Positions 1-50,083 of a stretch of DNA of 50,083 nt are shown piece after piece. The stretch comes from Desulfobacula sp. Lineage in GTDB: Bacteria; Desulfobacterota; Desulfobacteria; Desulfobacterales; Desulfobacteraceae. The translations under genes were made by a program, and so were the position numbers. The notes beneath the pieces were generated by a model. It was not told the DNA's origin, ran no database searches, and saw nothing but the letters and a program-made list of their open reading frames with translations. Within the stretch, counting starts at the first letter, position 1; each line of letters opens with the position of its first letter. The DNA lies in contig NZ_JABZFL010000005.1 of assembly GCF_014237455.1 (NCBI RefSeq), positions 1-50,083 of the forward strand. The letters run 5' to 3'.

Positions 1-236
1 GCTGTCTCACGCTATCTAACCTATGTTTTATATCTTTATGGTACCTGCTTTTTTTTGTTTAGGTATGACAAACTGGGATTCTTGCTGGGATCTCAGGTAA
101 ATTTTCGAGCTTCTTTAGAGAGGATCAGTAAGTTTAAATAGGTTTTTCAATAACGCCACAATAATTGACAGAAATCCTTGATTCAATCGCACGCTCATGC
201 CAGAATAAATAAAATTATATTAATGTAGAGTTTTAT

Positions 237-1184
237 ATGATTAATACAAGTGATCTAAATCAATTCAATGTCCTTCATGAGATTGATATCACATCTCTTT
301 GGGGACTCTTTGAACATTGTGCTATACGTAATCTAGACAAAGGTGATGTGCTTTTATCCAAGGGTGATGTTAACCATACCATGTTTTTTGTACTGCTCGG
401 TAGCCTGAGTGTTCATTTGGATTCTCCTGATAGTGAACCAGTGGCTTTTGTAGAAGGTGGTCAAACAGTTGGAGAGCTATCAGTTATCGATGCTGCTCCA
501 GTTTCAGCTTATGTTGTGGCCGCTGAGCCTTTACGGCTGATGTCTGTTGAAGAAGACACGTTTTGGCGATTGATCCATGCTTCCCATGAGTTTGCTGCAA
601 ACATGTTATTGCTATTAGTTCAACGTATGCGCTCCACGAACAAAACTGTCTCTCAAACAACAGTTCAAAAAAAACAGTTCGAACGAGACGCCTTGTTTGA
701 CCGATTGACTGGTTTACATAATAGACGTTGGCTGGACAAAGAGTTGCCACGCATTGCCCAACGCTCTCATTTTGATAATTGTCCAATATGTGTTTTGATG
801 ACAGATATTGATCACTTCAAACATTTTAATGATACCTACGGACATTTATCTGGGGACAAAGTACTCGCCACGGTTGCAAAAACATTGCAAAAGAATGTTC
901 GCCCACTTGATATGGTTGCACGCTACGGTGGTGAAGAATTTATTGTCATTTTAACAAACACAGATATTCATGGAGCAAAAATTGCTGCAGAAAGAATTCG
1001 AAAATCCGTCAGTGAAATCTCCCTTGTACTTGACAGTGGAGACTCTCCACAAGTTACTATTTCTATTGGTGCAGCGCAGTTTTTCCCTCAAAACAATAGC
1101 ACAATGGTGATTGATAGGGCCGACGAAGCACTCTATAACGCAAAAAATAACGGTCGCAATCGAGTTGAATGTTGGCAAAAATAA
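237..1184 (+). CDS. Cyclic-nucleotide-binding-domain diguanylate cyclase (GGDEF)
   Basis: This 315-residue protein joins an N-terminal cyclic-nucleotide-binding-type beta-barrel (about residues 15-130, with GDVLLSKGD and VGELSVID typical of the fold) to a C-terminal GGDEF domain (about 155-312). The GGEEF active-site loop is intact, and an RxxD (RPLD) sits five residues before it, so both cyclic-di-GMP synthesis and product inhibition at the I-site are expected. No transmembrane segment is visible, so it should be cytosolic and sense a small ligand. The ATG follows an AT-rich leader with only a weak purine-rich ribosome site. It stands alone, and its base composition is more AT-rich than the housekeeping genes from 3.8 kb onward. 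The ligand of the sensory domain is unknown. Confidence 0.9.
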   Translation: MINTSDLNQFNVLHEIDITSLWGLFEHCAIRNLDKGDVLLSKGDVNHTMFFVLLGSLSVHLDSPDSEPVAFVEGGQTVGELSVIDAAPVSAYVVAAEPLRLMSVEEDTFWRLIHASHEFAANMLLLLVQRMRSTNKTVSQTTVQKKQFERDALFDRLTGLHNRRWLDKELPRIAQRSHFDNCPICVLMTDIDHFKHFNDTYGHLSGDKVLATVAKTLQKNVRPLDMVARYGGEEFIVILTNTDIHGAKIAAERIRKSVSEISLVLDSGDSPQVTISIGAAQFFPQNNSTMVIDRADEALYNAKNNGRNRVECWQK

Positions 1185-1652
1185 GCTAATCTATTTCAGT
1201 TCGCTGTGAGAGGTCATAGAAGGTAGAGTCTAATCAAATTATTCGAAATCTAATTTTAATTCTATTTTGTAAAAAGAGTTATTAAATCAGTTTTTTAAAT
1301 ATTGAATATACTAACGATTATAGATGGTGTTATCAAACAGGAGTCAAATCCCCCAATTTACCGAGCGTTTCTTTAACCAGTCCGAGCTTTTTGAATATTT
1401 ATCAGGATAACAGATGTAGTATGGACGGATTTTCAGGTTCAGATTTGAAATTACAATATATGTAACAGCCTCATTCCAAATCTAAAAAGCTTGCTATAAA
1501 TTATATTGGAGATCAATTTTATTTTTATAATCCTGCATCCAGAAAATTTACTACATCATTGACACTGCCCTCTATTTTTTTATAGGGTTCTATTTGTCTT
1601 TTAAAAAAAACTCATATGACTTTTCAATTTAATTTGTAGACATGGAGATATT
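1185..1652. other. Gene-free AT-rich spacer
   Basis: No open frame of credible length, RNA gene or clear terminator was found in this 468-base spacer on either strand. The composition is strongly AT-rich, and the reading frames are broken by frequent stops. It may be decayed DNA between two loosely placed genes. Confidence 0.5.
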
Positions 1653-2903
1653 GTGAAAAAAACTCTAAAAATTATTTCTATTCTGTTGGTTTTAATAATT
1701 TTGTGCGCCCTTGTCGTTACAACGTATCAATACAATACTTTTACACCTGTTGCAGTAATACAGGATGCTGATTCAAAAAACCTTGTATATTTTCAAAACT
1801 CCTATGAAGAATGCCGTAAAAATTTTATTTTATTAGCTGATAAAATAAATAAAAGATTTGAAAAAGTAACAATCTCAAAATTAAATATTGAAAGTAAAAA
1901 AGATCCAGATTTGACGATTAACTATTGTTATGTCCCGGCACAAAAAAAATTTAAACGTCTGTTAATTCTATCATCGGCTGTTCATGGTATAGAAGGGTAT
2001 GTAGGAAGCGCTGTGCAGCAAATGTTTATGGAGGAACTACTTGAAAAAATGAATTTGTCTGAAATGGGAGTTCTTCTTATACATGGAATGAATCCTTATG
2101 GATTTAAATATAAACGAAGAGTGTCGGAAAACAATGTCGATTTAAACAGAAACTGTTCAAATGATAGCAAACTTTATAAAAGCATTAATGCCGGATATTC
2201 AAATTTATACACAATGCTTAACCCAAAAGGAGAAGTCAGTCTTAAAAGTATTAAAAATATGTTTTTCCAGATAAATGCTATACAAAAAATCATTCAATAT
2301 TCCATGGGAACTTTAAGACAGGCAATTTTACAGGGTCAATATCAGTATCCAGAAGGTCTCTATTTTGGCGGCAATGAACTTGAACCTTCAATCAAAGCTA
2401 TTACACCAGTTTTAAAACAAATTACAGAAAACTATGGGATTGTATTTAATATTGATTTGCATACAGGATATGGTGCAAGAGGAACATTACATCTTTTTCC
2501 AAACCCTATTGAAGATAAAAAATTAAAAAATGATATAGAAACAATCTTCTCTGGTAAGCACATCGATTGGGGTGATGGAGATAATTTTTATACTGTTACA
2601 GGAGATTTTACCTCGTATATAGGACGGATTATTCCAAAAAAATATTATATTCCCATGGTTTTTGAATTTGGAACCCTCGATAGTCAGACAACAATGGGAT
2701 CAATAAAATCATTACATAATATGATTGTTGAAAACCAGGGCTTTCATCATAATTACAAAACCAAAAAAGATGAAATCAAAATTAATAAGGATATACTTGA
2801 AATGTATTATCCCACTTCAGAAAACTGGAAATCCAAAGCTATTGAGGATGCAAGAATAATTTTATCAAAGTCAATGAAACAGTTTAGTTCCATAGAAAGG
2901 TAA
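1653..2903 (+). CDS. DUF2817 / M14-like zinc carboxypeptidase-type protein, membrane anchored
   Basis: This 416-residue protein has an N-terminal hydrophobic segment (about residues 5-25) that should act as a signal anchor. The rest resembles the DUF2817 family, which is related to M14 zinc carboxypeptidases. HGIEG (about residue 111) supplies the HxxE-type metal pair, NVDLNRN is the substrate-carboxylate-type motif, DLHTGYG supplies another His, and FEFGT late in the protein is placed like the M14 general-base Glu. The start is GTG with a purine-rich site (ATGGAGAT) upstream. The gene is isolated and very AT-rich, unlike the core genes to the right. The substrate is unknown; extracytoplasmic peptide or amide hydrolysis is the family-based guess. 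Confidence 0.75.
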   Translation: MKKTLKIISILLVLIILCALVVTTYQYNTFTPVAVIQDADSKNLVYFQNSYEECRKNFILLADKINKRFEKVTISKLNIESKKDPDLTINYCYVPAQKKFKRLLILSSAVHGIEGYVGSAVQQMFMEELLEKMNLSEMGVLLIHGMNPYGFKYKRRVSENNVDLNRNCSNDSKLYKSINAGYSNLYTMLNPKGEVSLKSIKNMFFQINAIQKIIQYSMGTLRQAILQGQYQYPEGLYFGGNELEPSIKAITPVLKQITENYGIVFNIDLHTGYGARGTLHLFPNPIEDKKLKNDIETIFSGKHIDWGDGDNFYTVTGDFTSYIGRIIPKKYYIPMVFEFGTLDSQTTMGSIKSLHNMIVENQGFHHNYKTKKDEIKINKDILEMYYPTSENWKSKAIEDARIILSKSMKQFSSIER

Positions 2904-3256
2904 ATGTTAAAATACTGTATGCATAATAAAAAATACAGCACTATAAAGAGTGGTACAAGGTAAATAAATTTTCAAAATATAATTCAATTATATGGGAAAG
3001 GGCAAACCGACATGGATCAAAATTCCATTACGCTATATTGGAGAAAAAAATGAAGGATATCCATTCTGATATGGTGTAGACTTTGTCTATAATTTTTCTC
3101 CCCCAATACCGGAATTAAAAGCCAGAACTATTATTAACAGCCCCGGTGGGTTCTGAATTAAAGCCCGACACAATATTTTGTGGTTGAAGGAAATTTTATT
3201 CAACACGCAGATAATCAACTTGATATATAAATCATATTTTAGCAGATTTTGAAAAA
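2904..3256. other. Spacer with possible decayed coding remnants
   Basis: There is no intact gene in these roughly 350 bases. Short protein-like stretches interrupted by stops are seen on the plus strand, for example one reading about VVEGNFIQHADN near 3180-3230. This suggests eroded coding sequence, but no family was recognised. Confidence 0.3.
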
Positions 3257-3511
3257 TTATTCCCCTGTTTCATCAAACGATTGATAATAACGAATATTTA
3301 TTTTTGGTATTAAAAAAAAATCTGCTATTAAATCTGATGTATTCATATCTTTTGTTATATTGAATACTTTTAGATGTTTCGCACCATGCGTTTCTATAAA
3401 ATCAGAAAATCTTTTAAAACTCATTATATTGATTTCCCCGGTTACCTGGTCACCACAATTTAATACAATCGTCACCCTTGTTGGATTCATTTTTGTTGGA
3501 TTCATGTCCAT
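3257..3511 (-). CDS. Small hypothetical protein, DUF6812-like
   Basis: This 84-residue protein contains a beta-rich pattern (RVTIVLNCGDQVTGEI, then SDFIETHG) that resembles small DUF6812-type proteins; the family call is tentative. The ATG at 3511 is preceded by a good ribosome site (GGGAG, about nine bases upstream), which supports real translation. The N-terminus carries an in-frame tandem duplication (MNPTK then MNPTR) caused by a repeated TTGGATTCAT-containing unit in the DNA. No functional context is available; neighbours are intergenic DNA. Confidence 0.55.
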   Translation of the reverse strand: MDMNPTKMNPTRVTIVLNCGDQVTGEINIMSFKRFSDFIETHGAKHLKVFNITKDMNTSDLIADFFLIPKINIRYYQSFDETGE

Positions 3512-3552
3512 AATGCATCACTCCCAAAATCAAAAATTAGTTTTTATCTGCC

Positions 3553-3582
3553 CTCCAGGCAAGAATCTATCTTGCCTTTATT
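3553..3582. terminator. Short hairpin with T-rich flank
   Basis: GGCAAG and CTTGCC form a six-base stem around a seven-base loop, followed on the plus strand by TTTATT. It could end transcripts from the left, but the stem is short. Confidence 0.3.
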
Positions 3583-3734
3583 GAGAAGTGTTTTGATGGC
3601 AGCTTCAATGGCCTGTTCTTAATTTAGTATTCTTAAAAGAAATGAAAAGCAACATTAAAAAGAAATGAATATCAATTATTTGGTAGAAAGTTAAAATTTA
3701 CTGGCGATTACCCAAAGTTTAAAAGAGTGTTGTC

Positions 3735-3763
3735 TTGAATAAAAAGAACAGCTTTGATATCTT
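3735..3763 (+). promoter_or_regulatory. Candidate promoter for the ispG operon
   Basis: TTGAAT at 3735-3740 and TATCTT at 3758-3763 are 17 bases apart, an acceptable sigma-70 layout about 80 bases upstream of ispG. It lies upstream of a terminator-like hairpin, so the leader may be attenuated. This is a sequence match only. Confidence 0.35.
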
Positions 3764-3783
3764 TCAAGAAGGTGAATGTTTTT

Positions 3784-3825
3784 AGCTTACAGTTTAAATG
3801 CAATGCTGTAAGCTTTTAATTTTTG
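3784..3825 (+). terminator. Intrinsic terminator-like hairpin in the ispG leader
   Basis: AGCTTACAG (3784-3792) pairs with CTGTAAGCT (3806-3814), and a T-rich tail follows. It ends about 20 bases before the ispG start, with no forward gene within 900 bases upstream, which fits either a leader attenuator or a relic terminator. Confidence 0.45.
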
Positions 3826-3844
3826 TAAACTACAGGACAATAAG

Positions 3845-4939
3845 ATGTCACTGGTTCGGAAAAGACGGCAAACAAGGCAAATCAGTATCGGAAAGGTCAA
3901 GATCGGTTCGGATGCACCGATTTCAGTCCAGTCTATGACCAATACCCAGACCCAGGATGTGGAAGCCACGGTTAATCAGATCCTTTCCCTTGAAAAGGCC
4001 GGGTGTGAAATCATCCGTGTGGCAGTTCCGGATATGGAAGCAGCCGAGGCCATTGAGAAGATCAAACAGCGCATCACCATTCCAATAATTGCCGATATTC
4101 ATTTTGATTTCAGGCTGGCCCTGGCATCTGCCAGAGCAGGTGCTGACGCCTTGAGAATAAATCCGGGCAATATCGGGGAAGCGGAAAAGATCAGGGCTGT
4201 CGTGGATTGTGCAAAAGATCATGGTATCCTCATAAGAATCGGTGTGAATGCAGGCTCCCTTGAAAAAGAGATTGAACAGCGTCTTGGGATTACAGCCGAG
4301 GCCATGGTGGAAAGTGCATTGCGCAATATAAAAATTCTTGAAGACTTAGATTTTTATAACATCAAAGTTTCTCTGAAAGCGTCGGATGTCTCAAGAACGG
4401 TAAAAGCTTACCGGCTATTGGCATCAAAAACTAATGTGCCGTTTCATGTCGGGGTAACAGAAGCCGGAGGCCTTTATGCCGGTATCACAAAGTCGGCCAT
4501 TGGCATCGGCATGCTGCTGGCAGAAGGTCTTGGTGATACCCTTCGGGTTTCATTGACAAGGGACCCTGTTGAGGAAATCAGGACCGGTTATGAGATCCTG
4601 AGGGCTCTTGGGATCAGAAGCCGGGGGCCGGAGTTAATCTCGTGTCCCACGTGCGGACGGTGTAAAATTGATCTTTTTAAAATTGCAGAACAAGCAGAAA
4701 AAGCTTTACTTGAACGGTCTTCCCAGATTAAAGTTGCTATTATGGGATGTGTTGTAAACGGTCCCGGTGAAGCAAAAGAGGCAGATATAGGTATCGCAGG
4801 TGGTGATGGCATGGGGATTCTATTTAAAAAGGGAAAAGTGATACGGAAAATAGACCAGGATAAACTTGTGGATCAATTGCTGAGCGAAATTGATACTATG
4901 ACAGAGAATTCGGAGGAACTGAATGGCAAAAAAGAATAA
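3845..4939 (+). CDS. ispG: 4-hydroxy-3-methylbut-2-enyl-diphosphate synthase (IspG/GcpE)
   Basis: IspG converts 2-C-methyl-D-erythritol 2,4-cyclodiphosphate to HMBPP in the non-mevalonate isoprenoid pathway, using a [4Fe-4S] cluster. The 364-residue length is normal for the short bacterial form. The N-terminal TIM-barrel part starts with SLVRKRRQTRQISIGKV and contains the SVQSMTNT motif. The C-terminal cluster domain shows CPTCGRC near residue 266 and MGCVVNGPGEA near residue 300, giving the cluster cysteines. The ATG has an AGGA site eight bases upstream. It is the first gene of a forward run, and its 3' end overlaps proS by 17 bases, so the two are probably translated from one message. Confidence 0.97.
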   Translation: MSLVRKRRQTRQISIGKVKIGSDAPISVQSMTNTQTQDVEATVNQILSLEKAGCEIIRVAVPDMEAAEAIEKIKQRITIPIIADIHFDFRLALASARAGADALRINPGNIGEAEKIRAVVDCAKDHGILIRIGVNAGSLEKEIEQRLGITAEAMVESALRNIKILEDLDFYNIKVSLKASDVSRTVKAYRLLASKTNVPFHVGVTEAGGLYAGITKSAIGIGMLLAEGLGDTLRVSLTRDPVEEIRTGYEILRALGIRSRGPELISCPTCGRCKIDLFKIAEQAEKALLERSSQIKVAIMGCVVNGPGEAKEADIGIAGGDGMGILFKKGKVIRKIDQDKLVDQLLSEIDTMTENSEELNGKKE

Positions 4940-6434
4940 AACAGCGATCACACCCACCCGGGAACAAGACTACCCCGCCTGGTATCAGGAAGTGATTAAA
5001 GTGTCGGATATGGCTGAAAATTCACCCGTCAGGGGATGCATGGTGATAAAACCCTGGGGATATGCGCTTTGGGAAAATATGGTGCGTGAGATAGATGCCA
5101 TGTTTAAGGAAACCGGTGTAAAAAATGCCTATTTCCCTTTGTTTATCCCGTTAAGCTATCTGGAAAAAGAAGCAGAGCATGTGGAAGGGTTTGCCAAAGA
5201 GTGTGCTGTTGTTACCCACCACAAGCTTGAAAAGGATGATAAGGGCGGTTTAAAACCGGCTGGAAAACTGGCCGAACCGTTAATCGTCCGCCCTACATCT
5301 GAAACCATTATCGGGGAATCCATGGCCAAATGGACATCAAGTTACAGGGATCTTCCGATTTTATTAAATCAGTGGGCCAATGTGGTTCGATGGGAGATGC
5401 GGACTCGCATGTTTTTAAGAACCAGTGAATTTTTATGGCAGGAAGGCCATACCGCCCATGCCACAGAGCAGGAAGCAAAAGAGAGAACCATGCTCATGCT
5501 GGATGTCTATACAAAATTTGTTGAAGAATATCTGGCCATGCCGGTGATCAGGGGCAGAAAGACCGTATCAGAACGGTTTCCAGGGGCTGATGATACCACC
5601 TGTATTGAAGCCATGATGCAGGATAAGAGGGCGCTTCAGGCCGGCACATCTCATTTTCTGGGTCAGAATTTTGCCAAAGGTTCCAATATTAAATTTCAAA
5701 ACGAAGAAGGCGAAGAAGCCTATGCCTGGACCACATCCTGGGGAACATCCACCCGTATGATCGGCGGGATGATCATGGTACACTCAGATGATGACGGTCT
5801 TGTGCTTCCACCACGGGTGGCGTCAGCCCATGTCGTCATTCTTCCGATTTTCAAAAAGGATGGTGACAATCGAGCTGTCAAGGAAAGCGCCCAAGACCTT
5901 AAAGATGCATTGGAAGAAAAGCAATACCATGGCAGAAATGTCACAGTTGAAATTGATGACCGGGATATCGGCGGTGCCAGGGGATGGGACTGGGTGAAAA
6001 AAGGGGTTCCTGTCCGGATTGAGCTGGGGCCGAGGGATATGGCACAAAACAGTGTTTTTATGGCCAGAAGGGATGAACCATCCAGTCAGAAACAATCCAT
6101 GAACAGGGAAGAATTTATCGGTCAAATCACAGATATTCTGGACAATATTCAGGATAATCTTTTTAACCGGGCAAAGAACTATAGAGAAGAAAACACCTTT
6201 GAGATTGATGATAAAAAAGCCTTTTATAAATTATATAAAAAAGCCAGGGGATTTGATAATGGTGCCTTTGTCATGGCCCATTGGTGCGGATCAGAAGAAT
6301 GTGAAGAAAAAATTAAAAAAGACCTGTCCGTCACCATTCGCTGTATTCCTTTTGACAGTTCGACAGAAGAAGGAAACTGTATTTGTTGTAATAACGCAAG
6401 CTCAAGAAGGGTACTTTTTGCAAAAGCATACTAA
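4923..6434 (+). CDS. proS: Prolyl-tRNA synthetase, eukaryote/archaeal type
   Basis: This enzyme charges tRNA-Pro. At 503 residues it is the short class IIa form without the large editing insertion of typical bacterial ProRS. Class II motifs are visible: PLIVRPTSET (motif 2 region), VVRWEMRTRMFLRTSEFLW, and the later GTSTRMIGG. The C-terminal extension carries Cys residues (WCGSEECEE, then CICCNN) typical of the zinc-binding domain of this type, and the protein ends in Tyr (AKAY), a hallmark of the eukaryote-like form. It overlaps ispG at the 5' end, and rel starts 9 bases after its stop. Confidence 0.96.
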   Translation: MAKKNKTAITPTREQDYPAWYQEVIKVSDMAENSPVRGCMVIKPWGYALWENMVREIDAMFKETGVKNAYFPLFIPLSYLEKEAEHVEGFAKECAVVTHHKLEKDDKGGLKPAGKLAEPLIVRPTSETIIGESMAKWTSSYRDLPILLNQWANVVRWEMRTRMFLRTSEFLWQEGHTAHATEQEAKERTMLMLDVYTKFVEEYLAMPVIRGRKTVSERFPGADDTTCIEAMMQDKRALQAGTSHFLGQNFAKGSNIKFQNEEGEEAYAWTTSWGTSTRMIGGMIMVHSDDDGLVLPPRVASAHVVILPIFKKDGDNRAVKESAQDLKDALEEKQYHGRNVTVEIDDRDIGGARGWDWVKKGVPVRIELGPRDMAQNSVFMARRDEPSSQKQSMNREEFIGQITDILDNIQDNLFNRAKNYREENTFEIDDKKAFYKLYKKARGFDNGAFVMAHWCGSEECEEKIKKDLSVTIRCIPFDSSTEEGNCICCNNASSRRVLFAKAY

Positions 6435-6443
6435 GCATAGCTC

Positions 6444-8597
6444 ATGATCAGGATCACCGACATACTTGATAAAATTTATGAGTACAACCCCGAAGGGGAT
6501 ACGGATATTATAGACCGGGCCTATATTTACTCGGCAAGGGTTCATGAAGGCCAGATGCGGCTTTCCGGAGAACCCTATCTGTCCCATCCCCTTGAGGTGG
6601 CTGATATTTTGGCAGATATGCGGCTGGATGTTGAGAGCATTGCCGCAGCCCTTCTGCATGATGTAATTGAAGATACACCTGCAACAAAAGAAGATATTGA
6701 AAAAATGTTCGGGGCGGATGTTGCCCATATTGTTTCCGGTGTAACAAAGCTTTCAGCTCTTCAAACTTCAACCAAAATAGCCCAGCAGGCAGAAAGTTTA
6801 AGGAAAATGATTCTTGCCATGGCAGATGATATTCGGGTGGTTCTGATTAAGCTTGCAGACAGAATTCATAATATGAGAACCCTGAAATATCACCCTACTC
6901 CTGAAAAACAGGCGGCCATTGCCCAGGAAACCCTGGATATCTATGCTCCTATTGCAGCACGCCTGGGGATTTTCTGGATAAAGTATGAACTGGAGGAAAT
7001 TGCTTTTTATTATACTTTAAGGGACGAATATGAACGTATTGACACCCTGGTGAATAAAGCCAAGGGCGAAAAAGAAGAGTACATTAAAGAGGTCAATGAG
7101 AAACTTCATGGAAAAATGAAAGAAATGGATCTGGAATGTGAAATTAAGGGGCGGTACAAACAACATTACAGCATTTACCAGAAAATGATCTCTCAAAATC
7201 TTGAATTTGATAAAGTTTATGACATTATAGCCTTTAGAATCATTCTTGATTCGGTTCCCCAGTGTTATGCCGCCATGGGTGCCATCCATTCCATGTGGAA
7301 GCCGATTTACTATAAAATTAAAGATTATATCGGCAACCCCAAGCCCAATATGTATCAATCTATCCATACCACGGTTGTGGGTCCAAAAGGGGAGCGGGTT
7401 GAAATTCAGATCAGGACCAATGATATGGACCGGATTGCAGAATCCGGAATTGCAGCCCACTGGAGTTATAAAGAAGGCTCAAAGGTTGAGGAGAGTGCCG
7501 GAGAGCTGTTCTCCTGGATCAGAAAGCTTGTGGAAAACCAGGAAAATTATAATGACCCGGATGAATTCCTGGAAAATGTCCGTATTGATTTATACCCTGG
7601 TGAAATATATGTATTCACCCCTCTGGGCGACATCAAGACCCTGCCTAAAAAAGCCACGCCTGTAGATTTTGCTTATTTGATACATACGGAAGTCGGTGCA
7701 GCGTGTACAGGAGCAAAGGTCAACGGAAAACTTATTCCGCTCACCCATGAGCTGAAAACCGGTGATGCCGTTGAAATTATTACAACCAAAGGCCATAGCC
7801 CAAGTCCTGACTGGCTTAATTTTGTAAAAACTGTAAAGGCCAGGACTAAAATACGCTCCTGGATCAATGCCCGGGAAAAAGAGAGAAGCTTTTCTCTGGG
7901 ACGCGAGATGTGTGAAAAGACATTCAGAAAGAGAAACCAGAATTTCAATGCTCTGGTCAAATCAGGAGAAATCAAAAAGGTTGCCGACACCTTTGGGTTT
8001 AAAACGATAGACGACCTGATCGCCAATGTCGGTTTTGGAAAACTTACTCCTTTGCAGATTTTGAATAAAGCCCTGCCGGAGTTTGAAAAACAGGAAGTTA
8101 AAGTAGGAAACCTTCTTCAGAAACTGGTTGGAAAGCGAAAGAAAAAAGAGAGCACAGGCATCATCGTAAAAGGGCTTGATGATATTCTTGTTAAGTTTTC
8201 AAAATGCTGCAATCCTCTTCCGGGCGATCGTATTATCGGTTATATCACCCAGGGCCAGGGGGTGACCATTCACCGGAAAGGGTGCTTAAATATCATGAAA
8301 ATGAGCAATGAGCGCCAGATCGAAGTCCAGTGGAGTGATGATTTTACAGAATTTTATCCTGCCAGTATCAAGGTCAGAACGGATGACAGGTTCGGGCTTC
8401 TGGCAGATATTGCCTCTGTTATCAGTAAATACAAATCTAATATTTTAAGCGCAAAAACCGAAACCCGGGAAACAGGTGTTAGTCTGTTCTATTTTACCAT
8501 CCTGGTTGAAAGCTCTGATCAGCTTCGAAAAATTATGGCAAAAATTAGAAAAGTGAAAAAAGTAACCGATGTCAAACGGATCATCCGAAACGATTAA
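6444..8597 (+). CDS. rel: Bifunctional (p)ppGpp synthetase/hydrolase (RelA/SpoT homologue)
   Basis: This 717-residue protein has the full long-RSH architecture. The N-terminal HD hydrolase domain has SHPLEVA and LLHDVIEDT, so the metal-binding H, HD and ED residues are all present. The synthetase domain (about 235-350) includes YSIYQKM, YDIIAFRII, KDYIGNPKPN and YQSIHTTV. A TGS domain (about 385-445, IYVFTPLGDI) and a C-terminal ACT domain follow. Intact motifs in both catalytic halves suggest it both makes and degrades the alarmone. It lies nine bases downstream of proS, and phoH follows 16 bases after its stop, consistent with co-transcription. Confidence 0.96.
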   Translation: MIRITDILDKIYEYNPEGDTDIIDRAYIYSARVHEGQMRLSGEPYLSHPLEVADILADMRLDVESIAAALLHDVIEDTPATKEDIEKMFGADVAHIVSGVTKLSALQTSTKIAQQAESLRKMILAMADDIRVVLIKLADRIHNMRTLKYHPTPEKQAAIAQETLDIYAPIAARLGIFWIKYELEEIAFYYTLRDEYERIDTLVNKAKGEKEEYIKEVNEKLHGKMKEMDLECEIKGRYKQHYSIYQKMISQNLEFDKVYDIIAFRIILDSVPQCYAAMGAIHSMWKPIYYKIKDYIGNPKPNMYQSIHTTVVGPKGERVEIQIRTNDMDRIAESGIAAHWSYKEGSKVEESAGELFSWIRKLVENQENYNDPDEFLENVRIDLYPGEIYVFTPLGDIKTLPKKATPVDFAYLIHTEVGAACTGAKVNGKLIPLTHELKTGDAVEIITTKGHSPSPDWLNFVKTVKARTKIRSWINAREKERSFSLGREMCEKTFRKRNQNFNALVKSGEIKKVADTFGFKTIDDLIANVGFGKLTPLQILNKALPEFEKQEVKVGNLLQKLVGKRKKKESTGIIVKGLDDILVKFSKCCNPLPGDRIIGYITQGQGVTIHRKGCLNIMKMSNERQIEVQWSDDFTEFYPASIKVRTDDRFGLLADIASVISKYKSNILSAKTETRETGVSLFYFTILVESSDQLRKIMAKIRKVKKVTDVKRIIRND

Positions 8598-8613
8598 ATC
8601 ATAGGAGAGCTCT

Positions 8614-9933
8614 ATGAAAAAAATCTTTATTCTGGACACCAATGTAATTCTTCACGACAGCAGCTGTATTCACCAGTTCAAAGACAATAATATTTATATT
8701 CCCATCACGGTTATAGAAGAGCTTGATAAATTCAAGAAAGGAAATGATGTTATAAATTGTAATGCCAGGGATTTTTTACGATCCCTGGATGCATTGTCCA
8801 GTGACAAGATTTTGAATGGCGGGGTGCCGATTGATAATGGGAACGGGAAAATATCAATATTACTTGAAACGCCTTTGAATGAGAAAATAAAAGAGAATTT
8901 TAGTGAAATTACACCGGATATCAGAATATTAAATATAGCTTATTCTATTACCCAAAAGCATGATTTTAAAAATGTTATTTTTGTGACCAAAGATGTTAAT
9001 TTGAGGTTAAGAGCCAGATCCATCGGCCTGAAAACAGAGAATTACAATTCAAAATATGTTGAAAACCTTTCTGACATGTATACCGGGCTTAAGGTGATAG
9101 AAAATGTCAGGGAAGATGTATTTGACGATCTTTATCAAAAGCCATATAAGACTGAAATTTCTAGGCTTGAAGCCGACGAAAAATTTTTCCCCAATGAAAA
9201 TGTGATTTTAAAAAACGGGTCAAAATCGGCCTTGGCTTTTTTTAATGGGATTGATCAAACCATAAGGCGGATACAGCCAAGGGTCTGTTATGGGATTAAA
9301 CCGAGAAATTCAGAGCAGACCTTTGCTTTGAATGCCATGTTGAATCCTAATATTCCCCTTGTAACCATATCCGGAAAAGCAGGTACGGGAAAAACCCTTT
9401 TGGCGCTTGCCGCAGCACTTGAAAATAAACGGTTTTACCGGCAGATTTTTGTCGCCAGACCGGTTGTTCCGCTAAGTAATAAAGACATAGGGTTTCTTCC
9501 GGGGGATGTTGCCTCTAAGCTGGATCCTTATATGCAGCCGTTGTACGACAACCTGGCTGTTATCCAGAATCATTTTAATGAGAACAATGTTTCCTCAAAA
9601 CCGATAACCCAGTTGATAGAAAAAGAAAAAATCGTTATTACGCCCATCTCTTATATCCGCGGGAGAAGCATTGTAAAAGTATTTTTTATTGTTGATGAGG
9701 CTCAGAACCTGACTCCCCACGAGGTAAAGACCATCATCACGCGGGCAGGAGAAGGGACTAAAATTATTTTTACCGGAGATATTTTTCAGATAGATCACCC
9801 CTATCTTGACAGCCAGACAAACGGGCTTGCCTTTATCATTGAAAAAATGAAAGGACAAAAAGTGTATGCCCATATCAATCTTGAAAAAGGTGAACGTTCC
9901 GAGCTTGCGGAGCTTGCCTCAAAAATATTGTAA
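8614..9933 (+). CDS. phoH: PhoH family ATPase with N-terminal PIN domain (PhoH2)
   Basis: This 439-residue protein combines an N-terminal PIN nuclease domain (FILDTNVILHD at the start, with further acidic residues in DVNLRLRA) and a C-terminal PhoH ATPase domain. The Walker A motif GKAGTGKT lies near residue 255 and Walker B FFIVDEAQN near 358. PhoH2 proteins are known as ATP-dependent RNA-unwinding and cleaving enzymes, so a role in RNA turnover is likely. A GGAGAG ribosome site precedes the ATG. It is the last gene of the ispG-proS-rel-phoH run and is followed by a strong hairpin. Confidence 0.93.
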   Translation: MKKIFILDTNVILHDSSCIHQFKDNNIYIPITVIEELDKFKKGNDVINCNARDFLRSLDALSSDKILNGGVPIDNGNGKISILLETPLNEKIKENFSEITPDIRILNIAYSITQKHDFKNVIFVTKDVNLRLRARSIGLKTENYNSKYVENLSDMYTGLKVIENVREDVFDDLYQKPYKTEISRLEADEKFFPNENVILKNGSKSALAFFNGIDQTIRRIQPRVCYGIKPRNSEQTFALNAMLNPNIPLVTISGKAGTGKTLLALAAALENKRFYRQIFVARPVVPLSNKDIGFLPGDVASKLDPYMQPLYDNLAVIQNHFNENNVSSKPITQLIEKEKIVITPISYIRGRSIVKVFFIVDEAQNLTPHEVKTIITRAGEGTKIIFTGDIFQIDHPYLDSQTNGLAFIIEKMKGQKVYAHINLEKGERSELAELASKIL

Positions 9934-9953
9934 AATATAAGTACAAATATAAA

Positions 9954-9985
9954 GGTTCGGGCTGTTTTTTTAAACTGCCCGAACC
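9954..9985. terminator. Hairpin between convergent phoH and rpmB
   Basis: GGTTCGGGC (9954-9962) pairs perfectly with GCCCGAACC (9977-9985) around a T-rich loop. It lies between the converging phoH and rpmB genes and could end both transcripts. The usual T-run after the stem is missing. Confidence 0.5.
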
Positions 9986-10026
9986 GGAATGCTTAAATTG
10001 GAATGATGTAAAAAAGGGAAGTGATC

Positions 10027-10221
10027 TTAGGATGCTTTAATTACTTTTCCTGCTTTAATACAACTTGTGCACACATCTATTTTTCTAACGCAACCTTGTT
10101 TAATAACTGCGCGAACTCTTTGAAGGTTAGGATTAAATTTTCTCTTATTCAGGTTGTGGGCATGACTGACATTATTGCCAACCATTGGTTTTTTTCCGCA
10201 AATTGCACATTTTTTCGACAT
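10027..10221 (-). CDS. rpmB: 50S ribosomal protein L28
   Basis: This 64-residue protein matches bacterial L28. It begins [11 protein letters not shown] with the first zinc-type Cys pair, has VSHAHN followed by a basic stretch, and ends with a second Cys pair, [10 protein letters not shown]. The Cys pairs mark the zinc-binding (C+) form. A TTAGGAG ribosome site lies upstream of the ATG. It stands 84 bases downstream of bamD on the same strand and may have its own promoter. Confidence 0.96.
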
Positions 10222-10305
10222 TTTTATACTCCTAAAAGAAAAATCTTTTTAAACAAAAATAACCTGGGATTGATACAGCAAAAATAAATAAAAGTAAAGA
10301 AAATT

Positions 10306-10956
10306 TTAATTTTTGTTTGCCAGCGCCCGGCACTTAGGGATTTTATTCAATGCTTCTTTGCTTTCTTTTGAATCCGGATAGGTTTCGACAAGATACTCAT
10401 ATCTTTTTAATGCAGCCTTATATTTTTTTGTTTTGTAATAAAAATTGGCCACATAGAGTTCATGTCCTGAAAGGTTGGTCACACATTTTTTAATATTTTC
10501 CTTTGCTTTTTGGGCATATTCACTTTCAGGGTATTGCTCGATAAGGCGGTTAAACTGAGTCAGGCTGTTTTTAGCAGGGGTGTGGTCCCTGTCTATCGTA
10601 TCCAGCTGGTTAAACCAGCAAAGTCCGATTCTGTAAACCACATAGGGAATGGCTTCATTCTTCGGGTGCATTCTTTCAAATTCTTCATAGGCGATAATTG
10701 CTTCATCATACTCTTCAAGATGATAATGGGAATCGGCAATTTTGAGCTCGGCTAAAATGGCATACTTACTGAACGGATACCAGTCCTTCAAGTCTGTATA
10801 GGCTTTTACCGCAGTTTTATAGTCTCCTGAAACAAAGGCAGAAGACCCTTCGGAAACAAGCTCGCCGGCATTTTTTTCCATTTCATGTGACGTTTCAAAC
10901 AAAGCGCATCCGGAAAGAAGCAAAACAATTGTAAAAAATAAAAATAGTTTTTTCAT
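10306..10956 (-). CDS. bamD: Outer membrane assembly lipoprotein BamD (YfiO/ComL)
   Basis: This 216-residue lipoprotein has an N-terminal signal with the lipobox LLSGC, so it should be acylated and held in the outer membrane facing the periplasm. TPR-like helical repeats follow (GDYKTAVKAYTDLKDWYPFS, then YDEAIIAYEEFERMHP, then YKAALKRYEYLVETYPDS). This matches BamD, the BamA-associated subunit that folds outer-membrane beta-barrel proteins. It starts only two bases after trxB ends, so it is probably transcribed with trxA-trxB. Confidence 0.9.
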   Translation of the reverse strand: MKKLFLFFTIVLLLSGCALFETSHEMEKNAGELVSEGSSAFVSGDYKTAVKAYTDLKDWYPFSKYAILAELKIADSHYHLEEYDEAIIAYEEFERMHPKNEAIPYVVYRIGLCWFNQLDTIDRDHTPAKNSLTQFNRLIEQYPESEYAQKAKENIKKCVTNLSGHELYVANFYYKTKKYKAALKRYEYLVETYPDSKESKEALNKIPKCRALANKN

Positions 10957-10958
10957 AA

Positions 10959-11879
10959 TTATAGGTTCTCAATAAAATGTTCTGCAGAAACAGCAGCAAT
11001 AGCAGCATCGCCTACCGCCGTTGATATTTGCCTTAAAGGGGTGTCTCTTACATCGCCGACAGCATATACTCCCGGAACAGATGTTTGCATGTTTGCATCA
11101 GATCGAATAAATCCGAATTTATCTGTTTCAACGGAATTATTCAAAAAAGAGGCGTTTGGTAAAATACCGACCCATATAAAACAGCCGTCCGCCTTTATGG
11201 TTTTTTCTTCATTGGTTTTTACATTTTTTACCTTGACACTCTCCACACCGAAAAAGCCTTCTACTCCGGTTGGAACACTGTCCCAGACAAGTTCAAGTTT
11301 ATCATTTGCAAAGGCACGTTCCTGTAGTATTTTAGTGGCTCTCAGCTCATCTCTCCGGTGAACCAGATAGACTTTTTTTGCAAATTTTGTCAGGTAGATA
11401 GCCTCCTGGACTGCCGTGTCTCCCCCCCCAATTGCAACCACTGTTTTTTCCTTGAAAAAAGGTGCATCACATGTGGCACAAAAAGAAATGCCTTTTCCCA
11501 TAAATTTATCTTCACCAATGCCAAGTTTTTTCGGTGAGGCTCCAGATGCAATGATGAGAGCTTTGGCTGTGATAGTCTTGTCCTTTAAAACAATTTCTTT
11601 TAATTCTTCGGAAAGATTGAGAGAGTGGACCTCTGCCGTTTCAATTTTCAGTCCCAGTTCTTCCGCCTGGACTTTCATTTTTTCAGCAAGATCAAACCCT
11701 GAAATACCTTCGGGAAAACCAGGGTAGTTTTCTATCCAGTCGGTCACCAGGATCTGACCGCCCGGTACGACTTTTTCTAATAAAAGGACATTCATCCTTG
11801 CCCTGGCGGCATAGATTCCTGCTGTCAGACCGGCAGGGCCTGCACCAATAATTACAAGGTCATAGTCAGTCGTTGTCAT
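10959..11879 (-). CDS. trxB: Thioredoxin reductase
   Basis: This 306-residue flavoenzyme transfers electrons to thioredoxin. The N-terminal FAD site is IIGAGPAGLTAGIYAAR, the redox-active disulfide is CATC near residue 133, the second nucleotide site is AIGGGDTAVQEA, and the C-terminal FAD motif is VYAVGDVRD. The length is typical of low-molecular-weight TrxB. The NAD(P)H region reads VHRRDELRA, containing HRR as in NADPH-using enzymes. It lies 12 bases downstream of trxA and two bases upstream of bamD. Confidence 0.96.
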   Translation of the reverse strand: MTTTDYDLVIIGAGPAGLTAGIYAARARMNVLLLEKVVPGGQILVTDWIENYPGFPEGISGFDLAEKMKVQAEELGLKIETAEVHSLNLSEELKEIVLKDKTITAKALIIASGASPKKLGIGEDKFMGKGISFCATCDAPFFKEKTVVAIGGGDTAVQEAIYLTKFAKKVYLVHRRDELRATKILQERAFANDKLELVWDSVPTGVEGFFGVESVKVKNVKTNEEKTIKADGCFIWVGILPNASFLNNSVETDKFGFIRSDANMQTSVPGVYAVGDVRDTPLRQISTAVGDAAIAAVSAEHFIENL

Positions 11880-11891
11880 TATAATCTCCCC

Positions 11892-12218
11892 CTAGATGAC
11901 GCCTTTGATAGTTTCCTCAAGTTTTTCTTTGGCAACCATTCCGGTGATCTGATCCGCTATTTCTCCGTTTTTAAAGAAAATCAGGGTAGGAATTGCCTGA
12001 ACACCATATTTGCTGGGGCTGACTGGATTTTCATCAACATTTATTTTTACAAAAGCCATTTTGTCGCCATACTCTTTTTCAAGGGCATCAACTGTGGGGG
12101 CAATGGCTTTACAAGGACCACACCAGGGTGCCCAGAAATCTACCATTACAGGTTTATTTGATTTGAGAACTTTATCCTCAAAGGAATCATCATCAAGTTC
12201 AATTATATTTTGTGTCAT
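11892..12218 (-). CDS. trxA: Thioredoxin
   Basis: This is a normal 108-residue thioredoxin with the WCGPCK active site, the upstream DFWAPW, and the cis-proline loop AIPTL. It reduces protein disulfides in the cytoplasm and is itself reduced by the adjacent TrxB. It is the first gene of the trxA-trxB-bamD group, behind a near-consensus promoter at 12265-12293. Confidence 0.97.
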   Translation of the reverse strand: MTQNIIELDDDSFEDKVLKSNKPVMVDFWAPWCGPCKAIAPTVDALEKEYGDKMAFVKINVDENPVSPSKYGVQAIPTLIFFKNGEIADQITGMVAKEKLEETIKGVI

Positions 12219-12264
12219 GCTAACCGTCCTAAATTTATGTTTATGGTTTAAAAAATATCTTGTA

Positions 12265-12293
12265 AATATATGTTCTTATTCATTCTTTGTCAA
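12265..12293 (-). promoter_or_regulatory. Sigma-70 type promoter of trxA
   Basis: On the minus strand TTGACA (12293-12288) is followed after 17 bases by TATATT (12270-12265). The predicted start lies about 40 bases before the trxA ATG. The match is close to consensus. Confidence 0.65.
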
Positions 12294-12318
12294 TTAATCA
12301 AATGCTGTTCGAATAAAT

Positions 12319-12366
12319 AAGGGGCAAATGCTTTTGATGATTTAATAAAAGCTGTTTTACCCCTTA
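12319..12366. terminator. Interrupted hairpin between rbr and trxA
   Basis: AAGGGG (12319-12324) pairs with CCCCTT (12360-12365), with an inner GCTTTT/AAAAGC stem. It lies just past the rbr stop on the minus strand and upstream of the trxA promoter, so it probably ends the aroF-aroB-rbr transcript. Confidence 0.5.
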
Positions 12367-12393
12367 AATTCGTATTGACAAGTATATTAAATT

Positions 12394-12969
12394 TTACCAG
12401 TTTTCAGCCAGCAGCTCAAAATGAGCCTGTGGATGGACACAAGCCGGGCACATTTCAATGGCTTCTTCTCCTTCATGAACATATCCGCAGTTTCTGCATC
12501 TCCATTTTGTACTGCTCTTTTTTTTAAATACCATTCCCGTTTCAACATTGGCAGCCAGTTCTGCATATCTTTTCTCATGTTGTTTTTCTGCCACAGCAAT
12601 CATTTCAAAAACAAGAGCAATGGCATCAAAGCCTTCTTTCCTGGCAGTTGCGGCAAAATCAGGATACATCTCTGTCCATTCATATTCCTCTCCTGCTGCA
12701 GCCGCTTTGAGATTTTCAAGGGTTGTTCCGATCACACCTGCGGGAAATGCACCTGTGATCTCAATTTCTCCGCCTTCAAGAAATTTGAAAAATCGTTTGG
12801 CATGTTCTTTTTCCTGGTTGGCGGTTTCTGTAAAAATATCAGAAATTTGAACAAAGCCTTCCTTTTTCGCTGCACTGGCAAAATAAGTATACCGGTTTCT
12901 TGCCTGGGATTCACCAGCAAATGCGGTTAACAGGTTTTTTTCAGTTTGGGTTCCTTTTAAGTTTGTCAT
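12394..12969 (-). CDS. rbr: Rubrerythrin
   Basis: This 191-residue rubrerythrin acts as an NADH-linked peroxide reductase in anaerobes. The ferritin-like diiron domain has the expected Glu and ExxH ligands (GESQARNRYTYF, EKEHAKRFF, EKQHEKRY). The C-terminal rubredoxin-like domain binds a single iron through CRNCG and CPAC. It sits 18 bases downstream of aroB on the same strand, an unusual operon partner. It may be co-transcribed with the aromatic pathway genes, although no separate promoter was excluded. Confidence 0.95.
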   Translation of the reverse strand: MTNLKGTQTEKNLLTAFAGESQARNRYTYFASAAKKEGFVQISDIFTETANQEKEHAKRFFKFLEGGEIEITGAFPAGVIGTTLENLKAAAAGEEYEWTEMYPDFAATARKEGFDAIALVFEMIAVAEKQHEKRYAELAANVETGMVFKKKSSTKWRCRNCGYVHEGEEAIEMCPACVHPQAHFELLAENW

Positions 12970-12987
12970 AAATCTTTCCTCCTTTTA

Positions 12988-14019
12988 TTATTTAAAGACC
13001 GATGTTATGAATTTATTCATTTCATCAAAGCTGATTTTTTCAACTCTTGCCCTTCCAATTTTTTCAAGGAAAACGTAAAAAAGGTCGTTGCCCTGTTTTT
13101 TTTTATCTTTACCGGCAGCGCCGATAATTTTTTTTGCATTATAATCAAGGGTTATTGGCAGATTAAGATCATGTAAGAGTGAACGGATTCTTGAAACATC
13201 TCCCTGGTTTATCAGCTGTCTGGCCTGAGAAAATCTGGCTGCAGCTACCATTCCCATGGCGACAGCTCTTCCATGACCTGCTTTTTCTATCTTTTCAATG
13301 GCATGGCCAATGGTGTGACCGAAATTGAGTTTTCTTCTTTCACCGGATTCTTTTTCATCCTGCTGGACTACTTGGGATTTGATTCTTAAGGAATCTGCGA
13401 CAAGCCTGAAAATGGTGTCATAATCAAGAGCAAGGGCTTTTTGTTTATTGTTTTCGATAAAATCAAACATGTCGGCATTTGAAATCAACGCGTGTTTAAC
13501 GATTTCAGCAAGCCCGTTTGAAATTTCATTTTTCGGCAGGGTGTTTAAAAGGTCAATATCACAAATGACAAATTCGGGCTGGTTAAAGACCCCCACCATG
13601 TTTTTATAGGAATCCAGATTAACCCCGTTTTTTCCGCCAATACTGGCATCAACCTGGGACAAAAGAGAGGTGGATACAAATCCGAAGTTTACCCCCCTTA
13701 AAAAGGTAGAAGCCGCAAATCCTGTAATATCACAGACAATACCACCACCGATTCCCACAATAAAGCTATCACGGTCACAGGAATGATGGATAAGCTCTTT
13801 GAGTATGGTTTCAACGGTTGCAAGGGTTTTAATCCCTTCTCCGGTGCCAATGGTGATGACGGGAACATTCGGGAAATCTTTTTGATAATATTTTTTTATA
13901 TTTTCATCTGTGACAATAATTGTTTGGGTGGAAGGCAAGTAGTTTTCCAGGTTTTTAAGGCTTTCTCCCACATAGATGGAAGAAAGCTTTAACTGGCCTT
14001 TAACATGGAATGTTTCCAT
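12988..14019 (-). CDS. aroB: 3-dehydroquinate synthase
   Basis: AroB converts DAHP to 3-dehydroquinate, the second step of the shikimate pathway. The 343-residue protein carries the NAD-binding GIGGGIVCDITGF and the metal-binding NFGHTIGHAIE, and the lysine-containing IGGKNGVN segment is intact. It lies two bases after aroF, so the first two pathway steps are coupled in one transcript. The end of the gene is followed closely by rbr. Confidence 0.95.
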   Translation of the reverse strand: METFHVKGQLKLSSIYVGESLKNLENYLPSTQTIIVTDENIKKYYQKDFPNVPVITIGTGEGIKTLATVETILKELIHHSCDRDSFIVGIGGGIVCDITGFAASTFLRGVNFGFVSTSLLSQVDASIGGKNGVNLDSYKNMVGVFNQPEFVICDIDLLNTLPKNEISNGLAEIVKHALISNADMFDFIENNKQKALALDYDTIFRLVADSLRIKSQVVQQDEKESGERRKLNFGHTIGHAIEKIEKAGHGRAVAMGMVAAARFSQARQLINQGDVSRIRSLLHDLNLPITLDYNAKKIIGAAGKDKKKQGNDLFYVFLEKIGRARVEKISFDEMNKFITSVFK

Positions 14020-14021
14020 TA

Positions 14022-15029
14022 TTATTTCTTAATAATTGCATGGATGGCGTTCATTTTTTCCATAACGGTAACAAACTGATCAGGATATAAAGATTGTGCC
14101 CCATCGCTCATGGCTTCTTCCGGGTTGTTGTGAACTTCAATCATTACGCCATCAGCACCTAAGGCTGCTGAGGCATAGGCAAGGGGAATAACCTGGTCTC
14201 TGACACCGGCTGCATGGCTGGGATCAACAATGATGGGAAGATGGCTTTCTTTTTTTGCTGCCGGCACAACAGACAGATCCAGCGTGTTTCTGCTGTGTCT
14301 GACAAAGGTCCTTACCCCTCTTTCACAAAGAATGATATTGGTGTTGCCTTCTTCCATAATATATTCAGCCGCCATGAGCCACTCCTGAAGTGTGGCCGAC
14401 ATCCCTCTTTTTAAAATTACAGGTCTGTCGGATTTTCCGGCGCGTCTTAAAAGACTGAAATTCTGCATGTTTCTGGTACCAATCTGAACAACATCAGCAT
14501 ATTCTTCAACAAGATTAAAGTTTTCAACATCCATGACTTCCGTTACAATGGGCAAGCCTGTTTCTTCCCGTGCTTTTGCTAAAAACACAAGACCTTGTTT
14601 TCCAAGTCCCTGGAAAGAATAAGGAGAGGTTCTCGGCTTAAACGCACCCCCTCTGAATAATTTTGCACCGGCATCTTTAACAGATTTTGCAATAGATAGA
14701 ACTTGGTTCTGGCTTTCAACAGCACAGGGGCCGGCAATTACAGGAAAGCTTCCATTGCCGAAAACAGCATCCCCAACTTTAATGTGGGTATTTTCCTGCT
14801 TAAACTCTCGGCTGACAAGTTTATACGGTTTTGTCACCGGAATAACCTCCTTTACACCGTCAAGCCCTAAAAAATGGGCGGCATCGACAGAACCCTTATT
14901 GTGCAGAATTCCGATGGATACCCTGTCTCCTCCGGGTATGGGGCGAGCGGTGTAACCTCTTCTTTCAATTGCATTTACCGCAGCTTTAATTTTTTCTTCG
15001 CTTGTGCCTTTTTCCATTACGACTAACAT
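14022..15029 (-). CDS. aroF: 3-deoxy-7-phosphoheptulonate (DAHP) synthase with N-terminal regulatory domain
   Basis: This 335-residue enzyme catalyses the first committed step of aromatic amino acid synthesis, joining phosphoenolpyruvate and erythrose 4-phosphate. The N-terminal ~70 residues form a ferredoxin-like domain of the kind that gives feedback control in the type I-beta (Thermotoga-like) group. The barrel has IAGPCAVES, FRGGAFKPRTSPYSFQG, ILKRGM and IIVDPSHAAG, covering the substrate and metal sites. The start ATG follows GGAGG. The leader carries a strong promoter, a Trp-rich leader peptide and two terminator hairpins (listed separately), so transcription is probably attenuated by aromatic amino acid supply. 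Confidence 0.95.
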   Translation of the reverse strand: MLVVMEKGTSEEKIKAAVNAIERRGYTARPIPGGDRVSIGILHNKGSVDAAHFLGLDGVKEVIPVTKPYKLVSREFKQENTHIKVGDAVFGNGSFPVIAGPCAVESQNQVLSIAKSVKDAGAKLFRGGAFKPRTSPYSFQGLGKQGLVFLAKAREETGLPIVTEVMDVENFNLVEEYADVVQIGTRNMQNFSLLRRAGKSDRPVILKRGMSATLQEWLMAAEYIMEEGNTNIILCERGVRTFVRHSRNTLDLSVVPAAKKESHLPIIVDPSHAAGVRDQVIPLAYASAALGADGVMIEVHNNPEEAMSDGAQSLYPDQFVTVMEKMNAIHAIIKK

Positions 15030-15074
15030 TGTTTTCCTCCATTTGATTTTGTATCAGTATTCAACCGTTTGAGC

Positions 15075-15103
15075 AATAAAAAAGGCTGTAGGTTTTTACA
15101 GCC
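15075..15103 (-). terminator. Intrinsic terminator in the aroF leader (attenuator)
   Basis: Read on the minus strand, GGCTGTA and TACAGCC (15103-15097 and 15090-15084) form a stem around AAAACC, followed directly by TTTTTTTATT. It ends 46 bases before the aroF ATG. The 3' arm CTACAG is complementary to CTGTAG within the upstream leader-peptide region, giving a possible antiterminator. Confidence 0.7.
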
Positions 15104-15113
15104 CTAAAATAGG

Positions 15114-15144
15114 AAAAGGCTGCAATGTTTGCCCGCAGCCTTTT
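15114..15144. terminator. Second hairpin in the aroF leader
   Basis: AAAAGGCTGC (15114-15123) pairs with GCAGCCTTTT (15135-15144) around an 11-base loop. Its GCTGC arm can also pair with GCAGC at the end of the leader peptide, so it may be one of the alternating structures of the attenuator. Confidence 0.55.
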
Positions 15145-15168
15145 TGTTTTAAGTTATGGTTTTATTTT

Positions 15169-15285
15169 TCAGGGTAGACTGCTGCTACAGGTATTTTTGC
15201 GCCACCATCGCCAAAGTGGGAAACCTGCCGCAGTGTTTTTGTCGACTTGTTGCTGCCCAATATTTGTTTCTATATACAAGAACAT
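15169..15285 (-). CDS. Putative Trp-rich leader peptide of the aroF operon
   Basis: A 38-codon frame starts at an ATG about five bases after the predicted transcription start and contains FPLWRWWR, three Trp codons within four residues, shortly before its stop. It is followed by two hairpins and then aroF. Clustered Trp codons before a terminator are the signature of ribosome-mediated attenuation, known for trp and other aromatic operons of proteobacteria. The start lies so close to the transcript end that no ribosome site fits, so translation initiation is the weak point of the model. It could also be a chance frame. Confidence 0.5.
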   Translation of the reverse strand: MFLYIETNIGQQQVDKNTAAGFPLWRWWRKNTCSSSLP

Positions 15286-15296
15286 CGTAATGTGGA

Positions 15297-15324
15297 ATTA
15301 TACGCAATCAAATTTTTTTGTCAA
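15297..15324 (-). promoter_or_regulatory. Near-consensus sigma-70 promoter of aroF
   Basis: TTGACA (minus strand, 15324-15319) and TATAAT (15302-15297) are both perfect hexamers, separated by 16 bases. The start should be near 15290, giving a leader of about 260 bases before aroF, long enough for an attenuator. Confidence 0.8.
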
Positions 15325-15416
15325 TAAAAATAATAAAGGATTTAAAGTATTGTTTGATTTTAGGGTGTCGTCAGGATACACTTTTGTCGGTTCAAATAAA
15401 ATTGGCAGCAGGGAAT

Positions 15417-16067
15417 ATGAAAATCAAAGTAATCATAGCAGATGATCATACCATTGTTCGGGAAGGACTGAAAAGTCTTCTTGAAAAAAAGGGAATTGAT
15501 GTCATTGATATTGCAAAGAATGGCCGTGAAGCCATATCTCTTGCAAAAGCGCATCAGCCCGATGTTGTGCTGATGGATATTTCAATGCCGGATCTCAATG
15601 GCGTGGAAGCAACGGCAGCTATTCGGCGGGCAGTTCCAAAGACTAAGGTCATTGCTCTTTCCATGCATTCCAGTAAGAAAATGATAGATAAGATGGTTGC
15701 ATCCGGTGCATCAGGATACGTCCTAAAAGAGTCTGCATTTGATGAATTGTATGATGCCATAAAGGAAGTTAATAAAGACAATTTTTATTTAACTCCATCC
15801 ATTGCCAGGATGTATGGGGGCAGCAAGGGTAAAATGGTTAAAGATATCGATGATATGCCGAAATTCAAAGAAATTTCAAAAAAAGAACGGGAAGTTCTTC
15901 AACTGGTTGCAGAGGGGAAAAAAACCAAGAATATTGCTGAAAAACTGTGCGTCAGTATCAAAACAATAGAAACCCACCGCGCAAGTATCATGAAAAAACT
16001 CGGTATTTCTACTATTGCCGGGCTGACAAAATTTGCAATTAAAGAAGGGATTATTTCCCTGGAGTAA
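15417..16067 (+). CDS. NarL/LuxR-type response regulator
   Basis: This 216-residue protein has an N-terminal receiver domain (VIIADDHTIVREGL, phospho-acceptor Asp in PDVVLMDIS, conserved Lys in GYVLKES) and a C-terminal LuxR-type helix-turn-helix (SKKEREVLQLVAEGKKTKNIAEKL, then KTIETHRASIMKKLG). I chose the ATG at 15417 because AGGG lies just upstream and the receiver begins there; the open frame extends 33 codons further 5' into the aroF promoter. The hybrid kinase starting at 16192 follows, separated by a small hairpin, and may be its partner, though the kinase type is not the usual match for NarL proteins. Confidence 0.92.
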   Translation: MKIKVIIADDHTIVREGLKSLLEKKGIDVIDIAKNGREAISLAKAHQPDVVLMDISMPDLNGVEATAAIRRAVPKTKVIALSMHSSKKMIDKMVASGASGYVLKESAFDELYDAIKEVNKDNFYLTPSIARMYGGSKGKMVKDIDDMPKFKEISKKEREVLQLVAEGKKTKNIAEKLCVSIKTIETHRASIMKKLGISTIAGLTKFAIKEGIISLE

Positions 16068-16089
16068 AAAAAGTTTAATTTTTTTCAAA

Positions 16090-16109
16090 AATCAGGGTTT
16101 TCCCTGATT
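16090..16109. terminator. Hairpin after the response regulator
   Basis: AATCAGGG pairs with CCCTGATT around TTTT. There is no long T-run after the stem, so termination may be partial before the downstream kinase. Confidence 0.45.
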
Positions 16110-16191
16110 GAAAAATTCTTATAGTTTTATTATATTAAAAGTTGTTTGAATTAATATAGAATATTAATTGGTTATAAAATAGGGTGGGAAA

Positions 16192-17337
16192 ATGGAACAT
16201 ATTCAATTAAAAGGTGAAGCTCCCGATGTGATGGAAGCGATTGCAGGTGGAATGGCTCATGATTTTAATAATCTTTTAGCCGAAATTAAAGACAGAGCAT
16301 CGCTGATGATGAATAGTGTAGAACCTTCTGATCCGCTTTACCAACATATTATAGAAATCATCCGCTGTATTGATAAAGGCTCTGAAATTGCAAACCAGTT
16401 ACTTGGTTTTGCAAAAGTTGATGGGTATTCTACCAGCTCTATTGATATGAACCGGCTGGTTCGAAAAGCAGTGGAAAATCTTGATCTTAAGGGAAAAAGA
16501 ATTGTTTTGGATGTGGACCTTGACTCAAAACCCCTGATCGTTGAAGCAGATTCTGATAAAATCAATCAGGTTCTTATAAGTATTGTCGACAATGCATTAC
16601 AGGCCATGCCAAGGGGTGGGAAACTTTCCGTTGTCACGGAATCCACCACTATTTTAAATGGAAGTGCAGGCTCTTATGGGTTAAACACCGGATTTTTCGT
16701 AAAAATTACCATAACAGATACCGGTATCGGGATGGAAAAAGATGTGTTGGAGAATATTTTCACTCCTTTTTATTCCACAGACCAGGAACGCTATCCTGAG
16801 AAAAAGGGACTGGGGTTAACCTTTGCCAAAGGAATTATTCAGAATCATAACGGGGTCATTGATGTGTGGAGTTCTCCAAAGATTGGATCTTCTTTTTCCA
16901 TTATTTTACCTTTAAAGGAAACGACAGATAATATAGATATCCCTGCTGAAGATGAAAAGCTGGTTTTGGGGAATGAATCGGTTCTTCTGATTGATGACGA
17001 GGAAAGGATTCTGACGATTGGACGAGAAATTTGTAAGGCGCTTGGGTATAGTGTAATAACTGTAGCTTCCGGAGAAGAAGCAATAAGAATTTATAAAGAG
17101 AAAAAAGAAGAGATCAACCTTGTTGTTCTTGATATGATTATGCCGGAAATGAACGGACTTGAGACATTCCTGAAACTCAAGAAACTAAATCCCGATATTA
17201 AGGTGTTGCTTTCAACAGGGTATTCCATTGATGAAAAGGTCCAGGAAATGCTCAGACAAGGGTGCAAAGGGTATATTCTGAAACCTTACAGTGTTATCGA
17301 TTTTTCTCATAAATTAAGAGAAGCTTTAGAATTGTAG
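16192..17337 (+). CDS. Hybrid sensor histidine kinase without input domain
   Basis: The 381 residues contain a dimerisation/phosphoacceptor region (GGMAHDFNNLLAEI, His near residue 23), a HATPase domain (VDNALQAMPRGG, TDTGIGM, KGLGLTFAKGI) and a C-terminal receiver domain (LLIDDEERI, LVVLDMIMPEMNG, GYILKPYS). The MAHDFNNLL type His box is common in soluble kinases of deltaproteobacteria. No PAS, GAF or transmembrane sensor precedes it, so input must come from a partner protein or from the receiver. It is followed by an unusually strong bidirectional terminator. Confidence 0.92.
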   Translation: MEHIQLKGEAPDVMEAIAGGMAHDFNNLLAEIKDRASLMMNSVEPSDPLYQHIIEIIRCIDKGSEIANQLLGFAKVDGYSTSSIDMNRLVRKAVENLDLKGKRIVLDVDLDSKPLIVEADSDKINQVLISIVDNALQAMPRGGKLSVVTESTTILNGSAGSYGLNTGFFVKITITDTGIGMEKDVLENIFTPFYSTDQERYPEKKGLGLTFAKGIIQNHNGVIDVWSSPKIGSSFSIILPLKETTDNIDIPAEDEKLVLGNESVLLIDDEERILTIGREICKALGYSVITVASGEEAIRIYKEKKEEINLVVLDMIMPEMNGLETFLKLKKLNPDIKVLLSTGYSIDEKVQEMLRQGCKGYILKPYSVIDFSHKLREALEL

Positions 17338-17346
17338 ACTTTCCAA

Positions 17347-17392
17347 AAAACTTGCAGGCAGCAGTGGAAACTGCTGCCTGCAAGTTTTGTTT
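17347..17392. terminator. Strong bidirectional intrinsic terminator
   Basis: A perfect 19-base-pair stem (17347-17365 with 17370-17388) closes a GGAA loop. T-runs follow on both strands, so it ends both the forward kinase and the reverse hisD-hisS-aspS transcripts. Confidence 0.9.
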
Positions 17393-17416
17393 TTCAAACA
17401 CATTCAATCCTTGACG

Positions 17417-19204
17417 CTATTCTTTTATTTTGGATACTTTAATTGCAAGATCCTGAAGCTGTGCCGTTGCTGCTTTTGACGGTGCTTCCGTCAGAAGGCA
17501 GGTTGCTTTCTGTGTTTTTGGAAAGGCAATGACATTTCTGATAGAGTCTTCTTTGCACAACAGCATCATCAGCCGGTCGAGCCCGAATGCGATTCCGCCA
17601 TGGGGTGGCGCCCCGGATGCCAGGGCATTTAAAAGAAACCCGAACTTTTCATTGGCTTCGGTTTCATCAATTCCAAGACAATCTAACACTTTTGACTGAA
17701 GTTCGGCAGAATGGATACGTATACTTCCGCCGCCGATTTCAATTCCGTTCAACACCAGGTCATAGGCCCTTGATTTAACCGCAAGAGGATTGGAAGAAAG
17801 CTTTTCAATATCTTCCTCAAGAGGTGCGGTGAATGGATGGTGAAGGGCTTGATAGCGTTTTTCTGTTTCATCATACTCAAGTAAGGGGAAGAGGGTCACC
17901 CAGGTAAATTCATAGGTATCATCAGAAATCAGCTCAAGCCGTTTTGCCAGTTCATTTCTTAACTGGCCAAGGGCTTCATTTGTGATTTTCGGCTGGTCTG
18001 CCACAAAGAAAACAATATCCCCGGGTTCAAGCTCAAGTCGTTTTCTTAAGGTCTCTTTTTCTTCATCGGTGAAGAATTTTACTATGGGAGACTGCCATCC
18101 CTCTTCTTTTATCTTAATCCAGGCAAGCCCCTTTGCTTTATATACAGCAGTAAAATCCGTCAGTTCGTCAATCTGTTTTCTGGTAAAGCTCGCGCATCCT
18201 TTTGCATTAATGGCTTTAACAAGCCCACCGTTTTTCACCACGTTTGCAAACACTTTGAACCCGGCATTTTTTACAATATCCGAGATATCACATAATTCCA
18301 GGCCAAATCGCAGGTCAGGCCTGTCCAGACCAAATCTTGCCATGGCTTCATCGTAGGTGATCTGTGAGAATGGTGTGACAAGGTTAATATCCAGCACTTT
18401 TTTGAAGATAGCGGTTATCATGCCTTCGGCAATTTCCATAACCTGCTGCTCCTCAACAAAAGAAAGCTCCATATCGATCTGGGTAAACTCGGGCTGCCGG
18501 TCCGCTCTTAAATCTTCATCCCTGAAACATTTGACAATCTGATAATATTTGTCAAAACCTGCGATCATCAATAATTGTTTGAAAAGCTGGGGAGACTGAG
18601 GCAAGGCATAAAATTCCCCTTGATTGACCCTCGAAGGAACTAAGTAATCCCTTGCTCCCTCAGGTGTACTTTTGGTCAAAAAAGGTGTTTCAATATCCAC
18701 AAACCCGTTATTATCAAGATAGTTCCTGACAGCTATGGTGGCCTTATGTCTTGCCAGAATATTGTTTTTCAGCTGGGGTCGTCTTAAATCCAGGTATCTG
18801 TACTGTAACCGAATGGATTCCGATGCTTCCACCCGGTCTTCGATCTGGAATGCCGGGGTTTTGGCCCTGGAGAAAATACGAAGCTCGTTTATCAGAACTT
18901 CAATGGCACCGGTTTTCATATTCGGATTGAGCATATCATCGGGTCGAGCAATGACTTTCCCCTTTACACCAAGGACATATTCGTTTCGAAGTTTCTGGGC
19001 TTTTTCATGAATTTTTTTTGAGACTTCCGGGTTAAAAACGATCTGAGTGATACCTTCTTTGTCCCTTAAATCAACAAAAATAACCCCTCCGTGATCACGA
19101 CGGTGCTGAACCCAGCCCATTAAGACAACATCCTTATTAATATCGGTGTCTCTTAATTGGCAGCAATGATGTGTTCTTTTTAAATCTCCTAGTAAATCTG
19201 TCAC
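17417..19204 (-). CDS. aspS: Aspartyl-tRNA synthetase (housekeeping copy)
   Basis: This 595-residue bacterial-type AspRS has an N-terminal anticodon-binding OB fold, the class II catalytic core (FRDEDLRADRQPEFTQ as motif 2, GIAFGLDRL as motif 3, PQSPQLFKQ) and the bacterial GAD insertion. The anticodon-domain loop reads HRRDHGGV. His at this position is the residue reported in the non-discriminating AspRS of Pseudomonas aeruginosa, so this enzyme may also charge tRNA-Asn. It lies 17 bases downstream of hisS in the common hisS-aspS arrangement. A second, fused AspRS occurs at 44339-46459. Confidence 0.96.
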   Translation of the reverse strand: MTDLLGDLKRTHHCCQLRDTDINKDVVLMGWVQHRRDHGGVIFVDLRDKEGITQIVFNPEVSKKIHEKAQKLRNEYVLGVKGKVIARPDDMLNPNMKTGAIEVLINELRIFSRAKTPAFQIEDRVEASESIRLQYRYLDLRRPQLKNNILARHKATIAVRNYLDNNGFVDIETPFLTKSTPEGARDYLVPSRVNQGEFYALPQSPQLFKQLLMIAGFDKYYQIVKCFRDEDLRADRQPEFTQIDMELSFVEEQQVMEIAEGMITAIFKKVLDINLVTPFSQITYDEAMARFGLDRPDLRFGLELCDISDIVKNAGFKVFANVVKNGGLVKAINAKGCASFTRKQIDELTDFTAVYKAKGLAWIKIKEEGWQSPIVKFFTDEEKETLRKRLELEPGDIVFFVADQPKITNEALGQLRNELAKRLELISDDTYEFTWVTLFPLLEYDETEKRYQALHHPFTAPLEEDIEKLSSNPLAVKSRAYDLVLNGIEIGGGSIRIHSAELQSKVLDCLGIDETEANEKFGFLLNALASGAPPHGGIAFGLDRLMMLLCKEDSIRNVIAFPKTQKATCLLTEAPSKAATAQLQDLAIKVSKIKE

Positions 19205-19221
19205 GTAATATTTCCTCTAGT

Positions 19222-20478
19222 TTATTTTTTTAATATCTTGATCAGTTCAGGAATCAGAGTTTCAAGGCTAAGTGAAACCTGCTCTTTTGTATTCATGTTT
19301 CTTAAAATAATGGTATTTTCAGTCAGCTCATTTTCTCCCGCAATCAATACATATTGGGTATTGAGTTTATTTGCCCGTTTCATAAGGGCTTTCATGCTTT
19401 TCCCCCTGAAATCCATTTCTGTACGGATGCCGGCCTGATTCAGCTTGCAGGACCAGAGATATCCTTTTTCCATGGCCGTATCGCCTAAAGATACGATAAA
19501 CAGATCAAGAGGCTTTTCTTCAGGTGCTTTATCAATCTGTTCCATGACCTCAACCAGACGGTCAAATCCAATGGCAAATCCAATCGCAGGGGTTTGCGGT
19601 CCGCCCAGTTCTTTGACAAGGCCGTCATATCTGCCACCGCCGGCAACAGCACTTTGTGCACCAAGGGTGGTGGTCTGAATTTCCCAGGCGGTTCGGGTAT
19701 AGTAATCCAGACCGCGTACAAGGGATTTGTCTACAATAAAATCAACACCTTGTTTTTCAAGGGTTGCTTTCACTGTGTTAAAATGGTCTTCACACTCTTT
19801 GCAGAGACAATCCAGGGTTGCAGGTGCATCAGCAATCGCTTCTTTACAATCTAATACTTTACAGTCAAGAATCCTTAACGGGTTCTTGTCCATCCTTCTT
19901 GTGCAATTGTCACAAAGACGGCTTTTTTTTGATTCAAGAAAGTCTAAGAGTGCCTTTTGAAAGGAAGGTCTGCATTTGGGGCATCCAAGGGAGTTAATAT
20001 GTGCAGAAAGTCCGCTCAGGCCAAGACGTTTAAATAATTCGTTTAAAAGATAAATCAATTGGCTGTCGATATAGGCGGATTCTACTCCAAATATTTCCGC
20101 ATCAATCTGATAAAATTGACGGTATCTTCCTTTTTGGGGTCTTTCCCTTCTGAACATGGGGCCGATCATGAAAAATTTTCTGACAGGATCAGTGGCATAC
20201 ATTTTATGCTGGATATAAGATCTGACAATAGAGGCAGTGGCTTCCGGCCGCAATGTCAGTTTGTCTCCTTTTCTGTCCGGAAAGGTGTACATCTCTTTTT
20301 CAACGATATCGGTTACTTCACCGATGCTTCTGGCAAAAAGTTCTGTTTTTTCCAGGATGGGAATCCGGATTTCTTTAAACCCGAATGCTTCAAATAAACA
20401 TGTTGCCTCTTTCTCTACTTTTTGCCAGAGGGGAATATGCTTCGGCAGTATATCTCTAAACCCTCGTATGGTCTGCAT
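19222..20478 (-). CDS. hisS: Histidyl-tRNA synthetase
   Basis: This 418-residue class II synthetase charges tRNA-His. The start IRGFRDILP, motif 2 (GPMFRRERPQKGRYRQFYQ), the His-binding RGLDYYTRT and motif 3 (AIGFAIGFDRL) are all present, and the C-terminal anticodon domain is complete. A CPKC/CDNC-type Cys set near residues 165-195 resembles the zinc-binding insertion of some bacterial HisRS. It stands between hisD and aspS on the same strand. Confidence 0.95.
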   Translation of the reverse strand: MQTIRGFRDILPKHIPLWQKVEKEATCLFEAFGFKEIRIPILEKTELFARSIGEVTDIVEKEMYTFPDRKGDKLTLRPEATASIVRSYIQHKMYATDPVRKFFMIGPMFRRERPQKGRYRQFYQIDAEIFGVESAYIDSQLIYLLNELFKRLGLSGLSAHINSLGCPKCRPSFQKALLDFLESKKSRLCDNCTRRMDKNPLRILDCKVLDCKEAIADAPATLDCLCKECEDHFNTVKATLEKQGVDFIVDKSLVRGLDYYTRTAWEIQTTTLGAQSAVAGGGRYDGLVKELGGPQTPAIGFAIGFDRLVEVMEQIDKAPEEKPLDLFIVSLGDTAMEKGYLWSCKLNQAGIRTEMDFRGKSMKALMKRANKLNTQYVLIAGENELTENTIILRNMNTKEQVSLSLETLIPELIKILKK

Positions 20479-20585
20479 TATTTTTTCTTTAACCTAAAAA
20501 TTATTATCAAAATTTAAAACAACCGTTATTTATAGATTAAAATCAGGGTGTTAGTCAATACGTAAAATGATGTTTCAATAAATTG

Positions 20586-21881
20586 TTATTTTCTGATTTT
20601 AATCGAGTTAGCATGGGCGGCCAGCCCTTCGGTTTCAGCCAGTCGGATCACATCGTCGGCTTCCTTTTTAAAGGCAGCTTTTGAATAATGAATTAAACTG
20701 GTTTTTTTTGTGAAATGCTCAACACTTAAAGCTGAAGAGAATCTTGCTGTCCCGGCAGTCGGCAGGACATGGTTGGGCCCTGCAATATAATCTCCCATGG
20801 GTTCAGGGGTGTATGGCCCTAAGAATAAGGCGCCGGCATTCTGTATCCGGTCAATATAATCAAAGGGATCTTTGACAATCAGCTCAAGATGCTCAGGCGC
20901 AAGACGATTTGAAAGTTCGATTCCGGTTTCAATATCCGGCACCAGCATAATGGCACCGAAATGATCGATGGACTGCTTTGCTATATCTTTTCTGGGCAGT
21001 TTTTTAATCTGTATTTCAAGGGCGTCGGCCGTATTTTGGGCAAGGTCTTGTGAATCTGTTACAAGTATGGAAGAGGCCATGGTATCGTGTTCAGCCTGGG
21101 AAAGGAGATCTGCTGCTAAAAATTGGGGATTGGCATGTTTATCGGCAATGATCAATATTTCACTGGGGCCTGCAATCATATCAATTCCTACTATGCCCGC
21201 AACAATTTTTTTGGCAAGGGTCACATAAATATTTCCAGGACCGACAATCACATCCACTTTTGGAACGGTTGGGGTTCCATAGGCTAAAGCCCCTATAGCC
21301 CAGGCACTGCCGGCCTTAAAAACTGAAGTAATACCAATTTTTTGGGCCGCGGCAAGAATGTGCGGATTGATTTCACCGTTTTCCATTGGAGGGGTCATAA
21401 GATTAATGGATGAAACACCCGCTGTTTTTGCAGGGATTCCTCCCATTAATACAGATGACACAAGAGGTGTTTTCCCTCCCGTTGCACCTGGCGCATAAAT
21501 ACCTGCTGCACCCACGGGTTTTACAAGCTGCCCGACCATGACACCGTTTCTAGGTGTGTCAATCCAGGAGTTTTCTTTCTGTTTTAAATGAAAATATTCC
21601 AGTTGATTGACAGATCGGTCAAGGGCTTTTAAAAATGACATATCAACATTTTTTAATGCGATTTCAAATTCTTTTTGAGTAACCCTCAATGAGTCAATGG
21701 TGACCTTGTTTGAATCAAATTTGTTGGTGTATTCAACAAGGGCCTCGTCTCCCCTTTTTTTGACATCTTCAAGATAGGCTTCAACCGTTTCATAATCCTG
21801 TTTTGAGAACCCTAAGCCACGTTCTATGGTATCTTTTACTCTTTTTTCTGCACTCTTGGAAGGATATTGATATGTTTTCAT
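20586..21881 (-). CDS. hisD: Histidinol dehydrogenase
   Basis: HisD performs the last two oxidations of histidine synthesis. The 431-residue protein shows YAPGATGGKTPL, VIVGPGNIYVT, MIAGPSEILIIAD with SQAEHD (zinc and catalytic residues) and GPNHVLPT. I set the start at the ATG at 21881; the open frame extends 13 codons upstream to a TTG, but there is no better ribosome site there and the conserved region starts later. It precedes hisS by about 107 bases on the same strand; no other his genes are in view. Confidence 0.94.
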   Translation of the reverse strand: MKTYQYPSKSAEKRVKDTIERGLGFSKQDYETVEAYLEDVKKRGDEALVEYTNKFDSNKVTIDSLRVTQKEFEIALKNVDMSFLKALDRSVNQLEYFHLKQKENSWIDTPRNGVMVGQLVKPVGAAGIYAPGATGGKTPLVSSVLMGGIPAKTAGVSSINLMTPPMENGEINPHILAAAQKIGITSVFKAGSAWAIGALAYGTPTVPKVDVIVGPGNIYVTLAKKIVAGIVGIDMIAGPSEILIIADKHANPQFLAADLLSQAEHDTMASSILVTDSQDLAQNTADALEIQIKKLPRKDIAKQSIDHFGAIMLVPDIETGIELSNRLAPEHLELIVKDPFDYIDRIQNAGALFLGPYTPEPMGDYIAGPNHVLPTAGTARFSSALSVEHFTKKTSLIHYSKAAFKKEADDVIRLAETEGLAAHANSIKIRK

Positions 21882-22007
21882 TTTTTTATTATTCCAAAAA
21901 AAGTATAGTTTATATTGCAATGATCATATGGCTTTTAAATACTGATAAATTTCAGACACATATAATACTTTGGCCCTTTTTATAGCAAAAGAAAGTCTAT
22001 AAAGCCA

Positions 22008-23177
22008 TCAAATAAATTTGAACAGGGTTATTTCAGGAAAGGTTCCAAGCCTTAAGGGTGGTCCCCAGTATCCGGTCCCCTGGCTGACATAAAGCTGTGT
22101 GTTTTGATAGTGGTACACCCCTTTCACAAACGGGTGTTTAAGCCTGATAAAATAATTAAACGGGAAATACTGACCGCCATGGGTGTGACCGGATAATTGC
22201 AGATCAAATCCTGCTTGTGAGGCCCTGTAAATACTTTTGGGCTGATGGGCACACAGCAGTTTGAAACTGTTTTCAGGGCATCCTTGAATAGCTTTTTCGG
22301 GGCTTGACACATGATCCTTGAAGAAGCTTCCTGCCCTGATATCTGTCACGCCTGCAAGGGTTAATAGTCCGTTGTTGTATTCGATTACCCGGTGTTCATT
22401 GATGAGCGGTTCAAACCCTAACAGCTTTACTTCATGAAGCCATCGTTTTGCACCGGAATAATACTCATGGTTGCCTGTGACAAAATATTTTCCAAGGGGT
22501 GTGTAAAGGTCCATCAAAGGGGAGACGTCAAGGGCAAGATCCTGCGGAGACCCGTCTGCAAGATCTCCTGTAAAAACAACAAGATCGGCTTTCAGGGTGT
22601 TGATTGTATCACAGACACGCTTAACATAATTGTATTTGATGGTGGAGCCCACATGAAGATCTGTAAACTGAACAATTTTTAACCCTTTTAAGTTTTTGAA
22701 CGCTTCTTTTAATTTGATATCAATCTGAACAACTTTTGGCTCTCGCAGAGCAGAGAAATATCCAAAGGCTGCGGCAGATGTGCTCAATGCAGTGATTGTT
22801 AACCCTGAAGCCTTAAACAAAAATCCTCTTCTTTCCGGGTTAAAAAAGGGCGCTTTCTTCGGTTTTATAAAGAGCTGTTTTATTTTTAATGCTATCAGGG
22901 AAATGATGATCAGAAGATCACGGAAAAAAGAAAGACAAAAAAAGTAACTGACAAGCCCAAGCGATGTATATCCAACCCAGGCTAAACTTTGTGAAATATC
23001 CGGGTAAATAAAGTTGACACGTAAATAAAGATGCACCATCAAAGAGACAAGGGAAAGAATAAGAATGAGCCAACACCATAGCGCAGCCCTTTTGTTTAAA
23101 AGAGACGGGATTAAACGGAAACCGGCGTAAAGGTAAATGATAAAAAGAACGCTGCTGAAAATGAAAAAGAAGGCCAT
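22008..23177 (-). CDS. Membrane-anchored metallophosphoesterase (YaeI/YkuE-like)
   Basis: The 389-residue protein begins with three or more hydrophobic membrane segments (about 1-95), followed by a short linker with RRGFLFKASG, which resembles a Tat-type or internal anchor sequence, and another hydrophobic stretch. The catalytic domain carries the calcineurin-like dinuclear metal motifs FTDLHVG, FTGDLADG, GNHEYY and SGHTHGGQ. Related enzymes cleave phosphodiesters or the pyrophosphate of lipid intermediates; the substrate here cannot be inferred. It ends about 125 bases upstream of hisD on the same strand. Confidence 0.88.
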   Translation of the reverse strand: MAFFFIFSSVLFIIYLYAGFRLIPSLLNKRAALWCWLILILSLVSLMVHLYLRVNFIYPDISQSLAWVGYTSLGLVSYFFCLSFFRDLLIIISLIALKIKQLFIKPKKAPFFNPERRGFLFKASGLTITALSTSAAAFGYFSALREPKVVQIDIKLKEAFKNLKGLKIVQFTDLHVGSTIKYNYVKRVCDTINTLKADLVVFTGDLADGSPQDLALDVSPLMDLYTPLGKYFVTGNHEYYSGAKRWLHEVKLLGFEPLINEHRVIEYNNGLLTLAGVTDIRAGSFFKDHVSSPEKAIQGCPENSFKLLCAHQPKSIYRASQAGFDLQLSGHTHGGQYFPFNYFIRLKHPFVKGVYHYQNTQLYVSQGTGYWGPPLRLGTFPEITLFKFI

Positions 23178-23217
23178 TTGGTTATTTTAAATATTGACAG
23201 GTTTAAGTTATAGTTGA

Positions 23218-23250
23218 AAAAGTAAGGGCAGAAAATCCGCCCCTACTTTT
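23218..23250 (-). terminator. Terminator after the aldehyde ferredoxin oxidoreductase gene
   Basis: AAAAGTAAGGGC (23218-23229) pairs with GCCCCTACTTTT (23239-23250) with one mismatch. On the minus strand the stem runs into TTTTT, just past the oxidoreductase stop codon. Confidence 0.65.
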
Positions 23251-23269
23251 AGGATATTATGAAGTACTG

Positions 23270-24997
23270 TTAAAATTTGAGCGTTTCTGACAATTCTTCA
23301 GGAGTAAAATCCCACGTTGTATTATGAGGAGGAAATGTCTCATTAAACATTTCAGGGAGCTGATCATCAACTTTAGTGAATCCGGCTTTTCTGTTGAATT
23401 CCTTTTCATTATTCAGCGTGGATTTTCCAAGGGCAACAACATCATCCGGTGTGAGCGTCAGTCCATATCTGGCATTCAGCATGTCGACGATGGTTGGAAC
23501 CCCGTCTTCATTGTCCAGCACGGCAAAGGCAATAAACAGACATAATCCTGCGGAATCAATGGCTGCTGTGGCGATCTGAAGGTTCTGGGAAAGCTCGACA
23601 TTGCCTTTTTTTTTGCAGGGGTCAATGGTCCCGCCGACACTTAAAATGTTGGCTGTAACACCGTACCCAGCCGTATGATCCGCCCCCATGGGAGTTGTGG
23701 CATAAGTGACCCCTTGGCCTTTACAGGATCTTGGGTCATAGGCCGGAAGGGACTGCTTTTTCACCACAGGTACCCTGTCCACACCAAGAGCATCGCCAGT
23801 GAACACGGCACCATTACCGATGATTTTTCCTTCAGGCGCATAATCACCCACTTTTGAGAGCAGTTCAATGGCTGCCTTTCCGTCTCCCCATGGAATCATG
23901 CCGCCTTCCATGGCAATACCTATAGCGACACCCATTTCAATGGTATCAAGGCCGAAATCATCACAAAGTCTGTCCAGCATGGCGATATCGTCGAGTTCTT
24001 TGATGGTGGTATGAGCACCAAATGCCCAGATGGTTTCATATTCAAACCCGGTAGTGAGAAACTTGCCATCTTTGTCATGGTACACATTGGAACACTTAAT
24101 CACGCAACCCGGATGGCATCCCTCGGTTGTAACACCGCCTCTTTGTTCAATGAGTTCAGCCATTTTTTCACCGCTGATATCCTGGGCATGCTCAAACCGG
24201 CCGGATCGAAAGTTCTTGGTAGGAAATGCACCGGCTTCATTGATCACATTTACCAACACTGCTGTGCCAAGGGCAGGCAGGCCTTGGCCGGATACTGGAT
24301 GACTTCTTAACATCTCCACCCATTTTTTATTGGCGGCTTTAAAAGCCTCTGGATCTTTAATTTCAACACGGGGGGCGCCTTTGTCATCCACGACGATGGC
24401 TTTGATTTTTTTGGATCCCATGACAGCACCCAGTCCGCCCCTGCCGTGGGCACGTCCCGGTCTTCCGTTCAAATCCGCCTGGTTCATACTGGCGCTTTTG
24501 AGGCATTGTTCACCTGCCTGGCCAATACTGATAACAGCAACATTTTTACCGTATTTTTGCCATAATTTTTCCATCACTTCATAATTACCCGCATTCACAA
24601 GATCTCCTGCCGGCAGAATTTGGACACCATCATTGTTAATCACAATAATGCTGAAGTCATCCCCATCCGGCTTATCTTCAAGAACCAGAGCGGCAATGCC
24701 CAGCCTTGCAAGTTTCTGGGAAGCATATCCGCCGGAATTACTCTCTTTGATGCCACCTGTCAGCGGTGATTTGGCCCCGGCTGACAATCTGCCTGAATTG
24801 GCTGCGGGGGACCCGGTAAGAAGTCCCGGGGAAAAGATCAGTTTGTTTGCTTTTCCAAGCGCATGACAGATCGCCGGCACTTCATCCAGAATCATTTTGG
24901 ATGTGAGTGCCCGGCCTCCTAAACCTGCATAAGCTTCCGGTACTTCTTCAAACCCAAAGGTTTTTTCTTTTGTGTTTACTCTTAAAAGTTTTCCCAT
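23270..24997 (-). CDS. aor: Aldehyde:ferredoxin oxidoreductase family tungsten enzyme
   Basis: This 575-residue protein belongs to the AOR family, which oxidises aldehydes to acids with ferredoxin using tungsto-bispyranopterin and one [4Fe-4S] cluster. Visible features include NSGRLSAGAKSPLTGG, RAHGRGGLGAVMGSKKIKA, the cluster cysteines in GCHPGCVIKCSN and a later Cys in DSAGLCLF. The start at 24997 is chosen because AAGGAGG lies directly upstream and the family begins MGKLLRVN; a longer frame exists. It appears to be transcribed alone. The true substrate is unknown. A MoaD-like protein at 37682 might serve pterin synthesis but is not adjacent. Confidence 0.92.
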   Translation of the reverse strand: MGKLLRVNTKEKTFGFEEVPEAYAGLGGRALTSKMILDEVPAICHALGKANKLIFSPGLLTGSPAANSGRLSAGAKSPLTGGIKESNSGGYASQKLARLGIAALVLEDKPDGDDFSIIVINNDGVQILPAGDLVNAGNYEVMEKLWQKYGKNVAVISIGQAGEQCLKSASMNQADLNGRPGRAHGRGGLGAVMGSKKIKAIVVDDKGAPRVEIKDPEAFKAANKKWVEMLRSHPVSGQGLPALGTAVLVNVINEAGAFPTKNFRSGRFEHAQDISGEKMAELIEQRGGVTTEGCHPGCVIKCSNVYHDKDGKFLTTGFEYETIWAFGAHTTIKELDDIAMLDRLCDDFGLDTIEMGVAIGIAMEGGMIPWGDGKAAIELLSKVGDYAPEGKIIGNGAVFTGDALGVDRVPVVKKQSLPAYDPRSCKGQGVTYATTPMGADHTAGYGVTANILSVGGTIDPCKKKGNVELSQNLQIATAAIDSAGLCLFIAFAVLDNEDGVPTIVDMLNARYGLTLTPDDVVALGKSTLNNEKEFNRKAGFTKVDDQLPEMFNETFPPHNTTWDFTPEELSETLKF

Positions 24998-25092
24998 TTT
25001 CCCCTCCTTGACTAAGTGGTCAAGTAAAAATAAATTACGGCGCAATCCGTACAATTTGTTTTTACTTGCCTCCTAAGGTTAATAAAAAACAA

Positions 25093-26274
25093 TTATTTTC
25101 TTTTTTTTCGTCGTTTTTTTCTGCCGGGTGGTGCCATTTTTACCAGTCGGGGTTCAAATTTCGCCACAGTTTCAACAAGATCCTTTTGTTGATCCATGAC
25201 AACTTCAATATTTTTATATGCCATGGGTATTTCATCAAGTCCAGCAGAAATTAACGTCACCTCTTTTTTTTGTAAAATTTTTTGTAAATCTTTAAAACTG
25301 AATCGTTTCATGGCAGCATTCCGGCTCATTTGCCGACCAGCTCCATGAGCGGCTGAATTTAAAGAGTCATCATTTCCAAGTCCCCTGACAATAAATCCCG
25401 GATCAGCCATGGATCCGGGGATGATACCCAAAACGCCTTTGTCAGCAGGAGTTGCCCCTTTGCGATGGACAATCACGGAGTGTAATCCGATTTTTTCCTT
25501 CCAGGCAAAATTATGATGATTTTCTATTGTTGCAATTGATTCCTCCCCAAGAAAGCTTAACACGGCAGTATGAATAATTTCATGGCTGGCAGATGCATAC
25601 CTTCCCATCAGCTCCATGGCTTTGAAGTATTCAATGCCTTCCCCTTTTTTCATGTCCAGCCAGGCAAGATTGTTTAACGGTTTGCCAAGTTCAGGATGTA
25701 GTCTTTTTGCAAGATTTGAATAATGGTCTGCAATCCTGGCACCTGCACCCCTGCTGCCCGAGTGGGTCAAAAACGCGATATATTCTCCTGCCGTTAAACC
25801 GATGTCATCTTGGGTCAGGTAGAGCCTGCCGAATTCTGCAAAATGGTTTCCTGATCCACTGGTTCCCAGTTGTTTATGGGCCTTGTCTTTTAATGACTTA
25901 ACGACATGGCTGAATGTCCAGTCTTCATCCATGACGCGATGCTGCCTGGGGCGAGAAAACTCTTCCCCCACACCAAATTTTGTCTGGGTTTCAAGGGCCT
26001 GTCTGAAGACCTGTTTATGGGTCTGATAATTTTTGAAAGGTATGGGAAGCACAGACATTTTCATCCGGCAGGCTATGTCAACTCCCACAGCGTATGGAAT
26101 AATAGCATCCTTGACCGCCAGCACACCACCGATGGGAAGCCCGTATCCCAAATGGGCATCCGGCATTAACGCACCTTTGACGGAAACAGGCAGACTTATT
26201 GCATCTTCCATCTGCGATATGGCAGCAGGATCAAGGTCTTTCCCAAAAATGGTATACTTTGCCTTTTTTGTCAT
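25093..26274 (-). CDS. rtcB: RtcB-family protein (RNA ligase-like)
   Basis: The 393-residue protein matches RtcB, the GTP- and Mn-dependent 3'-phosphate/5'-OH RNA ligase. Visible motifs are MPDAHLGYGLPIGG, GVDIACRM (metal Cys kept, but the usual glycines replaced), GNHFAEF, HSGSRG, VIVHRKGA and AAHGAGRQMSR with the guanylylated His. The protein ends in a strongly basic tail (GRKKRRKKRK), which could bind RNA. I prefer the ATG at 26274, after the upstream regulator's stop codon at 26294, to the upstream TTG. Archease and other RNA-repair partners are absent nearby. Confidence 0.88.
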   Translation of the reverse strand: MTKKAKYTIFGKDLDPAAISQMEDAISLPVSVKGALMPDAHLGYGLPIGGVLAVKDAIIPYAVGVDIACRMKMSVLPIPFKNYQTHKQVFRQALETQTKFGVGEEFSRPRQHRVMDEDWTFSHVVKSLKDKAHKQLGTSGSGNHFAEFGRLYLTQDDIGLTAGEYIAFLTHSGSRGAGARIADHYSNLAKRLHPELGKPLNNLAWLDMKKGEGIEYFKAMELMGRYASASHEIIHTAVLSFLGEESIATIENHHNFAWKEKIGLHSVIVHRKGATPADKGVLGIIPGSMADPGFIVRGLGNDDSLNSAAHGAGRQMSRNAAMKRFSFKDLQKILQKKEVTLISAGLDEIPMAYKNIEVVMDQQKDLVETVAKFEPRLVKMAPPGRKKRRKKRK

Positions 26275-26293
26275 ACGATTGGTGCTTTTTTTC

Positions 26294-26971
26294 TTAAGAA
26301 AGACTGCCTGAATCTGACAGTTCAAGAAGCCCTTCAAGGTCTTTAATTAAAATGGTTTTGGTCTGTACTTCAATATAAGAAGAAGTCATCATTTTTTTAA
26401 ATATTCTGGAAACAGTTTCAGGCGTGGTGCCGATCAGGTTGGACAATTGTGCCTTTGATATGGGAAGGATCACTTGTTTTTTGTTTTTCTGTTCTTTGGA
26501 AAGTGTGAGAATATAGGCGGCAAGCCTGGCAGGGACTTCTTTTAAACTTAAGTTTTCAATCTGCATGGTGAATTCCCGAAGCCGCTTAGATAAATCTGCA
26601 AGCAGTGTCATCCCAAGTCCTGGTGTTGCAGTAATCAAATCTACAAATTTATTCCTGGGAAGGAAAATAATGACAGATTTTTCAAGGGCCATGGAAGAGG
26701 CGGGGAAATTTTTTCCTTCAAAAACCGGGACCTCCCCAAAGGTGTGGCCGGGGCCGTAAATATGAAGAATCTGCTCTTTGCCTTCAAAGGAAAGTTTGAA
26801 AACTTTAATCTTTCCTTTTTCAACTATATAAAGCCCGTCTCCCTTATCTCCTTCATGGAAGATGATCTGGCCTCTGTTAAACTTAAGTGTTGAGGCAATG
26901 GATGATATTTTTTCCAGGTGTTCCTCGGACAGGCCTGAAAAAAGAGGGATGGCTTTTAATTTTTTAATAAT
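26294..26971 (-). CDS. hcpR: CRP/FNR-family regulator, HcpR-like, with probable AUU start
   Basis: The full 225-residue frame contains an N-terminal cyclic-nucleotide-type domain (KAIPLFSGLSEEHLEKI, then FHEGDKGDGLYIVEKG, then GEVPVFEG) and a C-terminal Crp-type helix-turn-helix (LSNLIGTTPETVSRIFKKM). It is divergent from hcp, matching HcpR, which controls hcp in sulfate reducers. There is no ATG, GTG or TTG between the in-frame stop at 27014-27016 and the start of the conserved domain. The best start is ATT at 26971, eight bases after TGGAG. The first ATG (26692) would remove most of the sensory domain. It lacks the N-terminal Cys cluster of FNR. Confidence 0.82.
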   Translation of the reverse strand: MIKKLKAIPLFSGLSEEHLEKISSIASTLKFNRGQIIFHEGDKGDGLYIVEKGKIKVFKLSFEGKEQILHIYGPGHTFGEVPVFEGKNFPASSMALEKSVIIFLPRNKFVDLITATPGLGMTLLADLSKRLREFTMQIENLSLKEVPARLAAYILTLSKEQKNKKQVILPISKAQLSNLIGTTPETVSRIFKKMMTSSYIEVQTKTILIKDLEGLLELSDSGSLS

Positions 26972-27048
26972 ATATAATTCTCCAGTTAACTTTCGAAAAT
27001 AATTAAAAAATTTTTAAAATCAAAAAAAATCAAAAAAAGTAAGATTAC

Positions 27049-27062
27049 TTGATCCAGGTCAA
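27049..27062. promoter_or_regulatory. FNR/HcpR-type operator between hcpR and hcp
   Basis: TTGATCCAGGTCAA is a near-perfect inverted repeat of the TTGAy-N4-rTCAA type recognised by CRP/FNR-family proteins including HcpR. It lies about 85 bases before hcp and 25 bases ahead of a TATAAT at 27080-27085, which fits an activator position. Confidence 0.7.
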
Positions 27063-27079
27063 GGATTTATATCCTTTTT

Positions 27080-27085
27080 TATAAT
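27080..27085 (+). promoter_or_regulatory. -10 element of the hcp promoter
   Basis: TATAAT lies about 60 bases before the hcp ATG. No good -35 hexamer is seen at the proper distance; the operator takes its place, as expected for an activator-dependent promoter. Confidence 0.5.
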
Positions 27086-27146
27086 AATTTCAAACCAGGA
27101 TGTAAAGATTAATTGTTCATTAACTATAATATAAGGAGAAAGTAAC

Positions 27147-28790
27147 ATGTTTTGTTTTCAATGTCAGGAAACAGCGAAAAATCAAGGGTGCACCATTAAA
27201 GGTGTTTGCGGAAAAGAAAATGATACAGCTAACCTTCAGGATTTGTTGATTTTTAACCTCAAAGGAATCGGGGTTATTGCAAGCGCGGCCAAGGCAAAAG
27301 GTTCAGCAACTCCCAAAGATGCCGCTCTGTTTGTTGCCCAGGCTTTATTTACCACTATTACAAATGCAAATTTTGATGAAGAAAAATTGGTTGACTGGGT
27401 TCAGCAGGCGCAAAAAGTTAAAAAAGAGCTTTATGAAAGTGTGAAGGATCAAGTGGGGTCGGATCTTCATGAAAGTGCCACCTGGTATTCCGATGATGTG
27501 GGTTCCTTTGGTGCCAAGGCACAAGCCGTAGGTGTCCTTGCCACTGAAAATGAGGATGTCAGATCTCTTCGTGAGCTTCTTATCATCGGGTTAAAAGGGA
27601 TTGCCGCTTATGCAGATCATGCATCGGTTCTGGGTGTAGAAAAAGATGAAATTTTTGATTTCATGTTTGAGGCCCTTGCGTCCACCACCCAGGATCTCTC
27701 CGTGGATGAAATGGTGGGCATGGTACTCAAGGCTGGTGAAGTGGCAGTTACCACCATGGCAGCCCTTGATGAAGCCAACACAACTGCCTATGGCCATCCG
27801 GAACTGACCGAAGTGAATCTCGGTGTTGGGTCTAATCCTGGAATACTGATCTCGGGACATGATCTTAAAGATTTGGAAGAACTTTTAAAACAGACAGATG
27901 GAACCGGCGTGGATGTATATACCCATGGTGAAATGCTTCCGGCCAATTCTTATCCTGCTTTTAAAAAGTTTGCCTACCTTAAAGGTAACTATGGAAGCTC
28001 ATGGTGGCACCAGAATGAGGATTTTGAATCCTTTAACGGTCCTGTTCTCATGACTACCAATTGCATTATCCCCATGAAAAAGAAAAATACTTACAAGGAC
28101 AGGGTCTTTACCACTGGCGTGGTCGGCTATCCAGGGATAAAACATATTGCAGACAGGGTGAATGGCGGGGCCAAGGATTTTTCTAAAATTATCGAGCTTG
28201 CCAAAACCTGCAACGCACCGGAAGAAATTGAAACAGGAAAAATTGTTGCCGGGTTTGCCCACAACCAGGTATTGGCCCTTGCGGACAAGGTAGTTGATGC
28301 CGTAAAATCAGGCGCTATCAAACGCTTTATTGTCATGGCCGGTTGTGATGGCCGTCAAAAAGGAAGAAATTATTTTACCGAAGTGGCTGAAAAATTGCCT
28401 AAGGATGCCGTAATCCTGACTGCCGGATGTGCAAAATACAGGTACAATAAACTGGATCTGGGCGATATCGGCGGAATCCCAAGGGTACTTGATGCCGGAC
28501 AATGCAACGATTGTTATTCACTTGTCGTCATTGCACTTAAACTCCAGGAAGCCTTTGGTCTTGATCATATTAACGATCTGCCGATTTCTTTTGATATTGG
28601 ATGGTATGAACAAAAGGCCGTAGCCGTTCTTTTAGCCCTTCTGCATCTGGGTGTCAAAGGTATCCGACTTGGACCCACACTGCCGGCTTTTGTTTCCCCG
28701 ACTGTCTTGAATGTTTTGGTTGAAAATTTTGATATTAAACCGATTACAGACCCTGATGCTGATATCGAAGCCATGATGCAGGGTAAGTAA
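27147..28790 (+). CDS. hcp: Hybrid cluster protein (hydroxylamine/NO reductase)
   Basis: This 547-residue Hcp carries the N-terminal cubane-cluster cysteines C3, C6, C15 and C21, the spacing of the class found in strict anaerobes. Hybrid-cluster ligands are seen in [33 protein letters not shown] and AGQCNDCYS. Hcp proteins reduce nitric oxide or hydroxylamine, and in sulfate reducers they are part of the nitrosative-stress response under HcpR. An AAGGAG site precedes the ATG. A 12-base-pair hairpin follows the gene. Confidence 0.96.
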
Positions 28791-28801
28791 ATAAAGAAAA
28801 G

Positions 28802-28842
28802 TTAAAGCCGGTGTATATGAAGGGATCATGCACCGGCTTTAA
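28802..28842 (+). terminator. Hairpin between hcp and the HD-like gene
   Basis: TTAAAGCCGGTG (28802-28813) pairs perfectly with CACCGGCTTTAA (28831-28842). No T-run follows, so it may protect or attenuate the hcp message rather than fully end it. Confidence 0.55.
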
Positions 28843-28869
28843 ATTAAAAGTTTTTAAAGGAGGCTAAAA

Positions 28870-29604
28870 ATGAAATGCCCGGGACAAGATACCCAATACT
28901 GGAATAAGGATGCCATCTTTGAGACTGAATGCCCGGAATGCGGTCATCCCATGGAATTTTTCAAGGATGATGCCACACGAAGATGCGCAAACTGTAAGAA
29001 AAAAATTGTTAATCCCAAGATGGATTTTGGCTGCGCCTCTTATTGCAAATTTGCTGAGCAATGTCTTGGCACGCTGCCTGAAGAGTTTATTGCCCAGAGA
29101 GATGATCTTTTAAAAGATCGGGTGGCTGTAGAAATGAAAAGATATTTTAGAACGGATTTTAAACGCATCGGGCATGCAGCAAAGGTGGCAAATTTTGTAG
29201 AGAAAATCGGAAAAAAAGAAAAAGCAAATCTTGCCGTGGTTCTTTGCGCGGCATATTTATATGATATCGGTGTAAAAAATGTTCTTGAAAAATATGACTC
29301 CATTGAGCCCCAATACTTGGAAAAAGAGAGCCCGAAAGTGGCCAGAGAGCTCATGGAAAAACTGGGAGCAAAAGAAGAATTGATCAATGAAGTCATTGAT
29401 ATCGTAGGACACCATAATCGTCCGGCAGAAGAAGACAGTTTGAACCGCAAGGTTCTGCATGATGCCGACATGCTGACCCATATGGCAAGTTGCGAAGGGA
29501 AAAACGGTGTTGATGATAAGGCGTTTTTCGCCAAACTTGACCGGCTTTTTTTAACCACAGCTGGAAACGAGTTGGCCAAACAGGTGTTAAGGCAGACAAA
29601 TTAG
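28870..29604 (+). CDS. Zinc-ribbon and HD-like domain protein
   Basis: The 244-residue protein starts with a Cys-rich zinc-ribbon region (TECPECGH, RRCANCKKK) and a further Cys group (GCASYCKFAEQC) that could bind a second metal. The C-terminal half resembles an HD phosphohydrolase fold: RIGHAAKVANFVEKIG supplies the first His, GHHNRP the later His pair, and VLHDADMLTHM the last Asp. The central HD motif reads YLYDIG, so the metal-binding His is Tyr. This suggests an altered or non-hydrolytic role. The ribosome site AAAGGAGG is strong. Its position after hcp suggests a function in nitrosative or redox stress. Confidence 0.8.
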   Translation: MKCPGQDTQYWNKDAIFETECPECGHPMEFFKDDATRRCANCKKKIVNPKMDFGCASYCKFAEQCLGTLPEEFIAQRDDLLKDRVAVEMKRYFRTDFKRIGHAAKVANFVEKIGKKEKANLAVVLCAAYLYDIGVKNVLEKYDSIEPQYLEKESPKVARELMEKLGAKEELINEVIDIVGHHNRPAEEDSLNRKVLHDADMLTHMASCEGKNGVDDKAFFAKLDRLFLTTAGNELAKQVLRQTN

Positions 29605-29678
29605 GAAATAAAAGTTGAATCATATGTGAGTCAAAAAGTGCATATAATTCAAATCAATATAGAGTGAGAGGGACTATT

Positions 29679-30422
29679 ATGAAAGTGATGAGAAAAATAA
29701 TCGAAATAGACGAAGAATTGTGTGACGGCTGCGGAAACTGTGTGCTTGCCTGTGCAGAAGGCGCGATTCAAATTATAGACGGCAAGGCAAAAGTGATTGC
29801 GGATAAATATTGTGATGGTTTAGGGGCGTGTATAGGTGACTGTCCTCAGGATGCTTTAAAAATTATAGAAAGAGAGGCAGATGATTTTGATGAAGAAGCT
29901 GTTGAAGGGCTGTTGAAACAACAGAAAGCAGACAAAAAACAGGCAGAACCCATTGCCTGCGGATGTCCTTCCACAACAATCAGCACATTCCCGACAGCGA
30001 ATGCAGGGTCTTGCGACTGCGCCAATAAACCAACGATACAATCATCCGGGGGTGCATCCAGTCTGGGTCACTGGCCGGTTCAGATCAAACTGGTTCCGGC
30101 AGGCGCACCCTTTCTTAAAGATTCAAACCTTGTGATTGCAGCTGATTGTGTGCCCGTGGCCTATCCGACTTTTCATGCAGATTTTTTGAAAGGGAATACT
30201 GTGATGATCGGATGCCCCAAATTTGATAATGCCGATGAAAATGTCGAAAAACTTTCCCAGGTGTTTAAAGTGTCCGGGATCAAGAGTATCACAGCCGTCA
30301 TCATGGAAGTACCCTGTTGTTCTGCCATGCCCATGATCATTAAAAAAGCCCTTGAAAAAGCAGACGTTGATATTCCGTATAAAGAGGTTGTGGTCAGTTA
30401 CCGAGGAGAAATTCTTCCATGA
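29679..30422 (+). CDS. frdX: FrdX-like 4Fe-4S ferredoxin-domain protein
   Basis: This 247-residue protein begins with a two-cluster ferredoxin domain (CDGCGNCVLAC and CDGLGACIGDCP), followed by a Cys-rich linker (CGCPSTT, GSCDC) and a conserved C-terminal domain (LVIAADCVPVAYPTF, MIGCPKFD, MEVPCCSAMP). Proteins of this kind next to hcp in sulfate reducers were named FrdX in the HcpR regulon, and are presumed to carry electrons to Hcp. I use the ATG at 29679 because GAGAGG lies eight bases upstream; a GTG 15 bases earlier is possible. Its stop overlaps the next start by four bases (ATGA). Confidence 0.85.
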   Translation: MKVMRKIIEIDEELCDGCGNCVLACAEGAIQIIDGKAKVIADKYCDGLGACIGDCPQDALKIIEREADDFDEEAVEGLLKQQKADKKQAEPIACGCPSTTISTFPTANAGSCDCANKPTIQSSGGASSLGHWPVQIKLVPAGAPFLKDSNLVIAADCVPVAYPTFHADFLKGNTVMIGCPKFDNADENVEKLSQVFKVSGIKSITAVIMEVPCCSAMPMIIKKALEKADVDIPYKEVVVSYRGEILP

Positions 30423-31207
30423 AATGGTCCCTGGATGCAGACCATGCTATAAAGAAAGTTCCTTTTTTTGCAAGGAAAAAAGTTAGAAAGAAAGTTGAGG
30501 ATTTTGTTGCGCAAAAGAAAAAGACATCTGTTGAATTGTCAGATGTGAATGAATTGAAGAAAAAGTTTCTGTCCAAAGGCGGGATGGAAAAAGAGATCAA
30601 AGGATATGAAGTCACCACCTGCTTTGGGGGTGCGGGATGTCCCAACACGGCAAATTCCGGCACCCGGCTTGCAAAAAATATTGAAACAATTATTGAAAAA
30701 GAGAATATCCTTTCCTTTTTAAAAGAAACGGTAAAAGGGGACCTAAAATTCCATCACGAGTTCAGAGTTTCGCTTTCCGATTGCCCCAATGCCTGCTCAA
30801 GACCCCAGATCGTGGATATTGGTATTATCGGTGCAGTTCTTCCAGATATTTGTGATGAAGGCTGCACTCTTTGCCGTGCCTGCGTGGAGGTCTGTGATGA
30901 AAACGCCATTACGCTGGATGAAGATAATGAAAAACCTTTGATTGATTATGATCGATGCCTCATGTGCGCCAAGTGCATAAAGGTTTGTCCCACCGGAACC
31001 ATCGTAGAAAAAGAAAAAGGTTTCCGGGTGATGCTTGGCGGAAGACTGGGGCGCCACCCCAGGCTTGCCATAGAAATTGCGGGGCTCCACACCCATGATG
31101 GAGTATTGCATATCGTTCAAAAGTGCCTGAAATTTTATAAAGAAAAGTCTAAAAACGGCCAGAGATTTTCCCATATCCTCTCCTCTGTGGATCAGGTTGT
31201 CACCTGA
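30419..31207 (+). CDS. Small siroheme/4Fe-4S sulfite-nitrite-reductase-like protein
   Basis: The 262-residue protein joins three parts. The N-terminal ~35 residues (WSLDADHAIKKVPFFARKKV) resemble the light-independent protochlorophyllide-reductase-like (PCP_red) helix pair. The middle has CFGGAGC and DCPNAC, the Cys-x5-Cys and Cys-x3-Cys that bind the siroheme-linked [4Fe-4S] cluster. Two ferredoxin-type 4Fe-4S sets follow (CTLCRACVEVC and CLMCAKCIKVCPTG). This matches small dissimilatory-type sulfite/nitrite reductases. It overlaps frdX by four bases, so electron delivery from FrdX, and reduction of nitrite, hydroxylamine or sulfite, are plausible. The actual substrate is unknown. Confidence 0.85.
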   Translation: MKWSLDADHAIKKVPFFARKKVRKKVEDFVAQKKKTSVELSDVNELKKKFLSKGGMEKEIKGYEVTTCFGGAGCPNTANSGTRLAKNIETIIEKENILSFLKETVKGDLKFHHEFRVSLSDCPNACSRPQIVDIGIIGAVLPDICDEGCTLCRACVEVCDENAITLDEDNEKPLIDYDRCLMCAKCIKVCPTGTIVEKEKGFRVMLGGRLGRHPRLAIEIAGLHTHDGVLHIVQKCLKFYKEKSKNGQRFSHILSSVDQVVT

Positions 31208-31347
31208 CAAAAACTTATAATTTTGTAAGAAATTTACCTACACCAGAATCAGAAATCCTCCAATTGATTCGTTGGCTTCATATCTAGTAGCCTGATAAAT
31301 GGTAGAAATGGAATTTTATGTTTTAACACCAAACACAGGAGAATTAT

Positions 31348-32313
31348 ATGAAAAGTAAACAGTTATTAATCATTGGATTTATCGCTGTCCTCACTATGGC
31401 ATTTTGTCAGACAGCCTTTGCAAAAGAAAGACTCGTATTCGGTGGCGGCCCTGCCGGCGGCACATTCCAGGTAGTTGCCAATGCTGTCCAGGTGTACAAA
31501 CCTGTAAAAGCGTCTGCCACGTTTAAAGTGCAGGCACAGTCTTCAGCAGGTTCCGTGGAAAACTTGAGAAAGACAGATGCCGGCAAACAACAGTTTAGTG
31601 TTGTTTATTCCGGTCATGTTTATCTAGGCCGAAACGGTATGATGAAAAATGATACCAAAAAGTATGAAAATGTCCTGGCTGTTGCATGGCTCTATGGCGC
31701 ACCGGGTCAGCTGGTTACCCGTGCGGGTTCCGGAATTAAAAGCGTAAAAGATCTGGTCGGCAAAAAAGTGGGTGTTGGTAATGCCGGTTCCGGTGCATTT
31801 GCAAACTGTGAGCTTTTTTTCAGCCACATGGGTGTCTGGGATAAAATTGAAAGAAATGCTATGGGTTACAATGATGCAGCTCAGGCATTCGGAAACAAGC
31901 AATTGGATGCTTTCTGGCTGTTTACTGCCTTCCCGAGCGGCGCGGTCATCATGGCGGCACAGACCAATGATATTGCCCTTGTAAATCTTGATGCAGATGC
32001 CAAAGCAAGCGGATTTTATGATAAATATCCGTACTTTGCAAAACTGTCTGTTCCTGCAGGGACCTATAAGGGTGTAGATTATGACTCTCCTTCCTTTCAG
32101 GATTCAGCCCTTTGGGTAGCCAATTCAAAAGTGTCTGCAGATGCTGTATATGAAATACTTTCTCTTATTTATACAGATGAGGGGCTGGCCCATATGCATG
32201 CTTCTAAAAAGACATTTAAGAAGATGGCCCTTGCAACCGGTGCTGACGGTGTTGTAACGCCTTTCCATCCGGGCGCTGAAAAATTCTGGAAAGATAAAGG
32301 TATTTTAAAATAG
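31348..32313 (+). CDS. TAXI-family TRAP transporter substrate-binding protein
   Basis: This 321-residue periplasmic protein starts with a signal peptide (about 1-25, cleavage after TAFA) and continues with the TAXI-type opening RLVFGGGPAGGTFQ. Internal conserved parts include VGVGNAGSGAFANCELFF and DAFWLFTAFPS. It delivers a solute to the fused permease encoded downstream. TAXI proteins often bind amino or dicarboxylic acids; the ligand here is unknown. AGGAG lies six bases before the ATG. A strong hairpin separates it from the permease gene, which probably raises its level relative to the permease. Confidence 0.9.
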   Translation: MKSKQLLIIGFIAVLTMAFCQTAFAKERLVFGGGPAGGTFQVVANAVQVYKPVKASATFKVQAQSSAGSVENLRKTDAGKQQFSVVYSGHVYLGRNGMMKNDTKKYENVLAVAWLYGAPGQLVTRAGSGIKSVKDLVGKKVGVGNAGSGAFANCELFFSHMGVWDKIERNAMGYNDAAQAFGNKQLDAFWLFTAFPSGAVIMAAQTNDIALVNLDADAKASGFYDKYPYFAKLSVPAGTYKGVDYDSPSFQDSALWVANSKVSADAVYEILSLIYTDEGLAHMHASKKTFKKMALATGADGVVTPFHPGAEKFWKDKGILK

Positions 32314-32400
32314 ACATACGTTAGTTTAACGGGTATATCTTATTGAAGAGGCAGGTTTTTTGAATAAAGAAACTTCGTATCTTTTAATCGGTAACTGAAT

Positions 32401-32433
32401 CATTGGGGGCAGATTTAAACTCTGTCCCCAATG
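32401..32433 (+). terminator. Intra-operon hairpin between binding protein and permease
   Basis: A 13-base-pair stem with one G-T pair (32401-32413 with 32421-32433) closes a TTTAAAC loop. It lies between the TRAP binding-protein gene and its permease, a place where such stems stabilise the upstream message and allow only partial read-through. Confidence 0.65.
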
Positions 32434-32458
32434 ATTTCAAACAACAGAAAGGCAAGCC

Positions 32459-34189
32459 GTGTACGAAAAGTTAAATAGATTTGAGCAAATCGTGTTTGAT
32501 ATATGCTCAGTGATCCTGGTCGTTTTTTACTCCTATGCTGCAGTGATTCATCCCATGGCAACCCAGTATCACAGGGGCGTTTACATCATTATAACCTATT
32601 TGCTTGTCTTCCTTTTATACAAATCAAAATCAAAAATTATGAGGGTTGTAGATTATATCCTCATTCTTCTTTCCCTTGCCTCCATCGGATACTGGATGTT
32701 TATGTTTGAAACCATTAATTACCGTACTGGTGCGGAAACACAAACGGATATGGTGTTTGCCATTATTGGTGTATTGGTTGGTATCGAACTTGCCAGACGG
32801 GTGGTGGGCAAAGTATTTGTTTTTCTGGGTGTTATAATGCTTACCTATGGTGTTTACGGGTATCTGGCACCGGATCTGGTTTCCCATGCAGGAGCTCCTT
32901 TTACTGAATTGTGTATCAGTATATTTTATAAAAGTGACGGTGTGTTTGGAATTATGGCCAATGTTCTGGCCACCTATGTTATTTTGTTTGTTCTTTTTGG
33001 TGCTTTTTTAGAAAAATGCGGGGCCCAGAAATTTTTTATTGACTGGCCCCTTGCCGCGGTTGGACATACAACCGGTGGGCCTGCCAAGGTCTCGGTTATC
33101 GCCTCCGGACTTTTTGGTTCCATTTCAGGATCAGCCATTGCCAACACGGTTTCCACAGGCATGTTTACCATTCCAATGATGAAAAAAGCAGGGTTTAGAC
33201 CTCATGTGGCTGGAGGAATAGAGCCAGCTGCTTCCATTGGCGGAATGTTTATGCCCCCGATTATGGGTGCGGGTGGATTCATCATGGCAGAGCTGACAGG
33301 CGTGCCCTATTCCAAAATCATGCTTGTGGCCATATTCCCGGCTTTAATGTATTTTTTCTCCGTTTTTTGTATGGTCCATTATGAAGCTAAGAAGTATAAT
33401 ATTGTGGGCGAAAAATCAGAAGTCTCGGCCAGGGAAATTTTTAAAAAACAATGGTTTTATACCATTCCTTTGATTGTCATCACTATTTTTATGCTCTATG
33501 GGTTTTCCCCAGGGTATTCAGCCATTTTAGGGCTTGTCTCATGTATTGTCATCAGTTATGCCAGAAAAGAGACAAGGATCGGTCCTAAAAGATTTGTTCT
33601 AGCTTCAAGAGAAGGGACTGTAAATAGCCTCAAGATTGGTGCTACCGTGGGTATTATCGGTATTATCATCGGAGTTTTGACTTTCTCGGGCCTGGTGCTT
33701 ACCTTTGCCGATATTATGATAGAGCTGGCCGGTGGTTCTTTATTGCTGACCATTTTTCTGGTTGCCTTAGCATCGCTTGTACTGGGAATGGGAGTGCCGG
33801 TAACTGCAGCTTATCTTATTACTGCAGTGGTTGCTGTTCCAGCTCTCACCCATCTGGGAGTAAATGAGCTTGCCGCCCATATGATTGTTTACTGGCTGTC
33901 ACAGGATTCCAATATTACACCCCCGGTCTGTATCGCAGCCTTTGCCGGTGCAACCATTGCAAAAGCCAACATGTGGAAAACAGCTTTTACATCATTTAAG
34001 TTTGCAAAATTTTTGTACCTGGGTCCCATCCTTTTTGGCTATGTGCCAGGATTTTCCCTTGATGGCAGTTCCACTGATATTATTAAAGCGTTTGTAATAA
34101 TCTTTTTCGGAACCTGGGGCTATGCATGGATACTCAGTGGTATCTGGATTAATTATATAAAAGCAATTTTTAAGAAAAATCCGGCATAA
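32459..34189 (+). CDS. TRAP transporter fused permease (DctQM type, TAXI family)
   Basis: The 576-residue integral membrane protein combines an N-terminal four-helix DctQ-like part with the large DctM-like transport part. Conserved DctM stretches include GLFGSISGSAIANTVSTG, GGMFMPPIMGAGGF, and LVLGMGVPVTAAYL near the C-terminal half. Sodium-driven uptake of the ligand bound by the upstream TAXI protein is expected. The start is GTG at 32459 with AGAAAGG upstream. A strong terminator follows. Confidence 0.9.
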   Translation: MYEKLNRFEQIVFDICSVILVVFYSYAAVIHPMATQYHRGVYIIITYLLVFLLYKSKSKIMRVVDYILILLSLASIGYWMFMFETINYRTGAETQTDMVFAIIGVLVGIELARRVVGKVFVFLGVIMLTYGVYGYLAPDLVSHAGAPFTELCISIFYKSDGVFGIMANVLATYVILFVLFGAFLEKCGAQKFFIDWPLAAVGHTTGGPAKVSVIASGLFGSISGSAIANTVSTGMFTIPMMKKAGFRPHVAGGIEPAASIGGMFMPPIMGAGGFIMAELTGVPYSKIMLVAIFPALMYFFSVFCMVHYEAKKYNIVGEKSEVSAREIFKKQWFYTIPLIVITIFMLYGFSPGYSAILGLVSCIVISYARKETRIGPKRFVLASREGTVNSLKIGATVGIIGIIIGVLTFSGLVLTFADIMIELAGGSLLLTIFLVALASLVLGMGVPVTAAYLITAVVAVPALTHLGVNELAAHMIVYWLSQDSNITPPVCIAAFAGATIAKANMWKTAFTSFKFAKFLYLGPILFGYVPGFSLDGSSTDIIKAFVIIFFGTWGYAWILSGIWINYIKAIFKKNPA

Positions 34190-34210
34190 AAGACTTTCTT
34201 TAAAAAATTG

Positions 34211-34257
34211 ATCCACCCCTGATATTTTGTCCTTGTCAGGGGTGGATTTTTTATTTT
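34211..34257 (+). terminator. Terminator of the TRAP operon
   Basis: ATCCACCCCTGA (34211-34222) pairs with TCAGGGGTGGAT (34236-34247), followed by TTTTTATTTT. It is a textbook intrinsic terminator. Confidence 0.9.
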
Positions 34258-34327
34258 CATGAATTATAGATTTTTTATTGAAAAAATTAGTTGCATCATC
34301 AACGATTGTGAGATAAGAAATATCCAT

Positions 34328-34780
34328 ATGGAAACATTTGAGAAAGTCATTGATTCGTCTATTGCATATTTAGTGGGCCGAACATCCAGATCAATTATTA
34401 AAAGGCTGACCAAAAAATTTTCAGATGCCGGGTTTGACGTGAGCTATGAACAGTGGAGCATCCTTGTTCATTTGTATCGAAAAGATGGGCAGACCCAGCA
34501 GGAGCTTTCCAATATAGCAGTAAAAGACAAGGCTGCCATTACAAGGCTTTTAAATGTTCTGGAAAAAAAGAATATTGTGTTAAGAATACCGGACAGGAAT
34601 GATAAGCGAAGCAAACTTGTCTATCTGACCCATAAGGCCAAAGACTTTAAACCAGAGTTGATTGCTGTTGTTGAAGAATTGTTAGAGGAGGCGGAACAGG
34701 GAATCCCTCTGGAAGAAATGGCGCGATGCAAAACCACTTTAAATAAAATATTTTCTAATTTTGACCAACTGAATCAATAA
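34328..34780 (+). CDS. MarR-family transcriptional regulator
   Basis: This 150-residue protein has the MarR winged-helix pattern: VSYEQWSILVHLYRKDGQTQQELS, then DKAAITRLLNVLEKKN, then the wing RIPDRNDKRSKLVYLTHKA. I chose the ATG at 34328 because the upstream part of the open frame runs into the preceding terminator and is not family-like; the ribosome site here is weak. It may control the TRAP transporter upstream or the two-component genes that converge on it, but no operator was identified. It converges with the response regulator two bases beyond its stop. Confidence 0.85.
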   Translation: METFEKVIDSSIAYLVGRTSRSIIKRLTKKFSDAGFDVSYEQWSILVHLYRKDGQTQQELSNIAVKDKAAITRLLNVLEKKNIVLRIPDRNDKRSKLVYLTHKAKDFKPELIAVVEELLEEAEQGIPLEEMARCKTTLNKIFSNFDQLNQ

Positions 34781-34781
34781 T

Positions 34782-35420
34782 CTACAATTCCACCAGTTTG
34801 TTTTGAATGGCATACCTGGATAACTCGGCATTGTTTCTTAAACTCAGCTTTTTTAATATCCTTGATCGATAGGTGTCAACCGTTTTTATACTGATGTTAT
34901 AGGATGTAGCAATTTCTCTGTTTGTCGAACCCATGGCAAGCTTTCGTAATACTTGAAGTTCTCTCATGGACAATGATTCTGTAAGCGTCTGATTTTTATT
35001 TCCACGGATTACTCTAAGGGCCAGGGCTTCACTTGCCTTTTCCGTTAAATATCTTCCCCCGGAATAAATTTTTTTTACGGCCGCAACAAGCTGCTCGGGA
35101 GCAGACTGTTTTGTGACATATCCAAAAGCTCCTGCTTCTATGGCTCTGATAACGTATTGTTCTTCATCATGCATGGTCAAAATAAGGACAGGCACATCCG
35201 AACAATAACTTTTAAGGCGGGCCACCACCTCAAGTCCATCCATTCCCGGCATGGAAATATCAATCACTGCCACATCGGGTTTTTTTTTCATGACCTCATC
35301 CAAAGCTGTTTCTCCATCTGCTGCTTCCGCAACCACCTCAATCTCATTGCTGTCTTCCAGAACTTTTCTTAAGCCTTCCCTGACAATAGTGTGGTCATCT
35401 GCAAGAAGTACTTTAATCAT
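34782..35420 (-). CDS. NarL/FixJ-type response regulator
   Basis: The 212-residue regulator has a receiver domain (VLLADDHTIVREGL, Asp in PDVAVIDIS, Lys in GYVTKQS) and a LuxR-type DNA-binding domain (SMRELQVLRKLAMGSTNREIATSY, then KTVDTYRSRILKKL). It begins three bases after the sensor kinase ends, so the two form a pair. It is similar to but distinct from the regulator at 15417. The target genes are unknown; the TRAP operon is the nearest candidate. Confidence 0.94.
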   Translation of the reverse strand: MIKVLLADDHTIVREGLRKVLEDSNEIEVVAEAADGETALDEVMKKKPDVAVIDISMPGMDGLEVVARLKSYCSDVPVLILTMHDEEQYVIRAIEAGAFGYVTKQSAPEQLVAAVKKIYSGGRYLTEKASEALALRVIRGNKNQTLTESLSMRELQVLRKLAMGSTNREIATSYNISIKTVDTYRSRILKKLSLRNNAELSRYAIQNKLVEL

Positions 35421-35423
35421 GGA

Positions 35424-37541
35424 TTATCCTTTCACTTTTACTTTACAGCAAATACTTGTACCTTCGGACAATCGGGAAGATATATCAAGTTTTCCGCCGA
35501 CAAGATTGGCCCGTTCTCTCATTCCCTCAAGTCCGAATCCGTTAATTCCATTGTTGTTGTGGGCTTCAAAGCCACACCCGTTATCTTGAATGGCCAGAAT
35601 GATTCCTTCTTCATCGTTTTTAAGTTCAACTGTAATAGTGGAGGCATTTGAGTGCTTAAGGGAGTTGGTCACAGCTTCCTGACCAATTCTGTATAATGCT
35701 GTTGCAAGTGTGTCATTAATTTTGGGAATTCCATCATGCTTGAATACACAGGAAACATTAGAGCGCTTTTCAAAATCTGAGAGCAATGACTCCAGTGCAT
35801 CGGCAAGTCCCAGGTCATCCAGCACTCTTGGTCTTAAGCGATAGGCCATATCTCTTACATCATTAATGGTATCATCGATTAAGGAACGCATTTTCCCTGC
35901 CCTGTTTTCCGCATTTTTATCAATGCGAGCTAAATATTTTTCAACCCATACCGCATCAATGCGAAGGGCGGTTAACACCTGCCCCAAATGATCGTGAAGT
36001 TCCCTTGCAACAAGTGCTTTTTCCCTTTCCTGGGAGGTAATAATATTTTTGGACAGATTTTTCAGACTATCCTGGGTTTTTTCAAGCTGAGCTGTTCTCT
36101 TTTTTACCTGTTGTTCCAGATCAAGGGAATATTGGGACAGCTTTTCCTTGGCAAGTTGAAGATCTTTTTGAGCACGATTTTTTTCCGTTACATTCACGCT
36201 TACGGCCAGGGACCGGAGAATATCACCTTTTTCATCCCTGACCCCATAGCCGGACAGCAGTATATCCATTTTTTCTCCATTTTTTTTGGCATAGGTATAG
36301 GGAATATCTTTGCAGAACCCGGTACTGAAAAATTTGGGAAAAATTACATCGATTGCATATTTTTGTGATTCAGGGGTAAAAAAGCTGATGAGCTTTTTGC
36401 CAATGACATCTTCCCTTTTATATCCCATTACCTCCACCCAGTGGTCAGATACCCGGATAATTTTTCCCTCTGTGTCAATTGAATGAAGCATAACAGGGGT
36501 TTTATGGTAGATATGCCGGTACCGCTCTTCACTGAGCCGAAGTTCTTTTTCTGCTTTTTTACGTTTTGTAATTTCCTGAATTCCCAATTGGTAAAGAATC
36601 AGGACCAGAATACCGGTCAGGATTAATATAGAAGAGATAATCGGTCCGATAACCCTGACAAAGGGTTCGGACACCTGCTTTTCAATTTTTTTCAAATTTC
36701 TTAACTTAATGACTTTCCAGCCCGGATAATTTGCCACAGTGAGGCTTGTAAACAGGTATTGGGTATCATTTTTATCTGTTACATAATCGGTATTGTTTTT
36801 TGAAAAACCGGTCCAGGCCCAGGGGTCATTGCCAAATTGTTTTGAATTCATTATCGTGTTGATTTTTTCTTCAGGAAGTTTCCATAAGAGTTTAAACCTT
36901 AAAGCCTCTTTATTGGAGATGAAAATGACACCATCAGGATCAACAAAAAGGAGTGTATGATCAGATTTTGGAAACAGTTTTGTTTCAACAAATTCCACAG
37001 AAGCCTTGATAATGGCAACCCCAAGGATAGAACCATTGCTTTCATCATAAACCGGGTGAGAGTAATAAACGCCTCTTTTCCTGGAAGTGGTGCCAAGAGC
37101 AAGATAGGTTGCAGATGTGCCATTGATGGCCTTTTTATAGTAGGGTCTGAAAGAAAAATCTTTTCCCACAAAACTGTCTTTGGCATTTCGATTGCTGGAG
37201 CATAATGTAATCCCATTTTTATCCATAAGATAGCTGACTTCAAGATCAAGGGATTTTGTAAAATTATCAAGGATTTGGTTGGCCTGATAAATCGATTCCA
37301 GATTGGTATCTTTAAGAGCTGTTTTAAATTCTTTTATACCCGAAAGGGTTTTAACCGGTTTGATATGTTCGGAAAGATAAGAGGACAGATGATCTGTCAA
37401 AAGTTTCAGCTTGGAATAAGCGTCGGCTTCCGTTTTTTGAAAGGCCGCTTTTTTAAAAGAGTGATAATATAAGAGCCCGCCGGTTGAAGCCGATAAAAAT
37501 GCAACCAGGGCCAATATCAATATAATGATTCGAAGTCGCAT
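35424..37541 (-). CDS. Membrane sensor histidine kinase (Cache-PAS-HisKA_3)
   Basis: This roughly 705-residue kinase has an N-terminal membrane helix (RLRIIILILALVAFLSAS), a periplasmic double-Cache-type sensor (GITLCSSNR, FSFRPYYKKAINGT, GILGVAIIKAS are typical), and a second membrane helix near residue 305. A PAS domain (RHIYHKTPVMLHSIDTEG), a coiled coil, a HisKA_3 phosphoacceptor (ELHDHLGQVLTALRID) and a HATPase domain follow. Cache domains of this kind bind small organic acids or amino acids. The start at 37541 is chosen because the membrane helix begins there; a TTG 48 bases upstream lacks a ribosome site. It works with the response regulator encoded just downstream. Confidence 0.92.
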   Translation of the reverse strand: MRLRIIILILALVAFLSASTGGLLYYHSFKKAAFQKTEADAYSKLKLLTDHLSSYLSEHIKPVKTLSGIKEFKTALKDTNLESIYQANQILDNFTKSLDLEVSYLMDKNGITLCSSNRNAKDSFVGKDFSFRPYYKKAINGTSATYLALGTTSRKRGVYYSHPVYDESNGSILGVAIIKASVEFVETKLFPKSDHTLLFVDPDGVIFISNKEALRFKLLWKLPEEKINTIMNSKQFGNDPWAWTGFSKNNTDYVTDKNDTQYLFTSLTVANYPGWKVIKLRNLKKIEKQVSEPFVRVIGPIISSILILTGILVLILYQLGIQEITKRKKAEKELRLSEERYRHIYHKTPVMLHSIDTEGKIIRVSDHWVEVMGYKREDVIGKKLISFFTPESQKYAIDVIFPKFFSTGFCKDIPYTYAKKNGEKMDILLSGYGVRDEKGDILRSLAVSVNVTEKNRAQKDLQLAKEKLSQYSLDLEQQVKKRTAQLEKTQDSLKNLSKNIITSQEREKALVARELHDHLGQVLTALRIDAVWVEKYLARIDKNAENRAGKMRSLIDDTINDVRDMAYRLRPRVLDDLGLADALESLLSDFEKRSNVSCVFKHDGIPKINDTLATALYRIGQEAVTNSLKHSNASTITVELKNDEEGIILAIQDNGCGFEAHNNNGINGFGLEGMRERANLVGGKLDISSRLSEGTSICCKVKVKG

Positions 37542-37681
37542 AAAAATAAGTATATCCGCATGCCCTGGTTTTTTCAATGACTTTGCCAACAGGGCCTTTT
37601 AAAAATCATTGTGAATTTGTAAGATCCCTTATATTATACATCATAATGGGTTGTCATAAATAATAGCGAAAGGGTCAGGAT

Positions 37682-37966
37682 ATGCCGGTCATCACATTTA
37701 ATGCATTTTCATTTTTACAGAAAAAGTTGAAGAAAAAACAGATTGAATATTCCAATGTGACCATGAAGCTGAAACAGGGAACCCGTGCAAAGGATTTAAT
37801 CAGGCAGGTTCAATTGGACTTTGAAGATGTTGAGGTCGTGTTTATTAATGGGAAAGTGGCTCCTTTTGATACAATTATTAAGGATAATGACCGTGTGGCC
37901 CTGGTGCCTCAGGGTACTCCAGGGCCTTACAGAGTTCTACTTGGGTTTAAAAATAAAAAATTATAG
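37682..37966 (+). CDS. MoaD/ThiS-like ubiquitin-fold protein
   Basis: This 94-residue protein has a beta-grasp pattern (VTMKLKQGTRAKDLIRQV, then VVFINGKVAPFDTIIKDNDRV, then ALVP) like MoaD/ThiS sulfur carriers. It lacks the C-terminal Gly-Gly: after ALVPQGTPGPYR there is a further tail ending KNKKL. It could be a carrier that needs processing, or a non-carrier relative. It overlaps thpR by one base. The tungsten enzyme at 23270 would need molybdopterin, but the link is only suggestive. Confidence 0.7.
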   Translation: MPVITFNAFSFLQKKLKKKQIEYSNVTMKLKQGTRAKDLIRQVQLDFEDVEVVFINGKVAPFDTIIKDNDRVALVPQGTPGPYRVLLGFKNKKL

Positions 37967-38550
37967 TGAATGATGACAACAGCCATATCCGTGCATTTAT
38001 TGCCATATCCCTTCCAAAGGAGATAAAAAAAAAATTACATGGCCTTCAGGAACAATTGCGAAAATCAGGCATCAAGGCCTCCTGGCCGAAACCTGAAACC
38101 ATGCATTTAACCCTGAAGTTTTTTGGGAATATAAATATCAATAAGATTGATGCCGTTAAAACATGCATGACCAAGGCGGTAATAAGCGTACCAATACATA
38201 CCTTGTACGTCTCGGGGATAGGGGTGTTCCCGTCGGTAAAAAAAGCCAGAGTCCTCTGGTCAGGAACAAAGGGGCAGACAAATGTTTTAGAAAAACTTGT
38301 CACTCGATTGGAGGCTGTCCTTTTTGAGGATATGGGAATAGAAAAGGAAAATAAAAGTTTTTCGCCTCACTTGACAGTAGCAAGAATTAAAAAATCAATT
38401 TTTCCAAAAAGAATGATTAAACTGATACAGGAGTTTAAAGAATTTCATTCTGAGGATTTTTTTGTTTCCGAGATTAAATTTTTTCAAAGCGAATTAACAC
38501 CATCCGGTGCAATTCATAAATTAATTTTTTCAGTACCGTTTAAACTTTAA
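37966..38550 (+). CDS. thpR: RNA 2',3'-cyclic phosphodiesterase (2H family, ThpR)
   Basis: The 194-residue protein has the two H-x-T/S-type motifs of the 2H phosphoesterases: MHLTLKFFG near residue 46 and SPHLTVARI near residue 139. ThpR proteins open 2',3'-cyclic phosphates on RNA. The start is GTG, overlapping the stop of the MoaD-like gene, so translation is coupled. It ends six bases from the converging cobQ gene, with no terminator in the gap. Confidence 0.9.
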   Translation: MNDDNSHIRAFIAISLPKEIKKKLHGLQEQLRKSGIKASWPKPETMHLTLKFFGNININKIDAVKTCMTKAVISVPIHTLYVSGIGVFPSVKKARVLWSGTKGQTNVLEKLVTRLEAVLFEDMGIEKENKSFSPHLTVARIKKSIFPKRMIKLIQEFKEFHSEDFFVSEIKFFQSELTPSGAIHKLIFSVPFKL

Positions 38551-38556
38551 TTTATT

Positions 38557-40020
38557 TTAAAAAATATGACTCATATCAATATGGGCTTCAAAGTGCTCTT
38601 TTAAAAGGGCATAGTCCCTCTGTTTTAAAGAGTGCATGTCATCACATGGATAATTGACATCCAATCCTATTGTTTTTAACCATTTTAACAAAATTTTCGA
38701 TGAATCAAAAAACCCATGCAGATATGTTCCGGCGATCCTGCCATCCTCTGAAATACAGCCATCTGTATCAGTACAGGGCATATAATTTCTGGAACTGATC
38801 TCAATCAGTGAGGCACCCGCACTTAAGGAAGTGTAACCCATGTGGATCTCATACCCTTTGCCTTTGGCATCCTCCCAATGAAAATCGCTTAAGGTTGTCG
38901 TTTTCGGTGCCTTTAGTACGGTTTGAACCGGCAAAAGATTGAGCGCTTTTGTTCTTCCCGGTGTGCCTTCAAGCCCGTCGGGGTCATCGACAAATTCACC
39001 CAGCATTTGATATCCGCCGCAAATGCCGAAAACATATCCCTTTGAGTGATAATATTCTTTAAGGGGCTCTTTAAATTTATTTATTAACCACTCAAGATCT
39101 GCCCGGGTATTTTTTGAGCCCGGTATAATCACTGCCTTGAATTTGGACAGATGATTCGGCCTGTCAATAAAAATGGTTTGAATTCCCTTTACTTTTGACA
39201 GGGCATGGAAATCTGTAAAATTTGCAATATGGGGCAGACGGATGATTCCGATTGCTGGCATATCAGGGCTCAAGTATTTGAAATCATTGCATTTTTCGAT
39301 TTCAACAGAGTCTTCAGCCTCAATTTTAAAATGTGTATACCAGGGCAGAACACCCAATACTTTTTTGCTGGTTTGTTTTTCAATCCAGTCAACCCCATCC
39401 TTAAACAGGGCAATATCTCCTCGAAATCTGTTGATAATAAACCCTTTTATCATGTCACAATACTTTTGCGGGAGACATTCAAGGGTACCGACAATTTGTG
39501 CAAACACACCTCCCCTGTGGATATCCGCAGCAAGGATAACATCTGCACCGGCATATTCGGCCATGGCAAAATTCACAATGTCATTGGACATCAGGTTGAC
39601 TTCAGAACACGACCCGGCGCCTTCCAGGATGATCCGGTCATGGACCTGTTCAAGGCGGTCAAAGGCGTCACAAGCCTTTTTAAAATAGAATTCTTTGTTT
39701 CTATGGTAATCCATGGCAGTATGATTACCGTAGACCCTTCCATTGAGGATGACCTGGGATTGCTTTTCTCCTGTCGGTTTTAAAAGAATGGGATTCATAT
39801 TGACATGGGGAATAATTTTTGCGGCTTCTGCCTGAACAATCTGAGCCCGTCCCATTTCAAGGCCTTCAGGGGTAATACCAGAGTTGTTGGACATATTTTG
39901 AGCTTTGAAGGGCGCGACCTTAACACCCCTGTCCGCAAGGGATCTGCAAATAGCGGCGGCAATAATACTTTTTCCAACATCAGAGCCGGTTCCAAGAACA
40001 GCGATATTTTTTTTCATCAT
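38557..40020 (-). CDS. cobQ: Cobyric acid synthase
   Basis: CobQ amidates adenosylcobyrinic acid a,c-diamide at four side chains. The 487-residue length is normal. The N-terminal synthetase half has the nucleotide site GTGSDVGKSIIAAAI and MSNNSGITPEGLEMGRAQ, and the C-terminal half is a class I glutamine amidotransferase with catalytic Cys in FGICGGYQML and His in YLHGFFDS. It overlaps cobO by four bases (ATGA), so the two are coupled. It is the last gene of the riboswitch-led operon and appears intact, unlike the upstream genes. Confidence 0.96.
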   Translation of the reverse strand: MMKKNIAVLGTGSDVGKSIIAAAICRSLADRGVKVAPFKAQNMSNNSGITPEGLEMGRAQIVQAEAAKIIPHVNMNPILLKPTGEKQSQVILNGRVYGNHTAMDYHRNKEFYFKKACDAFDRLEQVHDRIILEGAGSCSEVNLMSNDIVNFAMAEYAGADVILAADIHRGGVFAQIVGTLECLPQKYCDMIKGFIINRFRGDIALFKDGVDWIEKQTSKKVLGVLPWYTHFKIEAEDSVEIEKCNDFKYLSPDMPAIGIIRLPHIANFTDFHALSKVKGIQTIFIDRPNHLSKFKAVIIPGSKNTRADLEWLINKFKEPLKEYYHSKGYVFGICGGYQMLGEFVDDPDGLEGTPGRTKALNLLPVQTVLKAPKTTTLSDFHWEDAKGKGYEIHMGYTSLSAGASLIEISSRNYMPCTDTDGCISEDGRIAGTYLHGFFDSSKILLKWLKTIGLDVNYPCDDMHSLKQRDYALLKEHFEAHIDMSHIF

Positions 40021-40529
40021 TTTTCGATCCCAACCCTGGCAGCCACGCCTTTTCTATAATAATGTTTGATTTCTTTCATTTCCGTAACAAGATCCGCTTT
40101 TTCAATCACTTTGTCAGTTGCTCCCCGTCCCGTGATCACCAGTTCAACATTTTCGGGCTTCATATCTATCAATGCCAGGAGTTCTTCTTCGGAAATGAGA
40201 TTGCACATGACAGCAACATTAGCCTCTTCGGCAATGACCACATCATGTTTATTTTCTTTTAAAAGTTCACATAGCTTGAGATACCCTGCAGCACCGGCAG
40301 CAATATCCTCATCAGATGGCTTTCCTTTAACAAATTTTCCAAGGCCGTATTGTTCAACCATGATATTGTCAAATCGGGATAAGGCTTTGATTTCAGAGTA
40401 GTCCCCCTTTTTTAAAAACTGAACAATATAGACCTTAAGGCCTGCACCAGCAGCTCTGATGGCAAGTCCCAGGCTCGCTGTTGTTTTCCCTTTCCCATTG
40501 CCTGTGTATATTTGAACATACCCTTTCAT
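40017..40529 (-). CDS. cobO: Cob(I)yrinic acid a,c-diamide adenosyltransferase
   Basis: This CobO/BtuR-type enzyme transfers the 5'-deoxyadenosyl group of ATP to corrinoids. The P-loop TGNGKGKTTASLGLA is at the N-terminus, followed by VQFLKKGDYSE and a conserved EEANVA. The ATG at 40529 has AGGAGG directly upstream, so the longer open frame is not used. The resulting length of about 170 residues is typical. It is in the cobalamin operon between the cbiG remnant and cobQ. Confidence 0.94.
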   Translation of the reverse strand: MKGYVQIYTGNGKGKTTASLGLAIRAAGAGLKVYIVQFLKKGDYSEIKALSRFDNIMVEQYGLGKFVKGKPSDEDIAAGAAGYLKLCELLKENKHDVVIAEEANVAVMCNLISEEELLALIDMKPENVELVITGRGATDKVIEKADLVTEMKEIKHYYRKGVAARVGIEK

Positions 40530-40564
40530 ATATGGCCTCCTAATGTTTTGTTTATTTTCAAGTT

Positions 40565-40876
40565 TTATATTTTTTTGATGCCTATTGTTGCAAATCGACA
40601 AATGCTGTTAACAGACGACCCTTCTTTTTTTAGAACCATAAATAAAAATTGTTTAAGCTCTTTGAAACTTGTTCCCCTGTTGCGCCTAATGTCGGCACTT
40701 AAGACATGAGGACTTGAAATTAGAGTTTCACGTGAAACGGTTTTGATCTTATAGGAACAAAAAATTTTTTCTGTTGCTTGATCCGTATTGATTGTGTCTG
40801 TCCAAAAGAGTTTAGGCAGATTTCCTTTTTGGATAAGGCCTTTTTTGCCTTGACCGATACCGTCTATCGGGTTCAT
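40565..40876 (-). pseudogene. cbiG: C-terminal remnant of cobalt-precorrin-5A hydrolase (CbiG)
   Basis: This 103-residue frame aligns by eye with only the C-terminal part of CbiG: the RRNRGTSFKELKQFLF and VNSICRFATIGIKK segments match the family pattern GIGCxRGTS...ATIxxK. The N-terminal hydrolase portion is missing, and the frame stops just after the ATIGIKK motif, where CbiG normally continues. Its ATG overlaps the stop of the frame upstream, so some translation may still occur. It carries the parS site at 40725-40738. An independent small protein is the alternative. Confidence 0.6.
40725..40738. promoter_or_regulatory. parS: parS chromosome-partition site
   Basis: GTTTCACGTGAAAC is a perfect 14-base palindrome identical to the core of the bacterial ParB-binding site (consensus TGTTTCACGTGAAACA). 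Only the outermost two bases differ. parS sites cluster near the replication origin in most bacteria. Confidence 0.85.
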
Positions 40877-41319
40877 ATTATGCCACCATATAGTAAAGGG
40901 TTCCCATTAATAGGATACTCAATACTCCGAATACCCGACCCGATAATAACAGCTGCAGCCCCATTTTGGGAGAAAAAATTCCCAATATTGAATTTTTTGA
41001 TGAACAGGATAGAAATATGATAGCAAGCAGGGCGGCACAGGCACCGGTAAAAGCAAAATGCAGAAACGGAGACAAAAGCAGCACCAGCGGCAGAACAGGT
41101 AAGTATCCCTAGCGGTCGTACATTTAATATTACCGCCAAATAGGTTTCGTTGGTGGTTTCTATGAAATGAAAATTTTCAAAGATTTTTCCTATAAGAATG
41201 TTGATGATATCCATTGAAAGGGAAGCGAACATCATTAAAACAAGAAAAAGGGAGGAAAGGACCACCAGATATCCTTTCCTCCCTTTTGATATGGCAACCG
41301 GTATACTCATTTTTGCCAT
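40873..41319 (-). pseudogene. Broken FecCD/BtuC-type ABC permease
   Basis: The first frame (from 41319) reads like the start of a FecCD permease (GYLVVLSSLFLVLMMFASLS, ETYLAVILNVR). It then jumps to PLGILTCSAAGAA, the segment that normally follows about 35 residues later (LLGISSGAA). The homology then changes frame, continuing as FLHFAFTGACAALLAIIFL and LLLSGRVFGVLSILLMGTLYYM in the -1/+1 register down to 40878. The remaining half of the permease is missing. Deletion, frameshift and truncation together show a dead gene, formerly for corrinoid or iron-chelate uptake. It begins three bases after cbiK in the riboswitch operon. Confidence 0.7.
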
Positions 41320-41322
41320 AAC

Positions 41323-41874
41323 CTACAGGTCAACGCCTGAAGCTTTTGCCGCATTTTTTATATTGGCTATAAAAAGATCTGCGAACTGATTATTAGAACC
41401 AAGACCCCGGAGAATTATTTCAATATCAAATCCAGCCTTGCCTAATATGGTTTTCCAGGAATTTTCTTCATCACCGGCCATGTCATCGGCAGCGTGGTTT
41501 CTATCGACAATCATTAATGGTTTTAACAGGATTTTATCAATTTTAGGGGTATAATGGTTTAGCCTTTTCTTGACATCCTCAAGGCCAGGATACCCTTCAA
41601 CACTCTCAACAAAGGTTTTAACTTCAGGATAAAGCTCTCTCCTTAAGTTTTGGAGTTCAACATATATACCCGTAGACCACAACCCATTTCCATGGCCCAC
41701 ATAAACTAGGACAACTCCCTTTTGTTTGGCAAGGACTATTTTATTAAATGGGTTCCATTTATCCCTGATGGTTTTGATATCCCCGATGGCATTCACATAT
41801 TGCATTAAATCATGGTATTGTTCCATGTGAAACAAATGAATAGGCTGAACGACAATACCCTTAAATTTTTTCAT
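41323..41874 (-). CDS. cbiK: Sirohydrochlorin cobaltochelatase CbiK, N-terminally truncated
   Basis: The 183-residue protein matches CbiK from about its residue 80 on (FKGIVVQPIHL corresponds to the conserved VxVQxLH segment) to the C-terminus. The metal and proton-handling residues are retained: His in VYVGHGNG, Glu in VEGYPG, His in DRNHAADDM. The usual 260-residue enzyme has another ~80 residues at the N-terminus, which are absent. The ATG at 41874 has GAGGG upstream, so a short protein can be made. It is directly downstream of a cobalamin riboswitch. Whether this shortened form still inserts cobalt is uncertain. Confidence 0.8.
   Translation of the reverse strand: MKKFKGIVVQPIHLFHMEQYHDLMQYVNAIGDIKTIRDKWNPFNKIVLAKQKGVVLVYVGHGNGLWSTGIYVELQNLRRELYPEVKTFVESVEGYPGLEDVKKRLNHYTPKIDKILLKPLMIVDRNHAADDMAGDEENSWKTILGKAGFDIEIILRGLGSNNQFADLFIANIKNAAKASGVDL
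41819..41834. promoter_or_regulatory. Degenerate parS-like palindrome
   Basis: TGTTCCATGTGAAACA matches the 16-base parS consensus at 14 positions. It lies inside cbiK, 1.1 kb from the perfect site, and encodes conserved-type residues (LFHMEQ), so it may be a weak second site or coincidence. Confidence 0.35.
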
Positions 41875-41924
41875 AATATTCCCTCGGTTATTATGAATTA
41901 TAATAACGCGGGACAGGGCATGAA

Positions 41925-41960
41925 TAAAAAATCCCACACCAGATTTTAATCTGACATGGG
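41925..41960 (-). terminator. Expression-platform terminator of the cobalamin riboswitch
   Basis: On the minus strand CCCATGTCAGAT and ATCTGGTGTGGG form a 12-pair stem (with G-U pairs) around TAAA, then ATTTTTTATT. It sits between the aptamer and cbiK, so ligand binding can switch transcription off. Confidence 0.8.
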
Positions 41961-41984
41961 AACCGTTTTTATCCTCATTTTATT

Positions 41985-42192
41985 GATCTGCCCAGAGCCT
42001 CGCAAGCAAATAGATCAAATATTCAGGCAGATTTTCTGACTTCCGGATTTCTTTACTTGTCACGCCTTCCCATTAAAACAACTCAATTTAACAGTGGCAA
42101 ATGTGACGTTCATCCCCGGTTACAGCGGCGGGTCCGTTCCTGACTCTCACAGGATTCCCTTTTACCTGCACCTTGCAGCACCTGAAACATTT
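41985..42192 (-). promoter_or_regulatory. Cobalamin riboswitch
   Basis: On the minus strand the conserved order of the cobalamin aptamer is visible: GGTGC near the 5' end, then AAAAGGGAATCCTGTG, AGTCAGGAACGGACCCGCC, GCTGTAACCGGGGA, GCCACTG, GGGAAGGCG and CCGGAAGTCAG. It has its own promoter upstream and a terminator downstream. It should repress the cbiK-to-cobQ operon when adenosylcobalamin is plentiful. Confidence 0.92.
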
Positions 42193-42195
42193 AAT

Positions 42196-42224
42196 AAAAT
42201 AGACGTATTACAGTCACGTGTCAA
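42196..42224 (-). promoter_or_regulatory. Promoter of the riboswitch operon
   Basis: TTGACA (minus strand, 42224-42219) and TATTTT (42201-42196) are spaced by 17 bases, immediately upstream of the riboswitch aptamer. The spacing and -35 are ideal. Confidence 0.7.
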
Positions 42225-42291
42225 GAAAATTTTTTGATCGGCAATGAGGATACCCTCAATATAATAAACTACTTGCTGAAAGGAAAACATT

Positions 42292-43086
42292 TTATTCTTT
42301 GGAGATAAAAATATTTTGATTTAGAACATCAAGTTCATTAAATCCCACTTTTAAAGAAAACAGAACAGACAGCATGGTGCTGAAATACTCTGTGTAGAAA
42401 ATTGAGAACATGATGGCAATCTGGTATTTTATTGCCACAATCGGAATTGATCCCCCTAGGATCTGTCCTGTCATCATGCCCGGAAGAGAGACAAGCCCGA
42501 TGGTAGCCATGGAAGCGATAGTCGGAGTGATGGCTGCCAAAAAGCTTTCCTTAAAATAGGGTTTTAATGCCTGGATACGGCTATTAAACATTGATATGGA
42601 ATACAGGTAGACTTTCTCATCCTTTTTAATTCCCGAGTAAAAATTGTTCAGCCCGATGATAATACTTCTCAGGCAGTTACCAAGCAGCATACCACCGATC
42701 GGGATAAGATATTTTGCTTCAAACAGATTGTCAATTCTTACTACCACGGCATTAAAGAAAATTAAAATAATGGTGAACGGAATAAGCAGCGAAAAAAATA
42801 CAGGCATAAAAAAAAGTTTTACCTTGAGGTTGCTTGACCGTATGATGGACTGACAGGCGATGGATATCATGATCAATAGATAAACTGTGTTTAAAACCGG
42901 TGAGTTAAATTTGAATAAGAATTCAAGATAAATCCCGACAAAACTCAATTGAACACACATTCTGATGATAGAGGTGACCATGGTTTTGTTTATTGTGAGC
43001 CTTAATCGTCTGTTGATATAGAAAACAGGGATAAGAAATATGAATAATGACATAAGTGATAAAAGATTAAGATCCTGGGCGCCCAA
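42292..43086 (-). CDS. fetB: FetB-type ABC transporter permease
   Basis: The 264-residue polytopic membrane protein matches the FetB/YbbM (UPF0014) family. The hallmark SLPGMMTGQILGG is present near residue 207, preceded by IPIGGMLLGNCLRSI and followed by IKYQIAIMFSIFYTE. With FetA it forms an exporter linked in E. coli to iron homeostasis and oxidative-stress resistance. The start is TTG at 43086 (one base after the fetA stop) with GGTGG upstream; an ATG 33 bases downstream is an alternative. Confidence 0.88.
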   Translation of the reverse strand: MGAQDLNLLSLMSLFIFLIPVFYINRRLRLTINKTMVTSIIRMCVQLSFVGIYLEFLFKFNSPVLNTVYLLIMISIACQSIIRSSNLKVKLFFMPVFFSLLIPFTIILIFFNAVVVRIDNLFEAKYLIPIGGMLLGNCLRSIIIGLNNFYSGIKKDEKVYLYSISMFNSRIQALKPYFKESFLAAITPTIASMATIGLVSLPGMMTGQILGGSIPIVAIKYQIAIMFSIFYTEYFSTMLSVLFSLKVGFNELDVLNQNIFISKE

Positions 43087-43087
43087 T

Positions 43088-43699
43088 TTATAACCACCTT
43101 TCTATTTTAACGGCATCATTTTTTTTCCAGACGTTATCGTGGGAAATAAGGACAATCGTTTTTTCCTGATCAAGGATATGATCTGCAATCTTTTTTTTCA
43201 TGATATCATCAAGGGCTGAGGTCGGTTCATCCAAAAGCCAGACAGGTCGATCCAGAAGAAAACAGATCAACAGCCCGATTCTCTGGCGTTCACCACCGGA
43301 TAGCTCCTTGACGGTTTGATTCAGGATTTTATTATTCAGATCAAGAAAATTCAGCAGATTCGTAAAATGGGCGTTGTCCTGATTTTTTAATATGTTCTGG
43401 TCCCCAATTTCATCAAGAATGCGGCTTACCCTTCCATCCTTAAGATCAATATCCTGGCTTAGATAAAAAATTTGATGTCGTATCTCCTTGATATGTTTTT
43501 TAACTATATCAAGATCATTAAAAGAGACTCTTCCTCTATCTATTGTTTCAAATCCAAGAAGAATTTTAAATAAAGTTGTTTTGCCAATACCTGATTTTCC
43601 CTGAATCAATACTTTTTCGTTTTTTTGAACAAAAAAGTTCAACCCGGAAAAAATCTTTTTATTGTTTCGCTTTAGATATACAGATTCAAAGTTTATCAT
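43088..43699 (-). CDS. fetA: FetA-type ABC transporter ATPase
   Basis: The 203-residue ATPase has Walker A GKSGIGKTT, the Q-loop region YLSQDID, the ABC signature KELSGGERQRIG, Walker B VWLLDEPTSALD and the switch His in LISHD. It is paired with FetB. I chose the ATG at 43699, which overlaps the padR stop by 14 bases and has AAGG upstream. Co-transcription with padR indicates PadR control of the transporter. Confidence 0.9.
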   Translation of the reverse strand: MINFESVYLKRNNKKIFSGLNFFVQKNEKVLIQGKSGIGKTTLFKILLGFETIDRGRVSFNDLDIVKKHIKEIRHQIFYLSQDIDLKDGRVSRILDEIGDQNILKNQDNAHFTNLLNFLDLNNKILNQTVKELSGGERQRIGLLICFLLDRPVWLLDEPTSALDDIMKKKIADHILDQEKTIVLISHDNVWKKNDAVKIERWL

Positions 43700-44012
43700 T
43701 TTGTCTGCCTTCAATTTCATGGAAAAGCTGACCAGCCTTTTCCCCCGCATCTTTGAAAACTTCCAGCCCCAATGGAGTGATGGTGTAATATTTTCTAACC
43801 TTACCGCCTACAATTTGTTTTTTTTTTGTAAGCAGACCGCTGTGTTCCATCTTATTTAAGAGGGGATATAAGGTTCCGGGGCCGATGTTGTATCCATGCT
43901 CTTTGAGTTCTTCCATCATCCAGGCTCCGTAAACAGGTCCTTGTTTTGTATGGTGCAGGATATGCAACTGGACAAAACCGTGATAGAGTTTTTGTAATAT
44001 TTTCTTTTTCAT
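43686..44012 (-). CDS. PadR-family transcriptional regulator
   Basis: This 108-residue protein has the PadR winged-helix pattern (LHHTKQGPVYGAWMMEELKEHGY, GPGTLYPLLNKMEHSGLLT, KVRKYYTITPLG) followed by a short C-terminal helix. It is the first gene of padR-fetA-fetB, so it likely represses its own operon through the long inverted repeat just upstream. The inducing signal is unknown. Confidence 0.9.
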   Translation of the reverse strand: MKKKILQKLYHGFVQLHILHHTKQGPVYGAWMMEELKEHGYNIGPGTLYPLLNKMEHSGLLTKKKQIVGGKVRKYYTITPLGLEVFKDAGEKAGQLFHEIEGRQNDKL

Positions 44013-44035
44013 TTTTTAACCAATACGCTCCTTTG

Positions 44036-44076
44036 TATCGATATTAGATATCGAAGTTCAATATCTAATATCGATA
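44036..44076. promoter_or_regulatory. Perfect inverted-repeat operator upstream of padR
   Basis: TATCGATATTAGATAT (44036-44051) is repeated exactly as its inverse complement at 44061-44076, with a nine-base spacer. It overlaps the -10 and start of the padR promoter, the expected place for an autorepressor site. Confidence 0.75.
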
Positions 44077-44104
44077 AAGTAATAAAGCAATTAAGTTTTG
44101 TCAA
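44076..44104 (-). promoter_or_regulatory. Promoter of padR-fetA-fetB
   Basis: TTGACA (minus strand, 44104-44099) and TACTTT (44081-44076) are 17 bases apart. The downstream edge overlaps the PadR inverted repeat. Confidence 0.6.
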
Positions 44105-44251
44105 TTGAAAAGTGTCAGATGATGAAAACTCAAGGGAAAATCCGTGTCAGGATGGATGGAGTTTTGAAAATTGTAATGGAAGACTAAATTCTTATGTATT
44201 TTTTCATGATTCCTTTTTGGCGAACCACAGCCATAAGAAAATGTTTTGTCC

Positions 44252-44280
44252 TTTACAAAAATATTTTTTTTTTCTATAGC
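44252..44280 (+). promoter_or_regulatory. Candidate promoter of the aspS2-gatA-gatB operon
   Basis: TTTACA (44252-44257) and TATAGC (44275-44280) are 17 bases apart, about 55 bases before the fused synthetase gene. The 44105-44251 part of this spacer between divergent operons shows no gene. No T-box or other riboswitch was recognised. Confidence 0.4.
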
Positions 44281-44338
44281 AATCGGGAATATAGTGGTTT
44301 TTTTACTATTACTCCTATAGGAAAAGGAAGTTTGTGTT

Positions 44339-46459
44339 ATGCTGTACCATGACAGATTTAATTGTGGCCGGCTGGGGCTGGCCGATATTGGTAAAACCGT
44401 TCACCTTGCAGGCTGGGTTGATGCGCTTCGGGACCACGGGGAAGTGCTTTTTATCCATCTTCGGGACCGGAGCGGGATTGTTCAACTGGTTTTCAGCCCT
44501 GAATTTGCCCCTGAAGAGGTTTGCCGACAATCAACATCCCTTCGAAGCGAATACTGTATTACAGCTTTTGGCAGGATAGTACAACGGGCCAAAGGAACAG
44601 AAAATCCAAATATCGAGACCGGAGACATTGAAATTATAGTCACGGATATGACAATCCTGAGCCGGTCCGATACGCTTCCGTTTTCCATTACTGAAAAAGC
44701 CATGGTTGGAAGTGGAAACGAATCTGAAAGCCGCGAACCCGTCTCCGAAGAGTTGAGACTTCAGTACCGCTACCTGGACTTGAGACGTCCAGGTATGCAG
44801 CAATTTCTTATTAAACGGCACAAAATAAACGCCTGCATCCGAGAATTCCTGGACCAAAATGAGTTTATCGAAGTTGAAACACCGATTTTGACCAAGAGCA
44901 CGCCGGAAGGCGCACGGGACTACCTGGTTCCAAGCAGGGTCAATCCCGGGCATTTCTATGCCCTGCCGCAATCACCCCAGCTTTTCAAGCAGCTCCTCAT
45001 GGTCGCAGGCTTTGAACGATACTATCAGATCACCCGGTGTTTCAGGGATGAAGACTTAAGATCCAACCGACAGCCAGAATTTACCCAGCTCGACCTTGAA
45101 GCCTCGTTCATTGATGAAGCATTTATTTTTAATCTTATTGAAGAACTTTTGTGCCGAATGTTTGAAGCCGGTGGAACAAGTCTTCCAAGACCCTTTCCCC
45201 GCATGACCTGGCAGGAAGCTATGGACAAAACCGGATCAGACAGGCCGGATCTGCGTTTTGAAATGCACTTTGTCGAGGCAACTGATATTTTCAAGGAAAC
45301 CCGCTACAGCATCTTCAGACAAATCCTCCAGCGGGGCGGGGTAATCAAGGGAATCAATGTCAAACAGGCTTCTGACAGCCTGAGCAAAAACGTCCTCCAG
45401 AACGAATATGCAAAACAGATTGTTCCCGGATTTGGCGCCAAAGGCATGACCTGGATGCGGGTGACAGGAGATAAGCTTGATTCCAATATCGTCCAGTTCT
45501 TCAGCGATCAGGAGCAGCGGGCCATCATTGAACTATTCAATGCCGAAAATGGAGATGTGATCCTCATCATAGCTGACGCGTCCCTGGAGGTGGTCAATTC
45601 TGCCCTTGGACGTCTCCGCCTCCATGTTGCGGATCGCCTTGACATGATCCCCAAAAACAGGTTCGAACCGGTCTGGGTCACGAATTTTCCATTGTTTGAA
45701 GCCACAGAAGAGGGGGTGACTTCCAGCCATCATCCTTTTACTGCCCCGGACCGAATGGATTTCGATCCCACCGATCAGGAAGATCTTCTCTCCCTTTTGT
45801 CCCGCTCCTATGATATTGTTGTCAACGGTGAAGAATTAGGCGGAGGCAGTATCCGTATCCATGATCCTTCCATCCAGCAGAAGGTGTTCACGGCCCTTGG
45901 ACTTTCGCCCCATGAGGCAGAAAAAAAATTCGGCTTTTTCCTCAAAGCTCTTGATTTTGGCCCGCCGCCCCATGGCGGCCTTGCCCTTGGCTTGGACCGG
46001 GTGGTTGCCATGATTCTGAAGACCCCTTCCATACGGGAGGTGACAGCCTTTCCAAAGAACAGAAGTGCTTTTTGTCCCATGACCCGGGCGCCATCCCGGG
46101 TGGCCCATGAACAGCTTGTAGAACTGGGCCTGCTGGATCTTGGCAAAATCGAGGCTCTTCCTGGTTCGGATCAGGAGCAGGAGACCATTGACTATCTTTC
46201 CTGGGTTTCCAGAATCGGTTTTGAGGAGGATGAACGGTCCATGATCCAAAGCGCACTTGAAGATGCCGTGAGGATGGCTAAGGAAGTCTCTGGCAATGCC
46301 CGGGAATACGAGCCTGCTATCTCGGTGTTCCGGGGACAGAATCGTTTCAGAAAGGGCAATGCAGCCACAAGGTCCTCATTTGTCAAAACCCGTGACCTGT
46401 TTAAAAATACTCCTTTTGTAAAGGGGGATTACTTCAAGGTTGCCAGTATTCTTGAGTAA
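44339..46459 (+). CDS. Second aspartyl-tRNA synthetase fused to a C-terminal GatC domain
   Basis: Residues 1-600 form a complete bacterial-type AspRS: OB-fold start (GWVDALRDHGEVLF, with the non-discriminating-type His), STPEGARDYLVPSR, motif 2 FRDEDLRSNRQPEFTQ, the GAD insertion and motif 3 LALGLDRV. Residues about 610-706 match GatC, the small subunit of the aminoacyl-tRNA amidotransferase: a helical ETIDYLSWVSRIGFEEDE start and a C-terminal RDLFKNTPFVKGDYFKVASIL like the GatC NAPxxxDGYFxVPxVL end. GatA- and GatB-like genes follow directly. The fusion should tether Asp-tRNA production to the amidotransferase-like partners. AGGAAAAGGAAG precedes the ATG. Confidence 0.9.
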   Translation: MLYHDRFNCGRLGLADIGKTVHLAGWVDALRDHGEVLFIHLRDRSGIVQLVFSPEFAPEEVCRQSTSLRSEYCITAFGRIVQRAKGTENPNIETGDIEIIVTDMTILSRSDTLPFSITEKAMVGSGNESESREPVSEELRLQYRYLDLRRPGMQQFLIKRHKINACIREFLDQNEFIEVETPILTKSTPEGARDYLVPSRVNPGHFYALPQSPQLFKQLLMVAGFERYYQITRCFRDEDLRSNRQPEFTQLDLEASFIDEAFIFNLIEELLCRMFEAGGTSLPRPFPRMTWQEAMDKTGSDRPDLRFEMHFVEATDIFKETRYSIFRQILQRGGVIKGINVKQASDSLSKNVLQNEYAKQIVPGFGAKGMTWMRVTGDKLDSNIVQFFSDQEQRAIIELFNAENGDVILIIADASLEVVNSALGRLRLHVADRLDMIPKNRFEPVWVTNFPLFEATEEGVTSSHHPFTAPDRMDFDPTDQEDLLSLLSRSYDIVVNGEELGGGSIRIHDPSIQQKVFTALGLSPHEAEKKFGFFLKALDFGPPPHGGLALGLDRVVAMILKTPSIREVTAFPKNRSAFCPMTRAPSRVAHEQLVELGLLDLGKIEALPGSDQEQETIDYLSWVSRIGFEEDERSMIQSALEDAVRMAKEVSGNAREYEPAISVFRGQNRFRKGNAATRSSFVKTRDLFKNTPFVKGDYFKVASILE

Positions 46460-46483
46460 TTGAGAAATACGAAAGGATTTTTC

Positions 46484-47728
46484 ATGGAATCTAAGATCTT
46501 TACATATATAAACACCTCAACCCTGTCCAGAGAGGACGGCTCCATGGCCGGGACCAATGTGGCTGTTGAGTCCGGCATATCCGTTGCCAACTGGCCTACG
46601 GATGCCCAGTCCCCGGCCCTTGAAAATTATGTGGCCCTTGAAGACGCCACTCTGATACTGCGCCTGCGCAATGCCGGAGCAAAGCTCAAAGGGAGGACCT
46701 TGATGGGGGAACTTGGTCTGGGTCTTGACAGGGATACCTGCGGTGATGCCATAAACAGCGGACTTTCTGATGTTGTGCTGAAAACAGACACCACGGGCGA
46801 GGCAAGGATGGCGGCTGCAATCTCCGGCTGTTTTGGGTTTAAACCGAGCTATGGCCTTATCTCCCGTTTTGGCCTGTTCAGCCTTATCCCATCCATGGAG
46901 ACCTGCGGCATCCTTTCCGGGTCCCTTGAAACGATTTCAAAAACAATTCACACCATGGCCGGATTTGATGAGCGTGATCCGTCCATGGACGAATCCGGCA
47001 TTGATCAGGCCATGTCCCAATTTAATTTTCAGGAAGATTTCCAGGATGGCCCTTTGACCGTGGGCCTGGTCCGGGAATGGAATACAGTCATGGGGCAAAG
47101 TGGAAACAAAGGATTCGAACAGGCTGTTGCAACACTTGGCAAGGCCGGTGTTCAGATTAAAGAGGTCTCCATCAAAGACTTTTCCCTTGCCAGGACCGTT
47201 CACAACGTGATCGGAACCGTTGAGGCATCGTCCAGTGCCGGCAGGTTCGACAGTGTCCGCTACGGGCACAGGACATCGGCTTTGGTAAAGAACTGGAATG
47301 AGATGTACGTTAAATCCCGTGGTGAATCCTTTGGCCCGCTGGTCAAAGCCTATCTTTTCCAGGGGGGATATTTTCAGTACCAGAATTACAGCGCCTTTCT
47401 GGATGCCTGCCGCATCAGGGCCCGTTTGATCGAAACCTTTGAAAAAGCGTTTGAAACCGTGGACCTGATCGCTCTGCCCGTGTCTGGTAATTATGGACCA
47501 ACGACTGAAAAGCCGGACACAGTATCTGACTTCTATGATATTTTTTCTTTGACGCTTCTTGCGAATCTCACCGGGAACCCGTCGATTTCTATTCCCGGGC
47601 CTGTCAATGACGGCAACACCGGGCCTGCCCTTCAACTTATCGGTCAAAGGTTTAATGATGCACGATTGCTTGCCCTTGCAGCCAGCGTATCCGACATCTA
47701 TACAGGAGAGATGCACCATGAAATATGA
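46484..47728 (+). CDS. GatA-like protein lacking amidase catalytic residues
   Basis: The 414-residue protein aligns with the amidase-signature subunit GatA (LRNAGAKLKGRT, GFKPSYGLISRFGL, LANLTGNPSISIPG), but about 70 N-terminal residues are missing. The Ser-cisSer-Lys triad is lost: the Lys region AVKDN is AVESG, the GGSSGGSA loop is CGDAINSG, and the nucleophile motif DTGGS is DTTGE. It therefore should not hydrolyse glutamine. The ATG at 46484 has GAAAGGA six bases upstream; the frame opens at a TTG 24 bases earlier. It lies between the AspRS-GatC fusion and gatB, overlapping gatB by 11 bases. Confidence 0.88.
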   Translation: MESKIFTYINTSTLSREDGSMAGTNVAVESGISVANWPTDAQSPALENYVALEDATLILRLRNAGAKLKGRTLMGELGLGLDRDTCGDAINSGLSDVVLKTDTTGEARMAAAISGCFGFKPSYGLISRFGLFSLIPSMETCGILSGSLETISKTIHTMAGFDERDPSMDESGIDQAMSQFNFQEDFQDGPLTVGLVREWNTVMGQSGNKGFEQAVATLGKAGVQIKEVSIKDFSLARTVHNVIGTVEASSSAGRFDSVRYGHRTSALVKNWNEMYVKSRGESFGPLVKAYLFQGGYFQYQNYSAFLDACRIRARLIETFEKAFETVDLIALPVSGNYGPTTEKPDTVSDFYDIFSLTLLANLTGNPSISIPGPVNDGNTGPALQLIGQRFNDARLLALAASVSDIYTGEMHHEI

Positions 47729-49145
47729 AGCCGTAATCGGTCTTGAAATTCATATACAGCTGAACTCAGCCACCAAGATGTTCTGCGACTGCGCCAACAA
47801 CCCTGGTGACGATCCAAACACCAATGTCTGTCCTGTCTGTCTCTGGATGCCCGGAGCCCTTCCTGTCTTGAGCCGGGAAGTACTGGAAAAGGCAACCCTT
47901 GCCTGCCTTTCCCTTAATTGCGAGATTCAGGGTGAAAGCGCCTTTGACCAGAAGGTCTATTACTATCCTGATCTTCCCAAGGGATTCCAGCTTTCCCAGG
48001 CCCATAAGCCTCTTGCCAGGCAGGGCTGGGTGGAAATTCTGGATGAACAGGGAAATTTGAAAAAACTCAGCCTCCACCATGTTCACATGGAGGAGGATGT
48101 GGCAAAGCTGGTCCATGAAATCGAAGGCAGAGTTCCCATAAGCCTGGTAGATTTCAACCGTGCAGGCACACCTCTTATTGAAGTTGTCACAGAACCCGAG
48201 CTCAAAAGCCCCCATGATGCCATGGAATTTTTAAAAGCCATAAGAAACCAGGTTCGGTACACGGGCTGTGCCGAATGCAGCATGGAATCCGGGACCATGC
48301 GGTGCGATGCAAACATCTCCATTCGGCCTGCGGGCAGTGACCAGCTCAATACCAAGGTGGAAGTCAAAAACATGAATTCCATCCACCATGTGGGTGATGC
48401 CATTGCCTATGAGATCAAACGTCAGATCGATTCGTATAACAACAATGAACCCATTGTGCTGCACACCCGGCTGTGGGACCCTGAAAAACATGTCACCACT
48501 GCCATGCGGGCCAAGTTTGAAGGGCCCTGCATTCCCGATCCTTGTGTTCCTTTGATCGTCCTGACCGACCCCTGGCTTGAAAAGATAAAATCCCTTCTTC
48601 CGGAGATGCCCGGTCAGAAGGTAAAACGATTTGTCCAGGAGTATTCATTGATCCATGACGAAGCCGTACTCATGAGTTCCGAACGAGGGCTTTCCGAGTT
48701 TTTTGAATCCGTTGTAACCCTTGGCGCACCTGCGCGCATGGCAGCAGGCAGGATAGCCAGCCAGCTTCTTCCTGCATTAAAGGCCCATGGGCAGACCCTG
48801 GCAGACACCAGTATCACCCCTGAAAGATTTGCAGGCCTGATCCAATTGCTTGAAAAGGGTGAGATCAATTCAAACTCAGCCAAATCTGTGCTGGAAAAAC
48901 TCTTTGAGACTGACAAAACACCCGGACAAATCGTTGAACAATTCGGTTTCAGGCAGGTATCTGATACTGCTGAGCTTGCAAAAATTGTTGACAAGATTAT
49001 TTCTGACAATGTTTCCGCCGTGACCAATTATAAAAACGGAAATAAAAAATCCATGGGCTTTCTTGTGGGACAGGCCATGAAAGTCTCCCGGGGCAAGGCT
49101 AATCCCAAGGTCATCCAGGAGATTATTAAGGAACTATTGGCGTAA
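47718..49145 (+). CDS. gatB: GatB-like Asp/Glu-tRNA amidotransferase subunit B
   Basis: The 475-residue length is normal for GatB. Present are the start VIGLEIHIQL (metal Glu/His), the CDC...CPVC zinc-type cysteines, HMEEDVAKL, DFNRAGTPLIEVV, RCDANISIRP and the C-terminal tail domain (GFLVGQAMKVSRGKANP) that contacts tRNA. The normally strict DYRYFPEPDLPP motif is replaced by CIPDPCVPL. The ATG at 47718 has AGGAGAG upstream; the open frame extends further 5' inside the gatA-like gene. With a dead GatA, it may act as a kinase on Asp-tRNA using another amine source, or not act as an amidotransferase at all. Confidence 0.88.
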   Translation: MKYEAVIGLEIHIQLNSATKMFCDCANNPGDDPNTNVCPVCLWMPGALPVLSREVLEKATLACLSLNCEIQGESAFDQKVYYYPDLPKGFQLSQAHKPLARQGWVEILDEQGNLKKLSLHHVHMEEDVAKLVHEIEGRVPISLVDFNRAGTPLIEVVTEPELKSPHDAMEFLKAIRNQVRYTGCAECSMESGTMRCDANISIRPAGSDQLNTKVEVKNMNSIHHVGDAIAYEIKRQIDSYNNNEPIVLHTRLWDPEKHVTTAMRAKFEGPCIPDPCVPLIVLTDPWLEKIKSLLPEMPGQKVKRFVQEYSLIHDEAVLMSSERGLSEFFESVVTLGAPARMAAGRIASQLLPALKAHGQTLADTSITPERFAGLIQLLEKGEINSNSAKSVLEKLFETDKTPGQIVEQFGFRQVSDTAELAKIVDKIISDNVSAVTNYKNGNKKSMGFLVGQAMKVSRGKANPKVIQEIIKELLA

Positions 49146-49216
49146 GATAAAGGCGGAAAAGGTTGAAAAAGTTTTAAACAGCGATCAAGCCATGACACCA
49201 GGAAAAGGAACTACAT

Positions 49217-49297
49217 GCGGAAGTATCCGCGACGATTGTCAAGGGCGCGCAGCGCCCTTGACAACACAATCATCACCGGCGTGATAAGCGTCCGGTG
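49217..49297. repeat. Cluster of three consecutive GC-rich hairpins
   Basis: Three stems lie in a row: GCGGA/TCCGC (49217-49230), a perfect 13-pair stem TTGTCAAGGGCGC/GCGCCCTTGACAA with a GCA loop (49236-49264), and CACCGG/CCGGTG (49274-49297). They are between converging gatB and grpB-like genes. No T-run follows, so they may be a terminator substitute, a REP-like element or a mobile-element end. Confidence 0.55.
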
Positions 49298-49307
49298 GAT
49301 GTATTCG

Positions 49308-49844
49308 TTATTGAATTTTCCGAGCTTTACTGAGAATTTCACGTATAAAGATAGATTTTGCTTTATTGTAGGTTGCATTATTGATCACATATCGTTCAGA
49401 AAGACCTCGTTTTAACTCGCCATAGGTTTTTGCATCATCTGCGTGATCTAATAAGTAATCACGAAATATAAGAGAATCTGTCCAGCCCCGGCTTGAAATA
49501 GGTTGTATAATGACATGAATCCTGTGGATATCAAATTCTTCTTTTAATTTCTCTCCTTTCCAAAGGAGCTTAAAATCAGGGATAACTTCTTCTAATTCAG
49601 GTTCATAATAGTACCCGACAGCCTGAATTTTATTAACCAACTGACAAGAAATATTGAAATCATCAATACCTACCGCAATGTCAATTATAGGTTTAGCCGC
49701 AAGCTTAGGTATCGAAGTACTACCAATATGCTCAATAACAGGATCGAATTCTGAAATGCATTCATTTAGAATTTCCTTTTCTGCTATAAATAGTCTTGGC
49801 CAATTGGTATCATAATCAACAATTTCAAGCTTATATTTTTTCAT
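49308..49844 (-). CDS. GrpB-family nucleotidyltransferase-fold protein
   Basis: This 178-residue protein matches the GrpB/UPF0157 family: VDYDTNWPRLF, EHIGSTSIPKLAAKPIIDIAVG and LIFRDYLLDHADDAKTYGELK. The IGSTSI segment and later DIAVG resemble the nucleotidyltransferase core of this family, whose reaction is largely unproven. It is AT-rich, has a weak ribosome site and converges with the gatB-like gene. No partner gene is seen. Confidence 0.88.
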   Translation of the reverse strand: MKKYKLEIVDYDTNWPRLFIAEKEILNECISEFDPVIEHIGSTSIPKLAAKPIIDIAVGIDDFNISCQLVNKIQAVGYYYEPELEEVIPDFKLLWKGEKLKEEFDIHRIHVIIQPISSRGWTDSLIFRDYLLDHADDAKTYGELKRGLSERYVINNATYNKAKSIFIREILSKARKIQ

Positions 49845-50054
49845 ATATCGATAATCTCAATAACAAGTAATTATACGGATCCGTTTATCTTGTAAATTTG
49901 AATGATGATTGTATAAACATTACGAAAATTATAGTTGATTGAGAAAGATATTGCCAGAGTAATCTTATAGTAAGCGCTCAAGGAACCGCATCTTCAAATT
50001 GGATTCAGGGCATGAGATGATAAGCCAACTTTAACATCAAAGGAGGCTTACAAC

Positions 50055-50083
50055 ATGGCAGACAGATCCAAAGTAGCAAATAA
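50055..50083 (+). CDS. Start of a gene cut by the window end
   Basis: An ATG with AAAGGAGG upstream opens a frame reading MADRSKVAN before the window ends. Too little is visible to name it. Confidence 0.55.

Follow-up and report, generated by a model that had tools for sequence, protein, structure and literature searches.

Bacterial indirect aminoacylation is described as a glutamine-dependent route, carried out by separate proteins that assemble with one another. The Asn-transamidosome (PDB 4wj3, 3kfu), which comprises a non-discriminating aspartyl-tRNA synthetase (ND-AspRS), GatCAB and tRNA-Asn, has the same protein components as the gene trio analysed here. Thermus and Deinococcus likewise possess an extra AspRS beside the housekeeping one, with AsnRS present, and use it for tRNA-dependent asparagine synthesis, according to PMC4206432; the same paper reports that Bdellovibrio aspS, combined with gatCAB, complements an asparagine auxotroph of E. 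coli. ATP-dependent amidation without a glutaminase, as proposed below for the trio, occurs in ammonia-using single-domain members of the NAD synthetase family (PMC3376133). The fusion of AspRS to GatC has already been named, at full length, as the ‘bifunctional AspRS/GatC’ NCBIfam family NF009460/PRK12820; partial literature coverage yielded no functional study of it.

Organisation of the locus

The window, i.e., the whole analysed stretch of 50,083 nucleotides from Desulfobacula sp. (NZ_JABZFL010000005.1), encodes a 706-aa ORF (44339-46459, forward strand) consisting of AspRS with a C-terminal GatC domain and followed by a GatA-like gene and gatB (Table 1). The list of open reading frames starts the GatA-like gene at TTG 46460, but ATG 46484 is the likelier start, since a purine-rich stretch precedes it; gatB, beginning with ATG 47718, shares 11 bases with the end of the GatA-like gene. 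The G+C content of the trio exceeds that of the other window genes, and no tRNA genes were found in the window. The promoter-like element upstream of the fusion is suggestive only: it is missing from the list of a strict consensus promoter scan, which returned 6 sites against 5.5 expected.

Table 1 Features of the trio and its context in the window
Feature	Position	Strand	Remark
Candidate promoter-like element, TTTACA-17-TATAGC	44252..44280	+	Similar element precedes the fusion both here and in 6 of 7 aligned relatives; absent in L037
AspRS part of fusion, residues 1-598	44339..46132	+	Active-site motifs present
GatC domain of fusion, residues 628-701	46220..46441	+	Assigned by profile comparison
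Pseudo-glutaminase: GatA-like subunit devoid of the catalytic and glutamine-binding residues	46484..47728	+	
GatB	47718..49145	+	ATP/Mg residues retained; trio-specific motifs (residues 75-82, 128-129, 249, 266-271)
Housekeeping aspS	17417..19204	-	Context, outside the trio

The AspRS-GatC fusion

Residues 7-598 of the fusion match bacterial AspRS (NF001750, 761 bits) and residues 8-597 align with PDB 4wj3_M (E 2.3e-153); the synthetase has an OB-fold, a class II core and a GAD domain, the last of which marks it as bacterial-type. In the fusion alignments, from which rows below 600 aa were excluded, the active-site motifs are kept in the rows spanning them, apart from minor variants like HHPMT (L059) and QSPQLFKQML (L034). 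The OB-fold His of RDHG occurs in all 33 spanning rows and Gly at the KGTENP position in 34 of 35 (Asp in L060); we take these two to be the non-discriminating residues of P. aeruginosa AspRS. This sign fails to distinguish the fusion, as the host aspS has the OB-fold His too and, at the second position, either Gly or Asp. Positions specific to the trio number 30, several of them in the anticodon-binding fold; N243 in the motif-2 loop is likewise trio-specific (35/35 trio rows versus D in 22/22 canonical ones).

For the C-terminal domain, read as GatC in the earlier note, single-sequence scans of residues 628-701 gave weak matches below the cut-offs (PF02686, 17.1 bits against 23; TIGR00135, 18.2 against 47.1), whereas profile comparison spanned the entire GatC domain (8-sequence alignment versus S. 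aureus GatC 2df4_C, E 0.014) and hhalign, run with 15 C-termini of the fusion and 2 canonical GatCs, gave a probability of 97.4% over 90 columns. Profile evidence thus supports the presence of GatC as a fused domain. Of the two findings that the earlier note would have taken as refutation, a C-terminus unlike GatC applies just in the weak sense of the single-sequence scans, and a genome devoid of any other GatCAB is not the case here (see below). Residues 2-706 cover positions 19-723 of the NF009460 model with 1183 bits, below its curated cut-off of 1379 despite the full-length match. In S. aureus, N52 of GatB is reported to contact GatC (PMC4027206). Among 35 trio rows, 34 have Ser at the corresponding position; the partner Asp of GatC is, by reading of the alignment, lost in 34 of 35 and kept only in L059, a double change that fits a private GatB-GatC interface.

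GatA-like and GatB subunits

The catalytic residues of GatA are Ser-cisSer-Lys. The GatA-like alignment has 38 rows, taken from the window, from L030 and L034 and from 35 of the scan loci (rows below 350 aa excluded). In every row the catalytic Lys is lost, the GGSSGGS loop deleted and the nucleophile Ser replaced by Glu, and the glutamine-site Glu/Arg, assigned by mapping, are lost as well. The protein hence lacks both the catalytic and the glutamine-binding residues of a GatCAB subunit, which bears out the description ‘non-catalytic GatA’ in the earlier note, and, with the ammonia-making subunit devoid of its active site, the trio is probably glutamine-independent. Other residues, e.g., in GEAR and VEASS, are still invariant or nearly so. 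The predicted fold (pLDDT 87.8) has GatA 3h0l_A as best PDB match, and significant matches among the 50 listed in the structure search are GatA or amidases. It is the fastest-evolving of the three proteins, with a mean identity of 52% (fusion 71%, GatB 69%); identity to the window copy ranges from 41 to 86% over scan loci holding the gene. A dN/dS of 0.19-0.30 indicates that it is under purifying selection despite the lost active site.

GatB retains the architecture and the ATP/Mg residues of a GatCAB subunit. Those corresponding to the yeast ATP and Mg ligands named in PMC4027206 (E10, H12, E125/E126, E155 and N218, mapped by motif) are invariant in 33 trio rows. The window protein matches 3h0l_B at full length and 4wj3_B over residues 1-395, and the significant matches among the 50 listed in the structure search with its model are Gat subunits. 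In the alignment (rows below 400 aa excluded), motifs invariant in 8 canonical GatBs have given way to others conserved throughout the trio: QETR to LHTR, KEEAxDYRYFPDPDL to KFxG---PCxPDPxV, R78 to Q, N80 to V and A128-G129 to V-A. That the old motifs were exchanged for new conserved ones, and not simply relaxed, is a hint of new coupling or chemistry. The changed motifs are not all universal outside the clade: in place of QETR, T. thermophilus GatB (3kfu_F) shows QAT. The 35 trio GatB rows form one group (SH-aLRT 100).

Distribution and inheritance

The locus scan gave 39 loci, from which L075, a Firmicutes gatCAB without fusion, was dropped. Besides the window, the fusion therefore occurs at 38 loci; a GatA-like gene follows on the same strand at 37 of them and some GatB at 35, which argues against chance and bears out the gene order reported in the earlier note. 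The sequence of L069 stops short of the GatA-like gene and those of L044, L052 and L069 stop short of GatB; L048 has just remnants of gatA and gatB. Identified by the GatA-like gene alone, carriers account for 17 of 395 phylum genomes, the window genome included; the trio is thus a scattered, accessory trait, carried alongside the normal genes by a minority of sulfate reducers and related bacteria. Named cultured carriers include Desulfocicer vacuolatum DSM 3385 and Desulfosarcina alkanivorans PL12.

Across 29 loci, the distance matrices of the fusion, the GatA-like gene and gatB are correlated (0.91-0.96), in keeping with co-inheritance, and dN/dS against 5 relatives is 0.07-0.30 for the trio. 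It has probably spread horizontally. Carriage by phages or plasmids was considered and rejected: 21 phage and 646 plasmid records gave only matches below 60% identity, the 10 listed of each at 27-30% and to GatA or amidase where annotated, and no viral contigs were confirmed. Apart from the trio itself, the most widespread neighbour cluster reaches 7 of 41 sources (window genes from 34000 on included) and is, by its sequence links, a broad kinase-type one. A special tRNA travelling with the trio was also rejected, as tRNA genes (one Pro in L054, two Ser in L057) occur in just 2 of 42 loci and at least 4 kb away, within flanks of varying length because several loci are short.

Asn-tRNA and asparagine supply in carriers

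Outside the trio, the window genome has aspS, asnS and canonical gatC, gatA and gatB. The normal aspS and the canonical gatCAB that the earlier note had, respectively, reported and proposed to look for are both in place, in agreement with its view that the set is not needed for housekeeping; the trio is thus accessory and, given the dead GatA, not expected to draw on glutamine as usual. The host tRNA-Asn has U1-A72, the pair named for GatCAB in PMC4206432. Among 57 trio genome rows, which hold six genomes twice (equal coordinates), AsnRS (E <= 1e-90) was found in 31 and not in 26, i.e., in 30 of 51 distinct genomes, and canonical GatA passed the cut-off in 53 (47 of 51), so that a role in making Asn-tRNA would be redundant. 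Many carriers are MAGs without stated completeness, which makes the absence of a gene weak evidence.

The window genome has no asnA match and no asnB over the cut-off. When completeness of 90% or more is required, which leaves 43 relatives counting the window genome, asnB occurs in 4 of 10 carriers versus 27 of 33 others (p 0.017), and in all 58 relatives, which are not independent, in 4 of 10 versus 34 of 48 (p 0.078); carriers were called from full-length or near-specific partial matches, with G024 and G049 as fragments. Replacement of asparagine synthetase, suggestive among relatives, vanishes in the phylum sample of 395 (10/17 trio genomes versus 240/378 others, Fisher p 0.80).

Proposed function and alternatives

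Our tentatively preferred reading, judged from conserved and lost residues, is a self-contained, tethered transamidosome. The AspRS domain would charge Asp, most likely onto tRNA-Asn, while the C-terminal GatC would keep pseudo-GatA and GatB attached to the synthetase at all times; with ATP, GatB would phosphorylate the β-carboxylate of Asp-tRNA, and free ammonia, not derived from glutamine, would attack the activated Asp-tRNA to yield Asn-tRNA, with pseudo-GatA as a structural or gating subunit. The earlier note expected no Asn-tRNA by the usual glutamine route; the lost glutamine site agrees with this, but Asn-tRNA itself may still be made, as yeast mitochondrial GatFAB accepts NH4Cl in place of glutamine in vitro (PMC4027206). 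Carriage that tracks neither asnB, phylum-wide, nor AsnRS counts against an Asn-making role and leaves room for another nucleophile or product. Asp-tRNA activated as β-aspartyl phosphate might be passed to a nucleophile other than ammonia, giving a non-standard aminoacyl-tRNA or an aspartyl-derived metabolite. This we hold to be rather unlikely, although the replaced GatB motifs, the residues still conserved in a GatA without glutamine site, the trio-specific AspRS positions and the carriage pattern all point that way; against it are the lack of shared neighbours, the few nearby tRNA genes and the QAT of T. thermophilus GatB. The pool of common metabolites, or synthesis elsewhere, would accordingly have to provide any second substrate. 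That the redesigned GatB, pseudo-GatA and altered anticodon fold form a dedicated second system, turning β-aspartyl phosphate on tRNA into an unrecognised aspartate derivative (a delivered amino acid or a building block), is unlikely.

A second AspRS complex that is regulatory or spare, e.g., one escaping an inhibitor, with Gat parts that just bind tRNA or regulate, would suit the scattered distribution, the raised G+C and the promoter-like element common to close relatives, but three genes kept together under purifying selection with the GatB ATP/Mg residues intact make it quite improbable. The modified amino acid, small-molecule synthesis or regulation suggested in the earlier note find no support in neighbour genes, yet keep some probability. 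We doubt strongly that the trio serves as a dedicated asparagine source where asparagine synthetase is missing from the genome, in the manner of the second AspRS of Thermus and Deinococcus: the window genome, with AsnRS and neither synthetase detected, and the more complete relatives fit, but the larger samples do not and 19 of 40 trio genomes do have asnB over the cut-off. Decay of a duplicated gatCAB operon, which the fast evolution of the GatA-like gene and the remnants in L048 might suggest, is very improbable in view of its retention across loci, the single GatB group and dN/dS well below 1.

Comparison with known systems

Contrary to the earlier note, which knew of no described system, the fusion architecture was already named; in the part of the literature covered we found no description of a function, of the remodelled GatB or of a GatA that lacks its glutaminase. 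New here are the recurrence of the fusion, the loss of the GatA site under purifying selection and the replacement of GatB motifs. If this reading is true, carriers would run the old asparagine route in a second way, by a covalently tethered version that needs no glutamine and is kept next to the normal one, or would have a new tRNA-dependent chemistry, and the named cultured carriers open it to direct test. Compared with NF009460/PRK12820, the window fusion lies under the cut-off of a model whose name is silent on the dead GatA. The second AspRS of Thermus and Deinococcus is of archaeal origin and shares GatCAB (PMC4206432), whereas that of the trio is bacterial-type, with GAD, and has its own Gat subunits. 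In the NAD synthetases the glutaminase part is absent (PMC3376133), whereas the trio keeps a conserved pseudo-enzyme and its use of ammonia is inferred only. The trio differs from the Asn-transamidosome in the covalent link of AspRS to GatC, a GatA without glutaminase site, replaced GatB motifs and the full canonical set that it accompanies in the window genome.

An accessory system in the Desulfobacula genome

The trio formed by an AspRS-GatC fusion, a GatA-like pseudo-glutaminase and GatB is a real, conserved, accessory system of the Asn-transamidosome kind. It is accessory in the genome under study (3,477,403 bases in 113 contigs), since aspS, asnS, gatC, gatA and a canonical gatB are all present besides. 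The fusion matched NF009460, the NCBIfam model of bifunctional AspRS/GatC, over its full length with 1183 bits, below the cut-off of 1379; its GatC part stayed below cut-off in single-sequence scans and is supported by profile comparison. A TTGACC element in a similar place to the promoter-like element of the window was found in eight of 12 upstream regions of a second set. A CbiK-like gene elsewhere in the window, which may encode a divergent or truncated chelatase, has a cobalamin riboswitch immediately upstream in the same orientation.

Features of the window and of the genome that carries it
Feature	Location	Strand	Remark
AspRS-GatC fusion, GatA-like gene, gatB	window 44339-49145	+	three genes, head to tail
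Promoter-like element	window 44252-44280		common to the window and 6/7 close relatives aligned
aspS	window 17417-19204		same genome as trio
asnS	contig 63		same genome as trio
gatC and gatA	contig 8		gatA with canonical GGSSGGSA and TDTGGSIRQPA motifs
Cobalamin riboswitch	window 42009-42200	-	RF00174, 109.6 bits
CbiK-like gene	window 41323-41937	-	best-matching stretch confined to positions 131-261 in a 262-position family

Distribution and inheritance

We scanned genome_contigs, in which each of 84,980 species is represented by one genome, with the C-terminal part of the fusion as query; this yielded 39 loci, 38 of them with the fusion. Their titles include Desulfobacterales, Desulfobacteraceae, Syntrophobacteraceae, Syntrophorhabdaceae and similar taxa, and two loci belong to Nitrospirota; many go no further than Deltaproteobacteria or Proteobacteria, groups that NCBI labels assign to Myxococcota or Pseudomonadota. 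In an even phylum sample that counted the window's own genome, degenerate GatA occurred in 17 of 395 genomes from 12 families. The order fusion, GatA-like gene, GatB is maintained as far as contigs extend, with three exceptions: about 1 kb separates the first two genes in L066, the fusion is split over two frames in L057, and in L048 the start of gatA and the end of gatB (10715-11827) are the sole remnants adjoining a full-length fusion, through either decay or assembly error.

A quick GatB tree separated the 35 trio rows as one group from eight canonical ones (SH-aLRT 100, with one long-branch warning), the two Nitrospirota rows being nested among other trio rows. The trio genes have a G+C of 0.49-0.52 versus 0.30-0.48 in 36 other measured genes of the window, and comparing distance matrices between the three genes gave correlations of 0.91-0.96 (29 loci). 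Combined with the scatter over taxa, these features suggest that the trio is mobile and passed on as an intact unit.

Loss of the glutaminase site

All 38 trio GatA rows have another residue in place of the catalytic Lys, lack the Gly-Ser loop and carry Glu where the nucleophile Ser would stand, mostly inside TDTxGEARxAA; we take the three lost elements to be those that serve catalysis in canonical GatA. Where canonical GatA has the EVxRR stretch, trio rows read LVKxY or a close variant; the Glu and the two Arg are gone in 38/38. According to a yeast study, R334 of GatA recognises glutamine and E330 binds R334 (PMC4027206); by spacing and alignment to S. aureus GatA, our own mapping would place both in the EVxRR stretch. 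The sequences are strong evidence that glutamine use has been lost. The fold is kept (model pLDDT 87.8, TM-score 0.88 to 3h0l_A), and dN/dS against five relatives (0.19-0.30, versus 0.07-0.13 for the fusion and 0.09-0.11 for gatB) indicates that the GatA-like gene is constrained, though less than its partners.

AspRS, GatB and the proposed chemistry

The AspRS part retains its active-site motifs with small changes. Thirty positions are trio-specific (35 trio versus 22 canonical rows), including R to L and D to H in the anticodon-binding fold and D to N in the motif-2 loop. One reading is that they would reflect specialisation for tRNA-Asn; a U1-A72 pair was found in the tRNA-Asn of the window's genome.

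Trio GatB retains the residues that our own mapping assigns to the yeast ATP and Mg ligands. At 26 alignment columns where the eight canonical GatBs (seven from the window's relatives, one from L075) all share a residue, no fewer than 90% of the 35 trio rows agree on a different one; examples are LHTR for QETR and PCxP for the YRYFP motif. The replaced motifs are partly non-universal, as T. thermophilus GatB has QAT, not QETR.

The AspRS, active by appearance, would load Asp on tRNA. Because the kinase site is also kept and there is no glutaminase, attack of free ammonia on a beta-aspartyl phosphate on the tRNA would need the least assumption. NH4Cl likewise serves as ammonia source for yeast GatFAB in vitro (PMC4027206), and NAD synthetase offers a natural parallel for ammonia use (PMC3376133). 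Against a simple role in asparagine supply, asnB above cut-off was equally frequent in carriers and other genomes of the phylum sample (10/17 versus 240/378, p 0.80). When the relatives counted were those with completeness of 90% or more, carriers had asnB less often (4/10 versus 27/33, p 0.017), with p 0.078 for all 58 relatives. AsnRS was present in 31 and canonical GatA above cut-off in 53 of 57 carrier rows (51 distinct genomes, six entered twice), and asnA turned up once in a set of 57 genomes made up of 40 carriers and 17 non-carriers, in one of the latter. Given these counts, a nucleophile other than ammonia may attack the activated Asp-tRNA.

Comparison with known systems

AspRS-GatC is already known as a named architecture. 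Among the papers listed in searches of a mainly open-access library, we found no description of the fusion or of a glutaminase-less GatA. At L075 (CAKMKG010000046.1, uncultured Firmicutes, 9989-15179), gatC and a canonical gatA are followed by a 1130-aa ORF in which GatB is joined to a bacterial AspRS, a covalent transamidosome architecture different from the AspRS-GatC fusion of the trio.
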